Part shown: positions 1 through 63,254 of the stretch, piece after piece | How positions within the stretch are numbered: the stretch's first letter is position 1 | Layout: every line of letters starts with the position of its first letter | Source: a virus | Length of the DNA stretch: 63,254 nt | Reading direction: 5' to 3' (one strand) | IMG/VR virus record: IMGVR_UViG_3300021403_000008 | Span: 1-63,254 of that record | Program-made: the position numbers and the translations under genes | Notes under the pieces: generated by a model | Databases searched by the model: none | What the model saw: the letters and a program-made list of their open reading frames with translations, nothing else | Told to the model about the DNA's origin: nothing

Positions 1-593
1 CGGTCAGCGGTAGTTATCTCAGCGCCCACTCTAGCGGGCTTGTCGTTCTTTCTGGATGTTCCGGGAGCCTTCTGGCTTGTACGCTCCTGGGCGGAAAGGG
101 AATCCCGGAACCGGATACCGGAGTCTATAACTGGAGCGGAGCACTTGAAGTAGTCGAAAGGTTCAAGTCCCATTTCGGTGATAGGTACTTCCTAGAAGTC
201 CAGCCTTTCTGGGAGCTGGAGCGCTCGTGCTTTATGAATCCGGCCTGTGAGGAACTGAGCCGGATGACCGGAGTGCCGCTAGTCGTTACCCATGATATCC
301 ATTACCCGCTCCCGGAGGACGCGGAGATGCAAGCTATTCTCCACGCGGTCCATCGCGGGAAGGCGAGTATTGATGACGCGCTCCGGGAATGGAATTATGA
401 GGTAGCGATGACCTTCCCGGACGGAGACGCTATACTCGGAGAGAAGCTAATGAAGACCGGCCTTAGCCGGGAAGCCTCGTGGGAGGCTATCCTGACTACG
501 GAGCGGATAGCCGGAATGTGTAAGGTAAAGCTACCGAAGGCCGAACGTCTCCGGTACCCAATATCCCAGCAGGACCTTCAGCCGTGGAGCTAG
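1..593 (+). CDS. PHP-domain part of DNA polymerase III alpha (5'-truncated copy)
   Basis: The reading frame is open from the left edge and ends in TAG at 591-593. It is the 3' two thirds of the gene that is complete at 62294-63244, differing by scattered, mostly synonymous substitutions. It ends just before the small gene at 595. It is not a second gene but the other end of the circle. Its function is as described for the complete copy. Confidence 0.9.
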   Translation, partial: VSGSYLSAHSSGLVVLSGCSGSLLACTLLGGKGIPEPDTGVYNWSGALEVVERFKSHFGDRYFLEVQPFWELERSCFMNPACEELSRMTGVPLVVTHDIHYPLPEDAEMQAILHAVHRGKASIDDALREWNYEVAMTFPDGDAILGEKLMKTGLSREASWEAILTTERIAGMCKVKLPKAERLRYPISQQDLQPWS

Positions 594-603
594 CATGATG
601 TCA
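1..603. repeat. left copy of a 603-bp terminal direct repeat
   Basis: Bases 1-603 match 62652-63254 over their whole length without gaps, with 13 substitutions, most of them at third codon positions. Three change the protein in shared positions: Cys/Tyr, Glu/Lys and Leu/Ile. This is what a circular or terminally redundant genome gives when the contig closes on itself. The mismatches mean the two ends come from slightly different templates, such as co-occurring strains, or that the repeat is real and diverging. Confidence 0.95.
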
Positions 604-804
604 TTCGAGACTACCAAGGTCATTACCGGAGCCGAGAATACGATGACGGCCGGAGAGATAATCGCCGCTCTGGATGGCGTCGTATCGAATCACAAGCCGG
701 AATTCCGGGTCACCTGGAAAGGCCAGGTTAAGTCGGTAAAGATCGTCACGCTTACCGATGAAGCCGGAGACCATATCCGGGCCGACCGGAAGCACCTAGC
801 CTAA
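595..804 (+). CDS. small protein between the two halves of the polymerase
   Basis: A 69-residue protein I do not recognise. It starts two bases after the PHP stop codon with tandem ATG codons, and its stop overlaps the next start in an ATGG/TAATGG arrangement, so it is translationally coupled. It is mostly polar with alternating hydrophobic residues and has no membrane segment. With the next gene it separates the PHP and catalytic halves of the DnaE-type polymerase, which are one polypeptide in most relatives. A replisome role is possible only by position. Confidence 0.7.
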   Translation: MMSFETTKVITGAENTMTAGEIIAALDGVVSNHKPEFRVTWKGQVKSVKIVTLTDEAGDHIRADRKHLA

Positions 805-1028
805 TGGTAAGAGAATGCCAGATGTGTGGGCTAGAGCGGAGCGTCTGTAATCGGTACCGGCGAGATATCGCCTACGGCCGGAGCCTCGTCATCTTCCTAT
901 TCATGGAGGCCGTGTTCGGGTCCGCAATTATGTTCGCGGTAACGTCGCGAGCTTACGCCGCGCTATTCGTATTTGCCGTTGCCGCCTTTACGTCGATTGT
1001 CCTAGTAGTGAGGTCGCCATGGTCCTGA
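804..1028 (+). CDS. small membrane protein inside the split polymerase locus
   Basis: A 74-residue protein with an N-terminal CxxC pair (residues 6-9), an Arg/Tyr-rich stretch and two hydrophobic segments at about 28-47 and 50-68 that look like a membrane hairpin. It overlaps the start of the polymerase catalytic gene by 10 bases. No family recognised. A membrane protein inserted between two polymerase halves is unexpected. It could be an inserted accessory gene or could tether replication to the membrane, which is speculation. Confidence 0.65.
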   Translation: MVRECQMCGLERSVCNRYRRDIAYGRSLVIFLFMEAVFGSAIMFAVTSRAYAALFVFAVAAFTSIVLVVRSPWS

Positions 1029-3328
1029 CTCTTCCCGCGACGGCTCCTGTCCCGGATATCCCAGCCGATGACCTCCTATGGGAATGGCTCCGGTACGGAT
1101 GGAACTTCCGTGGCTATAGCTCGCGGCCGGTAGCCGAGCAGAACTGGATCATTGACCGCGTCAAGTACGAAATGAATATGATCCTTGGAAAGGAACTGGC
1201 GGACTTCTTTCTATTCACGTCGGACGCTATCCGATGGGCGAAGGACAACGACGTAGCTATCGGACCCGGACGCGGCTCCACGGCCGCTAGCCTAGTCGCC
1301 TATACCACGCGGATTACCGAGGTCAACCCTTACAAGTACCCGTCTATGATCTTTGAGCGCTTCCTCGACGTTACCCGGCATGACCCTCCCGATATCGACG
1401 TGGACTGTTCGGACGAGGAACGCCACAAGGTCTATGAATACCTCGCCTGGAAGTATGGCGCTGAATGCGTCGGCCATATCGGCAACTTCATAAAGTACCG
1501 GGCTAAGAATTCCCTGGCTGACGTAGCGCGAGTCTACAACATTCCGCCATGGGCGAAAGACATCGTTGCTAACCTCGCGATTGAACGGAGCGGTGGAGAT
1601 AGCCGGGCAGACGCGACCCTAGGCGATACCTTTGATATGTTCCCGGCCGCGCAGGAAGTCCTCCGGCAGTTCCCGGACCTCGCGAAGGCGATTCGGCTAG
1701 AGGGTAACTATCGCGGGCTCTCGGTTCACGCCTGCGGGCTTATGGTAGCGAATTCGCCGCTTACCGGAGTATGCGCTATTTACTCCAGGGAAGGCGAGCA
1801 GATACTCAGCCTCGATAAGATTGACGCAGAGTATATCGACGCGCTGAAACTCGACTTCCTAGGGCTCTCGACTATGGGCGTGATTGCCCGGTGCCTCCGG
1901 ATGGCCGGCCTGACGCTAGCCGACCTATATGCCATCCCGGATACGGACCCGTCCGCTATCGAGGTATTCACCAAGGGTGACCTAGTCGGTATCTTCCAGT
2001 TCTCCGGCCGCGCGACCCGGCTAGTGAACCGGGACGTTAAGCCGCTGGACTTCTGGCATATTGTCTGTATCAATGCGCTGAGCCGTCCGGGTCCTCTGTT
2101 CTCCGGCCAGACGGCCGAATTCATCGAGGTACGGCATGGACGTAAGCGGCCGACTTCGCTTCACCCAATCGTAGATGAGATCACCAAGGATACTTACGGG
2201 CAGATGATCTTCCAGGAGCATATCCTTCGGTGCCTCCGGGAGATAGGCGACCTACAGTGGACTAACGTCCATCACATTCGCCGGATTATCGCTAAGAAGG
2301 CCGGGCAGGCAGCCTTCCAGCAATCGTTCGATGCCTTCGCGGAGGGAGCGGATAGGCTCCACGGGATTAAGCGCGAGCTAGCCGAGCAGATATGGCTCCG
2401 TCTCGTAACGTCCGGGACCTATGCGTTCAACGTCGCTCACGCCGTCTCGTATTCGATGCTAGCATTCTGGACGGCCTGGCTCAAGGTTCACTACCCGCTA
2501 GAGTTTTACGCGGCCTCTCTTCAGAAGGCGACGGACGCAGAGGACCAGTTCCGGCTTATGCGGGATGCTCTCTCCCACGGTATTGATATCAAGCCTCCGG
2601 ACCTCCATTGCTCCACGAGGACGTGGATACCAAACCACGTCCTCTCTGATATCCCGGAGCTTCGGCGCGGAGAGCTAATTGCCGGATGGCAGCAGGTGCC
2701 GAAGATCGGCCCGAAGCTAGCCGAGCGCATCGAGCATCACCTTTCCGTCGAGCCCGCGAATCAATGGACAGACCTTACCCGGATTCCCGGTATCGGTGAG
2801 AGTACGGTCGCGAGGCTAGGAGCCTTTGTAACGGCTAAGGACCCGTTCGGGCTCTACCGGACGGAGCGACGGCTTAAGGCTGTTAGCCGCTGGCTCAAGA
2901 CCCAGAAGGCGGTACCCTATCCGACTACGAACGGCGACAAGCTATCAGCCATGGTAGTCGAGGACTCGCGTCAGACCGGAGGCAGATGGAGGCGCGGACC
3001 TCTGGTGGTTTACGCGGGAGTAGTCCGGAGAGTTGAATACAAGGACATCGTAGAGGACGAGCACTCCCGGACGGGCAAGGAATATGAAGAGATACTCAAG
3101 GAAATCAAGAGGCCGGACCTCGTAAAGCGCGCCACCCTTCATATGTACGACACGAGCGATGAGGAAGTCTATGCGAGAATCAATCGGTGGAAATTCCCTG
3201 ACCTAGTCCGTACGCTAGAGACGATCAACATTAATCACGACGTTGTGATAATACTGGGGAACCGTATAGCCGGGTTTGGGACTCCAGTCCTCGTAAACAA
3301 GATATGGGTTGTAGACCCGGAAACGTAG
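1019..3328 (+). CDS. dnaE: DNA polymerase III alpha subunit, catalytic part (DnaE-type, lacks PHP)
   Basis: A 769-residue C-family replicative polymerase lacking the N-terminal PHP domain. The palm starts with helices at about 40-80 followed by the GPGRGS motif (82-87). The catalytic aspartates are in the PDIDVD motif (D125, D127) and in KLDFLGL (D279), so the active site is complete. The fingers follow. A helix-hairpin-helix segment with PGIG lies near residue 590, then a C-terminal OB-like region. The start overlaps the preceding membrane-protein gene. The PHP half is made separately from 62294-63244, and the split falls at the natural PHP/palm boundary. No exonuclease domain is present; a DnaQ-like protein is encoded at 34997-35638. 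Confidence 0.95.
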   Translation: MVLTLPATAPVPDIPADDLLWEWLRYGWNFRGYSSRPVAEQNWIIDRVKYEMNMILGKELADFFLFTSDAIRWAKDNDVAIGPGRGSTAASLVAYTTRITEVNPYKYPSMIFERFLDVTRHDPPDIDVDCSDEERHKVYEYLAWKYGAECVGHIGNFIKYRAKNSLADVARVYNIPPWAKDIVANLAIERSGGDSRADATLGDTFDMFPAAQEVLRQFPDLAKAIRLEGNYRGLSVHACGLMVANSPLTGVCAIYSREGEQILSLDKIDAEYIDALKLDFLGLSTMGVIARCLRMAGLTLADLYAIPDTDPSAIEVFTKGDLVGIFQFSGRATRLVNRDVKPLDFWHIVCINALSRPGPLFSGQTAEFIEVRHGRKRPTSLHPIVDEITKDTYGQMIFQEHILRCLREIGDLQWTNVHHIRRIIAKKAGQAAFQQSFDAFAEGADRLHGIKRELAEQIWLRLVTSGTYAFNVAHAVSYSMLAFWTAWLKVHYPLEFYAASLQKATDAEDQFRLMRDALSHGIDIKPPDLHCSTRTWIPNHVLSDIPELRRGELIAGWQQVPKIGPKLAERIEHHLSVEPANQWTDLTRIPGIGESTVARLGAFVTAKDPFGLYRTERRLKAVSRWLKTQKAVPYPTTNGDKLSAMVVEDSRQTGGRWRRGPLVVYAGVVRRVEYKDIVEDEHSRTGKEYEEILKEIKRPDLVKRATLHMYDTSDEEVYARINRWKFPDLVRTLETININHDVVIILGNRIAGFGTPVLVNKIWVVDPET

Positions 3329-3333
3329 GAGAC

Positions 3334-3612
3334 ATGACTACTGTCGCGGAAACGAGAAACGTGGAGAAAGTCTACGTGCCTTCGGCCGACGATATGGACC
3401 TGGAGACGTTCTGCCTCCACATGACCCATAGGCACGCCGACTCCCTAGGAGGACTCGCGGAGCTGGACCCGGAGCGGCTAGACAATTACCTGGAAGAATG
3501 CTACCGGAGCTTTCACGACAAGCTCCACGAGCTTCGGCCGGACGCCAGGGGTAACCTCGTCCAGACTCTGGGATATCGCGTATTCGATCACGAGCATAGG
3601 AGCCCGCGATGA
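3334..3612 (+). CDS. hypothetical protein downstream of the polymerase
   Basis: A 92-residue, acidic, helix-rich protein with many His, Glu and Leu residues. I chose ATG 3334 over an upstream start because TAGGAGAC lies directly before it and it begins just after the polymerase stop. Its end overlaps the next gene by four bases (ATGA), so the two are cotranslated. Family unknown. Confidence 0.7.
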   Translation: MTTVAETRNVEKVYVPSADDMDLETFCLHMTHRHADSLGGLAELDPERLDNYLEECYRSFHDKLHELRPDARGNLVQTLGYRVFDHEHRSPR

Positions 3613-3842
3613 GTGGCTATACGGACGAGAGCCTAGAGCGCGAACCGATGTACACGGCCGGTTTCACGGTGACCCTCCGGCTTCCGGAGCGGATAGCCCC
3701 TGAACAGGCGCGCCAAGAACTGCTCACGTGCGTATCGTTCGGAAGCCCGGAGGTATCGGCTCCGTGGGTCCTCCCGGACCCGGACGAACGCGCTACGCTG
3801 GCCTGTAAGGCTTCGGAGCTTCCGGAGGGTATACCGACCTAG
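3609..3842 (+). CDS. hypothetical protein, last gene of the rightward arm
   Basis: A 77-residue protein that starts within the stop of the preceding gene. It has a beta-strand-like stretch (TAGFTVTLRLP) and a short Pro-rich tail. No recognised domain. It is the last gene before the bidirectional terminator at 3948-3983. Confidence 0.6.
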   Translation: MSGYTDESLEREPMYTAGFTVTLRLPERIAPEQARQELLTCVSFGSPEVSAPWVLPDPDERATLACKASELPEGIPT

Positions 3843-3947
3843 GCTAGAGGCCCTAGAAGTCCCGGAGCGGCCAGCGTAGCTCGCTCCGGCCCGGCCCGGA
3901 GCCCGGCTCCCGTCCGGGAACGTCCGGAATCCCATGTAATGCTCAGA

Positions 3948-3983
3948 GACCCTAGACCGGCTGGCGGAGGCCGGTCTAGGGTC
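3948..3983. terminator. strong hairpin terminator between converging arms
   Basis: GACCCTAGACCGGC and GCCGGTCTAGGGTC form a perfect 14-bp stem with an 8-base loop. It sits where the rightward replication genes meet the leftward structural and lysis genes. There is no U-tract, as is common in actinobacteria. The rest of 3843-4014 is noncoding, GC-rich and prone to further small hairpins. Confidence 0.75.
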
Positions 3984-4014
3984 GGCTCATAAGCTGGGGA
4001 GCTAGGAGCGAGTA

Positions 4015-4287
4015 ATGTTCTGGTGGCTGAGGAAAGATAAGCAGACCGACTACATAGGCATTCACCGGAGTGGGGGAGGTCCCGGCCGCCATCGGGCCGA
4101 CCCACTCACAAACGAGGACCCGGCTCCGGAACCAGAGGATCAGGATGGGTGGCACTACGCTGGATCATCTGGCGATAGTCTCCTGCTTGAGCCCGTGGAG
4201 TCTCTTGATCCGGAATATCAGTATCCGGCTTCACCCAGACGCCACGGAACGGACGGCGATAACGACACGCCCAGCTATAGGGCTTGA
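4015..4287 (+). CDS. possible small protein overlapping the methyltransferase antisense
   Basis: A 90-residue frame beginning MFWWLRKDK with a good ribosome-binding site (TAGGAGCGAG). It lies after the terminator, and its 3' 180 bases run antisense to the methyltransferase-like gene. The N-terminal third looks protein-like; the rest is Pro/Glu/Asp-rich and could be an antisense shadow. Only the start region convinces me. Confidence 0.35.
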   Translation: MFWWLRKDKQTDYIGIHRSGGGPGRHRADPLTNEDPAPEPEDQDGWHYAGSSGDSLLLEPVESLDPEYQYPASPRRHGTDGDNDTPSYRA

Positions 4288-4759
4288 CCGCCGCATACGC
4301 GGAGATTAGCACGGCTCCCGGCCGCATCGCGAGCATAACGGAATGCTCCCATGCGGCTTCCACCTCATCGTCCTTAAACGGCCGGGAGAGATAGACGATA
4401 TCGAATTTGTCCCAGGGAGGGACTTCTGTCCGAAGGTCGCATTTCTCAGCACGGACTCCGAGCGCTCGCGACTGCTCTAGGTACTCGTCCGATATCTCAT
4501 AGCCCATCTCTTCCATGAGATAGTACTTCCGGGCTAGATAGAGCTTGGTTCCTATTCCGGACCCGGCCTCGCCGTACCGGAGACGGCTATTGTCCGGGCT
4601 CATAGCCCAGGCCCGCGCGACGTGGAGCATCCGGTCAAACTCTAGAAGCTCCAGCGGGCTCCAGCGCCACAGGTCCGGGTCCGGAGCGGAACCAGACTCC
4701 TGGACTAGAGCGGCTAGCTCCATATGCCAGAGAGCCTCGATGGTTAGAAGGTCCGCCAC
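4106..4759 (-). CDS. class I SAM-dependent methyltransferase-like protein
   Basis: A 217-residue protein starting GTG, which overlaps the TAG of the preceding gene. A Rossmann-type motif I (YGEAGSGIGTK, about 62-72) is followed by an acidic strand end (YEIS) and FDIVYLSRPF as a motif IV candidate. The fold resembles small-molecule or protein methyltransferases. No NPPY or DPPY motif of DNA amino-methyltransferases and no PC motif of cytosine-C5 enzymes is visible. It is the last gene of the leftward lysis operon. Substrate unknown. Confidence 0.7.
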   Translation of the reverse strand: MADLLTIEALWHMELAALVQESGSAPDPDLWRWSPLELLEFDRMLHVARAWAMSPDNSRLRYGEAGSGIGTKLYLARKYYLMEEMGYEISDEYLEQSRALGVRAEKCDLRTEVPPWDKFDIVYLSRPFKDDEVEAAWEHSVMLAMRPGAVLISAYAAVKPYSWACRYRRPFRGVWVKPDTDIPDQETPRAQAGDYRQMIQRSATHPDPLVPEPGPRL

Positions 4760-4917
4760 TAGTTTGCCTCTAGGGTGACGGCCTCGATATACGCGACATC
4801 CGTAGTGCCATCTTCGGCAGTGTACCGGACCTCTCCGGCTTCGCGGATATCATCCGCGACGGAGGCCGCGCGCTCCGGGTCATCGTAGTCCCGGAGCTTC
4901 AGCGTAATGGTCGTCAT
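4759..4917 (-). CDS. small acidic protein between endolysin and methyltransferase
   Basis: A 52-residue protein beginning MTTITLKLRDYDDPERAA. It starts just after the endolysin stop and ends in a TAG that overlaps the next GTG start. Alternating hydrophobic residues at the N-terminus suggest a small beta-alpha fold. Function unknown. Confidence 0.65.
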   Translation of the reverse strand: MTTITLKLRDYDDPERAASVADDIREAGEVRYTAEDGTTDVAYIEAVTLEAN

Positions 4918-4919
4918 GG

Positions 4920-5729
4920 CTACTTCGCCGGCCACTTCTTATCGGTCCAGGTCCAGCCGCTAGCACCCTTGGCCTGGGTGTACGTACAGAACTTGCCCGA
5001 TGCGTTGGTGTAGCTGACGACCTTGAGGCCGCTGGCCGGGTCGATGGCGATACCCGCGCCACTCTTGGCGTTAGAGCCAGCGATGGCCCCACCATTGACG
5101 CACACCTTCCCGCTGGGGTCGATGTAGGCGAAGTACTGCTTGCCTTCATAAAACGCGACGGCTGCCGCCATGAGTCCTCCTGAATCGGATGGAGGCGTTG
5201 AGCCGCCTCCGGAGCTTCCGCCTTTGGCGCGCTTGATGACCTCGTCCATCGGGAAGCCGGAGCCGCAGTCGTGGTGCCCGGAACCCATTGAGCCGAAGTT
5301 GACGTGCTGGCAGATTCCCTTGACCGTCCCGGACTGCGCCTGGGAATTGCTGAGCTTGGTATAGGGAATCTTGTACTTGTCGCACATGTAGCGGAGCCAG
5401 TCCGCCGCGTTGTTGAGTAGGACGTTCTTGCCCATCCACGTCGATGTCGACCACGAGGCGTAGGCGCACATCTCCAGGGAGAGGCAGTAGTTGTTCGCGT
5501 TCCCCTGAGTCCACGCCTTGTGGTTCTCATAGACGTAGGCTCCCAGGAGCCCGGCCGACGTATTGTCCGCTCCGTGATGGGACGAGCATCCGGCCGAAGG
5601 ATTGGCGAACCACGAGCCCAGGGACTCGATTGTCATCGCGCCTTCCGTCGTGTGGAACGCAATGACGTTGTACGGACCTCGCGAGGACGAGTAGTGAGGC
5701 GACGGCATCCACTTCTCTTTGATCGCCAT
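4920..5729 (-). CDS. endolysin, N-acetylmuramoyl-L-alanine amidase
   Basis: A 269-residue peptidoglycan hydrolase that would lyse the host at the end of infection. The N-terminal amidase_2/PGRP-type domain (about 1-165) carries the zinc-ligand signatures: FHTTEG with H26, SSHHGAD with H51/H52, and SGHHDCG with H152/H153 and C155. A Gly/Ser/Pro linker (170-190) leads to a C-terminal Ala/Gly/Tyr-rich beta domain (about 193-269), probably for wall binding. No signal peptide, so it depends on a holin; two candidates lie just upstream. Codon use is GC-rich, like the capsid gene, suggesting high expression. Confidence 0.92.
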   Translation of the reverse strand: MAIKEKWMPSPHYSSSRGPYNVIAFHTTEGAMTIESLGSWFANPSAGCSSHHGADNTSAGLLGAYVYENHKAWTQGNANNYCLSLEMCAYASWSTSTWMGKNVLLNNAADWLRYMCDKYKIPYTKLSNSQAQSGTVKGICQHVNFGSMGSGHHDCGSGFPMDEVIKRAKGGSSGGGSTPPSDSGGLMAAAVAFYEGKQYFAYIDPSGKVCVNGGAIAGSNAKSGAGIAIDPASGLKVVSYTNASGKFCTYTQAKGASGWTWTDKKWPAK

Positions 5730-6106
5730 TACTCCGGGACCTCCTCAGGGTCATCCGGCGACTCGTCCGGCGCTTCCTCGTCCGGGTCACCGACCGGATC
5801 ATCGTGGTGTTCGTTGCGCCACTCTTCCAGGAAGGCCCGGTAACCGGCGAGACGTTCCCGTACCGAGCCAGGAGCTGGTTTCTCCGACCATCCCCACGGC
5901 TCCGTCGCTAGGTCGGCCTCCGGCTCCGTCTCGTCCGGTCCTTCCTCGTCTAGGACGGCCTCTCCGCTGTCCAGCTCCGCTTGGTCAACGATCTCACCGA
6001 ACCGGACGCGGCGAGCGTGCCGCCGCTCTCGCCTTTCCTCCCTCCGCTCCACTCGCTCTTCATGGCGGGACTCGGCTCCCTCCACTACTTCCTTGAAACT
6101 AACCAT
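5729..6106 (-). CDS. highly charged coiled-coil protein in the lysis cassette
   Basis: A 125-residue protein starting at ATG 6106, directly after AGGAGGTG. Residues 1-40 are an Arg/Glu-rich helix (repeats of ERRE type), likely coiled coil. The C-terminal third is strongly acidic and Pro-rich (DDP, DEEAPDE). It ends on the endolysin start. No recognised domain; an endolysin chaperone or antiholin-like role would be guesswork. Confidence 0.65.
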   Translation of the reverse strand: MVSFKEVVEGAESRHEERVERREERRERRHARRVRFGEIVDQAELDSGEAVLDEEGPDETEPEADLATEPWGWSEKPAPGSVRERLAGYRAFLEEWRNEHHDDPVGDPDEEAPDESPDDPEEVPE

Positions 6107-6128
6107 TGAGCACCTCCTATCCGTAATC

Positions 6129-6392
6129 CTACTCCGATGGCGGTTCCGGCTTATCTGGAGGCCGCTTACTCCGGTTAAGGCCGATATACGCACCCAGGAG
6201 CCCGGTAACACCTCCGGTCCCGGCTATGAGCACCTGGGTCGCATTCTCCGAGAGCTTGACCTGAGGGAAACTCCCGTGGGTTATCTGAATGGCGCTAACG
6301 ACTAGGATCAGGAGAATGGTGATCCCAAGGGAAAGCGCGAGGATCATCGCCACCCAGTCGACAGCGCTCCATTCCTTCGGCTGTTTATCCAT
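6129..6392 (-). CDS. holin-like membrane protein (second)
   Basis: An 87-residue protein with a short hydrophilic N-terminus, a long hydrophobic helix (about 13-36), a second helix with glycine motifs (about 54-71) and a charged Pro-rich tail. This topology and its place beside the amidase suggest a holin or antiholin. It overlaps the end of the other membrane protein by eight bases. Confidence 0.75.
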   Translation of the reverse strand: MDKQPKEWSAVDWVAMILALSLGITILLILVVSAIQITHGSFPQVKLSENATQVLIAGTGGVTGLLGAYIGLNRSKRPPDKPEPPSE

Positions 6393-6630
6393 GGGCTCCG
6401 TTCCTTTCCCTTGCCTCCGCTGCGAGCTTCGCGGCTTTCCTCTCGATACGCCAGTGCTCTAGCATCCCTCCGGCGATAGAGAGCAAGCCGGTCCAGATAG
6501 TCGAGAGCGTATCCTTCACGTCATCCGGTATCTTCATAATCGGATGGAACCGGATAATGAAGAACACGGACACAGTTGCGACGATAGCCCCAGCCGCCGC
6601 TCCGATAACCGGCCTTGGAATTCCCCACAT
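6385..6630 (-). CDS. holin-like membrane protein (first)
   Basis: An 81-residue protein with an N-terminal transmembrane helix (about 8-27), a weaker hydrophobic stretch (about 42-58) and a basic C-terminal tail rich in Arg, Lys and Ala. With 6129-6392 it forms a pair of small membrane proteins before the endolysin, a typical actinophage lysis layout. Which one is the pore former cannot be told from sequence. Confidence 0.75.
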   Translation of the reverse strand: MWGIPRPVIGAAAGAIVATVSVFFIIRFHPIMKIPDDVKDTLSTIWTGLLSIAGGMLEHWRIERKAAKLAAEARERNGAHG

Positions 6631-6636
6631 ATTCCC

Positions 6637-7473
6637 TCACGATTGAATGAAGCCTGCCTGATCGTCTAGCGGATACCGGCCCATGATTCCAATCTGTGTC
6701 GAGGCTAGCGAGTTTGGCACATAGTTGAAGTTGATGTTGCCGCCGGGATTGATGCTGAGAATCGGAGAGGCCGCTCCATCCGCTACGTCAGTAACGAGGA
6801 ACCTCTGAGCGGCAATCGGCCGGTAGTTCGGCGGGAAGGTAAAGAAGGTCACGTTGTTCATGTTGCCGGTGACGTTGTTGGTCTGGACCTTTCCTGCTAT
6901 CTCGACGTACTTAAGGTCACTAGCAAATCGGTACTGTGGCGGAGTCATACCCGCGACGGTACCAGCCCAGTTCGCAGCCGAGAGCGGTCGCATGTCGTGC
7001 CATTGATCGTTGCTTAGCCTCCGGTCATCGATGAGCCCGGTGAGCGCTCCGGCCGACGTAGAAGTCCAGTGGGATACCGGGAGGTCCCAGATACCAGTAG
7101 GAGTCTGTACGATCGGAGGGAGGACCGGCGAAGCTCCGGGAGTCCCGGTGATGATCGTCGGCGCAATGACGGTCGCGGACGAGGCCGCGCCTCGCGTATA
7201 CCGGAGGACGAGCCGGTCAATCCGGTTGGACGCGGACGCGGCCGGAATGGGGGTTGAGACCGGAGCGTCGCAGCGCCACAACTGGCCTTTGATAACGGAC
7301 ACGCCGTCCGCGATTACCGCGTTGCGGCCTCCGGTATCGAGGGAGGGAACCATGGCGCTGCCAATCGAGCCGTCGATGGCATTGAGAAGGCCCGAAACGG
7401 AGCAGAAGTATTCCCACTCAGCCGTTGTCGTTAGCTGAGTAAAGGCGGAAGGCCGCGCGTCGTACGTTACCAT
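6637..7473 (-). CDS. tail fibre or baseplate-associated structural protein
   Basis: A 278-residue protein. ATG 7473 is preferred over a start 33 bases upstream because TAGGAGAG precedes it. It is rich in Thr, Ser, Asn and Gly with long beta-prone stretches. The segment WDLPVSHWTSTSAGAL followed by IDDRRL resembles tail-fibre proteins with a conserved D-R/R-L turn. Position after the tail proteins and before the lysis genes supports a virion-tip role, possibly receptor binding. Confidence 0.7.
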   Translation of the reverse strand: MVTYDARPSAFTQLTTTAEWEYFCSVSGLLNAIDGSIGSAMVPSLDTGGRNAVIADGVSVIKGQLWRCDAPVSTPIPAASASNRIDRLVLRYTRGAASSATVIAPTIITGTPGASPVLPPIVQTPTGIWDLPVSHWTSTSAGALTGLIDDRRLSNDQWHDMRPLSAANWAGTVAGMTPPQYRFASDLKYVEIAGKVQTNNVTGNMNNVTFFTFPPNYRPIAAQRFLVTDVADGAASPILSINPGGNINFNYVPNSLASTQIGIMGRYPLDDQAGFIQS

Positions 7474-7480
7474 GACTCTC

Positions 7481-8767
7481 CTACTTAGTTGCGAGCTTCT
7501 TTTCAACTGCCTTTATCCGGGCCGTGAGCTGCCCTATTGCGGTTAGGTCCGTAGCCGTCGCGTTAGCCGAATTCCCAATCGTCGGCACAACGGATATCTC
7601 CGGAGTCTGAGACGGGTCAGCCGTTAGCGTCACTCCGGTCACGACATCATTGTAGGTAACTCCCGGCCGGACTTCTACCGTCACGATATCGCCAAGATGG
7701 TAATCCCGGCCGAACGTCAGGAATGGGATATCGGTTGCGGTCACATTCATCGTTGGCCCGGCCGCTCCCGTCGCTATCGCCTGCTGGGCTGCGGTCGCGA
7801 GATTATTCGCATCCGTCTCCGAGGAATCGTCAATGAAGTTCTCCGTTAGATTCCACTGCGTCCGGTTAGTCGCCGTCCTCGATACAAAGTTGGTAGAGGT
7901 CCCCTGGACCAATGCGTCGGTTACGGTCGGGTCCGTTAGGGAAAGGCTGATAGCCGTAAGGTTACCTAGGCTCTCGGAGAACCAAGCCTTGCCGGAGAGG
8001 TCCCGTGGGACGTATACGTCAAAGATCATCCGGTGAGTCGATGGAACGCGAACGATAGAGACGCCCATAGCCGTCCCTGACTGAGCGATGAGAGCCCTAA
8101 TCACGTCGAGTAGGTTCAGGTCTACCCCGGAGCCGAACTTGACTGTATAGGACACGTTAGGGCCTCGCGTAAGGTTCGGCCCGATATCGAGCAGGTTATG
8201 CCTTCTGGCCGCGAGCGCTCCGGGTCCTAGGTTCCGGTTCACATAGTATTTGATCGCCGTCTCTAGCGGCTGAGCCGATACCGCATCGGTAGCTGCGGCC
8301 GTCTGCGAGGCCCACGCTACGGTCGGGTTGGGATAGGCAATCCGGTTCGCGACTAGCGCAAGGTAATCGCCTCCGGTCAGCGTAATGAATGGACCGGCGA
8401 ACTGGCCCTGTCCTCCGAACGAGCCCGGTATTGAATCGGAGTACTGAGGCTGTTCGCATTTCCCGCCGAAGGTAAAGAGGCCGCGCCAGTTCACATTGAC
8501 GAGGAAGTCTCCGGCCATCATGATATTCCAGAGCATGTCCGAATAGGGAACGAGGATAGTCCACGAGCCGACCGCATTGTAATAGAGCTGAGCCGATATG
8601 CTTATAAACTGAACGACTCCCTGGCTTACAAGATTGCTATTTAGTATCTCAACGAATATCTCATCGGAGGACCCGGCCGAAGGCGGCACAAAAGGAATTC
8701 CCGGCAGGAGGGTACCATCTCCACGGGTATAGTGCCGGGAGAAAGCGCTAACGGGAAGGACGGCCAT
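7481..8767 (-). CDS. minor tail protein, Tal/siphovirus hub-like (ReqiPepy6 gp37-like type)
   Basis: A 428-residue protein. ATG 8767 overlaps the previous stop as TAATG; a start 15 bases upstream is possible. Beta-rich throughout, with LGDIVTVEVRPGVTYNDVVTGVTL near the end, a pattern seen in tail hub proteins, and a short Lys-rich coiled C-terminus. As the second gene after the tape measure it probably forms the tail-tip hub contacting the fibres. Confidence 0.75.
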   Translation of the reverse strand: MAVLPVSAFSRHYTRGDGTLLPGIPFVPPSAGSSDEIFVEILNSNLVSQGVVQFISISAQLYYNAVGSWTILVPYSDMLWNIMMAGDFLVNVNWRGLFTFGGKCEQPQYSDSIPGSFGGQGQFAGPFITLTGGDYLALVANRIAYPNPTVAWASQTAAATDAVSAQPLETAIKYYVNRNLGPGALAARRHNLLDIGPNLTRGPNVSYTVKFGSGVDLNLLDVIRALIAQSGTAMGVSIVRVPSTHRMIFDVYVPRDLSGKAWFSESLGNLTAISLSLTDPTVTDALVQGTSTNFVSRTATNRTQWNLTENFIDDSSETDANNLATAAQQAIATGAAGPTMNVTATDIPFLTFGRDYHLGDIVTVEVRPGVTYNDVVTGVTLTADPSQTPEISVVPTIGNSANATATDLTAIGQLTARIKAVEKKLATK

Positions 8768-9657
8768 TATGCGCGGCTCCATCTAGCGGTCCAGGACAAT
8801 GTTACGGAAGTCGCGAGCGAGCTTCCGGCCATAGCAATACTCACCTGGTTATCTCCACCCATTAGGCCCCATAGGTCCCGGAGGGAAGAGAGTACAAGCG
8901 AGTCCCATATATTGGTCGCGGTCGTGACGTTATAGGCCATCTGCGTTCCGGGCTTAGTCTGAACCTGGACTACCTGCCCGGCCGGTACCGGCGCGTTGAG
9001 AGACCACTTCCGGCCCGTAGTTAGGTTCTGCATCGTGGGCGTACCGGGTCCGGTGATATTCCATATCGGATAGGCCGGAGCCGTCCCGGTATTCGTGATA
9101 ATGACGGAGCCGGTAACGGACCCGGCCGCGAGCCGTACAGGAAGCAGCGGGAGAATACCGGCCGCGTTGCTTATCGCAAAGGTCATCGAGCGCTGGTTCT
9201 GATCCGACCAGTACGGGTCCGGAGTCTGGAGCGTTAGCGCGTATACTGTATGATGAATTCCAACGTCCGGAGTATTGAGCCCGGAGGTCACATAGACGGC
9301 TATCTGCCGCGAGGTACCGTCCGGCCGCTCAATGACTAGGTATCCGGGAGCCGGAGCCTCTTTCCTCCGCGTCAGGAAAGCCCGCACGACCCTATCCAGG
9401 AGCTTGTAGTAATCGTTCTGGGTCCCGCCAATAGGAGTCCCTACAATGACGCCAAGCGCTATCGTTCCCGGCTGCGGAATGTATACGTCGGTAAAGGCCG
9501 TGCCGTCTAGGAGCGGGAGCGTCTGAATGGATACCGGGAGTCCTTCTATCCCGGCTATCCCGGTACACGCATACCCATTCGCCATCGTAAGGTCCGAAAG
9601 GTTCCAGTATCCTCCGTCCGGGTCCAGGTATCCAATCTGGAGCGGAGTAGTTGTCAT
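8767..9657 (-). CDS. minor tail protein, Dit-like distal tail protein
   Basis: A 296-residue protein directly downstream of the tape measure. The N-terminal half resembles distal tail proteins that cap the tube (YYKLLDRVVRAFL followed by YLVIERPDGTSRQIAVYVTSG). The C-terminal half is a beta-sandwich-like region with IITNTGTAPAYPIWNITGPG, typical of galectin-like Dit extensions. Start and stop overlap the neighbouring genes, consistent with a virion operon. Confidence 0.8.
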   Translation of the reverse strand: MTTTPLQIGYLDPDGGYWNLSDLTMANGYACTGIAGIEGLPVSIQTLPLLDGTAFTDVYIPQPGTIALGVIVGTPIGGTQNDYYKLLDRVVRAFLTRRKEAPAPGYLVIERPDGTSRQIAVYVTSGLNTPDVGIHHTVYALTLQTPDPYWSDQNQRSMTFAISNAAGILPLLPVRLAAGSVTGSVIITNTGTAPAYPIWNITGPGTPTMQNLTTGRKWSLNAPVPAGQVVQVQTKPGTQMAYNVTTATNIWDSLVLSSLRDLWGLMGGDNQVSIAMAGSSLATSVTLSWTARWSRA

Positions 9658-12296
9658 TAGGTCCTCCTACCCTGACGCTGAAGGCTTCCATCCGTAAGCG
9701 ACATGGCCTGGAAGGCCGACCGGACGTGGCCTTCAATGACCTGCCCGGTTAGACCATCGAAGTGGGCGTGATACGCGGTCCCTCCGTCGCCTCCGCGAGG
9801 CCGGCCACCCGTCCATGGGCTTACCGTCTCGCCTCCGCTGAAGCGGATAAGCTCCGGGCCTCGCTCTCCGGTCCAGGCCCATCCCGGCATTGCGTTATTC
9901 GTACCGTACGCATAACCGTGGCCGGAGCCCATTCCCATTCCTCCGGACATAAGGCTAGGACCGTATACGTGCCTGGCATAGTTAATGGCCGCAGCGACGT
10001 TAGCCAATGGGTCATAGATATTGTTCGACGTACCCGGAACGTGATAGGCCGCGAACGTACTTCCAATAGTCTGGAGTAGACCTCGCGATGGATCGCCGCG
10101 CTGAGCGTTAATGTCCGTGAGGTTGATAGCGTTCGGGTTGCCGCCGCTCTCCGTATTCATCTGATAGAGGACCCGCGAGGCGAGACTAAGCGGGAGCCCC
10201 AGCATTCCGAGAGCCTGAGCGACTACTCCGGCCCACCGCGAGACTCCGGAGCCGGTAGAGTGGAATAGCTTCGCAAAGAAGCCTCCGACTGCGCCGCCTA
10301 CCTTTCCGAGAGCGCTTAGAGCCTTGGCCGGGAGGTTGGCTAGCGATATCAGGGACTTACCCGCGAGCGAGGCTAGGGCCTGCGGCCAGCCGCCAAATAT
10401 CTTGCCTATGAAGCTACCGAGGTTTGTAGCTCCGGAAAGCATACCGTGGAGCATGCCGGCGACTACGTTCTGGCCCAGTGGCATCATTATCGTCGCCGGA
10501 GACTTAATCCCGAACCAGTGCTTAACGGCTCCGATAATCGGGTCTACGATGTTGCCCTTTATCCAGGAGCCGATACTTCCAATGGCGCTCTTCATTCCGG
10601 CGAGTAGGCCGCTGATAATATTCGAGCCGGCATTGACTAGCCACGACCTAGCCGACGCAAAGAAGTTAAGGATGCGGGTCTTGAGATTGGTATAGGCGTT
10701 GTATACGTCCTGGGCGCCACGGATAGCGCGGCCGACCGTATTACTCCACAGCGTATTCCAGGCAATAGCCGACCCGGCAATAAGCGAGGTCCACCAGTTA
10801 TTCAGCCACGACCTAGCCCGGTTATACAGCGTCTCTACGTCGTGCCATCCCCTAACTATCCGGCTGATCGTATTGTTCCAGATCATATCCCAGTAATGGG
10901 ACACGTCGTGCCGGATGCCGTCAAAGGAATTCGCGATATCGTGCTGAATACGATTTAGCCAGTTCTGGATTCCCTCGTGAATCCGGATGATAGCGCCAAT
11001 GGTATTGTTGTAGATCGAATCCCAGACGTGGGCTATCTCGTGACGCACTCCGTCGAATACGACGGCGACGTCATGCATCGCCGGCAGGAAATGCTGCTCT
11101 ATGTACGTCGCTATCTCGGTAAGGAACTGGAGAGCCCGGATAGCGAATATAGCAATCTGGAATAGGAAGTTCAGAAAGTCGGCAAAGGCTTTGGGGTTAG
11201 CCGAGATGGCGTGTGCGAGCCCGGAGATAGCGTCCGCGAACGATTTAGCAATGCCTGGTATGTCCGGAGTGAAAGCTTTCAGGATAGCGATAAAGGCGGA
11301 AGCGACGGCTCTCATAGACCCGATAACGGCCGGACTCGTAAAGGCCATGAGGATAGCATCGACAAAGGCCTGGAACGGTCCCGCTATCATTCTCATGATA
11401 GCCGAGAACACCGGGGTAAGCTCGTCAAGGATAATCCCCACCATAGCGAGGATGTGGGATATTACCGGAACGAATGCCTGCCCTATCTTCTCAAGGTCCT
11501 TCTTGGCATTCGTCTGGAAGAGGTCCCACTGCTTAGTGAGCTTCCCGGTCATGATAGCGCCAGCGATGCCGATAGCCGCGAAGGCTCCGCCAAGCGCGAA
11601 CACGATAGCTCCGGCCGCAGCCTGGGCGAGGAACGGGAGCGCGGCTAGCCCGGCTACGATGGCCGCTACGATACCGGCCGGACCCGCGAGCGCAGCTATC
11701 CCTCCGCCAGCCGGAGCGGCCGCAGGAGCCCCACCCGTGGCCGCTGGGGCGATAGCTCCGGCCCCACCGAACAAGCCGCCGATGGCCGCTACGGGTCCTC
11801 CCTTGCCTCCTGCGGAGCCGGAGTCCCTACGGAGCAGCGCTAGCTGAGCCCTGGCTTCTTTCGTATCAAAGGTGATACGGATGTCCTTGGACTTACTCCG
11901 GACTTCCTCCAGCCCGGTATCAATGAGCGCAATTTCCTTCATCGCGTCCTTAGACGAGATGTCAACGCCAATCTCTTTGCCTAGCAGTTCCTCCATTCGC
12001 TTGCGTAGCTCTGCGACCTTCTTATCGGCCTTGGATGAATTCGCGTCTATCTCGGCTTCCGGCAGGGCATCGAGCGCGGCCTTCAGACGCTTCCGGAAAC
12101 TAGACCCAAAAGCGTCAGCCGACTTAGTGCCGCCTTTCCCCATCTCGTCCGTAACCGACTTGGAGATGTTGCGGCCTATTTCCTCGCCCACGGCCGAAGA
12201 GGACGGCACGAGCTGTGCCCGCATTCGCTGGTCCCAGCCGCGAGCGTCGGGGACTACTCCGACCGCAACATTTCCTACGAAAATATCAGTTGCCAT
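9657..12296 (-). CDS. tape measure protein with lysozyme-like (SLT) domain
   Basis: An 879-residue protein that sets tail length and helps DNA pass the envelope. The N-terminal 160 residues are charged and helical. An Ala/Gly-rich hydrophobic block with predicted membrane segments lies at about 165-260. Helical repeats with HDVxxxWDxIxNNTI-type units run through the middle. A soluble lytic transglycosylase-like domain near residues 690-800 shows MNTESGGNPNAIN and SRGLLQTI, with the Glu of TESGG as the catalytic candidate. It follows the frameshifted chaperone genes, as usual. Confidence 0.93.
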   Translation of the reverse strand: MATDIFVGNVAVGVVPDARGWDQRMRAQLVPSSSAVGEEIGRNISKSVTDEMGKGGTKSADAFGSSFRKRLKAALDALPEAEIDANSSKADKKVAELRKRMEELLGKEIGVDISSKDAMKEIALIDTGLEEVRSKSKDIRITFDTKEARAQLALLRRDSGSAGGKGGPVAAIGGLFGGAGAIAPAATGGAPAAAPAGGGIAALAGPAGIVAAIVAGLAALPFLAQAAAGAIVFALGGAFAAIGIAGAIMTGKLTKQWDLFQTNAKKDLEKIGQAFVPVISHILAMVGIILDELTPVFSAIMRMIAGPFQAFVDAILMAFTSPAVIGSMRAVASAFIAILKAFTPDIPGIAKSFADAISGLAHAISANPKAFADFLNFLFQIAIFAIRALQFLTEIATYIEQHFLPAMHDVAVVFDGVRHEIAHVWDSIYNNTIGAIIRIHEGIQNWLNRIQHDIANSFDGIRHDVSHYWDMIWNNTISRIVRGWHDVETLYNRARSWLNNWWTSLIAGSAIAWNTLWSNTVGRAIRGAQDVYNAYTNLKTRILNFFASARSWLVNAGSNIISGLLAGMKSAIGSIGSWIKGNIVDPIIGAVKHWFGIKSPATIMMPLGQNVVAGMLHGMLSGATNLGSFIGKIFGGWPQALASLAGKSLISLANLPAKALSALGKVGGAVGGFFAKLFHSTGSGVSRWAGVVAQALGMLGLPLSLASRVLYQMNTESGGNPNAINLTDINAQRGDPSRGLLQTIGSTFAAYHVPGTSNNIYDPLANVAAAINYARHVYGPSLMSGGMGMGSGHGYAYGTNNAMPGWAWTGERGPELIRFSGGETVSPWTGGRPRGGDGGTAYHAHFDGLTGQVIEGHVRSAFQAMSLTDGSLQRQGRRT

Positions 12297-12787
12297 TAGT
12301 CGGTCCTCCCGGTTATCTCATCCAGCGCATCCTGTGCGTCCTCGTCCCGGACGAGCCTGAGCCGTGGGTCCATCTTCCGCGCATCGGAGAGCGATATCTG
12401 GCGGAGCTTCCGTGTCCGGCCGGTAACTCCCGGCCGCTTAATCGGCTCCGGCCTAGGAATGGCCTGTTCCGTGTGTGCGCTCTGATAGATCCAGATAAGG
12501 TTCCGGACCTCATCAATGAGCGTAGCCGTCAGGCCTTCCATCGCACTCCACCGGGCCTTTACCGGGTCGCCGGAATTCTCCAGTATCCGGTCCTCTGGCA
12601 TACTATTCCGGATAGCCGTATTGAGCGAAGCCTCCACCGGGAGCTGATCTATTAGCACGAGCAGCTTCCGCCACGTTAGGCCGGAGCCTCGACGGAACAA
12701 GTCCGCAAAGGCCAGTCCGTAATAGCGCTGGAGGTCTGCCTCTACCTCTTCCGGGAACGTTTCCGTGAGCCAGACGGCCTTCTGGAT
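12296..12787 (-). CDS. tail assembly chaperone, GT-type extension made by -1 frameshift
   Basis: The 163 codons after the slip, beginning IQKAVWLTETFPEEVEADL, have no good start of their own, and the frame is open upstream to the slippery site. Ribosomes slipping back one base at GGGAAAA would fuse this part to the first 111 residues of the upstream chaperone, as in lambda G/GT. The helical, charged sequence with LTWRKLLVLIDQLP resembles the second chaperone of actinophages. It ends on the tape measure start. Confidence 0.85.
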   Translation of the reverse strand: MQKAVWLTETFPEEVEADLQRYYGLAFADLFRRGSGLTWRKLLVLIDQLPVEASLNTAIRNSMPEDRILENSGDPVKARWSAMEGLTATLIDEVRNLIWIYQSAHTEQAIPRPEPIKRPGVTGRTRKLRQISLSDARKMDPRLRLVRDEDAQDALDEITGRTD

Positions 12788-13119
12788 TTTCCCATCGACA
12801 TTCTCGCCTGCCGGCCGGACTCGTTGAACACGGCCTCAATCTGGTAATTCTTGAGGTCCGCGTCCAGCCATGTCTCGTATTCCTCATCGTCCTCGATGAC
12901 GGAGCGAGCCCACGTCTCCCAGTCGCCGGAAGTCGCGGCGCGCATAGCGGAGGACGGCCAGGCTCCGGCGTGGAGAATGTGAATGACGGTTCCGTCTATC
13001 CGGACGGTAAGCGGGTCACCGACAACTTCCCGCTGGAGGGTATCGGAGATAAGGTCAAGGTCAACGTCAACCTCTTCCAGCTCCGGGTCCTCGTCCGGAC
13101 GGATTGGGTCCACGCTCAT
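12742..13119 (-). CDS. tail assembly chaperone, G-type
   Basis: A 125-residue protein with an acidic N-terminus and the motif SGDWETWARSVIEDDEEYETWLDADLK, then a basic Ser/Arg/Lys tail that is the out-of-frame end. It binds tape measure protein during tail assembly in related phages. A heptamer at 12787-12793 lies 16 codons before its stop, so part of the product is extended into the GT form. Confidence 0.88.
   Translation of the reverse strand: MSVDPIRPDEDPELEEVDVDLDLISDTLQREVVGDPLTVRIDGTVIHILHAGAWPSSAMRAATSGDWETWARSVIEDDEEYETWLDADLKNYQIEAVFNESGRQARMSMGKSRRPSGSRKRSRKR
12787..12793 (-). promoter_or_regulatory. -1 ribosomal slippery sequence GGGAAAA
   Basis: On the minus strand the zero frame reads ATG GGA AAA TCC, so G GGA AAA is a canonical X XXY YYZ heptamer. 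A -1 slip gives AAA ATC CAG AAG and enters the long downstream frame. The position between major tail and tape measure genes is the one conserved in siphoviruses. Confidence 0.85.
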
Positions 13120-13760
13120 ATCGACGTGGCGAAGTAGTCGGCAACGCTCTTGCCGTAATTGATATAGCGCTTACCGACTCCGGCCACCTGGGTGGTCCCG
13201 TCATCGATAATTCCCGGATACATGGTCCAGGTAATGTCGAGGGAGGTCACGTCGGCCTGCTGGACCTGGTCGTTTCCGCGAGCCGTCACCTTGGTGAATG
13301 GCGCGTAAAGGCGCATCGCCTTATCGCCGTCGATGGAGTCCCAGATCACCGAATAGCGGTTGTCGTCTGGCGGGTCCGGGATAACGTACCCCACGGTATT
13401 GCCGGTGGCCGGCTTGAGCGGCGAGGACGCCAGCGGGAAGATCGGCACGTCATCGTAGAGCGAGCGAGCGATGGGGTTGAGACCTTCCAGCAGGGTCGCC
13501 TGAACGGTCTTGGAGCCGCCGGTCAGGATAGACCGGATAGGCGTAAGGACGCCAGCGGCCGGAATGTCCTTGATCGTCTCGTCCAGCTTGAAGATATAGC
13601 CGGACGTGTCGACCCAGCCGGCACAGGCATATCCGTCGATGGTCGTTACGTCCTCGAATGCGACTGGGGCTCCGGTGTTCGGAGGACCGACCCAGACGAT
13701 GACGTCTCCTGCGGCGTATAGGAGTTCATTGTCTTTCTGCGGGACTACGGGAGTTGTCAC
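13116..13760 (-). CDS. major tail protein
   Basis: A 214-residue tail-tube subunit lying between the tail terminator and the chaperones. Features are VWVGPPNTGAPVAFEDVTTIDGY near the N-terminus, a central FTKVTARGNDQVQQADVTSLDITWTMYP segment and short loops. The codon use is GC-rich and host-like compared with its neighbours, as expected for an abundant virion protein. Start ATG 13760 follows AGGAGA. Confidence 0.85.
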   Translation of the reverse strand: MTTPVVPQKDNELLYAAGDVIVWVGPPNTGAPVAFEDVTTIDGYACAGWVDTSGYIFKLDETIKDIPAAGVLTPIRSILTGGSKTVQATLLEGLNPIARSLYDDVPIFPLASSPLKPATGNTVGYVIPDPPDDNRYSVIWDSIDGDKAMRLYAPFTKVTARGNDQVQQADVTSLDITWTMYPGIIDDGTTQVAGVGKRYINYGKSVADYFATSI

Positions 13761-13768
13761 TTTCTCTC

Positions 13769-14167
13769 CTACGGGTGAATCAGGATTTCATAGGTGGCGG
13801 AATAGCGGACTACATCGGTGTTAGCCTCCGGGAGTGGTCTAGGTCCGGCTATGGTATTCGCGTGCTGAATAACTCCATTCGTAACCTTGATACCCATAAG
13901 GGAATGGATATCTGCCTGGATGTCTCGCGCCGCAGCAGAGACGTTACCCATTTCGGACTTCGGTCCATATACGTCAACATCAATGATCGGCCGGTCAACG
14001 TGGATATTCCGGGGTGCCCCGGATATGCGGTGAAGGCGTGCGACGATTCCGGTTAGGTCGCCTGCTGGCATAATCGTCACAAAACGGATATCGGGCTCCA
14101 TCGGGACGAGCGCATAAAGCATCGCACTCTCCGCGTCCGGTAGAACCGGCGCAACCTGAGGTATCAC
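13769..14167 (-). CDS. tail terminator-like / neck protein
   Basis: A 132-residue protein overlapping the previous gene by four bases and preceding the major tail protein. The pattern VARLHRISGAPRNIHVDRPIIDVDVYGP followed by AARDIQADIHSLMG is typical of phage minor tail or terminator proteins that cap the tube. Assigned mainly on order and this pattern. Confidence 0.75.
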   Translation of the reverse strand: MIPQVAPVLPDAESAMLYALVPMEPDIRFVTIMPAGDLTGIVARLHRISGAPRNIHVDRPIIDVDVYGPKSEMGNVSAAARDIQADIHSLMGIKVTNGVIQHANTIAGPRPLPEANTDVVRYSATYEILIHP

Positions 14168-14496
14168 GGCGTCACCTCAAAGGCCGCTCGCGCTAGGACC
14201 CGGTAAGGCTCACGTCCGTAGTGGCCGAATTCAACCCAGAACGCGGACGGGGCATCGTTGTACACGATAGCTTCCGCACGGTCCCTAGTGGCGCCTCCGT
14301 GGTCGCTGGAGCGTATCCGGAAGCTAGCCCGGTAACGTCCCGGTTCCTCGTCTCCCTCAGCCCTAGAGCCGGTCGGAGCGATAGCTTCGGCGCGAGCCCG
14401 GATTCCCTCCGCGCGCCGGACCATCTCCGCCACCATAAAGTCGGCCCGGAGCATCCGGCCAATCCCCGCGTGGTCCGGGGTATACGTCGCCGTCAT
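14164..14496 (-). CDS. HK97 gp10-like neck/tail-completion protein
   Basis: A 110-residue protein with MVRRAEGIRARAEAIAP early and ending in AFWVEFGHYGREPYRVLARAA, the signature ending of HK97-gp10-like proteins (FVEFG, then P, then R). It probably works at the head-tail joint. ATGA overlaps on both sides show it is part of the connector operon. Confidence 0.82.
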   Translation of the reverse strand: MTATYTPDHAGIGRMLRADFMVAEMVRRAEGIRARAEAIAPTGSRAEGDEEPGRYRASFRIRSSDHGGATRDRAEAIVYNDAPSAFWVEFGHYGREPYRVLARAAFEVTP

Positions 14497-14840
14497 ACCG
14501 AGACTCCCGTCACCTTAGTGGCCCGGACTTCTACCGGAGCCGTATTGCCGGAGAATGGAGAAGCCCATACGTTCGGCTTTCCCTGAACCTCGTATTCGGT
14601 CCCGTCCGGAAGCCGGAGCGCATCTATGTACTCAACGTCAGTCCCGTACGGGAAGTAAACAACAATCTCGGAGCTAAGCTGATCGGTGAACTGAGTAGTC
14701 TCACTCGTTCCCGCTGGCTGAACCGAGCACAGCGGGATATCCTCAGTCGTCTCCGAATATGTGTCATTGCCGTACTCGTCCGTTCCGGAGACGGCACGGC
14801 TAACAATCGTGACCGTTACTCCGTACGGGAAAGAAGGCAT
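14493..14840 (-). CDS. head closure-like protein
   Basis: A 115-residue beta-rich protein (VTIVSRAVSGTDEYGNDTYSETTEDIP) of the SPP1 gp16 / HK97 head-closure type, which seals the portal after packaging. It starts in a TAATG overlap with the tiny gene upstream and overlaps the next gene by four bases. Assignment rests on fold-like pattern and position. Confidence 0.75.
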   Translation of the reverse strand: MPSFPYGVTVTIVSRAVSGTDEYGNDTYSETTEDIPLCSVQPAGTSETTQFTDQLSSEIVVYFPYGTDVEYIDALRLPDGTEYEVQGKPNVWASPFSGNTAPVEVRATKVTGVSV

Positions 14841-14950
14841 TACTTCCTCCGGCGAGTCCGTGCAGGCGGTGGCTCAGGTAGCTCAATCTCTACCTGAACC
14901 GGATACCTCTGGCCGCCGATCACGACGGCTCCGGTAACGACAACAGTCAC
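14840..14950 (-). CDS. 36-residue small protein in the connector operon
   Basis: Begins at GTG 14950, overlapping the TGA of the previous gene, and ends in TAATG with the next start. The product contains VVTGAVVIGGQRYPVQVE, close to the segment SGAAVIGGTRYDVST of the preceding protein, followed by a Pro/Arg/Lys tail. It may be a shortened duplicate of that protein's strand. Confidence 0.65.
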   Translation of the reverse strand: MTVVVTGAVVIGGQRYPVQVEIELPEPPPARTRRRK

Positions 14951-15231
14951 GGAATGGTACAGGTGAATACGGCCGGGTCCGACGTTCCGGTGAACGTGAG
15001 CGTGTCCTCGTCCGAAGTCGGGACCTCGAATTGCTCCGAACCGGCCGGAGTACCCGGAAGGGTCATGGTCGTGCTGACGTCGTACCTCGTCCCGCCGATC
15101 ACGGCCGCTCCGCTAACGGTCGCGCCGGACGGAGGAACGGGATCATTCCCGTCAACCGAATAGGTGAACGTTACGATCTGGCCGTGAGCCGGAGCCGTAT
15201 CGTCGGCATTGATAGCACAGCTGATTGGCAT
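14947..15231 (-). CDS. Ig-like or beta-sandwich virion protein
   Basis: A 94-residue protein, Thr/Ser/Gly/Pro-rich and beta-strand dominated (IVTFTYSVDGNDPVPPSGATV). It resembles immunoglobulin-like decoration modules of phage heads or tails. Located between the head-tail adaptor and the head closure gene. Its exact place in the particle is unknown. Confidence 0.6.
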   Translation of the reverse strand: MPISCAINADDTAPAHGQIVTFTYSVDGNDPVPPSGATVSGAAVIGGTRYDVSTTMTLPGTPAGSEQFEVPTSDEDTLTFTGTSDPAVFTCTIP

Positions 15232-15238
15232 TTCGCTC

Positions 15239-15889
15239 CTATAGTTGGACCTTGATGGTTCCGGTAGTCTGACGGTAATCCGCGAGCGTGGTCTTCATCC
15301 CGGCATCGGCTAGCGCGGCCGATAGCCCAGCTCCCGAAGTCCTCCGCATGGAATAGGAATAGGCTCCGATGGACTCGCTCGCTAGAGTCGCGGACTGAGT
15401 TGGAGTCGCTAGCTCCGATATGATTGCGGTACAGAGGACGGCCATAACGTCGGCCGGAGTATCCTGATAGCCATGCGCTCCGGTTACCTGGAATGTCCCG
15501 CCCCACCAGAACGTCTCCTCATACCATTCCTCTGGAAGATTGATAATCCCGGAAGCTCCCGGATTCATGACCGTGATCTCATCGACATCGTCAAAGTGAA
15601 ACCACGTGACCGGGATATCCGGAATGCCAGCGGTACCGCTAAGCGCGAGGACTTCATCAACGGACGCGACCGGGCGCCACGGGAGCTTGATGAGATTCCC
15701 GTCTCCAACTATCTTGATAACGTCCGCATCATACCAGATAAAGTCCTCGCGGCAGTATCGCCGGATAATCGCGGAGCCGTCCGCGAGTAGAGCGGTTGTG
15801 CGCGTCTCTTCGGATGGCGTTAGGCTGCGGCCTAGCCTCGCCTCGATATCCTCCGGAGTGGCGAGGCTAGGCAGCGAGCCAGTCGTCAT
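15239..15889 (-). CDS. head-to-tail adaptor (connector) protein
   Basis: A 216-residue protein. The N-terminal helical part LATPEDIEARLGRSLTPSE followed by ADGSAIIRRYCRE is characteristic of gp6/gp15-type adaptor proteins that dock under the portal. The C-terminal half contains GAHGYQDTPADVMAV, also typical of this family. It directly follows the capsid gene. Confidence 0.85.
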   Translation of the reverse strand: MTTGSLPSLATPEDIEARLGRSLTPSEETRTTALLADGSAIIRRYCREDFIWYDADVIKIVGDGNLIKLPWRPVASVDEVLALSGTAGIPDIPVTWFHFDDVDEITVMNPGASGIINLPEEWYEETFWWGGTFQVTGAHGYQDTPADVMAVLCTAIISELATPTQSATLASESIGAYSYSMRRTSGAGLSAALADAGMKTTLADYRQTTGTIKVQL

Positions 15890-15902
15890 CCTGGTCCACC
15901 TC

Positions 15903-17105
15903 CTACTTGCGGGAACGCCGCGAGCTAGCGGAGCCGGACTCGCCGGTGTCTTCCTCGCCGGAGTCCGGGCCGGCAGCGACGGCCTGACGCTCTTCCTCAG
16001 CGGCCTCTCGCTCTTCCAGCGCGACCCGCTCCCACTCGGAACGGGACATGAGCTGCTCCTGGCCTTCGCCGCTCTCCAGGAGTACGTCCTGCGGGCCGGT
16101 CGCCGGATAGCCCTGCTTGACGTCGATAGCTCCGGTCGTGGGCGGCGTGGTCCCGACTCCGAGCACCGCGCCGAACGGCCAGCGAGCGGTGATCGCCGCT
16201 CCGGGCTGCATGATCGTGACCGGGTTGACGGTCGCGTAGGCGAGGCGCATCGTCATCCGCATCGCCACGGAGTCCTGCTGCATCAGGTTCAGGATGACCT
16301 TCCCGGTATCGTCGGAGATGACGCCTTCCGAGAACATCTTGAACGAGATGTCGGAGCGGATTCCGATCATCGACTTGGTGAAGTCTCCGGCGAGCATGAT
16401 CGCGCCGGGAGTCGGCATGACCCACGAGCCGTTGTTGACCTCTGACATCCGGTAGCCGTAGAGCGTCCCACCCGGACCCGATTGCATGTCGGACTGGTAA
16501 ATCGGGAGGCCCTGCGCGGAACGGATTCCGGTGAGCTTCCAGTTCATACCGGGCATGGCCGCAAAGCCATTCACGGTATAGCCGGTAAGCGCCATCTCCT
16601 GTCCGAGCGCGGCCACGTCCTGGCCCAGGTCCACGCCGGTTCCCTCGATGACGGAATGGCCGGACTTGGTTGCGCCGACGAATACGGATTCGCCCCATGT
16701 GTTCGGCTTGTTGATGCCCCAGAGCACAGCGGAGTCGATGAGCGCGCCCACGGCCTCCGTAATACGCGGCTTGACCTGATCCCAGAGCGGAACGTCCGCA
16801 TCGTCAAGGTACGCTTCCGGAATGGGAACGATACAGGCCAGTTCCTCGACCACGAGCACGACATTCTTCCACTGCTGCTGCGTGGTCTGCTTCATTCCGG
16901 TATCGCCGCCAACCCAGTAGGCGACGGGAAGGACGTCAAGAACCGGCATGCGCTGGGTCTTGGACGAGAGCGGAGTTGACGCCATCAGGGAAAGCGCGGC
17001 CGAAGCTCGCGGAGCCTCCTGGATGATGTCGGATGCGAGAGGCTGCGGGACTAGCGGGTCAGGCCCACCCTGCGTCCGTACGACTCCCTGGTTGTATACG
17101 GCCAT
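15903..17105 (-). CDS. major capsid protein (HK97 fold)
   Basis: A 400-residue protein matching actinophage HK97-type capsids: an N-terminal arm, the motif IVPIPEAYLDDADVPLWDQVKPRI, an A-domain with MLAGDFTKSMIGIR and a C-terminal Glu/Arg/Ala-rich extension (about 345-400) beyond the fold. Its synonymous codons are strongly GC-rich compared with neighbours, fitting very high expression. It follows the scaffold gene. Confidence 0.92.
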   Translation of the reverse strand: MAVYNQGVVRTQGGPDPLVPQPLASDIIQEAPRASAALSLMASTPLSSKTQRMPVLDVLPVAYWVGGDTGMKQTTQQQWKNVVLVVEELACIVPIPEAYLDDADVPLWDQVKPRITEAVGALIDSAVLWGINKPNTWGESVFVGATKSGHSVIEGTGVDLGQDVAALGQEMALTGYTVNGFAAMPGMNWKLTGIRSAQGLPIYQSDMQSGPGGTLYGYRMSEVNNGSWVMPTPGAIMLAGDFTKSMIGIRSDISFKMFSEGVISDDTGKVILNLMQQDSVAMRMTMRLAYATVNPVTIMQPGAAITARWPFGAVLGVGTTPPTTGAIDVKQGYPATGPQDVLLESGEGQEQLMSRSEWERVALEEREAAEEERQAVAAGPDSGEEDTGESGSASSRRSRK

Positions 17106-17151
17106 GTGTGCCGGACCTTTCCGCGCAAGCGCGGCTTAACACGCTCGCGGC

Positions 17152-17769
17152 TTATTCGTTTCTACCCTGGACGAGAGTCCGGAACCACGCATTCGGGTCA
17201 GTAGAAGCGCTGCCATTCGACGGAGCGGACCCGGCTCTCAGAGACTCAACTGGGCGTGCGCCCATGGGCGAGCCGTTCCGGCCCTGGCCGTTCTCAAGCA
17301 TGTCCTTTACAAGGACCTGGGCTATTTCCTGGGCTCTCGTTTCGATAAGCCCGGCCCACCGTTCCGCTCGCTCGCTGATTTCCTCGTCCGTTCCGGTACC
17401 GAGGTCATCAATCATCTCGATTGGAAGGTCGTGCGCGGCCGCAGCCATCACGCGGGAATGGTCGGCGCGAGCCTCGTCCCGTTCCCTCCTGGCTTCGGCC
17501 AGTTCCTCCTGAGTCCGTTCGGACTCAGTCATCTGTGCCTTCTTGATTTCGGCTAGCTCCCTAGCCGCGTCGGAGTTGCCCTTTGAGCGATTCTCCCACT
17601 GGCGAGCGCGAGCCTTCCAGTCACGGAGTTCAGCCGCAAGCTGCTCCGGAGTCTGCTCTTCCTCGCCTGTGCCTTCCGGCGCTTGGCCTTCCGGGTCCGT
17701 TCCGGCCCCAGCTCCCTGATCTTCCTGCCCCGTTTCGGGTCCAGTCGATTCCGGCGCTTCCTCGCTCAT
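17152..17769 (-). CDS. scaffolding protein
   Basis: A 205-residue protein with a Glu/Gly/Pro/Thr-rich N-terminus (1-45), a long charged coiled-coil (about 46-105), helices, and a basic/Asn-rich C-terminus ending NAWFRTLVQGRNE. This layout and the position immediately upstream of the major capsid gene identify it as the assembly scaffold. A small GC hairpin lies between it and the capsid gene (17125-17140). Confidence 0.88.
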   Translation of the reverse strand: MSEEAPESTGPETGQEDQGAGAGTDPEGQAPEGTGEEEQTPEQLAAELRDWKARARQWENRSKGNSDAARELAEIKKAQMTESERTQEELAEARRERDEARADHSRVMAAAAHDLPIEMIDDLGTGTDEEISERAERWAGLIETRAQEIAQVLVKDMLENGQGRNGSPMGARPVESLRAGSAPSNGSASTDPNAWFRTLVQGRNE

Positions 17770-17829
17770 CTTAGCCTCTCCCTGCGCAGATACGCGGGAT
17801 TCTAGCCCGTAAAGATCGTAAAGGGAAGC

Positions 17830-18105
17830 TCAGCCTAAGTGCCCAGCCTTCTTGGCCTTAGCCGTCGCCTCTTCCACTCCGGGCGCGTGTCCCGGCCATC
17901 CTCCGGTCGCGCGCTTATGGAGATTGGCGCAGAGTCCCTTTACGATGGCCGGCCCGACGTATTTCCCAAGCTGAACAACACACCTGTCGAAGTCTCCCGG
18001 AACGCCCCAGTCAATCTTGGCGGCTCCGGCTCCCTCTGTCCAGTAGTGCTTGAGACGCTCCGTACTGGCTGCGTCCTTGGGGGTCGCCTCGCGTCCCGCT
18101 ACCAT
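17830..18105 (-). CDS. hypothetical structural-region protein
   Basis: A 91-residue protein with the pattern RLKHYWTEGAGAAKIDWGVPGDFDRCV, ending KRATGGWPGHAPG and a Lys/Ala tail. Similar small proteins are frequent upstream of scaffold genes in actinophages, but I cannot name a function. It starts after GGGAGGACCG. Confidence 0.7.
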   Translation of the reverse strand: MVAGREATPKDAASTERLKHYWTEGAGAAKIDWGVPGDFDRCVVQLGKYVGPAIVKGLCANLHKRATGGWPGHAPGVEEATAKAKKAGHLG

Positions 18106-18183
18106 CGGTCCTCCCTAACTCGACGGAACCGGCCGTTGCGGGCTCCGAGGTGGTTTCTCCGGTGTTCCGAGGCCCTAGGAGGC

Positions 18184-18242
18184 CCGGAGGTACCCTCCCG
18201 GCCGCTCCCGGCCATCGTAGCGCTGTTCACGGGTACCTCCGG
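18184..18242. terminator. large hairpin at the end of the zinc-binding protein gene
   Basis: CCGGAGGTACCC (18184-18195) and GGGTACCTCCGG (18231-18242) pair perfectly over 12 bp around a GC-rich loop. It overlaps the end of the upstream gene and lies in the 121-base gap before the scaffold region. It could attenuate leftward transcription or protect the mRNA feeding scaffold and capsid. The remaining gap shows nothing else. Confidence 0.5.
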
Positions 18243-18541
18243 GGCAGCCGTACGGGCTCCGTCGCGATGCGGATGATGCGAGCCCGGACGCGGCCTCCGC
18301 GCTCCGCGCACAGCCTACAGGTAGCCATACCGGAGCCCGCGAGGCCGGCATGTACCGGGCAGAGCCAGATATCCGCCCCATGGCTGAGCACGCCACAGGC
18401 CCGATGGTAGAGACTCGCCGGAGTCGCGCCGCACGTCGCCTCAGGCCCGATCCACGCTGCGCACGGATGGCCGCGTGGAATTACGAGGTCTGGTATGGCG
18501 GGTCCTACCCGGAGGCTATATCTGGAAGATGAATCCGACAC
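18227..18541 (-). CDS. zinc-binding small protein
   Basis: A 104-residue protein. I place the start at GTG 18541, 8 bases after CGGGAG and inside the end of the preceding gene. Cysteine pairs (CAAWIGPEATC, then CPVHA and CRLCAERGG) suggest a zinc ribbon. It resembles small zinc-binding proteins common near actinophage portal and capsid genes. Function unknown. Confidence 0.6.
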   Translation of the reverse strand: MSDSSSRYSLRVGPAIPDLVIPRGHPCAAWIGPEATCGATPASLYHRACGVLSHGADIWLCPVHAGLAGSGMATCRLCAERGGRVRARIIRIATEPVRLPRRYP

Positions 18542-18971
18542 CAGCAACTCCCGTTCCGGCTGCGCCTGTTATTGAGTCTCCGGCCGCTGGGGTCCTCGAC
18601 GTACCTAGGAGGAATGCGGCAATGGTATGAGCGGAAGGCCCGGTTACCGCATCACAGCACAGAGCCCAGAAGCACGTCCCAGGCCCGGACGTGAAAGGAC
18701 CCCATGTTATCACGTTGGTATTCCAGACCTGAGACGGCGAGGCATTCGTGGGGCTAGTCGGGTTGTATAGCTGGCGCGCATAGCCAGAGCCGGAAGGGTA
18801 CTCGTTAATGGTAACTCCGGCCATTGAGACTTCATGCTCGTCAAGCGCGCCGATCGCCGTCATGGAAAGGCCAAGGTAGGTATTCGCCGGAGCCGGGCTC
18901 TGCGCCTTGAGGAACACAGCCGCAAGAGCCTGGTTCTGCGCGTACTGGAAAAGCTGGCCCTGTGATATCAC
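18516..18971 (-). CDS. virion-associated beta-rich protein
   Basis: A 151-residue protein with YLGLSMTAIGALDEHEVSMAG near residue 32, then GYARQLYNP and WGPFTSGPGTCFWALC. The E-x(n)-GYAR pattern matches a widespread family of small phage structural proteins of unknown exact position. It starts four bases within the stop of the preceding gene. Confidence 0.7.
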   Translation of the reverse strand: MISQGQLFQYAQNQALAAVFLKAQSPAPANTYLGLSMTAIGALDEHEVSMAGVTINEYPSGSGYARQLYNPTSPTNASPSQVWNTNVITWGPFTSGPGTCFWALCCDAVTGPSAHTIAAFLLGTSRTPAAGDSITGAAGTGVAGVGFIFQI

Positions 18972-19219
18972 TCTTCCACCTTAATGAAGTCGCGGTCAAA
19001 TACGTCCGGGTCAATAGTGGTAATCCGGGTATTACCAGTCTTGTCAGCCCACTGGACGAGAGGCCAGCCGGACTCATCGTCATGAGCTATGACCTGTACG
19101 TCGGTACCGGGAGGCATATCCAGCTCTGCCATATCATCGTCTAGAGCCTCTCCACGGGCAGCCTCTCCAAATCCAACGTCGTGGCTATACCGGAATATCT
19201 CCAGAAGCTCCGAACTCAC
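18968..19219 (-). CDS. hypothetical protein, structural operon
   Basis: An 83-residue acidic protein. I chose GTG 19219, which overlaps the preceding TAG (TAGTGAG) and follows GGAGG, over a longer frame starting 48 bases upstream. The C-terminal half looks like a small beta-barrel (TDVQVIAHDDESGWPLVQWADKTG), reminiscent of SH3-like folds. Function unknown. Confidence 0.65.
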   Translation of the reverse strand: MSSELLEIFRYSHDVGFGEAARGEALDDDMAELDMPPGTDVQVIAHDDESGWPLVQWADKTGNTRITTIDPDVFDRDFIKVEE

Positions 19220-19488
19220 TATGAGCCGCCTCCGCTCTTCCAGGAACTGGGGATGTCCGCAGACCATCCTCGCTTGGCCGCTACCCGCTTGATATAGGCC
19301 CGGATACGGTTGTGCTCTTCCGGCGTGTTCGGCCTAGCCCGGCCAACCGACGCGATAGCTGACGCAAGGGAGTCCTTACCCGTTCGCTGCTTGATTGGGA
19401 AGCGCGGCGCGTCCGACTGATTCTGCTGCGACGGAGGCAGGGCCTGTCCCCGCTTTTGTAGTGACTGCCGTTCCTTCAGGTTCGCCAT
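19219..19488 (-). CDS. basic helical protein following MuF
   Basis: An 89-residue protein starting ATG 19488 within the end of the MuF-like gene. The C-terminal 45 residues (NRIRAYIKRVAAKRGWSADIPSSW) form a basic motif widely seen as a tail of phage head proteins and plasmid proteins. Here it is a free-standing small protein. Function unknown, presumably virion or assembly related. Confidence 0.65.
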   Translation of the reverse strand: MANLKERQSLQKRGQALPPSQQNQSDAPRFPIKQRTGKDSLASAIASVGRARPNTPEEHNRIRAYIKRVAAKRGWSADIPSSWKSGGGS

Positions 19489-20218
19489 GACTACTCCAGT
19501 ACTTATCCCATTCGGCCCGTGCGGCCGCTCCACGATATCCCTTTGTGACCTCTCCCCATTTATCCGAGAGGCCCGTATTGACTGACTTCTGCCCGTGGAA
19601 GACTACCCGTGCTACACAATGGCAATGATCGTGTGCCCGGAAATGAACCGACTTCTCTGAATAGACTCCGCCTCGTCCCGCGAGCATCGAGCAGAAGCCA
19701 CACGCTCCCGGAGTGATTACCCGCTCCCAGCCGGAAGCTACCGGGTCATTGACGGCAGCCTGGGTTATGGTATCCCGGCCGCCAAGAAGAGTCATCCGGG
19801 TAGCCGCTCCCCTGAGCCCATCTCGCGCCATCGTAGAAGCCTCCGGAGCGTCGGCCTCTTTGAGGTAATGGAAGAACTGGCCGGCTCCCATTGACTGGAC
19901 CACAGTCTGGAGATATCCCGGACGGAGCGAGACTCCCGGAACCGGGACGGCCGGATACCCGGCCATTACCCGGCTACTCCCATAGTACTGAGCCGCCTCC
20001 GCAGCCGACATGTTGTAATGCTGCTCGATCATTCCCTGGACGAGCGGCGAGAGCCCGTCCCACGACTCCGCGAACTTCGCCGGATTGATTACGCGGTCCC
20101 ATAGGTTCACGATAGCGAGCGCGACCCGCGTAGCAATGAGAGCCTGATTGCTCCGGTACCGATTCAGCAGAGCCGCTGACCCGGCCGCTCGCGATACCGG
20201 GAGCCCAGGCGTACTCAT
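19376..20218 (-). CDS. MuF-like minor head (morphogenesis) protein
   Basis: A 280-residue protein overlapping the portal stop by four bases. The conserved actinophage MuF signature is present: ITPGACGFCSMLAGRGGVY followed by HFRAHDHCHCVARVVF (about 175-220). Such proteins associate with portal and procapsid; some are called capsid maturation proteases, but I see no clear protease triad. Order portal, MuF, scaffold, capsid is standard. Confidence 0.88.
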   Translation of the reverse strand: MSTPGLPVSRAAGSAALLNRYRSNQALIATRVALAIVNLWDRVINPAKFAESWDGLSPLVQGMIEQHYNMSAAEAAQYYGSSRVMAGYPAVPVPGVSLRPGYLQTVVQSMGAGQFFHYLKEADAPEASTMARDGLRGAATRMTLLGGRDTITQAAVNDPVASGWERVITPGACGFCSMLAGRGGVYSEKSVHFRAHDHCHCVARVVFHGQKSVNTGLSDKWGEVTKGYRGAAARAEWDKYWSSHGEPEGTAVTTKAGTGPASVAAESVGRAALPNQAANG

Positions 20219-21768
20219 GGCGTACTCGTATCAGCCGGGACCGGAACGGCTCCGTTGGCCTGAGCGGGAGCGGGAGCCGGAGGCTGCCCGTTAGCCGCCG
20301 CGACTCCCGGAGGGACCGGAGGTGGGTTTACGGTTGCGGCTATGGCCTGCTGGACGAGTGCCTGCGCTTCCTCGCGCTGCTTCGCGAGCCGCCACGCCGC
20401 CACATCGTCGGCCGTGACTCCCGGAATCCTCGCCCACAGTTCCTCTTCCGGAACGCCAAGCATCTGAGCGGCCTTGGTTAGCCCGTCGATAGTCGCGCCA
20501 AAAGCACGAGCCGAAGTATCGCGCCACAGGACCGTCCCGAAGAGATCATTCCATCCCTTCTTGTCTCCGGATGCGAGAGCCGAGAGCCGGAACGTATTCC
20601 GCCACGGGTCCATTAGGAGTGCCTGTAGCTCTTCAACTTTCCGGTCTAGGCCATCCCGCGCAGCGGCTAGCGCTTCGGCCGATAGGTTCGCTATCTGGCC
20701 TAGAAGGTGATACGGAGGGACCTGAGAGATAGTTGACATATGCCGGATACCGTCCTCACGGACTCCGGAGTATGGCGCGAGCGCGGTCTCAGAGAAGTCT
20801 CCGAACTTGGTCCCAGGGTCCTCTGCCGAAAACATCCGGTCTACTCCCGGACGGAATGGCTGAGCCTCGCGGCCTTCCTCGTCCACCGGGCTCATCCCGG
20901 TAACCCACCGCTGTCGGAAGGCGGCGAACTGCTCCGATATCATGAGGTTGAACGTATCAAAATTAATCTGGTCCTGAAGCGGCATTAGCGGCTCGATTTC
21001 ACCGCTACAGTCATCCTCACCGTCTAGGTCGGCCTCATAGAGGAACCGGACGATGGGACATACTCCGAGACCGTGTTCCGCTATCGGGCTCTGGCCCATT
21101 AGCATTGGGTCGGCCGGGTCCGCTAGCTCCAGATTCAGATTCGAGGTCCGGCCGCTCCCGCCCACCTGGCCTGAGAGGATATACCGCATCATCTCGTCAT
21201 AAACCGAGACGTAAATGCGGGACCTCCCGCGAGGAAGGTTTATCATGCGGACCTCGACGGCGAACTGCGGCCATTCGTCATCGACGTCATCCGCGTAGAA
21301 GGCCGTGAGCCGTCGTGGGCTAACCGGCCGGATAACCGGAACGCTATCACCCTGGCGTTCCTCGTCCGTCGCCATCTGGCCCGGAAGCACGACGTTGTAC
21401 GCGGAGCCGTACTTGATGACCGACCTATGGACTCCGTGCTGCCGGGATATCATCCGGTTAGCCCGGAACGCATCCCACTCCGGCTCCGGAGTCTGCGGCA
21501 GGAGAGCCTGATTAGCCGTTGAGCCGGTCGGCCGGTATCCGTCCACATGGAGGTTCTGTGAGATAACCGAGATGATAAGCTTGAGGAAATTCCTCCGGGC
21601 CTTCCTGGCTATCCAGCGGTATTCCGCATTAACTCCCTTGGGCGTATATGGCGGGTCCTGCTTTCCTTTCACGTAGTCGCCAATACGCTGGAGCCGTCGC
21701 TGCTCCCGCTCGCGCTCCAGCATCGCCTGAGTCGTTAGCTGGACTAGCTCATCCGGGTCGATTATCAT
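20215..21768 (-). CDS. portal protein
   Basis: A 517-residue portal of the SPP1/HK97 type, the ring through which DNA enters the head. Start ATG 21768 overlaps the terminase stop (ATGA) and follows GGAG; another ATG 12 bases upstream is possible. Signature regions: the YRWIARKARRNFLKLI segment, EPLMPLQDQINFDTFN near the middle, and a Pro/Ala-rich C-terminal tail. Confidence 0.92.
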   Translation of the reverse strand: MIIDPDELVQLTTQAMLEREREQRRLQRIGDYVKGKQDPPYTPKGVNAEYRWIARKARRNFLKLIISVISQNLHVDGYRPTGSTANQALLPQTPEPEWDAFRANRMISRQHGVHRSVIKYGSAYNVVLPGQMATDEERQGDSVPVIRPVSPRRLTAFYADDVDDEWPQFAVEVRMINLPRGRSRIYVSVYDEMMRYILSGQVGGSGRTSNLNLELADPADPMLMGQSPIAEHGLGVCPIVRFLYEADLDGEDDCSGEIEPLMPLQDQINFDTFNLMISEQFAAFRQRWVTGMSPVDEEGREAQPFRPGVDRMFSAEDPGTKFGDFSETALAPYSGVREDGIRHMSTISQVPPYHLLGQIANLSAEALAAARDGLDRKVEELQALLMDPWRNTFRLSALASGDKKGWNDLFGTVLWRDTSARAFGATIDGLTKAAQMLGVPEEELWARIPGVTADDVAAWRLAKQREEAQALVQQAIAATVNPPPVPPGVAAANGQPPAPAPAQANGAVPVPADTSTP

Positions 21769-23447
21769 GAGTAGCTCCATACCTTCCGGCCGGACTTCTT
21801 CACCGCTGCCTCTTTCCGCTCTTTGTACTTCTTGGACGCGAGGACGAGACGGCGAGCATGCCTAGCCGTTATCATCGCCACGCAGGCGTCAATCTTATTG
21901 TGGCTCTTGGGCGATTCCTTGCCTATTGATATCCCATAGCGATTCGGACGGCGACGGGCATTAACTACGTGCCGGCCCATTACCGAATCGCCATCATGCT
22001 TAAATCCTCCGGGCTCTGCCTCTATCTCGCCCAGTACCATTTCGCACGCCTGGGTAAACTCCGCGACGTGAGACCGCATATCCCAGGCGACTGGCTGGGG
22101 GTCGCGTCCTCCGGGAACGGCCCACACGTCCAGCGTTTCCTCAAACCATTCACGCCAGGTAATCTTGGTCGACTGCTCCCATTCCTTTACGTCCGCAAAG
22201 AAGGCGCATACGTTGAACCTTTCCTTGGCCGCCGATATCGCCGCGTGTACCTCGTCCGCTGGGATATAGCGAGAGCCGCGCGGTTCCCATATCCCAAGGC
22301 TGAAGGTAAAGCCGCTCGCTATATGGCAGCCGACAAGAGCAGTCGCGTCCTCGACACGGCTTCCGTCGAATGCCATTGCTATATCGTCGCCGTCCTCGAT
22401 ATAGAAATTGGGGTCAGCGAGCCTGGCCCATAGCTGCTGAGTCGTCCAGGCATCCTCCGGGCTCTCCGGCCAGTTCAGGTAAAAGCGCTTGGATACGTCC
22501 AGCTTGGTACGCGGGCTCAGAATCCGGTTCTCAACAATGTCCTCCGGGTTGGCCCAGTAGCAGTCGCCGTAAGCGAATTCCACGGCCTTCCGGATAGAGC
22601 CGACGTCATCCCAGTCAATGTTAGGAGGCGCGAGCCTAGCATCATAGAGGATACGGCCTTTGCCTTTCAGCCGTCCTTCCTCCTGAGCCACCCACGCATC
22701 AAATGTACTCTCGGCTACGGATTCCTTTCCGGGCTCCCACGCATTGCTCGTCTCAAGGATTCGGTTGCCGGACTTACCGACGTTACGGTCCATAACGTCC
22801 GCAAGCGCTACTCCGCCATTGCTCGGATAGAATGATTCCGTCTGGTCGAGAATAGCAAAGGTAACAAGCGCGCCTTCCTCCGTTGTCGGACTCGACGTAA
22901 TTACCATTAGCTGCCCGCCGCCAGGAACGTGGAAAATAGTCTTCCCGGCCTCAACGTCGTAATCCTTCAAAATCCTCGAGTTTTTCGGCAGAAGAGCGCG
23001 GACCATTCGCATGGTATTGATATTGGCCTGATCGTGGCTAGTCGCGCCAATCTGGACCAATGGCATTGATACTTTCTTACCGACGCAGCCGCCTATCACA
23101 TTAGGGTCGTAATGGTCCAGCCGAACCGGAGCTAGCAATTCAATCATTGATAGCACGGCCGCGAACGGAGATTTGCCTGCGCCTTTCGGCCACCTCCGGA
23201 CTCCGTGGTAATAGACCCAGCGAGCGTAGTTAAGATTGATAAGCCGCTCGTCCGGGTCAAGCGCATACCACCACAGGATAAAGCGCACCTGGGACTCTAT
23301 GAATTCCCAGCGCTCTCCCGCATTCGGCCCGTCAGGCTGCCGGAGGTATTTGGAAGCCCAATGAATGGCTTCCCAGCCTAGCGTTAGGCTGGGAACACCT
23401 TCCGGCAGCGTGACGAGCCTATCCCTTGGTGCTAGGAGTGCTGGCAC
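21765..23447 (-). CDS. terL: terminase large subunit
   Basis: A 560-residue packaging motor. Walker A WPKGAGKS is at 86-93, Walker B FAILDQTE with D201 and E204, and the RNase H-like nuclease begins at FDGSRVED with D361; a late acidic residue is in HNKIDACVAM. It is coupled to the portal by an ATGA overlap and to the upstream small gene by 29 bases. In my reading the gene contains no TTA codon. Confidence 0.95.
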   Translation of the reverse strand: MPALLAPRDRLVTLPEGVPSLTLGWEAIHWASKYLRQPDGPNAGERWEFIESQVRFILWWYALDPDERLINLNYARWVYYHGVRRWPKGAGKSPFAAVLSMIELLAPVRLDHYDPNVIGGCVGKKVSMPLVQIGATSHDQANINTMRMVRALLPKNSRILKDYDVEAGKTIFHVPGGGQLMVITSSPTTEEGALVTFAILDQTESFYPSNGGVALADVMDRNVGKSGNRILETSNAWEPGKESVAESTFDAWVAQEEGRLKGKGRILYDARLAPPNIDWDDVGSIRKAVEFAYGDCYWANPEDIVENRILSPRTKLDVSKRFYLNWPESPEDAWTTQQLWARLADPNFYIEDGDDIAMAFDGSRVEDATALVGCHIASGFTFSLGIWEPRGSRYIPADEVHAAISAAKERFNVCAFFADVKEWEQSTKITWREWFEETLDVWAVPGGRDPQPVAWDMRSHVAEFTQACEMVLGEIEAEPGGFKHDGDSVMGRHVVNARRRPNRYGISIGKESPKSHNKIDACVAMITARHARRLVLASKKYKERKEAAVKKSGRKVWSYS

Positions 23448-23607
23448 TCTTCGCCTTCCGCTCGCGAGCTATCCGGCCGACCTTTCCCTGGATCACTTCG
23501 GCCGGGTCCTCTAGGTCCGGCACATAGCTGTCCGAGATGATATCTCCCGGATGATAAGGCTCGCCAGTATCCAATGGCGGCGAGTCTGGCGGCAGTTCCC
23601 TTGTCAT
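23419..23607 (-). CDS. small protein between metallopeptidase and terminase
   Basis: A 62-residue protein with a Pro/Asp-rich N-terminus (ELPPDSPPLDTGEPYHPGD) and a basic Lys/Arg/Ser tail. It overlaps both neighbours. It might assist the large terminase, but nothing in the sequence shows it. Confidence 0.65.
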   Translation of the reverse strand: MTRELPPDSPPLDTGEPYHPGDIISDSYVPDLEDPAEVIQGKVGRIARERKAKSASTPSTKG

Positions 23608-24989
23608 CCCTGTCCTCCTAGGTGATCGGTTACGTAATCCCCAAAGTACTTAGCCGGAGCGCGCGGCTTAGACGATAGCACGTATTCCGTCCATAGCTCC
23701 GCGAACATCTCATTCTGATTACTTGAGCCGTACCTCGAAACGTACTGGCTTATAGCAGACTTATTCCGGCTAATCCACGCACCGACATTCATGCGAGGAA
23801 CAAACCGCGTCTCCGTAGATGGAAGCGATGGGTCACTCCATCCCGGAACCGGCCTCGTTACCATTGCGTCGGAAGTCTTCGGCTGGGTTACCGCGTTGGT
23901 ATATCCTCCGGCCTCGTGGTTGATAGCGTCCGCGAAGCCGCGCCAGAATTCCTGTTCCTTCGGGTCATCGGTATTCGGCTGGTGCCGGCTAGTCGAGATA
24001 ATCCCGTGCTTCATTATCATGCCGTGAACGCCATGGCCGTATTCGTGGATCATGACGTTAGTCGCGAGGTCGTGTTCCGGGTCTGTCTTAGGCCACCAAC
24101 CCGAATTCACGGAATGCTCTAGGACGGCCTGCGTGTTATTCCCAATCAGCACATCCGGCTTTATGTGGAGCGTATTCCCGGAGCCGGTATGGGAAGCGAG
24201 CGCACGGCCTCGCCGGCCATGAGGAGCCTTTGTAACGGTGACTTCCGTCTTGGATACCATATCCGGAGTATGCCGGGCCTGAATAGTCGAGGCGTGAAGA
24301 ACCTTCTGCCTCATCCTCTTCTTGTTCTCAGCATTATCCTGAACCCTGACAAGAAGCTCTTTCGGATGGGCCACGCCTCCGGGCTGAATGGTCTTCCGGA
24401 GTACGTCCGGCTTTACGCCGCCAATGTGATGCTTCTTATCCTGGATCGCGAGCGCGGCCGAATTCTCGGAGCCATAGACCATCTTGGTCCGGCCGATCTG
24501 AACCTCATACCTTCCGTTACCCACTCCGGTAACGCCAACGCCATTGATCCCAATCCTCTGCCCTTGCCCGATATCCCGGAGCCGGTCTGTTATCTCCGAG
24601 AAATTCATTGTGGACGGAGGCGACGGAGCCGGAGCCTTCGGAGGCGACGGAGCTGGAGGCGACGGAGCCGCACCGCTATGGCTCCCGGAATGGAGAGCCG
24701 CTGCGGCTTCCTCCGGCGTGTCGTAGGTCCGGGTATCGCGCTTGCCCTTATCGGAGGTCTTGAGCTTTACCCGGTACTTGTGGCCTTCCTCAGCCGGACG
24801 GTCTACCCAATGGCCGTTAACGGTCTTGCCTTTGCCTTCGGGAATAGACCGGACCTTAGCGAGGACTCCCTCATGAGTCTGCTCTCCGGCCGCCTCGTGG
24901 GACATTCGTTCTAGGGCTGCGCCGCCTTTGGTCCATTTACCGCTGCGGTCGCGAAGCTCTCTCGATACGTCGTGAAGAAGATTAGCCAC
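23604..24989 (-). CDS. tagged virion protein with HExxH zinc metallopeptidase domain
   Basis: A 461-residue protein. Residues 1-100 share a domain with the next protein upstream (HDVSxELRD, GKWxKGG, GKxVNGHWVDRPA, DTRTY, ALHxGSH). A Pro/Ser/Ala linker (about 105-130) follows. The C-terminal half carries VMIHEYGHGVHG, an HExxH zinc site, with a candidate third ligand in NEMFAELWTEY. Placed between collagen-like protein and terminase, it is probably packaged. A cargo peptidase acting on injection is inference; a head-maturation peptidase is the alternative. Confidence 0.8.
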   Translation of the reverse strand: MANLLHDVSRELRDRSGKWTKGGAALERMSHEAAGEQTHEGVLAKVRSIPEGKGKTVNGHWVDRPAEEGHKYRVKLKTSDKGKRDTRTYDTPEEAAAALHSGSHSGAAPSPPAPSPPKAPAPSPPSTMNFSEITDRLRDIGQGQRIGINGVGVTGVGNGRYEVQIGRTKMVYGSENSAALAIQDKKHHIGGVKPDVLRKTIQPGGVAHPKELLVRVQDNAENKKRMRQKVLHASTIQARHTPDMVSKTEVTVTKAPHGRRGRALASHTGSGNTLHIKPDVLIGNNTQAVLEHSVNSGWWPKTDPEHDLATNVMIHEYGHGVHGMIMKHGIISTSRHQPNTDDPKEQEFWRGFADAINHEAGGYTNAVTQPKTSDAMVTRPVPGWSDPSLPSTETRFVPRMNVGAWISRNKSAISQYVSRYGSSNQNEMFAELWTEYVLSSKPRAPAKYFGDYVTDHLGGQG

Positions 24990-26424
24990 GGACGTGCCCT
25001 ATCTCTTTGAGCTTCGCCTGCCGGTATCTTCTTGCTATCTCATCCTTTATCGCTTGCGGGCTGCCGGGCTTCTTAGCGGCATTCTGAAGCTGCCTGTCTG
25101 ACATCGACGTAATAAGCGCTCCATTGTACCGGGTAGTCTCTCCGGTCGCAGCCGGGCTCTCCGGGACTCCACCCATAGGCCCGGAATGAATAGTTACGCC
25201 GCCTCGTCCTTTGTTCTCGACTTCCACACGAGCCTTCTCACGGGCCTGAATCTTAGCGAGCAATGCCCGCTGATCCTGAGTTATCGTCCCACGAGCCTTA
25301 GCAAGCCTTTCCTCGTGGTCCTTGATAGCGTCGGCCGCTGCCCGGCCCTGCGGCGCTTCAAGGTCAGAGCCGGGCTTTGGCCGGCCTCCGTACCCGCCTC
25401 CGTGAATGGCCTTCCGGTAGGATTCCTTGTGGGCTGCCACTACCTCCGGATGCTTCAGATCATAGGTGTAGCCGACCGTCCGGTAAGAGCCAACGGAGAT
25501 ATTGCCAGTCCGGCCGCGCTTCTGGCTCAGGTAGTCGCGATACCGGAGCGTTGCTATATGGCCTTCCTTTGCGCTCCATATCTCAATGTTAGGCTTGCCC
25601 TTATCACCTTTCAGCCCAGGGTCGTCGGCCGGAGCGTAATGCGCGGAGTATCCCATTGGGAGCCCGCGAACCGGAGCCTTGATCCCTGGCTCTTTCTTGC
25701 CGGACTGAGGGATGTTGATATTCCGGACATTCGCCGTTCCGGACTGGACCTCAATCCTCCGCGTCTGCTGTGGCCCGGCCGGAGCCTCGCCGTGGACCTT
25801 GAACTTGGTATTGTTTGAGACCTCGTATTTGCCGTCCTTGTGATGGACGATAGTCGAGGCCGTGTGGTATATCCCTTGGCTATACCGGACGCCACCAGAA
25901 CGGCTCCCGGCTCCCGACTTCTCCAGCTTGGTTATCTCGTGCGGGCCGGACGGAGCCTGCCAGTGGCCGGAGCTTACCGTCATGCCCGGCTTCAGCTCTC
26001 CGGCGCGTACCTCCCGGAGGCCCGCATTTGGTTTCTCCGGTGCGGCGGGAGCCTTACCCGGCCGCGAGCCCGCTACGCCGCGAGCGGCTGCCTCCGTTGC
26101 GGGAGAGGTATGGCTACCCGTGTGGAGAGCGTGGGCCGCGTCCTCCGCGCTGGCATAGGTCCGGGTATCCCGGCCACGCTCTCCCGGCTTCTTCAGCTTG
26201 ACCCGGAATTTGCCGCCTTCCGTGGCCGGCCGGTCTACCCAGTGGCCGTTGACTTGCTTCCCGGCTCCGGGCTTAACCGACTGGACCTGGGCTAGGGTCC
26301 TCTCATGGCCTCCGGCCTTCGCCTCGTCCACAAGACGATGGAGGACCTGCCCGCCTTTGGACCATTTCCCGGAGTGTGGGTCGCGAAGCTCTCCGGATAC
26401 GTCATGCGCGAGGCCGGTAGCCAT
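24982..26424 (-). CDS. tagged virion protein, paralogous N-terminal domain
   Basis: A 480-residue protein sharing its first 100 or so residues with the downstream metallopeptidase protein. After an Ala/Pro linker it has a beta-rich domain (KPGMTVSSGHWQAPSGPHEITKLEKSG), a SAHYAPADDPGLKG segment, and a helical Lys/Arg-rich C-terminus (about 390-480) with HEERLAKARGTITQDQ. No HExxH. The central region resembles domains that bind or process polymers, but I cannot assign an activity. Confidence 0.7.
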   Translation of the reverse strand: MATGLAHDVSGELRDPHSGKWSKGGQVLHRLVDEAKAGGHERTLAQVQSVKPGAGKQVNGHWVDRPATEGGKFRVKLKKPGERGRDTRTYASAEDAAHALHTGSHTSPATEAAARGVAGSRPGKAPAAPEKPNAGLREVRAGELKPGMTVSSGHWQAPSGPHEITKLEKSGAGSRSGGVRYSQGIYHTASTIVHHKDGKYEVSNNTKFKVHGEAPAGPQQTRRIEVQSGTANVRNINIPQSGKKEPGIKAPVRGLPMGYSAHYAPADDPGLKGDKGKPNIEIWSAKEGHIATLRYRDYLSQKRGRTGNISVGSYRTVGYTYDLKHPEVVAAHKESYRKAIHGGGYGGRPKPGSDLEAPQGRAAADAIKDHEERLAKARGTITQDQRALLAKIQAREKARVEVENKGRGGVTIHSGPMGGVPESPAATGETTRYNGALITSMSDRQLQNAAKKPGSPQAIKDEIARRYRQAKLKEIGHVRG

Positions 26425-26433
26425 TGGATTCCC

Positions 26434-26727
26434 CTAGCTATAGCAGATGACTATTCCGAGAGGCGGCGCACCCGTCCCAAGGAAGATCACATTGGCGCGG
26501 ACCTCGCGCCGCGCGTGGTGATAAGAGGCCGAAGCCCAGTTGGGCCCGCTCACGCGGTCCTGTTCCGCCCAGGTCGTGCCGTCTGCGCTCGTCTCCAGCG
26601 CCACGGTACAGTCCGGAGCGGAGCTAATCACCTTCATCGTGAAATTCCGGTGGGTATTCCCGGAGCCCGCATCGACGGGTCCGGCAACGGCTCCGGTAGC
26701 CGACGCGGTGAAACTCTTCTGGCCCAT
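26434..26727 (-). CDS. beta-sandwich decoration-like protein
   Basis: A 97-residue protein with Thr/Ala/Gly-rich strands (NTHRNFTMKVISSAPDCTVALETSADG). It looks like a small head-decoration or fibre-attached domain and follows the collagen-like gene. Function is inferred from composition and place. Confidence 0.55.
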   Translation of the reverse strand: MGQKSFTASATGAVAGPVDAGSGNTHRNFTMKVISSAPDCTVALETSADGTTWAEQDRVSGPNWASASYHHARREVRANVIFLGTGAPPLGIVICYS

Positions 26728-26739
26728 TGTCCGGTCCTC

Positions 26740-27111
26740 CTAGGAGCTTCGCGTGAACTGGTGGGGATGGGCCAGTGTGTACTCGCCTTTGTCCCCAGCC
26801 GGTATGATGGACTTCTTGTCGTCCCCAAGGACGAGCGGGACGAGCACGCCGGAGCCGTCATCTCCGAAGGCGATGATAAGCTCCGGAGAGCCATTCTCCC
26901 ACGTGAGATACCAGCCCTGGCTGTTGGATACCATTCCGTCTCCACTTCCTCCCTCACCGGCAGAGCCGGTATCGCCTTTGTCGCCTTTGTCGCCTTTTGG
27001 CCCTGCTGGTCCCGTGGAACCGGCTGGCCCCTGAGGTCCGGTCGCGCCGGTAGCTCCCGGAGGTCCCTGTGGTCCGGGAGGTCCCTGCGGGCCTTCTGGT
27101 CCTTCTGTCAT
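26740..27111 (-). CDS. collagen-like (Gly-X-Y) virion protein
   Basis: A 123-residue protein. Residues 3-55 are uninterrupted Gly-X-Y triplets (GPQGPPGPQGPPGATGATG and so on, ending GDKGDKGDTG), predicted to form a trimeric triple helix. The C-terminal 65 residues form a compact beta domain (WYLTWENGSPELIIAFGDDG) that could be the trimerisation or binding tip. Possible head fibre. Its start overlaps the previous stop (ATGA). Confidence 0.8.
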   Translation of the reverse strand: MTEGPEGPQGPPGPQGPPGATGATGPQGPAGSTGPAGPKGDKGDKGDTGSAGEGGSGDGMVSNSQGWYLTWENGSPELIIAFGDDGSGVLVPLVLGDDKKSIIPAGDKGEYTLAHPHQFTRSS

Positions 27112-27113
27112 TC

Positions 27114-27587
27114 CTATCTCCCTGTCTGGTATTGCCGGAGCCGCGCGAGGACGGCCTTGCTCGTTGTAGCCGATTTGCCGGATGCCGTCGCCGGAGCGGG
27201 TGCTCCACGGGCCGGAGTCCTCGTCCCGGCCGCAGTACCAAGCGCGACCGCTCGCGTGTGGCCGGAGACGACACGGGCCTGAGCGGCCTGAGCCGACTTC
27301 GCTTTCAGGCTAGCCGTCCGGGCCTTAGCCAGAGCCGCGCGCTTCCTCTGGGCCATTATAGAGCGCGCTAGAGTCTGTACGTGGGCGGCCTGGCGCTGAG
27401 CCGGAGTGAGCCGGGTATTCGCTAGGGCCTTCGCTCGCGCCGCTGCGATCTGAGCCTGAGCCGCCTGGATCATGGACTCCGGAATGGGAACGTAGCCGAC
27501 TACGGTAGCCGGAGCGGCTGGGGCTCCGGAGCCAGCGCCGAACTTGCCTCCGGCCTGCCGGGTCTGCTTCGCCGGATTGTAACTCAC
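27114..27587 (-). CDS. Ala-rich helical structural protein
   Basis: A 157-residue protein. I place the start at GTG 27587 (MSYNPAKQTRQAGGKFG), with GGGAG upstream; longer starts exist. The RQAGGKFG segment resembles the N-terminal tag of the two larger proteins downstream. The rest is an Ala/Gln/Arg/Lys-rich helix, probably coiled coil or DNA-binding. Its 5' 263 bases overlap the terminase small subunit frame, which is unusual. Confidence 0.65.
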   Translation of the reverse strand: MSYNPAKQTRQAGGKFGAGSGAPAAPATVVGYVPIPESMIQAAQAQIAAARAKALANTRLTPAQRQAAHVQTLARSIMAQRKRAALAKARTASLKAKSAQAAQARVVSGHTRAVALGTAAGTRTPARGAPAPATASGKSATTSKAVLARLRQYQTGR

Positions 27588-27990
27588 GGACCACTCCCAG
27601 CCTATGGTGCCAGTCGATAACGGCCTTGTCTGCGGCTTCCTCGTCCGCGTCTGCGGGCTCCGGAGCCTCAAGATCAATCCGGGAGCGCTTGCGGTCGGTA
27701 ATCGTCGCGCCTAGTCGTTCACTAAGCCGGACGAATGAGCCAAGGGTTGAGGCGTTGTGCGTCTTGAAGAAGATATCATAGGCTTCGGCCGCACAGATAG
27801 CAGTGGCCCAGTCGCTGGCTTCATAGAAGGCGGCCTGCCCGGAAAGCGCGAGCGAGCGATACCAGCTCTGGGCCTGCGGGCACCAGCGCTCGCTCGCGGT
27901 AGGAATGACCGGAGGCTTTCTCGACTGGCCTCGATTGACGACGACAATGACTGGATCGTCCGGCTCCGGATTCCCTGGCTTACGCGGCAT
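27325..27990 (-). CDS. terminase small subunit, with long out-of-frame-looking tail
   Basis: A 221-codon frame starting in a TAATG overlap. Residues 1-135 fit a terminase small subunit: WCPQAQSWYRSLALSGQAAFYEASDW, then LSERLGATITDRKRSRIDLEAPE. The last 87 codons become Arg/Ser/Gly/Pro-rich and coincide with another, better frame (27114-27587). The true product may end by frameshift, or the two genes may overlap by 263 bases. The N-terminal assignment is good, the C-terminus doubtful. Confidence 0.75.
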   Translation of the reverse strand: MPRKPGNPEPDDPVIVVVNRGQSRKPPVIPTASERWCPQAQSWYRSLALSGQAAFYEASDWATAICAAEAYDIFFKTHNASTLGSFVRLSERLGATITDRKRSRIDLEAPEPADADEEAADKAVIDWHHRLGVVRELQSGEADPAGRRQVRRWLRSPSRSGYRSRLRSHSGVHDPGGSGSDRSGASEGPSEYPAHSGSAPGRPRTDSSALYNGPEEARGSG

Positions 27991-28088
27991 TACCACCACC
28001 CAGCGATATGTCCCACTGCTATCGTTATCACGATAAAGCAGCCGGTGGAGATCATGACGAATATCTCGATCAGAGTAAATCGCCTCAC
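27990..28088 (-). CDS. 32-residue membrane peptide
   Basis: Starts GTG 28088 within the TGA of the previous small gene and ends TAATG with the terminase small subunit start. Product MRRFTLIEIFVMISTGCF then a hydrophobic stretch ending GHIAGWW; one membrane helix. Tight overlaps on both sides support translation. Function unknown. Confidence 0.55.
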   Translation of the reverse strand: MRRFTLIEIFVMISTGCFIVITIAVGHIAGWW

Positions 28089-28192
28089 TGCCAGAATCCT
28101 TTCCCGATATAGAGCAGAGTCCCACAGAACGCGAGGAAGCCTCCGAGCACGAGGCTAGCGAGTGCTATTAGCAGCATGGCCCACCATGGCAT
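28085..28192 (-). CDS. 35-residue membrane peptide
   Basis: Starts in a TAATG overlap with the GH12-like gene stop and ends overlapping the next GTG. One hydrophobic helix (WWAMLLIALASLVLGGFLAF) followed by a short basic end. One of several tiny single-span proteins in this genome. Function unknown. Confidence 0.55.
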   Translation of the reverse strand: MPWWAMLLIALASLVLGGFLAFCGTLLYIGKGFWQ

Positions 28193-29148
28193 TAGCCGGT
28201 CCCTCCCTTAGTGATAATCGAGAGGTTCCGGAGCGTGAATGGTAGCGTCCGGCCGCCAGTCCCGGCTATCTCAAAGCCAAAGGGAATCGCGGTAAGCCCA
28301 AGGTGCGGGCTCATGTAGTGGCGATGGACGAGCCAGCGAGCGGCGCTGAGGATATGGACCGTTCCCTTTGACTCGTTATGGTTGAGCTTAAATACGAATT
28401 CCGGAGGGTCATTCTTGCCGCCTGGATATTCGTACACGCCGAAGGTCTGGCCGTAGATGCGAGCCCGGCCAAGGAACCGGCTTCCGTCGAGGCTCCGGTT
28501 CACGGTGTTGACCCAGATCATCAATTCGAGCTTGGTATCCCAGCCATTCCCCCACCATACGTCGTAAGCGGCCTCCGCGCTTAGTCCTCTGCCCTTTGGC
28601 ATCGTCACAGCGAAGTGGCTCACGATCCTCCGGAAGCTGGAGTATGGATCCTGCTTCCGATTCGTGGCCGGCCCATAGACGCGCTGGGAGTCCGGGAACG
28701 TCTCGACGGCTGTGCCGCGCTGATTAGACCACGCAGTCCACGAGTGATAAGAGTGGGCGCATATCTTCTGAGGACCATGGCCGCCACTCCAGGCGTCATT
28801 CTGGATAAACCAGCGACCAAAGCCGGGCTGCCACGTCGATTCGCTCCCGGACCCACAGAAAGCCCATTGAGAGGCATTTGCCGGGCCGGGAATGACGAAT
28901 GAAAGGATCACGAGAAAGGCTGCAGCGAAAGCACTGGCAACAGCTCGCACACCCAGTTGGCGTATGCGTCTAGGTCGGGAGCCTGCATCCGGCTGGGGGT
29001 CCTCCCCCACCCCGGAGGTCCCCCACGGGAGGACCCGCACGGAGGACCCGGCACGGGAGGTCCCGGACTGGCGCATTAGCCCACGCACAATGGCAAGGTA
29101 CTCCCCTGGGGCAGGAAGTCCCTTGGCTATTGGGAGTACCTTCATCAC
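28192..29148 (-). CDS. secreted glycoside hydrolase family 12-like endoglucanase
   Basis: A 318-residue protein. After a variable N-terminal 58 residues comes PRRIRQLGV and a hydrophobic segment ending GPANAS (about 60-93), a Sec- or Tat-type signal. The mature part reads like GH12 (cellulase H): AYDVWWGNGWDTKLELMIWVN with E208 as nucleophile candidate, a YGQTFGVYEYPGG strand, and FGFEIAGTGG with E293 as acid/base candidate. GH12 enzymes cut beta-1,4-glucans or xyloglucan outside the cell. It sits in the late operon upstream of terminase. Start is GTG 29148 or ATG 29145. Family call is from motif memory. Confidence 0.72.
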   Translation of the reverse strand: MMKVLPIAKGLPAPGEYLAIVRGLMRQSGTSRAGSSVRVLPWGTSGVGEDPQPDAGSRPRRIRQLGVRAVASAFAAAFLVILSFVIPGPANASQWAFCGSGSESTWQPGFGRWFIQNDAWSGGHGPQKICAHSYHSWTAWSNQRGTAVETFPDSQRVYGPATNRKQDPYSSFRRIVSHFAVTMPKGRGLSAEAAYDVWWGNGWDTKLELMIWVNTVNRSLDGSRFLGRARIYGQTFGVYEYPGGKNDPPEFVFKLNHNESKGTVHILSAARWLVHRHYMSPHLGLTAIPFGFEIAGTGGRTLPFTLRNLSIITKGGTG

Positions 29149-29185
29149 AGGCAGACCTTCCTATTCAATGGGAGCCTTCCTTTCA

Positions 29186-29287
29186 CTAGCGAGCCTTACT
29201 CCACCAGCGCTTAGGAATCCCTAGCATAGGGAGGCATAGCGCACCGATAAGGATTGCGTACCCAATCAAGGGGAGTACAGTTTTCAT
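29186..29287 (-). CDS. 33-residue membrane peptide
   Basis: ATG 29287 lies just after GAAAGAAGGCCCGT, a good ribosome-binding site. The product has one hydrophobic helix (VLPLIGYAILIGALCLPML) and a basic KRWWSKAR tail, positive-inside. It is the second gene of the leftward operon. Function unknown. Confidence 0.55.
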   Translation of the reverse strand: MKTVLPLIGYAILIGALCLPMLGIPKRWWSKAR

Positions 29288-29334
29288 ACGGGCCTTCTTT
29301 CTGATAACTAATTCCTGCCGGAGTACCTAACCGA

Positions 29335-29661
29335 TCACGGGACCTCTTTCGCATAGCCAGGATGATCCGGAGTAGGACGCAGCCGCCGATCCCTCTTTGC
29401 CTTCTTAGCAGCCCTGCCTTGCGCAGTAGAGCGCGCTACATGATGGACGTGGCATATGCCCCGTAGGACTTCCGGCCGATGATCCCAGGCCTGGCCGATA
29501 TGATCAACCTCAGACGAGTCGGCTATACATAGCCCGTCCTCGCGCGGCTCGATACCAGGAACCGTTCCCCACCGGCACACCGGGTCGCGCGCTAGGATGG
29601 CATCGCACGTAGCACCCCAGCCCGGAGGCAGAGGCTCCGTCCGCCACGAGGACCCGCTCAT
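29335..29661 (-). CDS. HNH endonuclease, first gene of the late operon
   Basis: A 108-residue HNH nuclease: SSEVDHIGQAWDHRPEVLRGICHVHH (about 49-74), then a basic RAAKKAKRDRR tail. In many tailed phages an HNH protein beside terminase supports cos or headful cleavage. ATG 29661 follows GGGAGC. It starts the leftward transcription unit. Confidence 0.85.
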   Translation of the reverse strand: MSGSSWRTEPLPPGWGATCDAILARDPVCRWGTVPGIEPREDGLCIADSSEVDHIGQAWDHRPEVLRGICHVHHVARSTAQGRAAKKAKRDRRLRPTPDHPGYAKEVP

Positions 29662-29798
29662 AGAAGCTCCCGGCCGTAGGTTCGCCTTTCCGGACGAGTA
29701 TAGACCCAGTGGTCCATTCGTAACCTGTCCAATGCGCAGAGTAACTGCCCCGTAGAAACTCGTTCGTGCAAGAGGTTCCGCACCAGAGCAAACTGCGC

Positions 29799-29804
29799 TA
29801 TACT
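29799..29804 (+). promoter_or_regulatory. promoter-like TATACTTGA box, rightward
   Basis: CTATACTTGACC matches the recurring TAnnnTTG(A/C) element found before many genes of the right arm. It lies upstream of a 225-base leader and the gene at 30029, and close to the divergent start of the leftward late operon. No clear -35 is visible. Confidence 0.5.
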
Positions 29805-29806
29805 TG

Positions 29807-30010
29807 ACCTAGGTCCGGACGTGCGGGACCGGGAACGCTCTAGCCGTTAGGTTCGGCTAGATGCCGGTAGAGCGCGAGCTAGGCCGGGTTGACCGTTCCG
29901 CGTAAGTGCCGCCGATAGAAGCCCCAGGGTGGCGGAGATACCCCGGACGGCCGGACCTAGGCCCGGAGCCGACTGCGACTAGATGCGGAAGGCTCCGGGC
30001 CTCCTACCAA
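29807..30010 (+). ncRNA. structured leader RNA candidate
   Basis: About 200 noncoding bases follow the promoter-like box. Stems seen: CGCTCT/AGAGCG (29836-29841 with 29869-29874) enclosing TAGCCG/CGGCTA (29841-29846 with 29854-29859), and a perfect 12-bp AGGCCCGGAGCC/GGCTCCGGGCCT (29959-29970 with 29991-30002). It could be a regulatory leader or a separate small RNA ending at the last hairpin. It is not a tRNA. Confidence 0.45.
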
Positions 30011-30028
30011 AACTCTAGAGAGGCGAGT

Positions 30029-30376
30029 ATGAAGAATCGAGAGTTCATCGAGGCCATCCGCACGACCGGAACCGAAGATGGCATCGTGTGGATCGTCAAT
30101 CCGGGAACGGACGGCGAGGAAGCCGGTTCATGGGCGGTAGGCAAAGTTACCTTCCTCATGGGCGTAACTCCCGAAGACACGATCATCGAGGCGAGCCCGA
30201 CCGGCCCGACAATCCGCATCCCGGAGCTTCTCACCGCACTAGCCGAATTCGCGCCGGACGGAGACGTTCAGGTATACGTTCCCGGATGGGAAGGTCAGCA
30301 ATTCGCCTATTTCGACGTCAGGGACGTTTCCGGCGACCTCGATATCAACCTAGGCGACTGGCGCTGCGGCGGCTAG
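30029..30376 (+). CDS. hypothetical early protein
   Basis: A 115-residue acidic protein. I chose ATG 30029, six bases before which GAGAGGCGAG (the genome's usual start-associated motif) lies, over a start 123 bases upstream. Composition is beta-rich with IRIPELLTALAEFAPDGDVQVYVPG. No recognised domain. A terminator-like hairpin follows. Confidence 0.7.
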   Translation: MKNREFIEAIRTTGTEDGIVWIVNPGTDGEEAGSWAVGKVTFLMGVTPEDTIIEASPTGPTIRIPELLTALAEFAPDGDVQVYVPGWEGQQFAYFDVRDVSGDLDINLGDWRCGG

Positions 30377-30387
30377 CCTAACCGACC

Positions 30388-30425
30388 GGAGGCCGTAGGC
30401 CGCGACAACGCAGCCTGCGGCCTCC
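30388..30425 (+). terminator. hairpin terminator
   Basis: GGAGGCCG (30388-30395) pairs with CGGCCTCC (30418-30425), continued by AGGC/GCCT after one mismatch. It follows the stop at 30376. A TAAGCT box at 30442-30447 and AGGAGGAAG then lead into the next gene. Confidence 0.6.
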
Positions 30426-30451
30426 ACCACACGCGAAGGCGTAAGCTACCG

Positions 30452-30862
30452 CTAGGAGGAAGATAACATGCCTACGGCCACTACAAGCCCATGGGAGCCG
30501 CTTCCTAGGCGACGGAAGCCGCGAGCGGAGCACAAGCATGACGGATTGTGCGTTACCGTCTCGGTTCTTACCCATTGCTGGTGCCGCTGCCCTAAATGCT
30601 GGGACGTTAACTCTAGTAAATGCGTCTGCGCTTCCTGCCCCTGTGTCTGGCCCAGACTGTATACTCCCGCGAGGACATAGCCGTATATCTCGCAACCGCA
30701 TAGAAGGCACCGAAGACACCAGTCGCAACACGGATACGGCTTATCGCAGCCGCAGAATTCCGGAGGCCGCTGTGTTATCTCGAATGGGATTCCGACTCGT
30801 TTGAAATCTTCTTCAGTATCCCTTATTTTCGCGTCAATAACCTCGTCCGGAGGCTTCTTCAT
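30452..30862 (-). CDS. Cys-rich small protein under operator control, overlapping an opposite gene
   Basis: A frame of 136 codons starting ATG 30862 after GGAAGGAACGAC. Residues 1-70 look genuine: an acidic helix (PPDEVIDAKIRDTEEDFKRV) and a dense cysteine cluster (CGCDKPYPCCDWCLRCLLCGC) likely to bind zinc. The C-terminal part runs antisense to the gene at 30468-30680 and is less convincing. A TATAAT box (30962-30967) and two palindromes lie upstream. Downstream of the prim-pol gene on the same strand. Confidence 0.55.
   Translation of the reverse strand: MKKPPDEVIDAKIRDTEEDFKRVGIPFEITQRPPEFCGCDKPYPCCDWCLRCLLCGCEIYGYVLAGVYSLGQTQGQEAQTHLLELTSQHLGQRHQQWVRTETVTHNPSCLCSARGFRRLGSGSHGLVVAVGMLSSS
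30468..30680 (+). CDS. Cys-rich small protein
   Basis: A 70-residue protein with a strong ribosome-binding site (CTAGGAGGAAGATAAC). After a basic Pro/Arg N-terminus come CWCRCPKCW and CVCASCPCVWP, suggesting zinc or metal binding. It lies wholly antisense to the 3' half of 30452-30862. Both frames have plausible starts; at least one C-terminal part must be mis-called or the genes truly overlap. Confidence 0.55.
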   Translation: MPTATTSPWEPLPRRRKPRAEHKHDGLCVTVSVLTHCWCRCPKCWDVNSSKCVCASCPCVWPRLYTPART

Positions 30863-30900
30863 TGTCGTTCCTTCCGATAGTAAAAACAGGGAAGTAATCC

Positions 30901-30921
30901 AAGGGTAGTTTTACTACCCTT
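30901..30921. promoter_or_regulatory. palindromic operator candidate 1
   Basis: AAGGGTAGTTTTACTACCCTT is a perfect 9-bp inverted repeat with a 3-base centre. A close relative occurs 98 bases away (30999-31018). The pair brackets the TATAAT box that would drive the leftward Cys-rich gene, as for an autoregulated promoter. It could also act as a hairpin terminator for the prim-pol transcript. Confidence 0.55.
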
Positions 30922-30961
30922 GTCCGACTTCCGGCCTTATACCTTACGTGTTTAAGCAGGC

Positions 30962-30967
30962 ATTATA
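30962..30967 (-). promoter_or_regulatory. leftward promoter -10 candidate in a TATATATATAAT tract
   Basis: On the minus strand the tract CTATATATATAATGCC gives a perfect TATAAT in an otherwise GC-rich genome. It lies about 100 bases upstream of ATG 30862, between the two palindromes. No convincing -35 is present. Confidence 0.5.
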
Positions 30968-30998
30968 TATATAGGCATGGCTCCGGGAGCCTCACCCA

Positions 30999-31018
30999 GG
31001 ATAGTAATACTACCCTTG
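30999..31018. promoter_or_regulatory. palindromic operator candidate 2
   Basis: AGGATAGTAATACTACCCTT is an imperfect copy of the palindrome at 30901-30921, sharing TACTACCCTT. It overlaps the last codons and stop of the prim-pol gene. Confidence 0.45.
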
Positions 31019-33262
31019 GTTTCCTACCCTCTTTTTGCGCTGTGGCTTGCTGTACCATTCCGTAACCGGGCTGCCGTTATACGAGCCCGTTTCCCGGACG
31101 AGCATGCCAGCCTTAGCCATCTCCCTAGCCGTAGCTTTGACATCGTCAATAGGGTGCTGCCGCATACCGTTTGCTATCTTGCCTATCGACTTACGGCCGG
31201 AATCCGGAACGTGCTTAAGAATCAGGTTCTCAAGCCGCTTGTTCTCCGTCCTTGCCTTAACATCCTCAGACGCAATATGCCGGTATCCGTCCATCCGGCC
31301 TTCCTCGCGTACCGTGACTAGTTTCTGCTTCCGTAGAGCGGCTAGACATAGCTCCCGGAGGCTTTCCGACCGTTCCATAGCGTAAGCGGCCAGCCTCCAG
31401 TCTTCCTCCGTTAGCGCCGTCCTCATGGCTAGGACAGCGAGCCCGGCCGCGAACTTCTCCTGTGTATGGAGGAAGTGGCTCCGGAATGGATCGCCTTTGC
31501 CTTTGCGCCCATCTCTCCGAGCCTCGCGAATCTCATCAACGGCCATTCCGCAGACGTCCATTACTTCTAGCGGAACGCCGGCATCATGATCCAGATCATA
31601 GAGCCCGCGAGGAAGAGTCCACTTGATAGGCTCTGGTCTTGGCGGAATTACGTCCGGAGCCCATGGGTCGGTAGCGTCCAGGAACAGCCACCGCTGTGAG
31701 AAACCAGAGCCGTTATCGTGAACGATAATAGCAGAGCGCTCCGGCTGTACTCCGCCAATGAATACGCCACGGTACATAAATGACTTGATGAATATCCGCT
31801 TGGATACGTCGGAGTAGCCGAAGCCAAGCTGCTCCCCTGAATAGAAGTGCCGCATCTGGCTAGACAGCGTCTCGCTTCCTCGTCCCATAATCGCCTGGAG
31901 CGTATCAATCTCATACGCGGTGGGAATCGACGTAAAGGCGTGCTGGACCGTCTGCCCGTCTGCCCTATGGCCGTAATTCTTAACCAGACCTTCGCCGGAG
32001 CCAATCGGAATCCGCTCCGGTACCATGAATGGATTGAACGGCTTGCCATCCGGGCCTTCCGGCTCATCAATGGATATAGCGAGACGTGCGACGCTAGCCG
32101 CTCCACCCTTACCGGCTCCGGAGCTTCCCGTAATGGCTAGGAGCATATTCAGCGAGCCGTAGCCGACGATGATATCAGGGAGCACGAACGTAGGCGGTAC
32201 GCGAGCTACAACGTCCGCTATAACCTCTCCGAGCAGAGCCCACGGGCTTACCATCTGAGCCTGCGCCCATTGGCGAATCGTCGTCAGGTCCTCCCGCGAA
32301 TTCCAGAACCAGTCCTCGCCTTCGCCATCGAGCCTAGGCTCCATAACAGCAATCTCTGATAGCAGCCTTTCCTCTTCTACGGAAGCGACCACATTCTGCC
32401 GCGAGCCGAGCATATCCCGGAGGCCGCGCTCAGTCCACGGGTCGCGCTCATCGTAGGAGCGAAGCTGCCTAAGCAGGAGCGGGAATACGGCTCCGGTAAT
32501 CGCCTCAGCCGAAGCCTCTTTCTCCAGAGCGTTTACGAGGTTCCGGACGGCCGGATGCTGGCTCTGGTTATCGAGGTCCGGATTGTCCGGTCCAGCCGCC
32601 AGAGCCTTATCGAGTAGCTCACCGACATATCCGACTGCGCCGGTTCCGTGGACTCGCTGCTCTCGCTTTGATCGGTAGCTCGCGAGAGCGCGTAGAAGGC
32701 TCAGAGAGCCTTTCGCTACCACTGGCCCGGACACAACCCTATACGGCTTGTTGTTCGGGTGAATCGAGCCTGGCGCTCCGGTAAAGCCCGCAGTCTTGAG
32801 CGTTCCTCCGGGTATGTCTCCCTGGACCGGCCATTCATCTTGCGGAACAACAGCCCGCAAATGGCGGAAGTCTAGGTACAGGTGATACCCGCCCATACGT
32901 CCCGACGATACCGTCAGCGTCTCCGGAAACTCGATGTCCCATTCAAGAAAGGCAATCGGGTCATCAACGTCGAGAGCAACAAGGCCAGTCCTCCATGAAC
33001 AGGCGAATCCGACCTGCCACTTATCCGCCCATAGGTCGATATCGTCAGACGTCTCAATTACCTCAGGGCCATTGAAGTGGAATTCCGAGCCAGTCCCGTC
33101 TCGCCTCTTGCCGCGAGCCGATATCTTTGTGCGGGTCCTTATCCATGGGTGAACCGGGAATCCAGCAGCCGCGTAAATTCGCGCAATATCCCTCTGATTA
33201 GAATCTGCCGGAATGGCGGGAAGGACTAGCTTCCCGTTCCGGCCGTTAGGTAGTATACTCAT
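31010..33262 (-). CDS. bifunctional primase-polymerase / helicase (replication initiation)
   Basis: A 750-residue protein. The N-terminal prim-pol (AEP) domain (about 20-200) shows ALDVDD (98-101) and GRMGGYHLYLDF (about 121-132). A middle helical region leads to a P-loop ATPase with GSSGAGKG at 379-386, and a C-terminal winged-helix-like part ends in a Lys/Arg-rich tail. Such proteins prime and unwind DNA in actinomycete phages and plasmids (RepSA-like). It is leftward, alone, with start motif GAAAGGCGACATA before ATG 33262 and a strong terminator behind the divergent promoter. Confidence 0.88.
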   Translation of the reverse strand: MSILPNGRNGKLVLPAIPADSNQRDIARIYAAAGFPVHPWIRTRTKISARGKRRDGTGSEFHFNGPEVIETSDDIDLWADKWQVGFACSWRTGLVALDVDDPIAFLEWDIEFPETLTVSSGRMGGYHLYLDFRHLRAVVPQDEWPVQGDIPGGTLKTAGFTGAPGSIHPNNKPYRVVSGPVVAKGSLSLLRALASYRSKREQRVHGTGAVGYVGELLDKALAAGPDNPDLDNQSQHPAVRNLVNALEKEASAEAITGAVFPLLLRQLRSYDERDPWTERGLRDMLGSRQNVVASVEEERLLSEIAVMEPRLDGEGEDWFWNSREDLTTIRQWAQAQMVSPWALLGEVIADVVARVPPTFVLPDIIVGYGSLNMLLAITGSSGAGKGGAASVARLAISIDEPEGPDGKPFNPFMVPERIPIGSGEGLVKNYGHRADGQTVQHAFTSIPTAYEIDTLQAIMGRGSETLSSQMRHFYSGEQLGFGYSDVSKRIFIKSFMYRGVFIGGVQPERSAIIVHDNGSGFSQRWLFLDATDPWAPDVIPPRPEPIKWTLPRGLYDLDHDAGVPLEVMDVCGMAVDEIREARRDGRKGKGDPFRSHFLHTQEKFAAGLAVLAMRTALTEEDWRLAAYAMERSESLRELCLAALRKQKLVTVREEGRMDGYRHIASEDVKARTENKRLENLILKHVPDSGRKSIGKIANGMRQHPIDDVKATAREMAKAGMLVRETGSYNGSPVTEWYSKPQRKKRVGNQG

Positions 33263-33295
33263 TATGTCGCCTTTCGTAACGGTGAGCGTGACGTG

Positions 33296-33330
33296 AAGGT
33301 CCGGGCCTCTACCGAGTAGGCCCGGACCTT
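33296..33330. terminator. perfect 13-bp hairpin upstream of prim-pol
   Basis: AAGGTCCGGGCCT (33296-33308) pairs with AGGCCCGGACCTT (33318-33330) around a 9-base loop. It separates the divergent prim-pol and resolvase genes, so it may insulate their promoters or sit in the prim-pol 5' leader. Confidence 0.55.
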
Positions 33331-33402
33331 CTACCTTACGTCTTTGTTACTGTGATGTTCTAGTCCCGTTAACCGTAGCTAGCGCGAACGGCGAGCGTCG
33401 GC

Positions 33403-33408
33403 TATACT
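33403..33408 (+). promoter_or_regulatory. promoter-like TATACTTGG box for the resolvase gene
   Basis: GCTATACTTGGATTGCG fits the genome's TAnnnTTG element. Transcription from here would pass a hairpin (33468-33502) before reaching ATG 33540. Confidence 0.5.
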
Positions 33409-33467
33409 TGGATTGCGTGCGCGGGCCAGCTCCCGTTAACTCGCCTTTCCGGGAGACTCAGCGCATC

Positions 33468-33502
33468 GAGGCCGCCAGGCCTGCTAGCCGCCTGGCGGCC
33501 TC
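33468..33502 (+). terminator. 12-bp hairpin in the resolvase leader
   Basis: GAGGCCGCCAGG (33468-33479) pairs with CCTGGCGGCCTC (33491-33502). It lies between the promoter box and two tandem GCGAAAGGCGAG motifs that precede ATG 33540, so it may act as an attenuator or mRNA-stabilising stem. Confidence 0.5.
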
Positions 33503-33539
33503 ACTCATATCTGGCGAAAGGCGAGGCGAAAGGCGAGTC

Positions 33540-34088
33540 ATGGTTACCAAGCATCTCCACGTCCTCGGTATAGACCCTGGCGGCGAGACTGGCTGGTGCT
33601 GGCTCACGGTCGCGCGAGCGGCTATCTTCGGCCCGGAATGGCCGGAGGTAAGCTCGTGGGACTATGGGACCTTTACCGGGCCGGAGCCTGGACAGGCTAT
33701 CGCGATTGCCCGGAAGGCCAGGGAGATACAGGGACTCGACTACCGCACCGGGCCGGCCATCGTCTCGGAGCGCTGGGACGTTGATCCTTCCTTCAAGTCC
33801 ACGGACCCGGAAACGCTGAGCCCTGTCCGCATTAACGCCCAGCTAGAGTTTCTCCATTACGAGAAACGAATGGGCGATGCGACATTGAGCTTCCAGGGCC
33901 GCACCAATACCTTTCATACCTATACGGATGAAAGGCTGAAGCGGCTAGAGCTTTATGTCCCAGGCCCGGACCATATCCGCTCCGCCACTAAGCACGCGCT
34001 AATGACGCTCCGGCGAGCCCGTGAGAAAAGAGAGCTGGCCCTAAAACTGTGGCCGTATCCGCCAAATGGAATGGATACGCCAGAATGA
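33540..34088 (+). CDS. RuvC-like Holliday junction resolvase
   Basis: A 182-residue RNase H-fold protein beginning VLGIDPGGETGWCWL with catalytic D12, then IVSERWDVDP with a candidate Glu and a conserved ATKHALMTLRRA helix near the end with acidic neighbours. Phage RuvC-like enzymes resolve branched DNA before packaging. ATG 33540 follows a duplicated GCGAAAGGCGAG. The next 125 bases are noncoding and hold the leader of the next gene. Confidence 0.8.
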   Translation: MVTKHLHVLGIDPGGETGWCWLTVARAAIFGPEWPEVSSWDYGTFTGPEPGQAIAIARKAREIQGLDYRTGPAIVSERWDVDPSFKSTDPETLSPVRINAQLEFLHYEKRMGDATLSFQGRTNTFHTYTDERLKRLELYVPGPDHIRSATKHALMTLRRAREKRELALKLWPYPPNGMDTPE

Positions 34089-34213
34089 ATAGTTATCGGC
34101 CCGTTACCTAATCCGGCCTCCTAAACTCCGGACTTCCGGTAAACCTTAAGCGAGCCCTAAGCGTCTAATAGGGTAGGTGGGGGAGCAACCCCCTGGAAAC
34201 AGGAAGGCTTTAC

Positions 34214-34711
34214 ATGTTCACCAAGTCCGGGATCAAGGCATTCGCCGTATCCATCCTTTCCATCGGAGCGCTCGCGGGTACCGTGGCCTTCGCGGGTGGA
34301 GCGTCGGCCGCTACCACGGGTCAGCCCCATCCGACTCAGCTTCCGCGTGCCTGTGCGACCCACGTCCGCGCGAGCGACAACCTCCGGCTGAACCTCGGTA
34401 CGTCCAACTTCAACTACCAGGTCCGGCTCCGTCTCGCGCCCGTGTTCTTCCAGCGCGGCGTGCTCGTCATCTCCGGGACGCTCTGCGACACGAACGAGCC
34501 CATCCCGGCCGTCCTTCCGGTCCACGGCGTCATCTTCGGCCACGTGGCCGTGTTCTCCGTCTCCTACCCGACCACCGGCCCGGATGCCGGCAACCAGGGA
34601 GTCCGGACGTTCGTGGGCGTCATCGGCCCGCACGGCCAGATCGTGGGCGGCCACTGGAGTGAGACCGGGACCGAAGCCGGTTCAGGCCTCTTCAGCCTCC
34701 AGCGCATCTAG
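34214..34711 (+). CDS. secreted protein with host-like codon use
   Basis: A 165-residue protein with a clear Sec signal: MFTKSGIKAFAVSILSIGAL, a hydrophobic core and the cleavage-like GGASAA (about 28-33). The mature 130 residues are beta-rich with two cysteines (RACATHV and TLCDTN), probably a disulphide-bonded domain. Codons are strongly GC3-rich, unlike most neighbours, hinting at high expression. It has its own leader (34089-34213, with a GGGGG/CCCCC hairpin) and terminator. No family recognised. A secreted or surface-acting phage factor is inferred. Confidence 0.75.
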   Translation: MFTKSGIKAFAVSILSIGALAGTVAFAGGASAATTGQPHPTQLPRACATHVRASDNLRLNLGTSNFNYQVRLRLAPVFFQRGVLVISGTLCDTNEPIPAVLPVHGVIFGHVAVFSVSYPTTGPDAGNQGVRTFVGVIGPHGQIVGGHWSETGTEAGSGLFSLQRI

Positions 34712-34754
34712 TCCACCGGCCGGAGGCTAGTCCGCCATAGCCTCCGTCCCTCCG

Positions 34755-34799
34755 GAGCCCGGCAGGCTCACTCCCCAGCTCCACGGGCCTGCCGGGCTC
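34755..34799 (+). terminator. 12-bp hairpin terminator after the secreted protein gene
   Basis: GAGCCCGGCAGG (34755-34766) pairs with CCTGCCGGGCTC (34788-34799). A smaller hairpin GGAGGCTA/TAGCCTCC lies just upstream (34721-34744). Confidence 0.7.
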
Positions 34800-34820
34800 G
34801 CTCCGTCTCTAGGGACCAGT

Positions 34821-34973
34821 ATGCGAGTCTGGATCAGGCGGCTACGCTTCCGGTACCGGAAGGTCCGCGCTCTAGTCGAGGACACCAAACCGATGCCGAA
34901 GGTGAAGCCGTTATCAAACCGTTACTCTGCAGGGAGGAAGGCATGTCTGAAGTCCGGGGTACGCTTGCCGTAG
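34821..34973 (+). CDS. possible small basic protein
   Basis: A 50-residue frame beginning MRVWIRRLRFRYRKVRAL, very basic. It lies between the terminator and the nuclease gene and overlaps the promoter-like box for the latter. AGGGACCAGT precedes it. Weak evidence; it could be noncoding leader. Confidence 0.3.
   Translation: MRVWIRRLRFRYRKVRALVEDTKPMPKVKPLSNRYSAGRKACLKSGVRLP
34960..34965 (+). promoter_or_regulatory. promoter-like TACGCTTGCC box
   Basis: GGGGTACGCTTGCCGTAGGC belongs to the same family as GGGTAAGCTTGCC (43841) and GGGTAGCCTTGCC (45570). It lies 31 bases before GTG 34997, helping to choose that start. Confidence 0.5.
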
Positions 34974-34996
34974 GCGAGCGATCGAAAGGCGAGAGT

Positions 34997-35638
34997 GTGA
35001 GTAAGACTGGATACGTAACCTGGGAGATTCCCGTGCCCGGCCGGTTCCTCGATGCCGTGGCGTACCTGGACCTGGAGACGCGGAAGGTTCCGTGCCGCTG
35101 GGCCTTCCCGAACGGAGTGCCGCTTGGCCGGCGCTGGATGGCCTTCCTCGCGGGAGTCGCGACTGACGGCCGTATCGTCCTAGTCGAGTCGGCCGGAGAC
35201 GAGCGGTGGTTCCTGGACGGCGTGCGCGAGGCTATCGGTTCGGCCGATACGGTCCTGTACCGTGCGACGAATACGTTCGATGAGGGAATCCTGAAAGGCC
35301 GGTATACCTACGCGCGGCGAGGCTGGGCCGATGAAGCCTTCTATCCCGCGATGCCGGACGCGGAGGACCTGACCTGGGACCGGAGGAAGCACGAGCCGGA
35401 CTCCGAGTGGCAGAAGCTCCGGGAGCGCGAGCTGGACTCCCGCTACGTGGCGGAAGTGTACGAGCGTAACTCCGGCCTTGTCCTGATCCACCTTCTACGC
35501 GACGTAGTGGAACTGATCGGCGCGTATGGCGAGCCGGACGAGGAAGCCGAAGCGTGGTGCCGTAGGGTCCTGACGGACGCCACCTACGCTGACGCCGTGA
35601 TCTTCGGTGGCGAACCGGACTCCGACCAGGGAGTCTGA
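34997..35638 (+). CDS. DnaQ-like (DEDD) 3'-5' exonuclease candidate
   Basis: A 213-residue protein. I chose GTG 34997, preceded by GAAAGGCGAGA and a promoter-like box, over an ATG 54 bases upstream. AVAYLDLETRKVP matches exo I (D and E), NTFDEGIL exo II (N..FD), and IHLLRDVVEL exo III (H...D). This is the spacing of DEDD nucleases. It would supply the proofreading that DnaE-type polymerases lack. Motif-based; a related nuclease role in host DNA turnover is possible. Confidence 0.55.
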   Translation: MSKTGYVTWEIPVPGRFLDAVAYLDLETRKVPCRWAFPNGVPLGRRWMAFLAGVATDGRIVLVESAGDERWFLDGVREAIGSADTVLYRATNTFDEGILKGRYTYARRGWADEAFYPAMPDAEDLTWDRRKHEPDSEWQKLRERELDSRYVAEVYERNSGLVLIHLLRDVVELIGAYGEPDEEAEAWCRRVLTDATYADAVIFGGEPDSDQGV

Positions 35639-35657
35639 AAAAGTTTTAACAATCTTG

Positions 35658-35696
35658 GGCCCGGAGGCCGCCAGACCTCCGGGCCTGAGGTATAGT
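35658..35696 (+). promoter_or_regulatory. terminator hairpin plus TATAGTTGA box
   Basis: GGCCCGGAGG (35658-35667) pairs with CCTCCGGGCC (35676-35685), then TATAGTTGATC starts at 35691. The stop of the previous gene is followed by AAAAAGTTTTA. This terminator-promoter pair is repeated before several later genes. Confidence 0.6.
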
Positions 35697-35741
35697 TGAT
35701 CTTGTTGGGCCGGAACGAGGCCCTAGGCGAAAGGCGAGAAA

Positions 35742-36410
35742 GTGACGAACGCGAACGAACTGAAGCTCCACCTCCAGGAGTGGCTGCGGAAGCCGACTGA
35801 GGACCTGGCTACCCACCTCCGCGAAGCCCACGGCCTGACCGGCGATCTTCCGAAGCTCAAGACCAAGCTGGCCCAGCTCCACGGCCAGCAGGACCACGAG
35901 GACGCTCCCGCGAAGGACGCGGCGAGCCAGAAGGACATCAGTGTCCTGGCCGGCGTGACCCGGCCGAAGGAAGAGACGGCGAAGGCCGCGACCAAGGCTC
36001 CGGCCCGTAAGGCTCCGGCGAAGGCCGCTGCGAAGCCCGCGAGCCCGAAGACCACGACCCGGAAGACTCCCGCCGCGAAGGCGGCTCCGAAGCCCGCTCC
36101 GAAGCCCGCTCCGGCCAAGGCAACAACGCGGAAGGCCGCGACTCCGAAGCCCGCGAGCAAGGCTCCCGCGAAGGCCGCCAGTAACGGCAACGCTCCGGTC
36201 GCCTCCGTCCGCGAGGTCAACCAGACCGTAGCGCGGAAGCTCGCGAACCTCGCGGCCGAAGCGTTCGGCTCCGAGTCGGACGAGGTCAAGGCGAAGGTCG
36301 CCTACTGGCTCCACTCCCTCCCGACTGGCGGCGAAGGCGGCTCCTGGAACCGCTGGTGGCCGGAGAGCCTTCCTCGTCCGGAGACGGCCGACTGGCGCGC
36401 TCCCGCCTAG
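35742..36410 (+). CDS. histone H1-like DNA-binding protein with shared C-terminal module
   Basis: A 222-residue protein starting GTG after GAAAGGCGAGAAA. Residues 1-50 form a helical domain with a conserved Trp and His pair. Residues 75-150 are Lys/Ala/Pro repeats (APAKAAAKPASPKTTTRK type), like H1 tails. The last 45 residues (WLHSLPTGG, then WW, LPRPETADW) recur at the end of the protein at 43874-44398. Codons are GC3-rich. Probably coats or compacts DNA or anchors a partner; the C-terminal module is unassigned. Confidence 0.7.
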   Translation: MTNANELKLHLQEWLRKPTEDLATHLREAHGLTGDLPKLKTKLAQLHGQQDHEDAPAKDAASQKDISVLAGVTRPKEETAKAATKAPARKAPAKAAAKPASPKTTTRKTPAAKAAPKPAPKPAPAKATTRKAATPKPASKAPAKAASNGNAPVASVREVNQTVARKLANLAAEAFGSESDEVKAKVAYWLHSLPTGGEGGSWNRWWPESLPRPETADWRAPA

Positions 36411-36428
36411 TCCGTCCTCCCGAATCGT

Positions 36429-36452
36429 GCCCGGCCTCTCCGGAGGCCGGGC
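36429..36452 (+). terminator. 10-bp hairpin terminator with T-tract
   Basis: GCCCGGCCTC pairs with GAGGCCGGGC around TCCG, followed by AGAAAGGTTTTT. The AGAAAGG also serves as ribosome-binding site of the next gene. Confidence 0.7.
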
Positions 36453-36468
36453 AGAAAGGTTTTTAGCA

Positions 36469-36654
36469 ATGAGAATGGGGTTTAGCTGGCCCATCGGACG
36501 CGGCCGGAGGATGTGGATATCGGGCTCGCTAGTCGAGTGGCTGACCTGGATTCCTCTCTTCGCTATCGCGTGGGCCGTGTGCTGGATAATCGGCGGAACG
36601 GCCTACGGTATATTTGCCGCTATCCGCGCTCTCTACCGGAAGGTGAAACATTAA
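36469..36654 (+). CDS. small membrane protein
   Basis: A 61-residue protein starting ATG 36469. After a basic N-terminus it has one or two hydrophobic spans (LTWIPLFAIAWAVCWIIGG, then AYGIFAAIRAL) and a basic tail. Its stop overlaps the next start (TAATG). Function unknown. Confidence 0.65.
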   Translation: MRMGFSWPIGRGRRMWISGSLVEWLTWIPLFAIAWAVCWIIGGTAYGIFAAIRALYRKVKH

Positions 36655-36875
36655 TGGAGGACGAGCTAACCTGGCAGCCGCTACGCCGCTCTACCGTCAC
36701 GGGGCACCGGGTATCCCTCCGTCCCGGCTACCGGCCCGTAGAAACCAGGAGACTGGGCTTCTGGGCCTGGCTCGCGGAGATACCGCTACGGCAGATGGCG
36801 AAGTCCATGGCGACGGAGCCCGACAACAAGCGCTGGTTCCAGGAAGAGCGGGACGATGAAGAATCTCCCGCGTAA
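36654..36875 (+). CDS. small soluble protein
   Basis: A 73-residue protein with an Arg-rich middle and Glu/Asp-rich end, starting in the previous stop. Contains GFWAWLAEIPLRQM. No family recognised; part of a three-gene overlapping cluster with membrane proteins on both sides. Confidence 0.6.
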   Translation: MEDELTWQPLRRSTVTGHRVSLRPGYRPVETRRLGFWAWLAEIPLRQMAKSMATEPDNKRWFQEERDDEESPA

Positions 36876-36960
36876 AGCGCTGACCTTCCTTCTAGCTCTC
36901 GCGGCGGTAATGGTGATCGTCGCGACCTTCGCGGACATCATCCGCTCTCACCACCACTAA
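36856..36960 (+). CDS. 34-residue membrane peptide
   Basis: ATG 36856 lies inside the end of the preceding gene; product MKNLPRKALTFLLALAAVMV with one hydrophobic helix and a His-rich end. It ends 17 bases before the Ltp-like gene, whose ribosome-binding site follows. Confidence 0.5.
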   Translation: MKNLPRKALTFLLALAAVMVIVATFADIIRSHHH

Positions 36961-36977
36961 ATCTCGAAAGGCGAGAA

Positions 36978-37724
36978 ATGAGTAACCACATTCAGCACCA
37001 GACCCAGGGCCTTCCCTTCCCAGAGAACCAGCCCGCTCCGGAGCCGCGAGGCGAGGCGAAGAATGACGGGCTTGCCGTCATGGCCCTGATCTTCGGCTGG
37101 ACCTTCTTTCCGGTCGGCCTGCTCTTCGGCCACATGAGCAACCACGCCGCGAAGCGAGCGAACCGCAGGCGTTCCGTCCTCGCCATCGTCGGCCTCGTGG
37201 GCGCGTACTGGTGGACGGTCGTGGTAGTCATCTTCATCGTCGCCGGTATCGCCGGAGGCGCAAGCGGGAGTCCTACGGTGGCTCCTACGGTCATCACGCC
37301 GTCCAGCGCCGCTCCGCTCGCGCCGGTCACGCCCAAGCCCGCTCCGGCCACTCCGGAGCCCGCGACGGCGACTCCGGCTCCGGCGACGGAAGCTCCGGCC
37401 GCTCCGGCAGCGCCGGTCATCTCCGCGAGCCAGGCGCAGGCTCTCGACTCCGCGAAGTCCTACCTCAGCCTGGGCACCGGCTTCAGCCGCGCCAAGCTGA
37501 TCGAGCAGCTGAAGTTTGAGAAGTTTTCGACGGCCGACGCCACATGGGCCGTGGACCACTCCGGAGCCGACTGGGACGCGCAGGCTGTCGAGTCCGCGCA
37601 GGGCTACACCAAGCTGGGTACCGGCTTCAGCCGTCAGTCGCTCATCGACCAGCTCACCAGCCCGTACGGCGAGCAGTACACGCAGGCCCAGGCGACGTAC
37701 GCGGCCGGGAAGGTCGGCCTGTAG
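36978..37724 (+). CDS. Ltp-family membrane protein, superinfection exclusion candidate
   Basis: A 248-residue protein starting after GAAAGGCGAGAA. The N-terminal part has two hydrophobic spans (about 32-51 and 66-92), a Pro/Ala/Thr-rich stalk (95-150), then two tandem Ltp helix-turn-helix repeats: ALDSAKSYLSLGTGFSRAKL (about 155 on) and SAQGYTKLGTGFSRQSLIDQL, the first followed by FEKFSTADATWAVDHSGADW. In phage TP-J34 the Ltp lipoprotein blocks DNA injection by other phages. Here it is membrane-anchored by spans rather than a lipobox. GC3-rich codons suggest strong expression. Confidence 0.85.
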   Translation: MSNHIQHQTQGLPFPENQPAPEPRGEAKNDGLAVMALIFGWTFFPVGLLFGHMSNHAAKRANRRRSVLAIVGLVGAYWWTVVVVIFIVAGIAGGASGSPTVAPTVITPSSAAPLAPVTPKPAPATPEPATATPAPATEAPAAPAAPVISASQAQALDSAKSYLSLGTGFSRAKLIEQLKFEKFSTADATWAVDHSGADWDAQAVESAQGYTKLGTGFSRQSLIDQLTSPYGEQYTQAQATYAAGKVGL

Positions 37725-37740
37725 GAATCTCAAAGAACCA

Positions 37741-37775
37741 CGCCGCTAGGTCTAGACTTCACGGGCCTAGCGGCG
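37741..37775 (+). terminator. hairpin terminator after the Ltp-like gene
   Basis: CGCCGCTAGG (37741-37750) pairs with CCTAGCGGCG (37766-37775) around 15 bases. It directly precedes the structured noncoding element. Confidence 0.7.
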
Positions 37776-37789
37776 TAGTCTTGCCTTAT

Positions 37790-37933
37790 AAGTGAAGAGG
37801 TTGGGCGCGAACCGGGATCTAGGCTCCGCTTGCGGAGGACGGTTAAGACCAACATGGTAACGCTAGGCTGGTGGAAGCTAGCGGCCGGAGGTAAGTCCCT
37901 CCGGTTGGGACGGCCAGGCGCGCCTCTTCACTT
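37790..37933 (+). ncRNA. multi-branched structured RNA candidate A
   Basis: A 144-base noncoding segment closed by a perfect 11-bp stem AAGTGAAGAGG/CCTCTTCACTT, followed by GCGC/GCGC. Inside are AACCG/CGGTT (37810-37814 with 37840-37844) capped by CTCCG-CTTG-CGGAG, then CCAAC/GTTGG enclosing CGCTAG/CTAGCG and CGGAGG/CCTCCG hairpins. It lies between the Ltp terminator and the next gene's ribosome-binding site. No tRNA, tmRNA or known family recognised. Confidence 0.7.
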
Positions 37934-37955
37934 CTAAGGCGAGAAAGGCGAGACG

Positions 37956-38198
37956 ATGCGTAAAATGGCGAATGACGCGAAGACCATCGCGAAGTCGGCT
38001 GCCCTGGTGGCCGTAGTCCTCTGGGTCCTCTCCAAGGTCCAGGTCCACGCGAACGTAGCCGGAGCTTCCTGCTCGGCTAGCGTCCTCGCGCTTATCGCCG
38101 TAGTGGTCGGCCTAGCCGTCCTCGCCGGAGTCGCGCTAATCGGCTATGTCGTTATCCGCGAATTCCGGGCCGGTGTCTACCGGCCGAAGCACGCTTAG
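37956..38198 (+). CDS. two-span small membrane protein
   Basis: An 80-residue protein with two hydrophobic segments (about 14-26 and 42-67) and a basic RPKHA end. It follows tandem GGCGAGAAAGGCGAGA motifs. Function unknown; the GC3-rich codons and place next to the Ltp-like gene suggest an envelope role. Confidence 0.65.
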   Translation: MRKMANDAKTIAKSAALVAVVLWVLSKVQVHANVAGASCSASVLALIAVVVGLAVLAGVALIGYVVIREFRAGVYRPKHA

Positions 38199-38210
38199 AA
38201 AGGCGAGAGA

Positions 38211-38477
38211 ATGCCGTATAACCTGACCCAGTCCGACTGGGATGAAGTCGGCCGGATAACCGGCGAGATCATGGAGAACTACCCGGCCAACAAGAGCGCA
38301 TTCGAGTACCACGTGCGCCGCGTCCTCGCGAAGGCCATCGTCACGGCCCAGGACGAGTATGACGCGAAGCTCGCGGACGAGACGACCCACAAGTGGGAAT
38401 TCGGCCAGCACGCCATTTCCGACTGCCGCATTGACTGGTGCGGCCGCTACCGGGGTCAGCGTCGTGAGTCACAGTAA
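38211..38477 (+). CDS. hypothetical protein
   Basis: An 88-residue protein, start preceded by GAAAGGCGAGAGA. Helical with many charged residues (WDEVGRITGEIMENYPANKS). No recognised domain. Its end overlaps the zinc-ribbon gene by 14 bases. Confidence 0.65.
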   Translation: MPYNLTQSDWDEVGRITGEIMENYPANKSAFEYHVRRVLAKAIVTAQDEYDAKLADETTHKWEFGQHAISDCRIDWCGRYRGQRRESQ

Positions 38478-38787
38478 AGGCTTCCTACGCGGGACCTGCC
38501 CCGGTAACCTCAGGAAGTCGGGAAGGCCGCGCGACGGGCAGCAGAACTATAAGTGCGGCCGATGCGGAATGCTGAAGCATAAGCGCGTCCGGAAGTGCTT
38601 CCTATTCCACCACTACGTCAACTCCGGTAAGCCGGACCACGGCCACCAGAAGCAGAGGTGCGACCGCTGCGGGAATCCGAATCAGGCATTCCTCCGGGGA
38701 TGCGGGATTATCCGGGCCTGCCGCTACCATCGATGCGATAAAGTGCCCGGCCTCCATTGCCGGCGCTGCGGACGAGGACGAGGATGA
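38464..38787 (+). CDS. multi-zinc-ribbon protein
   Basis: A 107-residue protein; I place the start at GTG 38464 within the end of the preceding gene. It has repeated units RPRDGQQNYKCGRCG and KPDHGHQKQRCDRCG, resembling the zinc-ribbon of transposases and phage regulators, plus further Cys/His pairs. Probably binds DNA or RNA. Ends in ATGA overlap with a membrane peptide. Confidence 0.6.
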   Translation: MSHSKGFLRGTCPGNLRKSGRPRDGQQNYKCGRCGMLKHKRVRKCFLFHHYVNSGKPDHGHQKQRCDRCGNPNQAFLRGCGIIRACRYHRCDKVPGLHCRRCGRGRG

Positions 38788-38903
38788 GCGACTACCTAGC
38801 GATGTGCCTAATTGCGTCCTCCGGAGCGCTCGCCATCCTCCTGCTATTCGCGTACGGCTATGAGACGGAGGCCATCCTGCTCTTTACCGCGTGGTTCAGC
38901 TAG
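38784..38903 (+). CDS. 39-residue membrane peptide
   Basis: Starts in the stop of the zinc-ribbon gene. Almost entirely hydrophobic with a central GYETEA turn, so one or two short spans. Function unknown. Confidence 0.5.
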   Translation: MSDYLAMCLIASSGALAILLLFAYGYETEAILLFTAWFS

Positions 38904-38929
38904 GAACAAGGAAACAACAGGAGGTACAA

Positions 38930-39001
38930 ATGAGGTGCTCATACTGCGGGAAGGTCGTCAACCCGTTCAAGGTCCACAAGTGTAAAGGCGGCCATCACTA
39001 G
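38930..39001 (+). CDS. 23-residue zinc-finger peptide
   Basis: MRCSYCGKVVNPFKVHKCKG ends in HH and is preceded by a strong AGGAGGTACAA ribosome-binding site. The CxxC...CxxxHH pattern could bind one zinc ion. A terminator follows immediately. Confidence 0.5.
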   Translation: MRCSYCGKVVNPFKVHKCKGGHH

Positions 39002-39021
39002 GAAGGAAGTGCGGAAGCCAA

Positions 39022-39050
39022 GGCCCGGTGTCCTATGGACATCGGGCCTT
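39022..39050 (+). terminator. 12-bp intrinsic terminator
   Basis: GGCCCGGTGTCC pairs with GGACATCGGGCC (one G-T pair) around TAT, followed by TTTC. It ends the rightward unit before the converging nuclease gene. Confidence 0.75.
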
Positions 39051-39067
39051 TCGCTATCCTAGGAGAG

Positions 39068-39221
39068 CCGGACTCGTCCGGTCGATGCTCAAGTTCCAGG
39101 TGTCGCGCATCACAACTAAACGGAAGCGCCGGAGGCTAAGGGCACCGATTATGGCGGTGGAACGGCCGTAGCGAACGGATCGTGGCTTGTCACTTCTATC
39201 CGAATCCCTATCCTCCGGCGC
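39068..39221. ncRNA. structured noncoding element B
   Basis: 154 noncoding bases with several stems: CCGGA-CTCG-TCCGG (39068-39081), GATGC/GCATC, and a perfect 10-bp GCGCCGGAGG/CCTCCGGCGC (39126-39135 with 39212-39221) enclosing CACCG/CGGTG and CGGAT/ATCCG hairpins. It abuts the stop of the leftward nuclease gene, so the strand is uncertain: it may be an RNA, or an elaborate terminator. Confidence 0.5.
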
Positions 39222-39224
39222 GAC

Positions 39225-39764
39225 CTAGCCGGACTCTCCCCACTCGAATCGTGCGCGCCTCGCGCGCTCTAGGCCGTCCCTAGCCCAGTCCGGGACTCCG
39301 AACGGGAAGCCGCTCGTTAGGTGTTCTGTGATAACCGGCGACGGCTCTACGGCCACCCTAGGCCGCTTCATAGGGCAGCCGGAGCTATACGGGTCCCACG
39401 CTACGCCCCAGAGCTTCCCGTGGAAGTGAAGCTGGACAGGCCAGAGGACCGACTGTGGTCCGGGTACCTCTCCGAAGACAACGAGGTCATTCCCGTTACC
39501 GCATTTGGCTAGCGTCTCCGCAATGGCGCATAGCCGGTCGGCCGACTCTGTATTCAGGAATCCCTTTACTTCGGCCCACTGGCCGCATTCAAGATAGAAG
39601 TCAGGGAGATACCGGACGCGGCCGATTCGCGTACTCATCTCATATCCCTGACTCTCATAGAGCCAGGGAATCTGGCACTCATTGTAGAACACGGCCCAGC
39701 GCGCTTCTAGGCGCGACCGGAACCGATATCCGTCATAGCTCGTCTCGATAGCCTTTATCGTCAT
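39225..39764 (-). CDS. PD-(D/E)XK-type endonuclease
   Basis: A 179-residue nuclease starting ATG 39764 (MTIKAIETSYDGYRFRSRLE). The conserved pattern RSRLEARWAVFYNEC, then YLPDFYL and WAEVKG supplies the Glu, Asp and ExK catalytic residues. Similar phage and plasmid nucleases are common. The TATACT box ends five bases before the start codon, so the mRNA is probably leaderless. It is divergent from the HTH gene. Confidence 0.75.
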   Translation of the reverse strand: MTIKAIETSYDGYRFRSRLEARWAVFYNECQIPWLYESQGYEMSTRIGRVRYLPDFYLECGQWAEVKGFLNTESADRLCAIAETLAKCGNGNDLVVFGEVPGPQSVLWPVQLHFHGKLWGVAWDPYSSGCPMKRPRVAVEPSPVITEHLTSGFPFGVPDWARDGLERARRARFEWGESG

Positions 39765-39769
39765 GCCTA

Positions 39770-39775
39770 AGTATA
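39770..39775 (-). promoter_or_regulatory. leftward TATACT box giving a leaderless mRNA
   Basis: The minus strand reads GGATTATACTTAGGCATG: a TATACT -10 with only TAGGC before ATG 39764, so transcription would start at or next to the start codon. Confidence 0.55.
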
Positions 39776-39815
39776 ATCCGAGATGACGGTAATTAACTAG
39801 GTAAAGAGAGGCGCC

Positions 39816-40322
39816 ATGAATCAGGGACGCATCACCAAGATCAGGAAGTATGTCCGGATAGCGGACGAGCACGAAGTCAAGGCTTCTGAGCACAACTGGA
39901 TGGCGGCAGAGCTTATCTGGGAAGAGATAGACTCCGGCACTCCCCAGAAGGAAATAGCCCAGGCCATCGGCAAGAGCGAGGCCCACGTCTCTTTCGTCAA
40001 GCGGTGCTGGCAGCTCCGCGTGGTCGATACCGGCCTAGAAGGCTTCGCCTTCGGTGACCTCGGTTCATTCTATGAGTTCTACAACTCGTCTCAGGTACGC
40101 GGCGAGTCGGCCGGAGGCGACCATGGTGGCGGCTCCGGCTCCGGCGACCGTCGTAAGCCGTCTGGCGACTATTCGGCCTCCGGCCTCGTCACCCAGGCCT
40201 ACACCGCCATAGACGCTCTCATCCGGGTACCCTCTCACCACGAGCTACTAACGGACGAGGACCTGGACCGGCTCCGGGAGCTTCCGGCCAGAATACGGGC
40301 TCTCCTGCGGACTATCGGCTAG
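39816..40322 (+). CDS. helix-turn-helix DNA-binding protein upstream of the iterons
   Basis: A 168-residue protein with an HTH at about 41-66 (TPQKEIAQAIGKSEAHVSFV), of the ParB/KorB or sigma-like class, a Gly/Ser-rich flexible linker (about 100-117) and a helical C-terminus (about 122-168), possibly for dimerisation. Six short repeats begin 13 bases downstream, so it is the obvious candidate to bind them. No ParA partner seen. Regulator, partition or replication factor are all possible. Confidence 0.7.
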   Translation: MNQGRITKIRKYVRIADEHEVKASEHNWMAAELIWEEIDSGTPQKEIAQAIGKSEAHVSFVKRCWQLRVVDTGLEGFAFGDLGSFYEFYNSSQVRGESAGGDHGGGSGSGDRRKPSGDYSASGLVTQAYTAIDALIRVPSHHELLTDEDLDRLRELPARIRALLRTIG

Positions 40323-40334
40323 CCGACCCGACTA

Positions 40335-40472
40335 CTGCGAGTATAGATTGTCGGCTTTGTCCGGACTAACTCCGAGTAATCGAAATTGGTTACTCCGAGT
40401 ATTACCGGCAGCTTATCCGAGTATTCCGGACCCGATTACTCCGCCAGCGGACAATTACCCCCAGTAATCGGG
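40335..40472. repeat. array of six iteron-like repeats (CCGAGTAATCGG type)
   Basis: Copies at 40335-40350, 40369-40382, 40392-40408, 40415-40429, 40431-40443 (inverted) and 40459-40472 share C(C/G)GAGTA(A/T)T(C/A). Spacing is roughly 15-25 bases. The 252-base gap is AT-richer than its surroundings and lies between an HTH gene and the transfer-like operon. Candidate operator, replication or transfer site. Confidence 0.7.
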
Positions 40473-40514
40473 CTCGCTATTATCCGCTACTGGCGCTAGG
40501 CTTCCCGACTAAGC

Positions 40515-40550
40515 GGCTCCGGCCGGAGATGCGACCTCCGCGCCGGAGCC
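40515..40550 (+). terminator. two-part hairpin before the DUF2637 gene
   Basis: GGCTCCGG/CCGGAGCC (40515-40522 with 40543-40550) encloses CGGAG/CTCCG. It lies 13 bases before the AGGAGG ribosome-binding site of the next gene. It may terminate upstream transcription or structure the leader. Confidence 0.5.
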
Positions 40551-40574
40551 TAGGAACCTACTAGGAGGCTCCCT

Positions 40575-41468
40575 ATGTCGGAGAATAACTCCGCGACCTC
40601 GCGGAGCGCGAGTATCGGCCGATTTATCCGGGCTGCGATTAAGAGGATTATTGGCGGCTTTCTCTGGCTCGTTGTCCTGGTCCCTATTCTCGGCGTGTCG
40701 GCTTACTCGCTTTACTTCATCGGCCGGTACCTCGGAGCGCCACCCTATATCGCCATCGCTTTCTCTACGTGTTTCGACGGCGTGGCGCTATTCGCGGCGC
40801 GTAAGTCCGTCGATTACGCCCAGGCCGGATTGTCCGGGAGCTTCCCGAAGCTCGTGGTGCGCCTGTTCGCGTTTATCGCCGCATTTCTCCAGACCTTCCA
40901 CGCGAAGATCGGCCACGAGCTACCGTGGTCGTGGGTCTTGTGGGCCAGCCTTCCTATCGGCGCGATGCTCGTCTATGAGATGCATATCCGGTGGGAACGT
41001 CGGAAGGCCCTGGCTCGCTCCGGGTCTATCTACCCAGCTCCGCTCCCTTCCTTCGGAATGATGAGCTGGGTCCTCTTCCCGCTCTCCACGCTTAGCAAGC
41101 TCCGGGACATAACCGAAGCGCGGCGTAACGCTCTCGTCACGGCCGCCAACATCGTAGTGGCCGACTTCCAGCGCGAGGCGAGCAAGGTACGGAATACCCG
41201 CGAGCGGCCGGAACCGGCCGCAGAAACCAGCGAGGAAGCCGCTCCGGCCGACGTAGCGCCACCGGAGGTCATCGCGGCGCATCGTGCGCGGCGTACGGCT
41301 CCGGCTAGCCGTCCGGCCTCCGGGACCTGGGAGGCTAAGCGGAAGCCCGACATTCATATCCGGGAATGGGCGCGAGCCCAGCCGGAGTACAAGGGCAGGG
41401 TAGGCGAGCGCGGCCGGGTCCCAGCCGATATCAAGGCAGCCTACAACGCACGGGAAGGTACCGGGTAA
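40575..41468 (+). CDS. DUF2637-like membrane protein (Spd/Tra-associated)
   Basis: A 297-residue protein with AGGAGG before ATG 40575. Four hydrophobic spans lie at about 26-48, 52-72, 92-110 and 117-137, in the DUF2637 pattern (GVSAYSLYFIGRYLGAPPYI, CFDGVALFAAR). The C-terminal half is soluble, Ala/Pro/Arg-rich, ending in a small REWARAQPEYKGRVGERGRVP domain like the Lsr2-type tail that binds AT-rich DNA. DUF2637 proteins sit beside TraB on actinomycete mobile elements. Its stop overlaps the TraB-like start. Confidence 0.78.
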   Translation: MSENNSATSRSASIGRFIRAAIKRIIGGFLWLVVLVPILGVSAYSLYFIGRYLGAPPYIAIAFSTCFDGVALFAARKSVDYAQAGLSGSFPKLVVRLFAFIAAFLQTFHAKIGHELPWSWVLWASLPIGAMLVYEMHIRWERRKALARSGSIYPAPLPSFGMMSWVLFPLSTLSKLRDITEARRNALVTAANIVVADFQREASKVRNTRERPEPAAETSEEAAPADVAPPEVIAAHRARRTAPASRPASGTWEAKRKPDIHIREWARAQPEYKGRVGERGRVPADIKAAYNAREGTG

Positions 41469-43138
41469 TGATCGCGGAAGGACTACGCGCGGTCCACGCT
41501 CCGGTATGGATCGTATTCGTCGTCATCTTCGGCCTTTACATCCTGACCGTAGGATGGTGGATGCTTAACGGATACACGCGCGAGCTATTCGGCTCCCCGC
41601 TCCCGCATATGGGCCGGATTCATAAGGTGGTATATAACTTCCACACGGGCCTTCCCGTCAAGAACATGAAGTCTCATGGAGACGGCCGGCACCTCAAGAA
41701 GGTAGCGGGCTCCACGAGCCGTGCGACTCCGGAAGGCGCGACCGTCTATTTCACGCCGTGGAAGCGTTGGCAGCGGGCTCTCCGGAATAACGCCATCATT
41801 ATCATCTGGCTTCTCTCGTCCTGCGGAATGGCGATAGACCCTAAGAACACCGTCCGGGCTATGACGCTCCTGCTCTTCCTCGGAGCTATCGGCCTAGTTG
41901 CCCTACTCGTCCGGAGGAAGCGCGAGCTGGTCAGAAGGTCGCGCCCGGTATCCCGGCCGGCCATCGCCATGACTAAGCCCGCTAAGAACGTCCTAGAAGC
42001 CGACATACTAACCCTAGGCCGGAGGCCGAAGCTAGAAATTGAGGAAGCTCCCCAGCTGGAAGGCGTTGCGCCTTCCGTCCTCGCTAGCCTCCTATCGAGC
42101 CGACTGGGCGTGAGCGCGGCTGAAGTCATGACCCGGCTCCGGATGAGTTCGGAGTCCGGGAGCCTCGTCCTTCCCGATACGTATGCGGCGCTGAAGAAGG
42201 ACCGTGAGACGATTGAGGAAGTCATCGAGGCCCACACCGATGGCAAGGTCCGGTTCGCCTGGAAGACTACGGCTACGCCTCGCGTCCTAGAATGGTATCC
42301 GGTCAAGGTGCCGGTCCTCCCGACCAAGGTCCGTTTCCGGGACCACCTAGACGAGCTAGAGCGGCTAGGAGCCCGTGAGACCGGCCTTGGCCTCCGGGCC
42401 GACAAGTCGCTATACATTCAGAGCCATAACGGCGACCTTCCGTGGTGGTGCCGGTTCATGGGCTCCGGTACCGGGAAGTCTATGAGCTTCCTCGTCAAGG
42501 CCGCGCAGATAGCGCACAAGGACCCGCGAGCCGAGATTCACTGCTTTGATACCAAGCAGGTATCTTTCGAGGCTCTCCACGGAATTCCCGGAATCCATAT
42601 CTATGACAACCCGGTTACCGAGATGGATAAAATCTGGACCGGGCTCTACTCGATTGCCGGCCTGATCGAGTCCCGGTATACGGCTGTCCGTGAGAAGCGT
42701 AAGAAGCTAGAGGAATTCGATGACGTCTGGGTATTCGCGGATGAAGGGAATGACCTAGGCGACCGGCTCAAGACCCACTGGACCAAGACAATGGGCGAGT
42801 CGAGCGCGAGCCCGGCTATCTGGCCCGAAGCTATCGCCGCCATGCTCCGGCAGGGAAGGCAGGCGCGCGTATTCGGAGAGTGGATGTTCCAGGACCTTAC
42901 TGACCGGGCTATGGGCGGCCAGTCCCTCAAGTTCGCATTCGGAGGATTCTGTGCGGCCGGATTCCTTCCCAATCAGTTTGTCCGGACGATTGGTGCTCCG
43001 GCCGAAGAGTGCCTAGAAGGCCCTGGGCGTATACTTGTATGTCAAGGGAACAAGCGTACGTGGACTCAGGGCTTCTACGATGATGAGCAATGGCTCCACG
43101 ACTACGCGCTAGAGAACAGAAGGGAAATGGCGGCATGA
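41468..43138 (+). CDS. TraB/FtsK-like DNA translocase ATPase
   Basis: A 556-residue protein starting in the preceding TAATG. Three hydrophobic spans (about 10-32, 107-122, 130-147) anchor it, then a soluble motor follows with Walker A GSGTGKS at about 332-338 and Walker B VWVFADEG near 419-426, plus a Q/R-rich sensor region (MLRQGRQARVFGEWMFQD). The layout matches membrane-anchored FtsK/SpoIIIE-type pumps such as TraB, which moves double-stranded plasmid DNA between mycelial cells. Role in a phage is unknown. Confidence 0.82.
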   Translation: MIAEGLRAVHAPVWIVFVVIFGLYILTVGWWMLNGYTRELFGSPLPHMGRIHKVVYNFHTGLPVKNMKSHGDGRHLKKVAGSTSRATPEGATVYFTPWKRWQRALRNNAIIIIWLLSSCGMAIDPKNTVRAMTLLLFLGAIGLVALLVRRKRELVRRSRPVSRPAIAMTKPAKNVLEADILTLGRRPKLEIEEAPQLEGVAPSVLASLLSSRLGVSAAEVMTRLRMSSESGSLVLPDTYAALKKDRETIEEVIEAHTDGKVRFAWKTTATPRVLEWYPVKVPVLPTKVRFRDHLDELERLGARETGLGLRADKSLYIQSHNGDLPWWCRFMGSGTGKSMSFLVKAAQIAHKDPRAEIHCFDTKQVSFEALHGIPGIHIYDNPVTEMDKIWTGLYSIAGLIESRYTAVREKRKKLEEFDDVWVFADEGNDLGDRLKTHWTKTMGESSASPAIWPEAIAAMLRQGRQARVFGEWMFQDLTDRAMGGQSLKFAFGGFCAAGFLPNQFVRTIGAPAEECLEGPGRILVCQGNKRTWTQGFYDDEQWLHDYALENRREMAA

Positions 43139-43578
43139 TTGGGAAGTATGCGAACTGGTGCCGGAAGCGAGGACGGACGGCGAACTGCTCTCCGGTTCTC
43201 GGAGTCCTCGCCATCCTAGTGGTGGCGGCCGTGACGGTCTACGTGTACCGGGAGGTAATCCTCCAGACTCTGCTGACGGCTCTACTCGCCATCGCAGCCG
43301 TCTGCGCCATCGTGGCCCTAGGAGCCCTGACGCTCTCGACGGTCCAGTGGTACCGGAGGCGAGCCCGGAAGCTCGCAGCGGCCACTACGGCTCCGGCCGT
43401 CGAGGAAGTCCAGGACACGCCCAACTGGCCGGCCAAGGACGCGGCCGACTGGGCGATGAACAAGCCGTCCACGGACGTGGACGAGGCGGCCATCTCGGAG
43501 GAAGCCGACTGGCTAGCCTCCGGCGTGGAGCTGGCGTTCGGCCCGGACGGCAAGCTGAAGGCCAAGGGAGGAAGCTAG
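43135..43578 (+). CDS. membrane protein of the transfer-like operon
   Basis: A 147-residue protein overlapping the TraB-like stop (ATGA). Two adjacent hydrophobic spans (about 21-38 and 41-65), then a soluble acidic tail with DAADWAMNKPSTDVDEAAISE. It resembles small Spd proteins that accompany TraB in plasmid spreading, by size and topology only. Confidence 0.6.
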   Translation: MIGKYANWCRKRGRTANCSPVLGVLAILVVAAVTVYVYREVILQTLLTALLAIAAVCAIVALGALTLSTVQWYRRRARKLAAATTAPAVEEVQDTPNWPAKDAADWAMNKPSTDVDEAAISEEADWLASGVELAFGPDGKLKAKGGS

Positions 43579-43579
43579 C

Positions 43580-43798
43580 ATGCGCGCGGTGGCCGTGACC
43601 CTCGTCCTCCTAGCCGTCCCGCTAGGACACCAGGTCATCGGCCACCGCGTCCATCTCCGGCTGCTCCGTCGATACGCTCCCCTAACTCCCCACGAGCTAC
43701 GTCACGCGACCCGGAGCCGTCCTCTCCGGCTCGCGGCTGACGGAGCCTGGCTCGCTTACCTCGCGGGTGTCCTCGTCCTCGCGCTCTGCCTCCGCTGA
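43580..43798 (+). CDS. small membrane protein, end of the transfer-like operon
   Basis: A 72-residue protein with an N-terminal span (VAVTLVLLAVPLGHQVIG), a His/Arg-rich loop and a C-terminal span. Begins one base after the previous stop. Function unknown; Spd-like by context. Confidence 0.6.
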   Translation: MRAVAVTLVLLAVPLGHQVIGHRVHLRLLRRYAPLTPHELRHATRSRPLRLAADGAWLAYLAGVLVLALCLR

Positions 43799-43840
43799 AG
43801 AAAGTTTGCGGAATCCTTCGCCAACCCTTCAAATCTAGGG

Positions 43841-43846
43841 TAAGCT
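43841..43846 (+). promoter_or_regulatory. promoter-like TAAGCTTGCC box
   Basis: CTAGGGTAAGCTTGCCCTAGGC lies 27 bases before ATG 43874 and is followed by GCGAAAGGCGAGAAA. AAAGTTTG occurs just after the previous stop (43801). CTAGGG and CCCTAG flank the box as an inverted repeat, a possible operator. Confidence 0.5.
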
Positions 43847-43873
43847 TGCCCTAGGCAAGCGAAAGGCGAGAAA

Positions 43874-44398
43874 ATGAAAATCACGATAGCGAAGCGGAAC
43901 GGTGTGGAGGAAGTCCACAAGGCCGGATGCCGGGACCTCAAGAACAAGCGCGGCTGGGACTCTGACCGCGAGGACTACAGCTTTGAGGCTGAGACGCTCG
44001 CGGACGTGTACCGCGACTACTGGCAGTGTATCGACGTTGAGAACGTCGGAGAGGGTCACTACCCGACCGTAGAGCACGTCTGGTGGGCGTGGCGGAGCGA
44101 GTTTGACGTGAAGCCGTGCGCCGCGAGTCTCCCGGAGATGGATGAGCCCGGAACCGAGAGCCCGAAGGCTAGCAAGAGCGAGGCCAAGAACGATCTCGCG
44201 CGGAGGCTCGTCCTCGCGGCCCAGGCGATGGTGGCAAACCTAGACGAGTCGGATGCGGCGCTGAGCGGGCTCTCCCGCGAAGAGGCCGGCCAGTTCGTAG
44301 CTAACTGGCTCCACTCGCTCCCGACCGGAGGCCGCGACGGCGAGCGCTGGTGGGAGACGGAGCTACCGCGTCCGGCGACGGCCGACTGGAAGCGCTGA
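43874..44398 (+). CDS. protein sharing a C-terminal module with the H1-like protein
   Basis: A 174-residue protein. The N-terminal 85 residues (ITIAKRNGVEEVHKAGCRDL and VEHVWWAW) are unrecognised. A Lys/Ser linker leads to a helical segment and the C-terminal WLHSLPTGG, WW, LPRPATADW module also found at the end of 35742-36410. Start follows GAAAGGCGAGAAA. Probably a DNA- or protein-associated accessory factor; no further evidence. Confidence 0.7.
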   Translation: MKITIAKRNGVEEVHKAGCRDLKNKRGWDSDREDYSFEAETLADVYRDYWQCIDVENVGEGHYPTVEHVWWAWRSEFDVKPCAASLPEMDEPGTESPKASKSEAKNDLARRLVLAAQAMVANLDESDAALSGLSREEAGQFVANWLHSLPTGGRDGERWWETELPRPATADWKR

Positions 44399-44418
44399 AA
44401 AAGTTTGAAGAAAGTCAG

Positions 44419-44457
44419 GCCCGGAGGGAACGTCCTCCGGGCTTCTGGCGTTATACT
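44419..44457 (+). promoter_or_regulatory. terminator hairpin plus TATACTTGA box
   Basis: GCCCGGAGG (44419-44427) pairs with CCTCCGGGC (44434-44442); TATACTTGACG begins at 44452. AAAGTTTGA follows the previous stop at 44400. Confidence 0.6.
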
Positions 44458-44484
44458 TGACGTAGGCAATCGAGAGGCGAGAAA

Positions 44485-44931
44485 ATGAGCGAGATGACTA
44501 GGGCTGAGGCGAAGGCCCGTTACTACGCGGAGCGCGTAGCCGGATATATGGGCTTCCGGGCCGACGTCAAGGTGGACCAGGAGGCCGCGAGCTTCTATAG
44601 CGACGGCCGTGTGATGTTCCCGGCTAGCGAAGTCGCCTGGGTCACGATCGTTGACGAGTCGTGGATGGGCGACCGGATTATGGCCGGCTGGAGGACGTAC
44701 CTCCCGGAGGCCGGGATGACTGACTGGGACGGGAAGCCGCTCCGGAGCACGACCCGGCTAGTCGGAGCCTCCAAGATTCGCGGGTGCCCTTCCCGGAAGC
44801 GTCCGAAGTCCGTAGTCCGGATCAAGAACGAGACTCACTTTGCCCGTGAGGTCGGATATCTCCGGCTTACGGACGAGGTACGCCGCGAGATAGCCGCTGA
44901 GAAGGCCGCGAAGGTAGCGGACGAAAAATAA
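44485..44931 (+). CDS. hypothetical protein
   Basis: A 148-residue protein after GAGAGGCGAGAAA. N-terminal helix rich in Ala, Arg and Tyr; middle region with WVTIVDESWMGDRIMAGWRT; C-terminal charged helix. No family recognised. It forms its own small transcription unit. Confidence 0.7.
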   Translation: MSEMTRAEAKARYYAERVAGYMGFRADVKVDQEAASFYSDGRVMFPASEVAWVTIVDESWMGDRIMAGWRTYLPEAGMTDWDGKPLRSTTRLVGASKIRGCPSRKRPKSVVRIKNETHFAREVGYLRLTDEVRREIAAEKAAKVADEK

Positions 44932-44940
44932 TCAAACTTT

Positions 44941-44983
44941 CCGGCCCGGTAGGGAGTATCTACCGGGCCGGTGGCGTTATACT
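44941..44983 (+). promoter_or_regulatory. terminator hairpin plus TATACTTGA box
   Basis: CCGGCCCGGTAG (44941-44952) pairs with CTACCGGGCCGG (44960-44971); TATACTTGACG begins at 44978. TCAAACTTT precedes the stem. Confidence 0.6.
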
Positions 44984-45015
44984 TGACGTAGGACGAACGA
45001 GCGAGAGGCGAGGAA

Positions 45016-45168
45016 ATGTTGAAGAACGGTACTCCGGTTAAGGTCCGTTACGAGAGCGGGACGTTTGACGCGTCGGTTGTGAAGTGGGCTCCGGACCTAG
45101 GCGGGTACGTCCTCCTAGTCGGTGGCGAGCAGTGGATCGCTCCGAAGTCCGACGTGTCGGCCCGTTAA
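45016..45168 (+). CDS. 50-residue beta-barrel-like protein
   Basis: Starts ATG 45016 after GAGAGGCGAGGAA. The product begins MLKNGTPVKVRYESGTFDAS and ends in LVGGEQWIAPKSDVSAR, a pattern suggesting a small SH3-like barrel. GAGAGGCGAGGAA also follows its stop and serves the next gene. Confidence 0.6.
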   Translation: MLKNGTPVKVRYESGTFDASVVKWAPDLGGYVLLVGGEQWIAPKSDVSAR

Positions 45169-45181
45169 GAGAGGCGAGGAA

Positions 45182-45466
45182 ATGAGTGACCTTCGGTTCC
45201 TCTTCCCGGTAGCGTACGATGCCGGATGGCAGTTTGAGCGCTTCGGTACTAAGCCGGCAATCCGGTTCGGAGCCTTCCTGTCCGATGACCCGGACGCGGG
45301 AAGTAAGCACGCGGAGTATTCGGCCTTCTGCGAAGGGATGAGCGACGGTACCCGTGCCCGGTGGGCGGCCGGAGGCGCGACGGAGCGGGAGCGCGAGCTT
45401 CTAGAGCGGGTACACGCGGCTCAGGCCGCTCGCGGTATCGTCCCGCTGCCGATGCCTCCGCGATAG
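45182..45466 (+). CDS. hypothetical protein
   Basis: A 94-residue protein starting after GAGAGGCGAGGAA. Contains FLFPVAYDAGWQFERFGTKP and a charged C-terminal helix with a Pro-rich end. No family recognised. Confidence 0.65.
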   Translation: MSDLRFLFPVAYDAGWQFERFGTKPAIRFGAFLSDDPDAGSKHAEYSAFCEGMSDGTRARWAAGGATERERELLERVHAAQAARGIVPLPMPPR

Positions 45467-45504
45467 ATCGGCCCGGCTGGCCCTAGATGCCGCTAGCCGG
45501 AGCG

Positions 45505-45550
45505 CGGCCGGATTCCGAGAAAGTTTGAGGAATCCGGCCGTTTTGCTTTT
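45505..45550 (+). terminator. classic intrinsic terminator with T-tract
   Basis: CGGCCGGATTCC (45505-45516) pairs with GGAATCCGGCCG (45529-45540), then TTTTGCTTTT. The loop holds AAAGTTTGA, the motif that recurs near other gene ends. Confidence 0.85.
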
Positions 45551-45569
45551 CAGGACATCAAACTTCGGG

Positions 45570-45575
45570 TAGCCT
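45570..45575 (+). promoter_or_regulatory. promoter-like TAGCCTTGCC box
   Basis: CGGGTAGCCTTGCCGTAGGC follows a TCAAACTTC element and lies 34 bases before ATG 45610. Confidence 0.5.
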
Positions 45576-45609
45576 TGCCGTAGGCGAGTTTGAAAGAGGC
45601 GAGGACGAG

Positions 45610-45960
45610 ATGGCTTACTACCGGGCCGGTGGCGATAAGCGGGGAAACGCCGCGAGCCGTAGGGCACGGAAGCAGTGGATGCTCGGAGCCATCGAGGACC
45701 GGACCCTAGGCTGGGCTCCGTTCGGCGGGAACGGCACGACCGTAAATTGCGTGTTCTGCCGGGAGCTTCTAACCTTCGCGACCGTCGAGGCCGACCGGAT
45801 TGTGGCCGGCGGCTCCTACCGGCGTGAGAACGTTCAGCCCGCGTGCCGCGCGTGTAACCTCGCGAGGTCCGACGATGACCTGACCGTGGAGGAAGTCGCG
45901 GAGCGAGTCCTGCTGACTGTGAGCCGTACCGGCCGTAAGACTCCGGCTCTCGCGGTATAA
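45610..45960 (+). CDS. HNH endonuclease
   Basis: A 116-residue protein. A basic N-terminus precedes CVFCRELLTFATVEADRIV and RRENVQPACRACN, giving two CxxC zinc knuckles and an HNH-like core in which the first His is replaced by Asp (EADRI). It may be a homing-type or DNA-processing nuclease. A TATAAT box overlaps its stop codon. Confidence 0.8.
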   Translation: MAYYRAGGDKRGNAASRRARKQWMLGAIEDRTLGWAPFGGNGTTVNCVFCRELLTFATVEADRIVAGGSYRRENVQPACRACNLARSDDDLTVEEVAERVLLTVSRTGRKTPALAV

Positions 45961-45961
45961 T
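45956..45961 (+). promoter_or_regulatory. TATAATTGA promoter box overlapping a stop codon
   Basis: GCGGTATAATTGAGG contains a consensus TATAAT whose TAA is the HNH stop codon. The next gene starts 21 bases further on. Confidence 0.55.
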
Positions 45962-45981
45962 TGAGGAAGGCGAAAGGCGAG

Positions 45982-46446
45982 ATGGTGAAACTGACGAGCG
46001 ACTGGGCGACGGAGCGGTGTGAGAAGCACGATATGGTGTCGTGCGGGGACTGCCTAGACCAGAAGCGTATGCGGCGTACGGCTACCGGCGAGGTCCGGTA
46101 CCAAGGCGACTGCTCCGTGGATACCTTCCGCGAGATAACCGGCTGTGACTATGACTTCGCGGCCGAAGTCCTCCACGAGGCCGGATTCACTCCAGGGCAG
46201 GGTACCCGCGCCACGGACCTCGTAAAGGCATTCGAGTCTGTGGGCTTCCGGGTAACCGACGTAACGTTCATGGGCCTAGACGAGGCCCTACTTCAGAGCG
46301 CCCACGGCCGCGACTTCTTTGTGGCCGGGTGGACCCGGAGCCGGAATCCGGAAGGTCACGCCTGGACGATTACCGGAGGGAAGGTCCGGCGAGACTTCCT
46401 CCGTCACAAGAGGATTGTGTTCAAGATGTTCGAGGTCACGGCCTAG
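45982..46446 (+). CDS. papain-fold (C39-like) cysteine peptidase-like protein
   Basis: A 154-residue protein after GGCGAAAGGCGAG. A CxxxxxxxCGDC zinc-like segment precedes YQGDCSVDTFREITGCDYDF, where the Cys of GDC is the candidate nucleophile, and GHAWTITGGKV, where the His is the candidate partner. Many phages encode such single-domain C39-like proteins of unknown target. Activity is not proven by sequence. Confidence 0.55.
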   Translation: MVKLTSDWATERCEKHDMVSCGDCLDQKRMRRTATGEVRYQGDCSVDTFREITGCDYDFAAEVLHEAGFTPGQGTRATDLVKAFESVGFRVTDVTFMGLDEALLQSAHGRDFFVAGWTRSRNPEGHAWTITGGKVRRDFLRHKRIVFKMFEVTA

Positions 46447-46471
46447 GGTCGCGCAATGCGTCCTATGCGCG

Positions 46472-46477
46472 TATACT
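46472..46477 (+). promoter_or_regulatory. promoter-like TATACTTGA box
   Basis: GCGTATACTTGAGATAG lies 44 bases before ATG 46521 and after the short gap behind the peptidase-like gene. Confidence 0.5.
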
Positions 46478-46520
46478 TGAGATAGCCCGGCCGGACGGCC
46501 GGAGCGGAAAGGCGAGGATC

Positions 46521-47474
46521 ATGGAACTAAGCAGCGTACTCCGTAAGGTCCGGGCTCTTGTAGAGAAAGCCGAACACCCGGAGACTCCGAAGGCAGAGGC
46601 CGACGCGTGCCGCGCCAAGGCTGATAAGATGATGGAGAAGTACGCCATCGAGGAATGGCAGGCGATGCAGAAGGCCGACAAGGGCACCAAGCCGACGCGG
46701 ATCAAGATCGACATTGGCGAAGGTGACTCCGGCTTCCTCTCCCAGACGGCCTTGCTCGTGAACATCGTCGCAGACTACTGCCGCTGCTCGTCCGTATGGA
46801 TGGCGGGCTCCGGAGTCCGTGGCCTAATTCCCGGCCGCCAGGAGTACTGCTGGGTCTACGGCTATGAGTCGGACCTCCGGTATTTTGAGCTTCTTTTCAC
46901 GACCGTGTTCCTCCACGTCTCTGACCTCATCTTCCCGAAGCCGGACCCCAGCCTATCGCGCGGCGAGAATATCCGCGAGCTTCGGAATGGCGGCCTGAAC
47001 TGGAACGAGATAGCCGAAGCCTACGGCTGGCGGCTCCAGGCCCGTAACGGATCCAAGACCACTTACCGGGATAAGGACTCCGACGAAGTGGCGACGTGGA
47101 GCAAGGTCGTGGGCAAGATCAAGTCCGACTACGCGAAGGAAATCAAGTCACGCGGCGAGGAACCGTTCACGCTAGGCCGTGGCGGAGCCGGTAACGCGAA
47201 CTTCCGCCACAACTCCATTAATGGGTACCTAACCCGTCTCCGGCAGCGGCTCCAGGAGCAGGCCGGTAGGCGCGGAACCGGCACGGAGCTAGTCCTAGCC
47301 GACCGGACCCAGAACATCACCGCGATGATGGCGGAGGACTTCCCGGAGATGAAGACCGCCAGGAACAAGACCGCGAAGTACAACCCGGAGGCTTACGCTC
47401 GCGGCGTACGCCATGCCAACACGGCAAGCCTCGCTCCGGAGGCCGGAGCCGCTACCCGGAAGGGACTCCAGTGA
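46521..47474 (+). CDS. DUF2786-domain protein
   Basis: A 317-residue protein starting after GAAAGGCGAGGATC. Residues 1-45 (VLRKVRALVEKAEHPETPKA, then KMMEKYAIEE) match DUF2786. The rest includes a region like phage WVYGYESDLRYFELLFTTVF and a helical basic C-terminus. DUF2786 proteins are frequent in actinophages, with unknown function. Its TGA overlaps the next GTG start. Confidence 0.75.
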   Translation: MELSSVLRKVRALVEKAEHPETPKAEADACRAKADKMMEKYAIEEWQAMQKADKGTKPTRIKIDIGEGDSGFLSQTALLVNIVADYCRCSSVWMAGSGVRGLIPGRQEYCWVYGYESDLRYFELLFTTVFLHVSDLIFPKPDPSLSRGENIRELRNGGLNWNEIAEAYGWRLQARNGSKTTYRDKDSDEVATWSKVVGKIKSDYAKEIKSRGEEPFTLGRGGAGNANFRHNSINGYLTRLRQRLQEQAGRRGTGTELVLADRTQNITAMMAEDFPEMKTARNKTAKYNPEAYARGVRHANTASLAPEAGAATRKGLQ

Positions 47475-47716
47475 AACGGAAGCTCGCGATGGTGTGGGCC
47501 GCGCTCTGCGGCCTCACCGTCGCCTTCCTCGTAATCGTCTGGTTTACCCTCCCGACCGGAGATTCATTCTGGGCGATGGCTAAGGCCGCGACGGTAGGAG
47601 TAACCCTGATGATGCCGGCCGTCCGGTACCTCCAGAGGACTCCGGCCGACCGTGAGAAGCTCCGCGAGCTTCGCGACATAGACCGGAAGCTAGATCAGAT
47701 CGATGGGAGAAACTGA
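47471..47716 (+). CDS. small membrane protein
   Basis: An 81-residue protein starting GTG in the preceding stop. Two hydrophobic spans (about 6-24 and 33-52) and a charged coiled tail (ADREKLRELRDIDRKLDQ). Overlaps the next start (TGATG). Confidence 0.6.
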   Translation: MKRKLAMVWAALCGLTVAFLVIVWFTLPTGDSFWAMAKAATVGVTLMMPAVRYLQRTPADREKLRELRDIDRKLDQIDGRN

Positions 47717-48114
47717 TGACTTACGAGCGAGAGGCCGATGAGCTGATCCAGCTCATCTTCTCAGAGGCGAGCCGACCGGAGCGGGTCCGGCTCACGGCTA
47801 GCTTCCTCCGGGAGCTAGTGGCCGCGTCCTACTCCGGCTGCGCAGGATACGAGGCCGACCCTGACGCGCCTACGTTGGTCGTTAAGGACCCGGTGAAGTC
47901 CGGTGCGGCCGTCCTAGCCGACGCAACCGAGGACGAGGTTGACGGCTTTCTCGGAGCCGTCTGGGAGGGACGAGGCCAGCTCTGCGGCGAGCTTCCACGG
48001 GACCTCTTCCCGCCTCCGGCTCCGGGACCTTCGGCCTACTGCGGCGCATGCGCGCGGAGCGGCGTAGGAGTCTGTGATGACTGGCCGGACTGCCCGGCCG
48101 GACGGGTCCGGTAA
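47716..48114 (+). CDS. hypothetical protein with C-terminal cysteine pairs
   Basis: A 132-residue protein, helical N-terminus (TYEREADELIQLIFSEASRP) and a C-terminal YCGACARSGVGVCDDWPDC zinc-like cluster. Coupled to the preceding membrane protein. Function unknown. Confidence 0.65.
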   Translation: MTYEREADELIQLIFSEASRPERVRLTASFLRELVAASYSGCAGYEADPDAPTLVVKDPVKSGAAVLADATEDEVDGFLGAVWEGRGQLCGELPRDLFPPPAPGPSAYCGACARSGVGVCDDWPDCPAGRVR

Positions 48115-48130
48115 AAAGTTCAAAGAAGTT

Positions 48131-48170
48131 ACGGCCGGAGGCGCGCATACCTCCGGCCGTGCGGTATACT
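48131..48170 (+). promoter_or_regulatory. terminator hairpin plus TATACTTGCC box
   Basis: ACGGCCGGAGG (48131-48141) pairs with CCTCCGGCCGT (48150-48160); TATACTTGCC begins at 48165. AAAGTTCAAAG follows the previous stop. Confidence 0.6.
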
Positions 48171-48222
48171 TGCCTTGTTGGCCCGGACGAGTGCTCCGGG
48201 CCGGGAACGGAAAGGCGAGAAA

Positions 48223-48864
48223 ATGTCGAGTATCATCTGCCGGAACGGCGAGCCCCACAAGCACGGTAGCGTCCAGGAAGTCAGGGACTGCTACGCGGGC
48301 CGGAAGGTTACGGCTACCGCGACGGCCACGAGGACCGTCGAGCACGTTCGTGCGAACCAGTATCCCGGTGTCTGCGCTCTGTGCTTTAAGCCGGTAGGCG
48401 AGCGCGAAGGACGGCTAGTCAAGAATGACGGTAACGGGAACGGCTACCGCGTCCTTCACCTAGCCGGTCAGTGCCCGAAGACTCCGGAAGTCGAGCAGGA
48501 CCGCTGGAAGCGCGATGAGAAGCGTGCGGCCGCGAGGACGGACCCACGCGACTATTCGGCCGTCCGTGGCGGATACTACGCGACGGTCAACACGCGGGGC
48601 ACGAACGATTACGACTTCTGGTATGTGAAGGAAGGCCGGAAGCCCGGTTACCGTTTCGTCAAGCGGGTCATCGGCGGCCAGGGCCCAATTCGGATCACCG
48701 GAGCCGAAGCGCTCCGCGCGCTCTCCGCGATTCTCTCCGAAGGCGTGGATGTGTGCGGCGATAGGTTCGCGGACGAGATGGGAAAGTGCCGTGACTGCGG
48801 GCTCCCGCTTACGGACGAGGACTCGCGCGCCGCACGGCGAGGCCCAATCTGCCGGAGTAAGTAA
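48223..48864 (+). CDS. zinc-binding protein (DUF6011-like)
   Basis: A 213-residue protein starting after GAAAGGCGAGAAA. An N-terminal CRNGEPHKHGSVQEVRDCY finger, a central CALCFKPV and ending GKCRDCGLPLTDEDSRAARR with ICRSK, the DUF6011-type zinc ribbon. The middle part YDFWYVKEGRKPGYRFVKRV is a common phage beta domain. Function unknown. Confidence 0.7.
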   Translation: MSSIICRNGEPHKHGSVQEVRDCYAGRKVTATATATRTVEHVRANQYPGVCALCFKPVGEREGRLVKNDGNGNGYRVLHLAGQCPKTPEVEQDRWKRDEKRAAARTDPRDYSAVRGGYYATVNTRGTNDYDFWYVKEGRKPGYRFVKRVIGGQGPIRITGAEALRALSAILSEGVDVCGDRFADEMGKCRDCGLPLTDEDSRAARRGPICRSK

Positions 48865-48872
48865 GAGCGGAC

Positions 48873-48917
48873 GAGAGAGCCCGGAGGCTAGTCCTCCGGG
48901 CTCTCTTCGCGTATAAT
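48873..48917 (+). promoter_or_regulatory. terminator hairpin plus TATAATTGA box
   Basis: AGAGAGCCCGGAGG (48874-48887) pairs with CCTCCGGGCTCTCT (48893-48906); the consensus TATAATTGA begins at 48912. Confidence 0.65.
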
Positions 48918-48941
48918 TGAGAGAGGCGAAGAGAGGCGAGG

Positions 48942-49103
48942 ATGACCGAGGACGAGAGGCGAGCGAACCGGCTAGCCTCGCACGAGAAATATAACAAGAG
49001 CAAGAAAGGCCAGAAGCGCAATAAGCGTTACGAGGCGAAGCATCCGGAGCGGAAGCTGCGGTGGGAAGCCGCAAGGAACAATCTTAGGAGGAACAATGTC
49101 TAG
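48942..49103 (+). CDS. 53-residue basic protein
   Basis: ATG 48942 follows GAGAGGCGAGG. Product starts MTEDERRANRLASHEKYNKS and continues very Lys/Arg-rich, like small DNA- or RNA-binding proteins with HNH-like basic tails. It overlaps the next gene, whose AGGAGGAACA lies inside it. Confidence 0.55.
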   Translation: MTEDERRANRLASHEKYNKSKKGQKRNKRYEAKHPERKLRWEAARNNLRRNNV

Positions 49104-49326
49104 CCCGTCCGCTCCGGAGTCCGAAGCGATTAAGATGCTCAAGGGAGCCCTGGGGCTCTCCGGGTACAAGCGGCCTTCCGACCGGGACATGGCCCTATTC
49201 GGCTATTCCGATGAAACCAAGCGGGCCATCGTCCGGGTCATCGAGCTGAGCCCAGTCCTTGAGGAAGCCGTCCTCAACATCGCAGACCTCGCCTTCCGGG
49301 ATGGCGAGTCTGGGAATTACGTCTAG
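49096..49326 (+). CDS. hypothetical protein
   Basis: A 76-residue protein with AGGAGGAACA before ATG 49096. Helical, moderately acidic (ALGLSGYKRPSDRDMALFGY). No recognised family. Confidence 0.6.
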   Translation: MSSPSAPESEAIKMLKGALGLSGYKRPSDRDMALFGYSDETKRAIVRVIELSPVLEEAVLNIADLAFRDGESGNYV

Positions 49327-49340
49327 AGTAGGATAGGCGA

Positions 49341-49568
49341 ATGACAAGTGACCGAGCGGCCGGGAACGGTCTCAGCATTTCCCGGAGCGCATTCGTAAAG
49401 GCGAGCCGTCCAGTTCGGCCCGGCAACGGACCCGTCCGTTCCACGCTTATCCATCCGCAGGTATGGAGGCGCGCGCTCGCGCTCTCCGGCCGGAACCTCC
49501 GGCGCATGGAACGGAAGCCGGACGGCTCCGTCATTATCCACAACAAGGAAGGTGACTACAATGCCTAG
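49341..49568 (+). CDS. small basic protein
   Basis: A 75-residue Arg/Ser/Pro-rich protein (SRPVRPGNGPVRSTLIHPQVW) with a C-terminal NLRRMERKPDGSVIIHNKEG. Weak ribosome-binding site. Its end overlaps the next gene by eight bases. Confidence 0.5.
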   Translation: MTSDRAAGNGLSISRSAFVKASRPVRPGNGPVRSTLIHPQVWRRALALSGRNLRRMERKPDGSVIIHNKEGDYNA

Positions 49569-49884
49569 CTCAGGAGGCTCGCGCCCCATGGACCCGGTCA
49601 AGTGGATGATCGCTCAGGCGGTCCAGCACCATCTCGTTACCGGGAAGGAACAGCCCGCCATTCCTCCGAAGCCAGACAACGTCGAGTCGGCCGAAGGTCA
49701 GGCCATCTCCGCGACTGAGACGCTCGTCCGGGTCATCACCACAAACCAGGGAGTACGGTACTTCCGCGTCAAGGTAAGCGAGATACTGTTATGGGTGTCG
49801 TCTATATCCCGACCATGGGACGGCCGGCCAACGTCCGGAAGATCGTGCCGAAGTGGCTGGACCAGAATATGTCCGTCCGGCTAG
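49561..49884 (+). CDS. hypothetical protein overlapping the glycosyltransferase start
   Basis: A 107-residue frame starting ATG 49561 within the previous gene. The first 75 residues (DPVKWMIAQAVQHHLVTGK) look real; the last 31 codons overlap the glycosyltransferase gene in another frame and become Arg/Ser/Gly-rich. A long overlap of 94 bases is unusual here. Confidence 0.5.
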   Translation: MPSSGGSRPMDPVKWMIAQAVQHHLVTGKEQPAIPPKPDNVESAEGQAISATETLVRVITTNQGVRYFRVKVSEILLWVSSISRPWDGRPTSGRSCRSGWTRICPSG

Positions 49885-50627
49885 TCGTGAATACGGACGA
49901 GGTCAATACTCATCTCGCCGTCCGCGCCCAGGAAGGCTGGGGCTCCGACGTACGGGTCTGGGCTCCGCCAGGAGTCCGTGGCATCGGAGCTATCCGGCGC
50001 AAGATCGTACGGCAGGCCGCGAGGAACGGCCTCAACGCCATAGTCCTTTCCGAGGACGATGCGATACCGGAGCGGAAGTCTGATTTCCACGATCTGCTCG
50101 ACTGGGCCGAACGGCCGGACGTTCTAGGCATCGGCGCGACCCGGCCAATCCACGACCGCTTCACCGGAGGCGCAATCTCCAATAACTCCGGCGCTATCCT
50201 GTGCCCCGGAGGATGGGGCTTTGTCTGCTTCGCGCTTAACGTCCCGAATGCGATCGCAGCCGGCAATTACGATGCGGCTCTCCATACGATCGGAGACGAT
50301 GCGGAGCTAGCGCGGAACGGCATCGCGAAACTCCGGATTCCGTGGCTCGCCCATTGTGACGTCCGGTGGTCCGCTATCGGTACCCGGTACTCAGCCGGAG
50401 GGATCAATGCGCGCTTCGGAGAGGACGAGGTGAAGCGCCACGCGGCCGAACGGGAGTGTATGGAGATAATCCACGAGCGGTGGCCGGCCTACACGAACCG
50501 GCCAGATCAGCGGCTCCGGGTATCCTGGCAGAAGATGCTGGACGACTACATACCCGGCTGGCGCGCCCGGAGCGCTCTCCACGGAGGCGACCTCGCGGCC
50601 GACTACCGGGAAGAGGCCACGATATGA
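49791..50627 (+). CDS. GT-A glycosyltransferase, possibly of the TET-associated (DNA-modifying) type
   Basis: A 278-residue protein. YIPTMGRPANVRKIVPKWL at the N-terminus, GVRGIGAIRRKIVRQAA, then LSEDDAIP with an EDD metal-site motif and GIGATRPIHDRFTGGAISNN and SAGGINARFGEDEV. The last segments recall the TAGT family, whose members in phages sugar-coat hydroxylated bases. No TET/JBP dioxygenase was seen here. An alternative is a protein or lipid glycosyltransferase. It ends in ATGA with the next small gene. Confidence 0.6.
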   Translation: MGVVYIPTMGRPANVRKIVPKWLDQNMSVRLVVNTDEVNTHLAVRAQEGWGSDVRVWAPPGVRGIGAIRRKIVRQAARNGLNAIVLSEDDAIPERKSDFHDLLDWAERPDVLGIGATRPIHDRFTGGAISNNSGAILCPGGWGFVCFALNVPNAIAAGNYDAALHTIGDDAELARNGIAKLRIPWLAHCDVRWSAIGTRYSAGGINARFGEDEVKRHAAERECMEIIHERWPAYTNRPDQRLRVSWQKMLDDYIPGWRARSALHGGDLAADYREEATI

Positions 50628-50719
50628 CCGACTGGACCGGAGGCCCGGACCCGGAGCTAAGCCGCGAGCTAGCGGAAGAGTTTGAGGACCCGCTACCGGA
50701 GCCGGAGCCCGTTCCCTAG
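50624..50719 (+). CDS. 31-residue acidic peptide
   Basis: Starts in the glycosyltransferase stop (ATGA). MTDWTGGPDPELSRELAEEF, then a Pro/Glu tail. Translationally coupled, function unknown. A gap with the helicase promoter follows. Confidence 0.45.
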   Translation: MTDWTGGPDPELSRELAEEFEDPLPEPEPVP

Positions 50720-50791
50720 CGGCCGGGAGAGTCCCGCTCCGGTCCTCGCCTACCGGAGCGGGCTCCGGCCGTTAGAAACCATCCTAGCGTG

Positions 50792-50821
50792 TTCGACTTT
50801 CTGGCACGGTTCCGGTATCCT
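50792..50821 (+). promoter_or_regulatory. promoter for the helicase gene
   Basis: TTCGAC (50792-50797), an 18-base gap and TATCCTTGAGG (from 50816). It is one of the few boxes in this genome with a recognisable -35. Confidence 0.5.
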
Positions 50822-50850
50822 TGAGGCGAAGGCGAGCGAGAGGCGAGGAA

Positions 50851-52809
50851 GTGGAAGTTACCATCACGACGGACGGTAAGCGGATCATGGCGCGCATACC
50901 GTACGCGAACGGCTCCGGGCCGAAGCTCGCGAAGCGAGTACCCGGAGCACGGGCCGACTGGGACAAGACCGGGACCAAGGACGTGTTCAAGGGATGGGTC
51001 TACCCGCTCTCGATGGATACCTGCCGGAGCTTCCGCAAAGTCTTCGGTACGGACCTCGTGGTACTCCCTCCGCTCGTCCAGTGGTCGCGTGAGCAGGTTA
51101 AGGCCGAAGCGAAGCTGGAGGAACTGCGGGAAGAGGTCATAGACTCCGTAACCTTTGAGCTTCTAGGGCTCCAGGCTCCGGACCTCCTAGCCGCGATGCG
51201 TAACCGTCCGTATCAGCTAGCCGGTACGGCCTTCCTGCTTTCGGCTAAGGCCGCTATCCTCGCGGATGACCCCGGACTGGGCAAGACGCTCCAGACCCTA
51301 GCGGCCATTATCGAGTCCGACGCCAAGACGATCATCGTAGCCTGCCGCCGAAGCGCTACCCGGACGGTCTGGGAGCGGGAGACGATGCGGTGGGCTCCGG
51401 GTATCGCGACCTTTGTTGCGCAGGGGAGCCCGAAGGAACGCCAGGAGGCATTCGAGGAATTCTCCGACTTCCCGACTCACATTCCCGGTGTCCGGAAGAT
51501 GCTGATTATCAACATCGAGATGATCCGCGCCAAGAAGATCGAAATATGCCCGGAGACGAAAGGCCCGTGCGCCTATGGTGACCGTCCTCCGGCCAATCAC
51601 CCGAAGCATAAGTACAACGCGGAATACAAATGGCCGTTCCTCTTCGGGCAGGTCTGGGACGCCATTATCCTGGACGAGTCGCATAACCTTCTAGCCTCTA
51701 CCGCGAACATCCAGAGCAAGCGGATTACCCAGCAGCGCTTCGGCGCGATGAAGCTCCGGGGCTGCCTCCGGCCGGGAGGACTCGCCATCGCGCTGTCGGG
51801 TACTCCGTTCCGGTCTAAGCTCGTAAAGGGATGGGGCACGCTTAACTGGCTCCGGCCGGACCTCTTCGGCTCCTACTGGCGCTGGGCAACTCAGCACTTC
51901 GGAGTCGAGGACGGCCGGTATGGGAAGATCGTAGGCGGGACCGACGCGGAGGGTAAGCCGGTGAAGTCGCCGGACCCGCTGGACTCCGAGACGTGGGACC
52001 GGATGCTCAGGCCGCATTACCTCCGGAGGACCAAGGCCGAAGTAGTCCCGGACCTTCCGCCGATCTTCTACGCGGGAACGCCCATCCGGCCGGACGAGGC
52101 CGACTCTCCGTGTTACGTCCAGCTTGATATGCTACCGGAGCAGGCGAGAGCATACCGCCAGATCGCGGATGACGCGGAAGTTACCCTGGACGGCGAGAGG
52201 CTTACGGCTACCGGAGTCCTCGCGGAGATTACGAGGATGAGGCAGTTCGCGAATGCGGCCGGTCGGCTAGGGCCTAACCGGAGCGTCCTCCCGGCTCTGC
52301 CGAGCAACAAGCTAGAGTGGCTTGTAGACTTCATGCAAGAGCGGGAGGGTACCGGAGCCAAGGTCGTGGTCGCCTCGTCCTTTACGGCCATCGTAGAGCT
52401 AGCGGCCGACGTTCTACGCGCCGAAGGCTTTGAGGTCCTGACCCTAACCGGCACGACCAAGGACCGGGACCGCTCTGACCTCGTGGCCCGGTTCCAGGAC
52501 CCCAACGACTCCCTTCAGGTTGTCTGTATTAACCGGATAGCCGGAGGCGAGTCGATAACCCTGGACGCGGCCGACGAAATGGTCGTAATCGACCAGCCGT
52601 GGATATCGGATCAGGACGATCAGCTTGAGCCGCGAATTCACCGCGTCTCGCGTATTCACCAGGTCACGGTTTACCGGCTTATCTCGACGGGTACCGTTGA
52701 CGAGTGGATGGCGAGCCTAACGGACGAGCAGCGCGAGACGGTATCCAAGGCGAGCCCGCGTAAGCTCTCGGAGATGATGAAGGAATCCAGGACGGAGATG
52801 GCGGCATGA
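50851..52809 (+). CDS. SNF2/DEAD-like superfamily II DNA helicase
   Basis: A 652-residue protein starting GTG 50851, just after GAGAGGCGAGGAA; an upstream TTG is less likely. Walker A ADDPGLGKT (about 138-146), DESH box (275-278), motif III ALSGTPFRS, and C-terminal motifs with TGTTKDRDRSD, then motif VI-like QLEPRIHRVSRIHQV. Order and spacing match Swi2/Snf2-type phage helicases that remodel DNA-protein complexes or assist recombination and replication. Followed by a chain of small overlapping genes. Confidence 0.9.
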   Translation: MEVTITTDGKRIMARIPYANGSGPKLAKRVPGARADWDKTGTKDVFKGWVYPLSMDTCRSFRKVFGTDLVVLPPLVQWSREQVKAEAKLEELREEVIDSVTFELLGLQAPDLLAAMRNRPYQLAGTAFLLSAKAAILADDPGLGKTLQTLAAIIESDAKTIIVACRRSATRTVWERETMRWAPGIATFVAQGSPKERQEAFEEFSDFPTHIPGVRKMLIINIEMIRAKKIEICPETKGPCAYGDRPPANHPKHKYNAEYKWPFLFGQVWDAIILDESHNLLASTANIQSKRITQQRFGAMKLRGCLRPGGLAIALSGTPFRSKLVKGWGTLNWLRPDLFGSYWRWATQHFGVEDGRYGKIVGGTDAEGKPVKSPDPLDSETWDRMLRPHYLRRTKAEVVPDLPPIFYAGTPIRPDEADSPCYVQLDMLPEQARAYRQIADDAEVTLDGERLTATGVLAEITRMRQFANAAGRLGPNRSVLPALPSNKLEWLVDFMQEREGTGAKVVVASSFTAIVELAADVLRAEGFEVLTLTGTTKDRDRSDLVARFQDPNDSLQVVCINRIAGGESITLDAADEMVVIDQPWISDQDDQLEPRIHRVSRIHQVTVYRLISTGTVDEWMASLTDEQRETVSKASPRKLSEMMKESRTEMAA

Positions 52810-53024
52810 CTGCTCTAGATAGAGCGATCGACAACCGGGCCGAAGATCTGCTTGAAGAGCTAGATGGGATAGCTCGCGCGGCCGAAAGGCTCAAGCGCCG
52901 GATTGCGGAGGAAGGTCCCGTTACGCCTCTGCCGGCCGACTGGCCCATAGGGACTACGCGGGCCCAGAGACTATTCTGGGAGTGGCGTACCCTAGCCGAG
53001 CACAAGAACTATGGGTGCTCCTGA
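52806..53024 (+). CDS. small helical protein coupled to the helicase
   Basis: A 72-residue protein starting in the helicase stop. Charged coiled helix (EDLLEELDGIARAAERLKRR), then a WPIGTTRAQRLFWEWRTLAE segment. Similar small proteins are common in actinophage replication operons. Function unknown. Confidence 0.65.
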   Translation: MTALDRAIDNRAEDLLEELDGIARAAERLKRRIAEEGPVTPLPADWPIGTTRAQRLFWEWRTLAEHKNYGCS

Positions 53025-53206
53025 TGACTAGGAAGCGTACGTGGCGGCCGGGAATCAACCGCGTAATCGAGGAAGCGCTCATTGAAGCGGAGCCCGCTGC
53101 CGAATGGCTCCGGACCCATCCTCCCGGAGCGAAGCTCCCGGACCATCTAGAGCCCGGCTATGAGCCGGACGAGTACGAACCGGAGAGCGATGGACCTGAG
53201 TATTGA
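53024..53206 (+). CDS. small acidic-tailed protein
   Basis: A 60-residue protein starting in the previous TGATG. The N-terminus is basic (TRKRTWRPGINRVIEEAL); the C-terminus Pro/Glu/Tyr-rich. Function unknown. Confidence 0.6.
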   Translation: MTRKRTWRPGINRVIEEALIEAEPAAEWLRTHPPGAKLPDHLEPGYEPDEYEPESDGPEY

Positions 53207-53297
53207 ACCGAGAGGCTGCCTCTTCTGGTTCGCTCTCGTAATCGGGACCGCTACGTTCATCGCCGCAATATCAATAGCCGTAATAGGAGGACTCTGA
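53190..53297 (+). CDS. 35-residue membrane peptide
   Basis: ATG 53190 lies inside the end of the previous gene and the stop overlaps the next start (TGATG). One hydrophobic helix (FWFALVIGTATFIAAISIAV). Function unknown. Confidence 0.5.
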   Translation: MDLSIEPRGCLFWFALVIGTATFIAAISIAVIGGL

Positions 53298-53458
53298 TGG
53301 GTGATAAGATAAGCAACACCGAGATGGCCGTGCTGATAGCGCATACGCTAACGACTGTCCTTGGCCTAGAGACGGACACGAGCGAAGGCGTCATTACGTT
53401 TACGGCCAAAGCTACCGGCCAGAAGTTCACGCTCACGGCAGCCGAGATTCAGTCATGA
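53297..53458 (+). CDS. 53-residue small protein
   Basis: Begins MGDKISNTEMAVLIAHTLTT in the previous stop; soluble, Thr-rich, with a predicted helix and two strands. Its end overlaps the next start. Function unknown. Confidence 0.5.
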   Translation: MGDKISNTEMAVLIAHTLTTVLGLETDTSEGVITFTAKATGQKFTLTAAEIQS

Positions 53459-53565
53459 GAAGCCGGAGCCCATGGGGCCAGAGCGTCATCCTATTCATCG
53501 CCTTCTGGCTCGCGGCGGCCATCCTCTGTATCGGCCTTCCGGCCTACCTAACGCGAGGCCGCTAA
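53455..53565 (+). CDS. 36-residue membrane peptide
   Basis: ATGA overlap with the previous gene and TAATG overlap with the next. Basic N-terminus MRSRSPWGQS, then one hydrophobic helix, ending TRGR. Function unknown. Confidence 0.5.
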   Translation: MRSRSPWGQSVILFIAFWLAAAILCIGLPAYLTRGR

Positions 53566-54413
53566 TGAGCCGGCATCCGCGAGCCGTCCGCGAGCTTCTA
53601 GCCTCCGAGATGATGAAGAAGGGAAGTGAGGTCGTGATCCTAATCACCGGAGCCGACGCGCTCTTGCGGCTTACCCGTGACTGCCGCTTCCCGGAGGCGA
53701 AGGCGAGACGGGTCCTAAACATCGCCTGGGAATTCGGCCAGAAGGCTGAGCCGTGTCCCGGAGGATATGTACATATCTGGTACCACGGGAAGGACGATAC
53801 CAATAACCACATATATTCGGTGGTAGAGCACATCGGGAATCCCCAGGGGAAAGGACTACCCACTGACAGGAATAGGGACTATACTCAGGGTAAGACAATG
53901 CCTCGCCGCTCCGGTGCGGCAGTAACGGAAACAACGAAAGGGAACACAATGCCTCCGCGCAAGACCAAGGCCGCGACTCCGGAGCCCGAAGTGGCCGAGC
54001 AGAACGGTGGTGAGGTGGACTTCGCGAAGTTCGTCCAGAAGCCGATCACCGACAAGATGACCGACTACATCGAGTGGTTCGAAGCGAACGTGGCGAGCCT
54101 CGACAAGCTGGAGGTGGACCGCATCCTCGTCCTGGGCGTCTCCATGTACAAGTACTTCCAGACCTCCGACTTCAACGCGGATCGTACGGAGCAGCGGCGC
54201 GCGGAGCGCGAGGCGGCCTCGACGGAGCCCGCGAGCGAGCCGGAGGTGGCCGCTCCGGCCCGTTCGGCGCGCGGCCGGTCCCGTACGGCTCCGGCGACGG
54301 CAACTCCCGCTCCGGCCAAGGCAGCCGGTCGCGCCGCGAAGGCTCCGGCCGGTCGCGCCACGACCCGCGCCAAGACCCGCGCCACGGCTCCGGCCGGTGA
54401 CGCACCCTTCTAA
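53565..54413 (+). CDS. long form: unrecognised N-terminal domain fused in frame to an H1-like protein
   Basis: A 282-residue frame with no stop between an N-terminal part (residues 1-110; GSEVVILITGADALLRLTRD, CPGGYVHIWYHGKDD) and the H1-like protein that has its own start at 53949. A TATACT box (53880) and GAAAGGGAACACA precede the internal start. Either a fusion is made together with a short form, or the N-terminal gene lost its stop. I cannot assign the N-terminal domain. Confidence 0.55.
   Translation: MSRHPRAVRELLASEMMKKGSEVVILITGADALLRLTRDCRFPEAKARRVLNIAWEFGQKAEPCPGGYVHIWYHGKDDTNNHIYSVVEHIGNPQGKGLPTDRNRDYTQGKTMPRRSGAAVTETTKGNTMPPRKTKAATPEPEVAEQNGGEVDFAKFVQKPITDKMTDYIEWFEANVASLDKLEVDRILVLGVSMYKYFQTSDFNADRTEQRRAEREAASTEPASEPEVAAPARSARGRSRTAPATATPAPAKAAGRAAKAPAGRATTRAKTRATAPAGDAPF
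53880..53885 (+). promoter_or_regulatory. internal promoter-like TATACT box
   Basis: GGGACTATACTCAGGG lies within the long frame, 69 bases before the internal start at 53949. It would give an mRNA for the short H1-like protein alone. Confidence 0.45.
53949..54413 (+). CDS. short form: H1-like Ala/Lys-tailed protein with SSB-like tip
   Basis: A 154-residue protein from the in-frame ATG 53949, preceded by GAAAGGGAACACA. Residues 15-85 form a helical domain (FVQKPITDKMTDYIEWFEAN); the rest is an Ala/Arg/Lys/Pro/Thr tail that ends GDAPF, like the acidic-hydrophobic tip of single-strand binding proteins. Codons turn GC3-rich from here on, supporting separate, strong expression. Probable DNA-binding protein. 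Confidence 0.65.
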   Translation: MPPRKTKAATPEPEVAEQNGGEVDFAKFVQKPITDKMTDYIEWFEANVASLDKLEVDRILVLGVSMYKYFQTSDFNADRTEQRRAEREAASTEPASEPEVAAPARSARGRSRTAPATATPAPAKAAGRAAKAPAGRATTRAKTRATAPAGDAPF

Positions 54414-54420
54414 CCAGACT

Positions 54421-54465
54421 CCAGCCCGGCCGTACCCTCTGACCCCCAGAATGCGGCCGGGCTGG
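54421..54465 (+). terminator. 12-bp hairpin terminator
   Basis: CCAGCCCGGCCG (54421-54432) pairs with CGGCCGGGCTGG (54454-54465). It directly follows the H1-like gene. Confidence 0.7.
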
Positions 54466-54475
54466 TCCGTCCGGT

Positions 54476-54561
54476 CCCTACCCGGAGGACCCAGCCTAGG
54501 CCAAGGCTGGTGAAAGCCGGACGGTAACCCGCGAGATGCGCGGTAGAGCCTCCGGGTAGGG
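54476..54561 (+). ncRNA. multi-branched structured RNA candidate C
   Basis: An 86-base noncoding element closed by a perfect 13-bp stem CCCTACCCGGAGG/CCTCCGGGTAGGG, containing hairpins CCAGCC/GGCTGG and CCGCG/CGCGG. It shares CTGGTG(A/G)AAGC and GGTAAC with element A at 37790 and, like it, lies between the terminator of a highly codon-adapted gene and the next gene's ribosome-binding site. Confidence 0.65.
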
Positions 54562-54599
54562 TCCAGGCGGATAATGAGCGAATGACGAAAGGCGAGGTA

Positions 54600-55745
54600 A
54601 TGGCGACCGCAGAGCTTCCCATCCCTATCCTCCGGACTTCGGAGCGCTCCACATTCAAGAAATGCGTATGGCGCTGGCTCCAGGAATACCGCTACGGCTA
54701 TAAGCCGCGAGGTATCCAGGCCGACGCGCTCTGGTTCGGAATCGGCATTCACAACGCGCTAGCCGAGTGGTACCTGAAGGGTAAGCGGCGCGGACCCCAT
54801 CCGGCCGATACCTGGGAAGCCTGGTGCGGAGATGAGATAGCCTGGGCGAAGTCCTACCTAACCGATACGTTTGAGGAACCAGTCTGGCTGGACGCTCGCG
54901 ATCTCGGAACCGCCATGCTTGAGGGATACGTCGATCAATGGGGCAAGGACCCGAAATGGCATATCATCGCCGTTGAGCAGCCTTTCGAGATAGCCATCCG
55001 GCGCGATCGGCAGACGGCCGTCATATTCAAGAGCCGGTGGGATGGCGTATTCCGGGACCTTGAGACCGGGCTCATCCTCCTACTCGAATCCAAGACCGCT
55101 ACCCAGATAGCGACGGCCTATCTTGAGATGGACGATCAGGGTGGCTCCTACTGGGCTGTGGCCGGCCGGGTCCTCCGCGCTAATGGAGTCCTGAAGCGCG
55201 GCGAAGAGATAGGCGGCATTCAGTACAACTTCCTCCGGAAGGCGATGCCGGACGAGCGGCCTATGAATTCACAGGGCCTCCGGACGAACAACCCGACCAG
55301 AGAGCATTATATCCGGGCTCTCCGGTCTGTCCGTATAGAGTTTGTCGAGCAGTCGAGTCCAAAGAGCGGGCCCATTCCCGTTGATAAGGCGAAGCTCGCA
55401 GACCTCCAGGTAGCCGCTAGCTTCGCCAACCTCCAGGTACTCGGAGACATCAGCAAGAGCCAGCCTCCACCGCTATTCGTCCGGCCGGACCCGATTATGC
55501 GGAACCAGGGAGAGATAGCTACTCAGCTCCAGCGGATAACGGACGAGGTTCAATGGATGAATGCCGTCCGGGACGGAACGCTACCGGCCATTAAGACTCC
55601 GACTCGCGACTGTCCGCGCTGTCCTTTCTGGGGTCCTTGTACCCTCCACGAGCAGGGTAGCGATTCGTACCTAACTCTACTAGAATCCAACTATACCCAA
55701 GAGGACCCATACGTTGATGCTGACGTTAAGTCGGCCGACGATTAG
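54600..55745 (+). CDS. Cas4/RecB-like exonuclease
   Basis: A 381-residue PD-(D/E)XK nuclease; ATG 54600 follows GAAAGGCGAGGTA. GIGIHNALAEW gives H51, then D148 in RWDGVF and E163/K165 in LLLESKTA. Cysteines C22, C337, C340 and C346 (CVW; CPRCPFWGPC) would hold an iron-sulphur cluster as in Cas4/AddB. It probably resects DNA ends for the recombinase encoded next. Confidence 0.88.
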   Translation: MATAELPIPILRTSERSTFKKCVWRWLQEYRYGYKPRGIQADALWFGIGIHNALAEWYLKGKRRGPHPADTWEAWCGDEIAWAKSYLTDTFEEPVWLDARDLGTAMLEGYVDQWGKDPKWHIIAVEQPFEIAIRRDRQTAVIFKSRWDGVFRDLETGLILLLESKTATQIATAYLEMDDQGGSYWAVAGRVLRANGVLKRGEEIGGIQYNFLRKAMPDERPMNSQGLRTNNPTREHYIRALRSVRIEFVEQSSPKSGPIPVDKAKLADLQVAASFANLQVLGDISKSQPPPLFVRPDPIMRNQGEIATQLQRITDEVQWMNAVRDGTLPAIKTPTRDCPRCPFWGPCTLHEQGSDSYLTLLESNYTQEDPYVDADVKSADD

Positions 55746-55753
55746 GAGGAACA

Positions 55754-56707
55754 ATGCCACCGAGGAAAGCGGCCGAAGAGACGGCCGACGCTCCGCGCAC
55801 CGGGACAAAGGCCCGGAGCCGGCAGACCGCGAGGCAGCAGAAGGATCAGCCCGCGCGGATGATGGAGGCTACGGTTGAAATCGAGGAAGTGACCCTAGCT
55901 TCCATCGTTACCTCAACCAACATCCTGATCCAGGGACCTCCCGGAGGCGGTAAGACAGCCCTAGCCGGTGGCGCGCCGAATGCCGTGTTCCTTTCTACCG
56001 AGATAGAGGGAGCTATCTCAGCGGCCATCTCCGGAAGCCGTGCCCGGCTCTGGCCCGCTCCGTCGTGGGAGTACTGTGTGGCCGGTATTCAGAAGGCCGA
56101 AGAGGAACTGGGCCCGGAAGACTGGCTCATCGTAGACTCCGGCACCAACATGCAGGAGATGTACATGAGGTGGATCATGGATTCCCTCGTGGCCTCGTCT
56201 CCGCATCGGGACCTCGACATTCCCTCTCCGGCAGAACACCAGAAATACCAGAACGGCTTCAAACGGTGGTATAACCGGATCATGAAGATGAAGGCGAATA
56301 CCATCTTCATCACCAACTCGATGACCGTCGATGACGATGAAGGGAATCCGCGTACCATTCCCCTCATTCTCGGCAAGAAAGGCGAGATATCCGACTACAT
56401 TTCCGCTCAGGCCGGAGTAGTCCTATACTACTCGGTAAGCCGCGAGAGCCGGGAGAATGAAGCTGTTGGCCCGGACGTTATCCGACGGGCTCTCGCTCAG
56501 CCTTTCCCTCCATGGCTCGCGAAGGACCGCTACAACGCTCTCGGTACGTTCTGGGACGTTCCTCACGGTGACTACACGGCGATGGCGAGGATGATCGACG
56601 CCATCGACAGGGCCAAGAAGGAAATGAAGAATGTCCGAGACTCCCGCGAGCCCGCAGCCCGGCCAGCCGTCCGTCGTGCTGTCCGACCCAGACGAGCAGC
56701 CAGCTGA
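55754..56707 (+). CDS. Sak4-like RecA-fold ATPase
   Basis: A 317-residue protein with AGGAGGAACA before ATG 55754. A charged Arg/Lys/Ala N-terminus, Walker A GPPGGGKT (61-68), Walker B WLIVDSG with D128, then LGKKGEISDYISAQAGVVLYY. The pattern matches phage Sak4 single-strand annealing/recombination ATPases. It follows the Cas4-like nuclease and precedes the SSB-like protein, a usual recombination trio. Confidence 0.85.
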   Translation: MPPRKAAEETADAPRTGTKARSRQTARQQKDQPARMMEATVEIEEVTLASIVTSTNILIQGPPGGGKTALAGGAPNAVFLSTEIEGAISAAISGSRARLWPAPSWEYCVAGIQKAEEELGPEDWLIVDSGTNMQEMYMRWIMDSLVASSPHRDLDIPSPAEHQKYQNGFKRWYNRIMKMKANTIFITNSMTVDDDEGNPRTIPLILGKKGEISDYISAQAGVVLYYSVSRESRENEAVGPDVIRRALAQPFPPWLAKDRYNALGTFWDVPHGDYTAMARMIDAIDRAKKEMKNVRDSREPAARPAVRRAVRPRRAAS

Positions 56708-56825
56708 ATGGCTGCGTAAGCATATCGGGAAACGCCATACGTTTCTCGGCTACGTAACGAAAGGGGAGCACGCCGCAGATCACAGACTTCATCCGGAACG
56801 TCTAGACCATACTCACGAAAGGTAA
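56631..56825 (+). CDS. small protein overlapping the Sak4-like C-terminus
   Basis: A 64-residue protein starting inside the preceding gene in another frame. Contains DEQPAEWLRKHIGKRHTFLG and a His-rich end. The 77-base overlap suggests coupling. Function unknown. Confidence 0.55.
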   Translation: MSETPASPQPGQPSVVLSDPDEQPAEWLRKHIGKRHTFLGYVTKGEHAADHRLHPERLDHTHER

Positions 56826-56833
56826 GAGGCTAA

Positions 56834-57754
56834 ATGCCTAAGCTCAAGGATGTCAATGACCTCGATGTCGAGGCCCTGGATGCCGTCGAGTATTCCACCG
56901 AGGAATACACGACCTATGCCGGAGAGGTCCCGCCTGTCGGAATCGAGCTGACCGGGTACGTCAAGCGTCTGTGGTGGACGCGGACGGCTCCGAAGCAGGG
57001 CGGTGGCGGCGATGACCCGATGCTCAAGGTCCTGTGGGTCGCGGCCGACAACGACGGCGACAACGAGGAATTCAACGAGTGCCCGTTCTGGCTGAACGCT
57101 CCGCTCGTTCCGGGAGCCAAGTTCAGGTGGGCTCCGTTCCTCGACGTGTACGGCCTCACGCTCCGCCAGATCAAGACCAACACATTCGTCGCCTCGAAAG
57201 AGGACCAGAACGGCGCGCCCATCGAGCGCATCGGCCAGTGGAAGCCCGGAGAGGACCGGGACGAGGCGTGGTGCCGGATCATCACCGGCCAGGAGCCGTA
57301 TAACGGCGAGATGCAGGCCCGCGTCAAGGAATGGCTCATGTGGGACGAGGAAGGGACCGTGGAGCCGGGCGCGGAGGACGGCGACGGCGAAGAGGCCGGA
57401 GCGGAGGACGGCGACGGCGAAGAGGAAGGCGTGGAGCTTTTCGAGGACGATGAGGGGAACCTCGTTGACGCGGAAGGCAATATGTACGATGAGGACGGCG
57501 TGCTCATCGAGCCGGAGCCGGAACCGGAGCCTGCCCGTACCCGCCGCGCTCCGGCGCGAGCCGCTAAGCCAGCCGCTAAGGCTCCCGCTCGCGCGGCTAG
57601 GACGGCTCCGGCCGCGAAGCCCGCGAGGACGGCTCCGGCCACTACGCGGACGCGCGCAGCCGCTCCGAAGGCGGCTCGCGCCGCGACGGCGAAGGCTCCG
57701 GCCGGACGAGGCCGTGGCAGGGCTGCCGCTGCGCAGAACGAGCCTCCGTTTTGA
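56834..57754 (+). CDS. ssDNA-binding-protein-like, with acidic and H1-like tail
   Basis: A 306-residue protein starting after GAAAGGTAAGAGGCTA. The first 160 residues look like an OB-type DNA-binding core (GIELTGYVKRLWWTRTAP, FWLNAPLVPGAKFRWAPFL). Residues 175-225 are acidic with a repeated GAEDGDGEE, then an Ala/Pro/Arg/Lys tail ends QNEPPF, like the SSB tip. Codons are GC3-rich. Probably coats single strands and recruits replication proteins. Confidence 0.7.
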   Translation: MPKLKDVNDLDVEALDAVEYSTEEYTTYAGEVPPVGIELTGYVKRLWWTRTAPKQGGGGDDPMLKVLWVAADNDGDNEEFNECPFWLNAPLVPGAKFRWAPFLDVYGLTLRQIKTNTFVASKEDQNGAPIERIGQWKPGEDRDEAWCRIITGQEPYNGEMQARVKEWLMWDEEGTVEPGAEDGDGEEAGAEDGDGEEEGVELFEDDEGNLVDAEGNMYDEDGVLIEPEPEPEPARTRRAPARAAKPAAKAPARAARTAPAAKPARTAPATTRTRAAAPKAARAATAKAPAGRGRGRAAAAQNEPPF

Positions 57755-57833
57755 GGCTGATGACCTAGCCGCTACGGTTAAGCGGCTCCGAGATGAGCTT
57801 CACCAAGAACTCATCATGAAAGGATTCCGGTGA
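57714..57833 (+). CDS. possible 39-residue protein overlapping the SSB-like gene
   Basis: A GTG-started frame whose C-terminal 28 residues (RFEADDLAATVKRLRDELHQ) look like a genuine helix. It is linked to the next small gene by GTGA. The start is uncertain. Confidence 0.35.
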   Translation: MAGLPLRRTSLRFEADDLAATVKRLRDELHQELIMKGFR

Positions 57834-57955
57834 ACGGATTCAACCCGAATGGCGAGAGCGGAGCTGCTCAGGCTCTCGACCAGAGACAGGCCCAGATAGG
57901 GCTCCTGGCTCATCTCCTAGCGGCGTGCCATATGCCGCGACGGGAGACCATGTAG
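57830..57955 (+). CDS. 41-residue small protein
   Basis: GTG 57830 overlaps the previous TGA. Product begins MNGFNPNGESGAAQALDQRQ and ends RRETM, helical. A strong terminator hairpin follows its TAG. Confidence 0.45.
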   Translation: MNGFNPNGESGAAQALDQRQAQIGLLAHLLAACHMPRRETM

Positions 57956-57962
57956 TAAAGCT

Positions 57963-57998
57963 CCGGCCCGGCAGGCATCACGGGACCTGCCGGGCCGG
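57963..57998 (+). terminator. 13-bp hairpin terminator
   Basis: CCGGCCCGGCAGG (57963-57975) pairs with CCTGCCGGGCCGG (57986-57998). It separates the recombination genes from the nucleotide-metabolism cluster. Confidence 0.75.
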
Positions 57999-58019
57999 TT
58001 CCCATAGGGAGAATATGAA

Positions 58020-58853
58020 ATGCGCGTCCTCATTCTAGGGTGCGGTCCTTCCGGGCTAGCCGCCGCTCAGGCCGCTCTCGACTTCGGAGCCGACCCATTC
58101 ATCATAAGCAAGACTGACCGGCCGTCCATGCTCTACGGCTGCCAGTACCTCCACGAGCCCATCCCCGGATATGAGAACGTTCCCAGCACAACCGTCTCCT
58201 ATGCGCTCATCGGCACTCCGGATCAGTACCGTGAGAAGGTCTATGGCGATAAGTGGACCGGGAAGGTTAGCCCGGAGGACTTTGTAGGCGAGCACAACGC
58301 CTGGGATATCCGCGAGACGTACGGACGGCTATGGGCCGACCTCATTGGCTCCAGCCGCGTCTCCCTCTTTGTCAGGGGAGAGATAACCGAAGGCTGGATT
58401 CCTACCGCCATGGGTCCTCCGCCATTCCTCATCATTTCCTCGATACCTGCTCCGGCGATGTGTACCAAGCGAAGCGTCCACGGCTTCTACTCGCACGCTA
58501 TCTTCGCGAACGGTACGACCAACGAGGAACCTATCCACGACAACGCCATTCTCTGCGACGGGACCGACGCTCACCGGTGGTACCGGATATCGAACGTGTT
58601 CGGCTACCGGACGATTGAATGGGCGAAGCTCCCGCCTCCGGGAACCATCGCCGCGAACGTCATCAAGCCGCTCCGGACGGACTGCGACTGCTACCCGTCC
58701 GTCCTTCGCGTAGGCCGCTACGGGACATGGGACAAGAGCTACCTAGTCCACAAGGTCTACGGAGACGTTATCGACGCTCTACGGGCCACTCAGAGCCCGG
58801 CAGAGTACGTTGCGGACTACCTAGACGAGCGTAAGGGACCGTGGCGGATGTGA
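58020..58853 (+). CDS. FAD/NAD(P)-binding oxidoreductase-like protein
   Basis: A 277-residue protein with a Rossmann motif VLILGCGPSGLAAAQAA at the N-terminus and LYGCQYLHEPIPGYENVP, a pattern I associate with FAD-binding phage proteins near thyX. Start ATG 58020 follows AGGGAGAAT. It may feed electrons to ThyX or act on nucleotides; substrate unknown. Confidence 0.7.
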   Translation: MRVLILGCGPSGLAAAQAALDFGADPFIISKTDRPSMLYGCQYLHEPIPGYENVPSTTVSYALIGTPDQYREKVYGDKWTGKVSPEDFVGEHNAWDIRETYGRLWADLIGSSRVSLFVRGEITEGWIPTAMGPPPFLIISSIPAPAMCTKRSVHGFYSHAIFANGTTNEEPIHDNAILCDGTDAHRWYRISNVFGYRTIEWAKLPPPGTIAANVIKPLRTDCDCYPSVLRVGRYGTWDKSYLVHKVYGDVIDALRATQSPAEYVADYLDERKGPWRM

Positions 58854-59644
58854 GCTGGGAGACGGAGTGCGGCAGCGGATTCCATACGGGATGGTGCCGC
58901 CATAAAGTCACCGGGAAGGTCTACCTGAGAGCGGGAGCGATGACGGACATTAGGGCCAGCGTAAGCGGCGGCATTTTCGAGTACCCGGCCGAAGTAATAC
59001 TCAGCCGCGCCAACCGTCCTATCGTCGCGCTTGATATCGACGGGACGCTGGGAGATTACCACAAGCACTTCCTCTGGTTCGCGGAGCTATGGTTTGGCCG
59101 GCCGTTCCCTCCGCCAGACGAGGTCAACCCCGGACTCCGGCTATCCACGTTCATGGGAATCCCTCACCGGGACTACCGGGAGTGTAAGCTCGCATACCGC
59201 CAGAGCGGCCTGAAGCGGGCCATGCCGTGCTATCCGTACGCGAGCGAGCTTACCCGCAACATCCGCAAATCCGGAGCCGACGTATGGATTTGTACTTCCC
59301 GGCCATATCTCCGGCTAGACAACATAGACCCGGATACGCGGGAATGGCTCCGTAGGAACGGGATTCAGTATGATGGCCTAATCTGGGAGAGTATCCCGGA
59401 CGGCGACCAGACCTGCGGGAAATACAATGACCTCGTGAACCAGGTCGGCCTTAGCCGTATCGTCGCGGTAGTCGATGACCTCCCGGAGCAGACGGCCGAC
59501 GCGGAGCGGCTAGGTATCCTTAATATCTACGTCCGGGATCAGCCGTATAACCGGGAGCCGCACGTACGCGGCGACCGGATAACGGACCTCTCTACGCTCT
59601 GGGAATGCCTAGAGCAGGATATATCACAATGGAGGAATAAATGA
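58841..59644 (+). CDS. HAD-family phosphatase
   Basis: A 267-residue protein; GTG 58841 overlaps the preceding gene, and GTG 58850 in a GTGA overlap is an alternative. VALDIDGTLGDYH gives the nucleophile D65 and D67; WICTSRPYL supplies the motif II Ser, and AVVDDLPEQ the motif IV aspartates. Probably a nucleotide or polynucleotide 3'-phosphatase. Sits between the FAD protein and thyX. Confidence 0.8.
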   Translation: MADVSWETECGSGFHTGWCRHKVTGKVYLRAGAMTDIRASVSGGIFEYPAEVILSRANRPIVALDIDGTLGDYHKHFLWFAELWFGRPFPPPDEVNPGLRLSTFMGIPHRDYRECKLAYRQSGLKRAMPCYPYASELTRNIRKSGADVWICTSRPYLRLDNIDPDTREWLRRNGIQYDGLIWESIPDGDQTCGKYNDLVNQVGLSRIVAVVDDLPEQTADAERLGILNIYVRDQPYNREPHVRGDRITDLSTLWECLEQDISQWRNK

Positions 59645-60543
59645 GTACCTACGGAGATATGCCGCACAGGACCGTCGAGAGGTATGTGGATGAGGCGATG
59701 TTCCCGGCCGTGCCGCTCTCGGAGTACGGAGAGGAAGTCCGGCCGTCCGTCACGGTCATTACGATGACCCCGGACCCGCTCCGGGTCCTCGCGTCTGCCG
59801 CCTCGATGTACAAGGGACTCCCGGTACTCCCAGAAGACATATCCGCCGAAGAGGCGGTGGCCTATCTCGATGCCTTCCGTGGCGGGAAGATCGTTGCGCC
59901 ACTCGAATGGATTCAGATAGCGCTCCTGATCCAGGGAGTCTCCCGCGACTTCACCCATCAGATGGTCCGGCAGAGGACGGCGACATTCGTCCAGGAGTCG
60001 ATGCGGTTCGCGGTAAAGGACAACGCCGCGAACGAGGTGCCGATGCCTCCGTCTATCGCGAGGCTCCCGGACAACAGCGATATCGTCCAGAGGTGGCGGG
60101 AGCACGTAATCAGCACCGGCCAGTTCTATAACTACCTCATTCAGAACGATATCCCGGCAGAGGACGCGCGGAAAGCTCTACTCATCGGAACGGCTACCCG
60201 GCTCCATTACCGGACGGACCTCCGGAACCTCGTGAATACGGCCGGGATGCGGCTGTGCTCTCAAGCCCAGGCCGAATGGAAGCAGGTCTGGCTAGAGATA
60301 GTCGGAGCCATCCTGAATTACGGGCCGGACGAGGAACGCTGGCAGCAGCGGGAGATAGTCTCCCTATTCAAGCCCGTATGCTACCAGACCGGGAAGTGCG
60401 AATTCAATAGCCCCATCGATCGGTGGTGTGTTATCCGGGACCGCGTCAACGCCCACGCGGAACGAGGCGAGCCGCCTACGGTCTGGCTCGATATCAGCCC
60501 GCACGAGCCGCTCCATCCGGCTTCGGCCCGGAGGCCACGATGA
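59641..60543 (+). CDS. thyX: flavin-dependent thymidylate synthase ThyX
   Basis: A 300-residue enzyme making dTMP from dUMP with FAD and methylene-tetrahydrofolate. The signature is DFTHQMVRQRTATFVQESMR: R110-Q-R112, seven residues, S120, a Gln variant of the RHRx7S motif, as in many phage ThyX. LHYRTDLRNLVN and QAEWKQVW near the end fit the family. GGAGGAATAA precedes ATG 59641, and the stop overlaps the DUF4406 gene. Confidence 0.9.
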   Translation: MSTYGDMPHRTVERYVDEAMFPAVPLSEYGEEVRPSVTVITMTPDPLRVLASAASMYKGLPVLPEDISAEEAVAYLDAFRGGKIVAPLEWIQIALLIQGVSRDFTHQMVRQRTATFVQESMRFAVKDNAANEVPMPPSIARLPDNSDIVQRWREHVISTGQFYNYLIQNDIPAEDARKALLIGTATRLHYRTDLRNLVNTAGMRLCSQAQAEWKQVWLEIVGAILNYGPDEERWQQREIVSLFKPVCYQTGKCEFNSPIDRWCVIRDRVNAHAERGEPPTVWLDISPHEPLHPASARRPR

Positions 60544-60845
60544 AGGTTTACCTAGCCGGTCCTATGCGCGGCAAGCCGGATGAGAACAGGACGGCCTTTG
60601 AGGTCGGAGCCAAAGCGCTCCGGGGCAGAGGCCACCTCGTATTCAGCCCAATCGAGAATAGCACTCCGGAGGGAGGACTACGCGCCGCAATGGCGAGTGA
60701 CCTTAACTGGATATGCCTCTGTGCCGATGTCGTGGTCCTACTCGACGGATGGGAGGATTCCCTTGGCGCTTCGGCCGAATACGCGACGGCCGGAGCTATC
60801 GGAATCCCGACCTATTGCCTCCATGAATTCCTGGACCTAAAATGA
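60540..60845 (+). CDS. DUF4406 / nucleoside 2-deoxyribosyltransferase-like protein
   Basis: A 101-residue protein starting in the ThyX stop. MKVYLAGPMRGKPDENRTAF and LCADVVVLLDGWEDSLGASA with EYATAGAIGIPTY are the family signature. Possibly cleaves or exchanges nucleobases of (modified) deoxynucleosides. Confidence 0.82.
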   Translation: MKVYLAGPMRGKPDENRTAFEVGAKALRGRGHLVFSPIENSTPEGGLRAAMASDLNWICLCADVVVLLDGWEDSLGASAEYATAGAIGIPTYCLHEFLDLK

Positions 60846-61183
60846 GTGGCGACGGCGACGGCCTCCAGAATGACATCGATGAGATTATCCGGCGCGTAAC
60901 GGATGGCGGTGGAGGCTCCGGCCTCGCGGCCGCAGAGATAGTCCGCTATCTCTATCTCAACGCCACGGCCGTAACAAAGCCCCATCTTCACGTGTGGGAT
61001 ATACTTGGGGTATGGAATTCGATTGAGCCAGCTCGTCCGGCTCATCCGAGGAATCCTCCGGACAGGACCACTCAGGTTCTTATCCGCTGTCAGGAATGTA
61101 ATTTCCCGCAGACGGTCCTGCTGGAGGGTATCTGGACCGAAGACCAGATCAAGGCGAACATGGACGAGGAAATCAACAAGTAG
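60842..61183 (+). CDS. hypothetical protein with a CxxC knuckle
   Basis: A 113-residue protein overlapping the previous gene. N-terminal helix (NDIDEIIRRVTDGGGG, ASLAAAEIVRYL-like stretch) and C-terminal LIRCQECNFPQTVLL. A TATACTTGG box at 61000-61005 lies inside it and could start an internal transcript. Function unknown. Confidence 0.6.
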   Translation: MSGDGDGLQNDIDEIIRRVTDGGGGSGLAAAEIVRYLYLNATAVTKPHLHVWDILGVWNSIEPARPAHPRNPPDRTTQVLIRCQECNFPQTVLLEGIWTEDQIKANMDEEINK

Positions 61184-61199
61184 GAAGGCGAGAGAACCA

Positions 61200-61541
61200 A
61201 TGAGCGAGACGAGCGAGGCCGACCGGGACGCGGCGTACGACTACCTTAAGAAAGTCGGCCTAGAGCCAAATCCGGACGCTATAGCGAACCTAGCCGGACC
61301 TCTTACGGACGCGCTCCGCATCGTCTGTGAACGGAAGTACTCGGAGCGGATGTGGAAGATGCGGGGATGGAAGGGACTCGCCCACGACATCATAGACAAA
61401 GCCTTCCGGCTCCGGTTCCGCGAATGGGAGATGCGGGAGCTGGACGAGGACTCGCCTCGCGACATGATTAACTTCTGCTGCTATTACCTCCGGCTAGGCC
61501 ACGAGGGTAAGCCGTGGGGAGAAATGGGGAGTCCGGGATGA
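61200..61541 (+). CDS. hypothetical protein (DUF-like, nucleotide cluster)
   Basis: A 113-residue protein starting ATG 61200 after GGCGAGAGAACC. Helical, with KGLAHDIIDKAFRLRFREWE and a DSPRDMINFCCYYLRL end, a pattern seen in small actinophage proteins next to MazG genes. Function unknown. Confidence 0.65.
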   Translation: MSETSEADRDAAYDYLKKVGLEPNPDAIANLAGPLTDALRIVCERKYSERMWKMRGWKGLAHDIIDKAFRLRFREWEMRELDEDSPRDMINFCCYYLRLGHEGKPWGEMGSPG

Positions 61542-61690
61542 GCGAGCGCGAGCGCGAGGCTTCCGAATTCATTCCGTCCTCCGACTGGACCGATGACGAA
61601 TGGCTCCGGGTAATCAGGGAATTCCCTCCGGATACGCATCCGTCTGTAGCCGAAGCCCAGGTGGCCGTATGGAGAATGGAAGCCGGATGA
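61538..61690 (+). CDS. 50-residue small protein
   Basis: Starts in the previous stop (ATGA). MSEREREASEFIPSSDWTDD, then a helix EAQVAVWRMEAG. Ends in ATGA overlap with the zinc-ribbon gene. Function unknown. Confidence 0.5.
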   Translation: MSEREREASEFIPSSDWTDDEWLRVIREFPPDTHPSVAEAQVAVWRMEAG

Positions 61691-61827
61691 AATGCCGGCG
61701 ATGCGGATGCGATAAGGATATCCATCAGCATTACCATTCCCGGACTTACTGCGGCCATTGCGGCGAGGCGGCCTGCCCCGCCTTCAAGCCAATCCGATGG
61801 TATCACCGATGGAGGAACAATGCCTAA
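61687..61827 (+). CDS. zinc-ribbon peptide
   Basis: A 46-residue protein with CRRCGCDKDIHQHYHSRTYC, then GHCGEAAC: four CxxC-type pairs. Overlaps its neighbours. Possibly a small DNA/RNA-binding module. Confidence 0.55.
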   Translation: MKCRRCGCDKDIHQHYHSRTYCGHCGEAACPAFKPIRWYHRWRNNA

Positions 61828-62074
61828 ATTCCCGGACGCGGCAGTATTCGCGGACGTATCGGACGAGCTAGCCGAAGCTCGTAGCAGATTCCCGGAATTC
61901 AACGGAGCCCACGAGGGATACGCGGTCATCCTGGAGGAACTGGACGAGCTGTGGGAAGAGGTCCGGTCTAAGGGACGGACGAACGCTCGCATGTACGAGG
62001 AAGCCAGGCAGGTGGCCGCTATGGCTATCCGGTTCATGCTCGACGTATGCGGAGGGAGTCCTGATGGACGGTAG
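61820..62074 (+). CDS. MazG-like nucleotide pyrophosphohydrolase
   Basis: An 84-residue protein with GGAGGAACA before its ATG. ILEELDELWEEVRSKG matches the ExxE metal-binding helix of MazG-type enzymes and EEARQVAAMAIRFMLD the second helix. It may hydrolyse (p)ppGpp or non-canonical dNTPs. Ends overlapping the next gene. Confidence 0.65.
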   Translation: MPKFPDAAVFADVSDELAEARSRFPEFNGAHEGYAVILEELDELWEEVRSKGRTNARMYEEARQVAAMAIRFMLDVCGGSPDGR

Positions 62075-62294
62075 CCGATGGATTCAGGATAAGGAAGGCC
62101 TGTGGTGGGAGCTAATGCCTGCCGGGCCTTTCCCGGAGCCGCGCGAGCTAACCCCGGAGGAACGGCTAGAAGCCGCGACTAACTACCTGAAGAACCGGCT
62201 CGCGCTCAAGATAGACAAGCTCTACGTCCAGGCCGGTCGGTTCCAGTCCTATGTCGGGACTACTCCCGATGACTTTACGGACGGCCTCCGGTAA
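62064..62294 (+). CDS. hypothetical protein before the polymerase PHP gene
   Basis: A 76-residue protein with WIQDKEGLWWELMPAGPFPE and a helical C-terminus ending FTDGLR. The last base of its TAA is the first of the PHP start codon, so the two are coupled. Function unknown. Confidence 0.6.
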   Translation: MDGSRWIQDKEGLWWELMPAGPFPEPRELTPEERLEAATNYLKNRLALKIDKLYVQAGRFQSYVGTTPDDFTDGLR

Positions 62295-63244
62295 TGGGAG
62301 AGCTAGCGCGGCGAGTCCGGTTCGTTAACCTACACGGCCATTCAACATTCTCTTTCGGAGACGGGTACGGACCTCCCTCCGCGCACGTCGCGAGAGCGGC
62401 CGGACTTGGCTATACCGCGCTAGCCCTAACCGAGCACGGTAACGTATCGAGTCACTATCAGCTAGAAGCGGCCGCAGTCAAGGCCGGCATTCAGCCTATC
62501 TTCGGCCTGGAGGCTTATACCGGAGCCGTGGACCTAGAGCACCGCCAGCAATTCAAGTTCCATCTGACTATTCTCGCGGAGACAGCGAATGGATACCAGA
62601 ACCTCAACAAAGTCGTCACCCAGTCCTATAAGGACGCATACTACCACCCTACGGTCAGCGGTAGTTATCTCAGCGCCCACTCTAGCGGGCTTGTCGTTCT
62701 TTCTGGATGTTCCGGGAGCCTTCTGGCTTGTACGCTCCTGGGCGGAAAGGGAATCCCGGAACCGGATACCGGAGTCTACAACTGGAACGGAGCGCTAGAA
62801 GTAGTCGAGAGGTTCAAGTCCCATTTCGGTGATAGGTACTTCCTAGAAGTCCAGCCTTTCTGGGAGCTGGAGCGCTCGTGCTTTATGAATCCGGCCTATG
62901 AGGAACTGAGCCGGATGACCGGAGTGCCGCTAGTCGTTACCCACGATATCCATTACCCGCTCCCGGAGGACGCAGAGATGCAAGCTATTCTCCACGCGGT
63001 CCATCGCGGGAAGGCGAGTATTGATGACGCGCTCCGGGAATGGAATTACGAGGTGGCGATGACCTTCCCGGACGGAGACGCTATACTCGGAGAGAAGCTA
63101 ATGAAGACCGGCCTTAGCCGGGAAGCCTCGTGGGAGGCTATCCTGACTACGGAGCGGATAGCCGGAATGTGTAAGGTGAAGCTACCGAAGGCCAAACGTC
63201 TCCGGTACCCAATATCCCAGCAGGACATTCAGCCGTGGAGCTAG
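62294..63244 (+). CDS. dnaE: PHP-domain half of DNA polymerase III alpha (complete)
   Basis: A 316-residue protein beginning FVNLHGHSTFSFGDGYGPP, the PHP motif with metal-binding His, then ALTEHGN and FGLEAYTG, with VVTHDIHYP further on. It corresponds to residues 1 to about 300 of DnaE and ends in TAG at the junction to the palm. The catalytic half is encoded at 1019-3328 (after circularisation), separated by about 425 bp carrying two small genes. The two proteins presumably reassemble. The PHP metal site looks intact. Confidence 0.9.
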   Translation: MGELARRVRFVNLHGHSTFSFGDGYGPPSAHVARAAGLGYTALALTEHGNVSSHYQLEAAAVKAGIQPIFGLEAYTGAVDLEHRQQFKFHLTILAETANGYQNLNKVVTQSYKDAYYHPTVSGSYLSAHSSGLVVLSGCSGSLLACTLLGGKGIPEPDTGVYNWNGALEVVERFKSHFGDRYFLEVQPFWELERSCFMNPAYEELSRMTGVPLVVTHDIHYPLPEDAEMQAILHAVHRGKASIDDALREWNYEVAMTFPDGDAILGEKLMKTGLSREASWEAILTTERIAGMCKVKLPKAKRLRYPISQQDIQPWS

Positions 63245-63254
63245 CATGATGTCA
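62652..63254. repeat. right copy of the 603-bp terminal direct repeat
   Basis: Second copy of the repeat at the left end. It covers the last two thirds of the PHP gene and the first bases of the next small gene. Joining the copies gives a circle of about 62,651 bp. Confidence 0.95.

Follow-up and report, generated by a model that had tools for sequence, protein, structure and literature searches.

Background

The RNase III processing sites of phages T7, T3 and lambda consist of a long duplex, about two helical turns in length, placed just before the ribosome-binding site of the next gene. The minimum target given for the enzyme is a duplex of 22 nt, and the targets described for it in lambda, T7 and T3 RNA are cut in E. 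coli (PMC5371410); the RNase III of Streptomyces is described as cutting mRNA (PMC2936110). In the account of selective RNA processing and stabilisation (SRPS) given for the cip-cel operon of Clostridium cellulolyticum, the stem-loops lie behind highly transcribed genes and mostly have no U-run (PMC4423207). Cluster K mycobacteriophages (PMC3203893) and EF Microbacterium phages (PMC7302621, PMC12699233) are described as carrying the SAS motifs GGGATAGGAGCCC and GGGAAAGGACCCC at many starts, with further conserved sequence immediately ahead of them; in cluster K this is the ESAS, made of imperfect 17-bp inverted repeats whose departures do not generally support RNA pairing (PMC3203893).

Here we compare with these systems a hairpin, element C, that lies in a virus record of 63,254 bases (the window, meaning the whole stretch of DNA that was analysed) whose genes match actinophage families. 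Element C is a genuine, conserved intercistronic hairpin and probably a functional one. Like the T7, T3 and lambda sites, it is a long duplex just before the ribosome-binding site of the next gene and a predicted RNase III substrate, although the plain 15-18-bp forms of some relatives fall short of the usual substrate length. It shares with the SRPS stem-loops of the cip-cel operon a stable fold, the prevailing lack of a U-run and, on the presumption that the upstream gene is the more expressed one, a position between more and less expressed operon genes, and here, as there, orthologous hairpins are kept by place while their sequence changes (PMC4423207). Unlike those stem-loops, which belong to bacterial operons and whose processing was mapped by sequencing (PMC4423207), element C belongs to a phage; it comes second in a row of two hairpins, is clasped and keeps a narrow spacing to the start that follows.

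Results

The operon and its two hairpins

Element C lies in a replication/recombination operon that runs from a helicase gene (50821-52809) through small genes, an Ala-rich gene, the element itself and an exonuclease gene to the gene of a Sak4-like protein (55754-56707). The order is the same in Microbacterium phage MortySmith and is found in outline in Streptomyces phage PHTowN and Gordonia phage RedRaider. Among the matches listed, the exonuclease has its closest cultured relatives in Gordonia, Microbacterium and Streptomyces phages, at identities of no more than 42.9%. The Ala-rich gene has no Pfam or PHROG match, and its orthologues, with the core consensus SpTMxDYxxWFExNV...LGSsLYphFQKSDFNxxRREARRxxR, sit in the same place in relatives. 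A second codon-adapted gene of the window (56834-57754) encodes an Ala/Pro/Arg-rich tail ending NEPPF.

Table 1. Features at the element C locus, with element A for comparison (window coordinates).
Feature	Position	Strand	Remarks
Element A (comparison only)	37790-37933	+	long stem-closed RNA behind the Ltp-lipoprotein gene
Ala-rich codon-adapted gene, 154 aa	53949-54413	+	core of about 60 residues kept in relatives; Ala/Pro/Arg/Lys tail ending GDAPF
Hairpin 1, perfect 12-bp stem	54421-54465	+	arms 54421-54432/54454-54465, behind the Ala-rich gene; no T-run
Left clasp of element C	54466-54475	+	predicted fold: 6 nt, C mismatch 54472, GG 54473-54474, U mismatch 54475
Left arm of the 13-bp closing stem, CCCTACCCGGAGG	54476-54488	+	outer part kept in L007, L008, L009 and L046
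Apical interior, variable	54489-54548	+	predicted fold: three small hairpins; holds the words CTGGTGAAAGC and GGTAAC, both shared with element A
Right arm of the 13-bp closing stem, CCTCCGGGTAGGG	54549-54561	+	
Right clasp of element C	54562-54571	+	predicted fold: U mismatch, CC, A mismatch, GGCGGA
GAAAGGCGAG, SAS-like ribosome-binding site motif	54587-54596	+	repeated at ORF starts
Cas4/RecB-type PD-(D/E)XK exonuclease gene	54600-55745	+	PHROG 1218 exonuclease, E 3.7e-87; PF12705

The sequence-only reading had placed element C directly behind the terminator of a codon-adapted gene and before a start motif. Codon adaptation is borne out (GC3 of 0.86 in the Ala-rich gene versus 0.69 in the downstream exonuclease gene), a hairpin does follow that gene and GAAAGGCGAG does stand before the exonuclease start; the terminator itself was not recovered, since a scan of 53300-54700 gave 0 terminator-like sites and there is no T-run at hairpin 1 or at element C. 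Hairpin 1, whose position is occupied by a hairpin in many relatives as well, is thus a hairpin with a putative terminator role. A scan of 53300-54700 for sigma-70-like promoters found none, and the exonuclease gene is therefore probably carried on the upstream transcript.

The 13-bp closing stem was found exactly as first described, enclosing an interior of 60 nt, but the element is longer than had been thought (54466-54571) and its interior forms three hairpins, not two. In the predicted fold, 54466-54471 pair with 54566-54571 (6 bp) and 54473-54474 with 54563-54564 (2 bp), which leaves the single mismatches C.A (54472/54565) and U.U (54475/54562) between the blocks of the clasp. The clasped stem amounts to 21 bp plus the two mismatches and is as long as the duplex of about 22 nt or more expected of an RNase III target. 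Folding of 54460-54580 as RNA gave -69.7 kcal/mol (z -5.15) and that of 54466-54575 a z of -6.03, with 0 of 200 dinucleotide shuffles as good in either case; the structure of element C is real. On the minus strand, 54452-54581 gave a weak score with the mraW RNA model (28.7 bits against a gathering score of 50; E 0.0003 in a 261-base search), which probably reflects the symmetry of the hairpin.

Conservation of the arms in close relatives

An alignment of five exonucleases led to 80 viral loci. We call class I the window together with L007, L008 and L009/L046. L007, L008, L009 and L046, whose exonuclease is 68-69% identical, carry at the corresponding spot the arms GGT(C/T)CCTACC...GGTAGGGTCCAG, with GGGTCCAG closing the stem end, around interiors that differ in length and sequence, and element C presents the same arms before its own exonuclease gene (as RNA, GG-U-(C/U)CCUACC...GGUAGGG-U-CC-A). 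The clasp layout is the same in L007, and a U-A pair replaces C.A in L008 and L046; pairing over the four members, element C included, is 97.4%. Best local matches of the other three class I interiors were equalled by 207, 385 and 895 of 1000 shuffles. With the arms kept and the interiors unrelated, it is the arms that constitute the element, and the branched interior is not conserved. These arms are single-copy, being found once in the window and once per record in G001, G016, G017 and G032. When all viral contigs were searched for GGTCCCTACC...GGTAGGGTCCAG, a gap of 20-50 nt matched only the contigs of L008, L009 and L046, and a gap of 51-81 nt matched none, the window's own record perhaps being absent from the set.

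Position of the hairpin among more distant relatives

In 27 of the 31 non-redundant relatives with identity of at least 50%, a stem of 10 bp or more has its end 23-52 nt ahead of the exonuclease start; this count ignores flank sequence and includes L002 by virtue of its hairpin 1. The corresponding figures are 4 of 31 for relatives below 50% identity and 47 of 1128 for positions drawn at random from these loci. Two disjoint stems were found in 27 of 76 upstream regions versus 6 of 681 random windows. The positional exceptions are L016-L019 (one non-redundant row), which have no stem, L002, which has hairpin 1 only, L025, whose hairpin lies farther upstream, and L029 and L074, where either there is doubt about the start used or the end of the stem is nearer to it. 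Because L002 and L016-L019 do without it, the second hairpin is dispensable.

At 13 sites matched by the profile described below, the listed upstream stop lies 0-8 nt before the hairpin in 7 and the next start 9-47 nt after it in 11. In L010, L048 and L020 it keeps its place by the exonuclease despite a distance of 145-221 nt from the stop of the Ala-rich gene (189-194 nt between that stop and the hairpin in L010 and L048, as measured by the Ala-rich ORF), and in L050, L064 and L056 it lies behind a second Ala-rich gene, whose product ends in EPPF or DPPF, and before other genes, beginning 6-7 nt past the stop codon in L050 and L064. Its sites relative to these genes point to an intercistronic element rather than to the leader of one gene. 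It always runs in the coding direction, at a narrow distance from the start codon.

Class II and plain-stem relatives

The more distant relatives that we call class II have other arms, C(C/U)UGAGC-stem-CUGARGG. In 16 rows picked for a visible stem with these flanks, so that high pairing is partly built in, 95.1% of cells were paired once the interior had been cut out and both sides had changed in 14 of 19 pairs; the shuffle control gave 74.9% and 9.0 pairs with double changes, and moving the partner by 1-3 columns lowered pairing to 34-52%. The flanks UGAGC (left) and CUGA (right) are invariant in these rows. In building this alignment (A3), L044, with departing flanks, was dropped after the first alignment and L013, L025 and L064 were left out. 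Independent support for the hairpin comes from the frequency of stems by position and from matches of the class II profile, R1, beyond its training rows (L013, L025, L056, L064 and L082), those in L011, L012, L036 and L049 being near copies of training rows. Across 89 loci R1 gave 29 sense matches with E ≤0.01, of which four fell in duplicate records, and on whole records it matched at one place each in 18 of 28, among them G018 with a weak plain-stem match. Against the window it gave 4 matches, none better than E 0.3 and all of them away from element C.

The class II mismatches, an outer G.G in 16 of 16 rows and an inner C.C in 13 (C.U in L048 and L061, a C-G pair in L033), occupy the exact positions of the class I C.A and U.U, so that both positions recur with other letters. 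Place and this mismatch-2bp-mismatch layout are the only features that element C and class II have in common, and a structural scan for hairpins of that layout was nonspecific (114 sense and 211 antisense matches versus 77 per strand in shuffled loci), so that the layout by itself is no proof. Scanning by sequence for UGAGC-stem-CCUGA brought up 21 matches, all sense, versus 1 in shuffled loci. Element C hence belongs to the positional family and to class I, and since R1 does not find it we call it only a likely relative of class II. The stem of a third group of relatives is plain, 15-18 bp long and mostly GTCCCAGGCGG..., and it has neither clasp nor flanks.

The start motif

The window contains 15 exact copies of GAAAGGCGAG, and in 11 cases an ORF of at least 80 aa starts 0-4 nt after the copy; an ORF start lies within 12 nt of 11 of the 15, compared with 18% of random positions, and 37 copies are found when one mismatch is allowed, versus 6.7 expected. 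As a conserved motif in many copies at the ribosome-site position of many starts it is a SAS, a likeness to the SAS/ESAS phages. GARAGGCGAG is likewise repeated in the whole records of relatives (18 matches in that of L048, 15 in that of L020). The GAAAGGCGAG sites are spread over 33516-61192, and at 33439-33538 two copies face each other at a distance of 78 nt, making an 11-bp inverted repeat that encloses a 13-bp hairpin (33468-33502).

Comparison with element A and database searches

Elements A and C had been proposed to form one phage-encoded RNA family because of their place and of two shared words, CTGGTG(A/G)AAGC and GGTAAC. The likeness of place stands: each follows a codon-adapted gene and its hairpin, is closed by a long stem and has GAAAGGCGAG next, a few bases before a start. 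Likewise, element C is a structured phage-encoded element, and it does have relatives in other phages, defined by synteny and closing stem. The words, in turn, are exactly present, yet at chance level, in reversed order and inside the unconserved interior of element C. With at most one mismatch, CTGGTG(A/G)AAGC occurs 2 times in the window versus 1.74 expected; in the shuffled control, the 11-mer match between A and C (at most one mismatch) was equalled in 65 of 400 dinucleotide-shuffled pairs, and it was also equalled in 81 of 400 random window pairs. GGTAAC precedes CTGGTG in A (37856, 37868) and follows it in C (54523, 54507), and in the predicted folds the first word lies mostly in a hairpin loop in A and has its start in a hairpin arm in C. 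Shuffles, random pairs and motif order lead us to reject the kinship of A and C by sequence; as one RNA family by sequence they are unsupported.

Element A folded with its closing stem at z -3.19, and the stretch 37795-37945 at z -0.86. The only other copy found, identical over the region, is in viral contig L113, and named phages gave no match. Directly before element A is an Ltp-type host-surface lipoprotein gene (36978-37724; superinfection exclusion family, phrog_4980; GC3 0.85), for which 14 related records searched gave no match.

Rfam 15 gave no match above the gathering score in the window or in 9 related loci, and a riboswitch or other known RNA was rejected on the lack of an Rfam family and the unconserved interior. 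In blastn against phages, the element C region matched 8 Aeromonas records, with an E of 9 and 17% of the query covered; plasmids gave 5 weak records. The exact pattern of the element C interior had 0 matches in 2.9 million viral contigs. Among genome contigs, 54 candidate stretches for host or prophage relatives included none encoding a relative. The literature searched contained no report of this hairpin that we could find, which does not prove its absence.

Discussion

We tentatively favour the view that element C is an intercistronic, cis-acting RNA processing or stabilising hairpin of the replication/recombination operon. The Ala-rich protein is presumably abundant, and where the gene of a probably abundant product meets that of a less abundant one and hairpins stand between them, processing and differential stability of one transcript would be the simplest mechanism. 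A host double-strand-specific RNase, of the RNase III kind, would cut the operon transcript at or beside element C; hairpin 1 would then protect the Ala-rich mRNA at its 3' end, and a short leader with the GAAAGGCGAG site would form the beginning of the exonuclease mRNA. One transcript could in this way give neighbouring proteins in very different amounts, as in SRPS; a stable hairpin and a codon bias in the gene upstream of it are observed here. The strong fold, the fixed place, the lack of a sigma-70-like promoter in 53300-54700 and an arm pair kept by covariation while the apical part varies argue for such processing. Against it are the relatives that do without the second hairpin, the failure of R1 to match element C, the tied strand test described below, the plain stems without clasp in many relatives, which are short for RNase III, and the invariant class II flanks, which exceed the needs of a generic nuclease site; because the plain stems suit processing less and the flanks are suggestive of a specific binder, our confidence in it is guarded.

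Such a binder is at the centre of another explanation, in which the hairpin is a protein-binding RNA operator. The clasped stem and its mismatches would then be the docking site of a phage protein (the basic-tailed Ala-rich protein and the exonuclease are examples), which would regulate either the exonuclease or the mRNA it is itself made from. The constancy of UGAGC and CUGA in class II, where most stem pairs change compensatorily, would suit it, as would the return of the two mismatch positions in class I with other letters and the one place per record in all 18 matching records; we nevertheless consider it unlikely, since no RNA-binding domain was recognised in the neighbour genes, the hairpin stands before other genes in L050, L064 and L056, and there are plain-stem relatives without the flanks. 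It is doubtful, too, that we are dealing with a phage-specific cis-RNA family in which two conserved single mismatches, two pairs apart and below a free apical domain, are read by a dedicated phage protein or a hijacked host protein, a family that would partition the recombination operon in a large clade of uncultured actinophages, with a split into two recognition classes (U.U with C.A versus C.C with G.G). A GC-rich hairpin directly behind the first one, so close to the stop codon in L050 and L064, might also suggest a second, tandem terminator or an attenuator behind the Ala-rich gene. This seems rather doubtful to us, given that neither hairpin has the T-run of a rho-independent terminator and that the class II flanks are conserved beyond what a terminator needs; moreover, the hairpin ends only about 25-45 nt before the next start, which leaves little room for a new promoter, so that full termination would silence the exonuclease gene.

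The remaining explanations are less probable still. A DNA-level element of the replication module, such as a cruciform or a replication or recombination site, would agree with a single copy in a recombination/replication operon and with a strand test in which G-U and A-C were tied at 5 to 5, but the constant coding direction, the narrow distance to the start codon and the absence of a skew turn near 54.5 kb make it improbable. An inverted repeat with a variable spacer just upstream of a start-associated motif recalls the ESAS of cluster K (PMC3203893), that is, a DNA or RNA site repeated before many phage genes, for which we looked for a repeat before about half of a genome's SAS genes. Class I arms and class II hairpins alike occupy one place per record in the records searched, the interiors of the hairpin are variable and often long, many hairpin-bearing relatives have no start motif, and the changes here keep pairing, unlike the departures described for cluster K (PMC3203893); an ESAS-like repeat is accordingly very improbable, and element C, single-copy and covarying, is rejected as an ESAS as far as these searches reach. 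Finally, a single trans-acting family of structured RNAs comprising elements A and C, the proposal of the sequence-only reading, agrees with their same kind of place and with both folding better than shuffles, but we find it barely credible in view of the chance-level and reversed words, the interior of C that is neither conserved nor found elsewhere in viral contigs, and the lack of any promoter seen in 53300-54700.

The eye-catching pair of structured RNAs thus comes down to one chance resemblance and one conserved element. Other phages can be screened for the class II arms of its relatives (UGAGC...CUGARGG), and nuclease or binding assays have a ready substrate in the clasped stem. As a processing or stabilising hairpin, element C would offer phage operons a simple way, open to test, of adjusting how much of one protein is made relative to its neighbour.

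What the first reader, a model, noticed from the sequence alone, without database searches (positions are those of the whole stretch)
62294..63254. Replicative polymerase split at the PHP/palm boundary with two genes inserted
The complete PHP protein (62294-63244) ends in a stop codon exactly where DnaE enters the palm, and the catalytic protein (1019-3328) has all three aspartates but no PHP. After circular joining, two small coupled genes, one for a membrane hairpin protein, fill the gap of about 425 bp. DnaE is normally one chain, so a two-part phage replicase with an inserted membrane gene is unusual. It is not an intein remnant that I can recognise: no intein motifs are seen at the break.
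Basis: partly seen in the sequence, partly recalled or inferred. Interest (0 to 1): 0.75.

Follow-up and report, generated by a model that had tools for sequence, protein, structure and literature searches.

The report
Phage DNA replicase in two pieces
This soil virus makes its DNA-copying enzyme as two proteins, a probable proofreading half and a copying half, and comparison with about 80 relatives shows that the cut is real, has changed at least six times in this group, and always comes with the same short end-tag on the proofreading half.

Summary
PHP (62294-63244, 316 aa) and catalytic DnaE (1019-3328, 769 aa) are separate genes. The break lies at the M. tuberculosis DnaE1 PHP/palm boundary, with two small coupled ORFs in the 425-bp gap. 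The contig ends overlap by 603 bp at 97.8% identity; both copies keep the stop, and 1-3328 already contains PHP end, stop, inserts and polymerase, so no circular join is needed. It is not an assembly artefact: 59 distinct split versus 27 fused phage polymerases were found. Every locus with enough upstream sequence keeps PHP. The split state needs at least six changes on the tree. It is therefore common in this clade, and a two-gene DnaE was noted in one sentence for Microbacterium cluster EF phages (PMC7302621).

Best reading: an obligate two-subunit C-family replicase. PHP keeps all nine metal ligands (HHDHEHCDH), and no DnaQ-like exonuclease was detected in the window, so PHP is probably the proofreader in trans. 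New here: all split PHPs end in a conserved, poorly ordered tail (59/59; core motif in 0/27 fused linkers), a candidate docking peptide. The gap holds lineage-specific cargo, including homing endonucleases, a DnaQ-like exonuclease, DpdA/QueC and methyltransferases. The inserted membrane gene is an orphan, not a conserved replicase part.

The parts
62294..63244 (+). PHP half: 316-aa PHP domain protein, complete gene; metal ligands H14 H16 D23 H48 E73 H90 C139 D218 H220 (HHDHEHCDH)
   Evidence: PF02811 9.1e-32; Taq DnaE PHP alignment; ligand motif in window and relatives; AF2 pLDDT 88, Foldseek top hits DnaE PHP domains
63206..63244 (+). C-terminal tail YPISQQDIQPWS plus stop of the PHP half; Y305, D311 and W315 conserved in split relatives; predicted poorly ordered alone
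   Evidence: A1 invariant columns; 31/31 for Y305, D311, W315; 59/59 split tails vs 0/27 fused; pLDDT 57-62 at residues 301-316
1..593 (+). Second, partial copy of the PHP gene 3' end (contig-end overlap with 62652-63254, 13 mismatches), same stop
595..804 (+). Inserted ORF1, 69 aa, orphan; good codon-usage score; GGAG upstream
   Evidence: score 17.6; no relatives
804..1028 (+). Inserted ORF2, 74 aa, Cys-containing N-terminus plus two hydrophobic segments (membrane hairpin), orphan; weak codon-usage score
   Evidence: score 1.5; hydropathy; no relatives
1019..3328 (+). Catalytic half: 769-aa palm/thumb/fingers/HhH plus C-terminal OB-like region, no PHP; palm D125, D127, D279
   Evidence: PF07733 1.4e-59, PF17657 1.6e-31, HhH; PHROG 11165; PDB alignments; A2; AF2/Foldseek to Mtb, Taq, Ec DnaE
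62064..62294 (+). 76-aa gene just upstream of PHP (overlapping TAATG); its homologue in L035 lies between PHP and the catalytic half
   Evidence: 58% identity, 5e-37; position

Best explanation
A real two-subunit C-family (DnaE-type) phage replicase. Shown: the chain is cut at the PHP/palm boundary and both genes are intact, conserved and co-inherited in one coupled operon. Inferred: the two proteins re-associate through the old PHP-palm contact; the PHP half is an active zinc 3'-5' exonuclease that proofreads in trans and stabilises the polymerase, as the fused domain proofreads in M. tuberculosis; and its conserved C-terminal tail (Y..[DE]..(P)W-stop), which replaces the roughly 10-residue linker of fused forms, is a docking peptide for the catalytic half. 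Because two chains suffice, the gap tolerates insertions and has become a cargo and homing site; the two orphan ORFs in the window are cargo, not replicase parts. Confidence 0.78 is for the two-subunit replicase; about 0.65 that PHP is catalytically active in trans; about 0.45 that the tail docks on the catalytic half.
For: Both halves match DnaE over their full domains. All nine ligands of the active motif HHDHEH[C/H]DH (definition: PMC12926913) are present in the window and in every complete, uninterrupted relative. PHP is present in all 75 of 80 IMG/VR loci that extend far enough upstream, split or fused, and is never lost. PHP-tree and palm-tree groups agree, with distance correlation r = 0.95 in split pairs. 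Purifying selection within the population: pN/pS 0.13. Tail in 59/59 split, core DxxPW motif in 0/27 fused, although its predicted confidence is low (57-62) next to a body mostly around 90. No DEDDh-like motif in any window ORF of 40 aa or more, and no RNase_T hit among about two dozen other window proteins scanned. Gap contents vary. Precedent: split T4-type polymerase 43A/43B halves co-purify and are active (PMC2988022).
Against: No complex was modelled or measured; the structure tool takes one chain. The tail-docking idea rests on conservation alone: a possible partner site (catalytic-half W23) looked split-specific in a small set but is also present in newly found fused forms, so no covariation supports it. 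The phage could borrow a host DnaQ. In three lineages PHP itself is interrupted at the fourth ligand, which would need a third chain or mean loss of activity.
Confidence: 0.78

Rival explanations
1. The conserved C-terminal tail is not a docking peptide for the catalytic half but a binding motif for another replisome partner, such as the sliding clamp, replacing a clamp motif that the catalytic half may lack.
For: Short C-terminal acidic-aromatic peptide, disordered alone and very conserved; no QxxLF-like motif was seen by eye in the catalytic half after its HhH region.
Against: It does not match the canonical clamp pentapeptide; fused relatives lack the tail yet must also replicate, so a clamp contact would have to lie elsewhere in them.
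Confidence: 0.25
2. The tail is only a remnant: fission by duplication left the start of the first palm helix (AEELIWEW in fused forms) on the PHP half, and it has no function of its own.
For: Tails such as ATAEEMKW-stop and SEEDLKPW-stop resemble the fused junction TAEELIWEW.
Against: The acidic residue and the Trp stay nearly invariant over six lineages while neighbouring positions vary, unlikely without function; the resemblance is short and was not statistically tested.
Confidence: 0.25
3. Homing endonucleases created the splits by inserting into dnaE, as with mobE in Aeh1 nrdA, and most were later lost; current cargo is secondary. This concerns the origin of the split and is compatible with the best explanation.
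For: HNH_3/NUMOD genes sit in the gap of Wollypog (L005), L110 and L018/L068; the L005 and L110 genes are homologous, and L068 is homologous to an L113 ORF, across separate split lineages. Established mechanism in T4-like phages (PMC2988022).
Against: Most split loci have no endonuclease, and some have no gap at all (Terapin group, L015, L030). An endonuclease may equally invade an already split locus, as discussed for phage 25.
Confidence: 0.4
4. Assembly or sequencing artefact.
For: The window ends fall inside this locus and overlap imperfectly.
Against: Two diverged copies share the stop; 59 distinct split relatives, including isolated phages.
Confidence: 0.01

Closest known systems
Two-gene Pol III alpha of actinobacteriophages (Microbacterium cluster EF, Terapinvirus, Wollypogvirus, Papyrusvirus, Onyinyevirus)
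   Same: PHP and catalytic parts in two neighbouring genes cut at the same boundary; Papyrus, Onyinye and Wollypog also carry one or two genes in the gap. Cluster EF is noted in one sentence in PMC7302621.
   Different: The window belongs to a soil metagenome clade with different, orphan inserts; the tail signature, number of changes and cargo variation were not described in anything I could read.
Split T4-like DNA polymerase 43A/43B (Aeromonas phages 25, 44RR) and split nrdA (Aeh1)
   Same: Essential replication enzyme cut into two cistrons with an inserted gene or spacer; halves re-associate (PMC2988022)
   Different: B-family polymerase or ribonucleotide reductase; here a C-family enzyme cut at a domain boundary, separating a predicted nuclease domain from the polymerase
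Cyanobacterial split-intein DnaE
   Same: DnaE encoded by two genes
   Different: There a trans-splicing intein rejoins the chain; here no intein sequence at either end, and a different break point (intein position from general knowledge)
M. tuberculosis DnaE1
   Same: PHP with the full nine-residue zinc site, shown to be the replicative proofreader (PMC5636811)
   Different: Single chain; the window protein has PHP in trans and a shorter C-terminal region

Membership tests
C-family DNA polymerase (DnaE type) | Pol beta-like palm with three catalytic Asp | tested here: met
   D125, D127 and D279 invariant; PF07733, PF17657; DnaE structures top the Foldseek list
[quoted passage not shown]
   PHP is on a separate gene; present in trans
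Active PHP proofreading exonuclease | Nine metal ligands HHDHEH[C/H]DH | tested here: met
Active PHP proofreading exonuclease | Measured zinc-dependent 3'-5' exonuclease activity | not testable with these tools
   needs purified protein
Two-gene DnaE of actinobacteriophages | PHP and catalytic genes split at the PHP/palm boundary, same order, same strand | tested here: met
Two-gene DnaE of actinobacteriophages | C-terminal Y..[DE]..(P)W tail on the PHP half (signature proposed here) | tested here: met
Homing-endonuclease-split gene (T4-like) | Free-standing endonuclease gene in the gap | tested here: not met
   Window ORFs 595-804 and 804-1028 have no Pfam hit above cut-off; endonucleases occur in relatives only
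Split-intein DnaE | Intein halves at the two new termini | tested here: not met
   No intein family hit in either half or the gap ORFs; PHP ends within about a dozen residues of the DnaE linker in most relatives

The most novel reading that the evidence does not exclude
In one phage polymerase clade a replicase has been cut at the same domain boundary about six separate times, each time acquiring the same C-terminal docking peptide, giving a natural detachable proofreading subunit and a standing site for cargo genes between the halves, in one lineage including a second (DnaQ-type) proofreader.
Probability: 0.35. Interest if true: 0.7.

Novelty: new variant of a known kind. Interest (0 to 1): 0.52.

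Why it matters
C-family polymerases are described as always carrying PHP in the same chain. A natural set of fused and split forms, with isolated members on M. smegmatis, Gordonia and Microbacterium lab strains, would let one test directly what PHP contributes (stability or proofreading), whether proofreading can be supplied in trans, and how split enzymes re-associate. The tail gives a specific hypothesis that can be tested by mutation. The gap is also an example of a core replication gene used as an insertion site.

Tried and rejected
Assembly artefact: rejected. Intein remnant: no intein hits. Single clade of split forms: rejected on palm (p-AU 1.6e-41) and PHP (p-AU 1.5e-4) trees, but with quick trees and long branches, and the group was named after the tree had been seen; the tests do not separate gains from re-fusions. 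Catalytic-half W23 as tail partner: dropped when fused relatives with the same W were found. Inserted membrane gene as conserved replicase part: rejected. Genome collection scan for cellular or prophage relatives: none found, so the host is unknown. My first overlap script used a wrong offset and was redone. Kazlauskas and Venclovas 2011 on viral replicases (PMC3201878), which may discuss phage PHP domains, is not in the library, so priority could not be fully checked.

Full report
OBSERVATION. PHP matches Pfam PHP, and the other half matches DNA_pol3_alpha, the finger domain and helix-hairpin-helix. PHROG 11165, a 782-aa polymerase family, already fits the catalytic half from end to end, so PHP-less catalytic proteins are in public data. 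PHP aligns to Taq Pol III alpha 3-296 and the catalytic half enters M. tuberculosis DnaE1 at 304; in that enzyme PHP is 1-300 and palm starts at 301 (PMC5636811). The window ends overlap: 1-603 equals 62652-63254 with 13 differences, giving 9 synonymous and 4 amino-acid changes and the same stop (pN/pS 0.13). The stop, the two inserts and the polymerase also lie together in 1-3328, so the arrangement does not depend on joining the ends.

RELATIVES. A first IMG/VR scan gave 32 loci. In every one that covers both genes, PHP and the catalytic half are separate, with a gap from a small overlap to about 3.1 kb. A wider scan gave 80 loci, of which 5 end before PHP could be seen; all the other 75 have PHP, split or fused. 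Among isolated phages, the split at this boundary is present in Gordonia Madi, Suzy, LilyPad and LittleFella (no gap), Microbacterium Crestdrop (10 nt), Arthrobacter Wollypog (two genes, one an HNH endonuclease), Mycobacterium Papyrus (one gene) and Onyinye (one gene). PHP is fused in Butterscotch, Hawkeye, Oaker, DrLupo, Dryad, Gibbin, DumpTruck, Nocardia P3.1, PotatoChip and IDyn. Microbacterium cluster EF is recorded as having two genes related to Pol III alpha that are typically one (PMC7302621).

HISTORY. On the palm tree of 91 sequences the split/fused state needs at least six changes, all forced by well-supported branches, under two models. Holding all split forms together is rejected on the palm and PHP trees of the smaller set. 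The two trees recover the same small groups (Papyrus with MrMiyagi; Dryad with Wollypog and Crestdrop; the Onyinye group; the Terapin group), so the halves travel together; pairwise distances correlate at 0.95 in split pairs. These counts do not say which changes are fissions and which re-fusions.

THE TAIL. Fused forms join LPKAERLx(Y/F)P to the first palm helix (for example AEELIWEWLR) through a linker of about 10 residues in most cases, longer in a few. Split PHP proteins end instead in a tail such as YPISEEDLKPWT-stop. In 31 split sequences Y305, D311 and W315 are each 31/31; in 59 distinct split tails the general pattern fits 59, and no fused linker of 27 has the core DxxPW. AlphaFold gives the PHP body high confidence but the last 16 residues only 57-62. 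A conserved segment that is not ordered alone suggests a peptide that needs a partner. Alternatives are a clamp-binding peptide or a remnant of the palm helix. A supposed matching residue in the catalytic half (W23) did not survive wider sampling.

FUNCTION. The PHP site has all nine ligands (HHDHEHCDH), the pattern that PMC12926913 uses to call a PHP active. In M. tuberculosis the PHP domain is the replicative proofreader, and in E. coli, with an altered site, it stabilises the polymerase (PMC5636811). No DEDDh-type exonuclease motif was found in the window's ORFs, and no RNase_T domain in those scanned. I therefore infer a proofreading subunit in trans; activity and binding are not shown.

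THE GAP. The two window ORFs are translationally coupled to both halves, and the polymerase has its own GAGG upstream. ORF1 scores as coding; ORF2 scores weakly, as membrane proteins may. Neither has relatives in IMG/VR. Other gaps contain DpdA, a Vut_1-type transporter and QueC (a likely 7-deazaguanine DNA-modification set) in L026, methyltransferases (L021, L026, L027, L035), homing endonucleases (Wollypog, L110, L018), a DnaQ-like RNase_T exonuclease (L076/L107), and small Cys-rich or single-span membrane proteins. The methyltransferase has relatives upstream of the polymerase genes in other phages (for example fused L100) but lies inside the gap in L035, L026 and others. A 76-aa gene just upstream of PHP in the window has its homologue inside the gap in L035. 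So gene order around PHP is fluid, as expected of free cistrons.

VERDICT. The finding is real and correctly located. Its claim of rarity is not upheld within this clade, and the inserted membrane gene is not a conserved part of it. What stands out is the recurrence, the conserved tail and the cargo site. Literature coverage is limited to open papers; one relevant older paper could not be read.

Noticed in passing
L087 ~845, L066/L016 ~1355, L124-L127/L030-L033 (L030:3179), L073/L022: PHP has 6-9 extra nucleotides at exactly the same point, after GAACATGG in the fourth metal-ligand motif TEHG|(N/G)VSSH, in four lineages. In L087 and L066 the 7 nt bring an internal ATG into frame (MDYGNVSSH, MAYGSVSSH), cutting PHP again into two coupled ORFs; L124 has an in-frame TGA; L073 stays in frame. 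Footprint or second fission point, unexplained.
   Followed up: partly
L040 (MrMiyagi, 4385-4388) and L044 (P1201, 6350-6378): In these two phages PHP is fused, but the polymerase is cut instead at catalytic-half residue ~295, with overlapping genes: a second fission site used in two different lineages.
   Followed up: partly
L076:2410-2946 (same in L107): A DnaQ-like exonuclease (RNase_T, FLDLETTG motif) lies between the PHP and catalytic halves, so one phage lineage may carry two proofreaders in the polymerase operon.
   Followed up: partly
L026:875-3989: DpdA, a Vut_1-type transporter, QueC and a methyltransferase, a likely 7-deazaguanine DNA-modification cassette, sit between the two polymerase halves.
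   Followed up: partly
window 49791-50627: Weak hit (below cut-off) to TET-associated glycosyltransferase, a possible DNA hypermodification gene.
   Followed up: no
window 36978-37724: Protein with two host cell surface-exposed lipoprotein (Ltp) repeats, a family linked to superinfection exclusion.
   Followed up: no
window 1-603 and 62652-63254: Imperfect contig-end overlap (97.8%), suggesting a circular map closed across two strain variants.
   Followed up: partly
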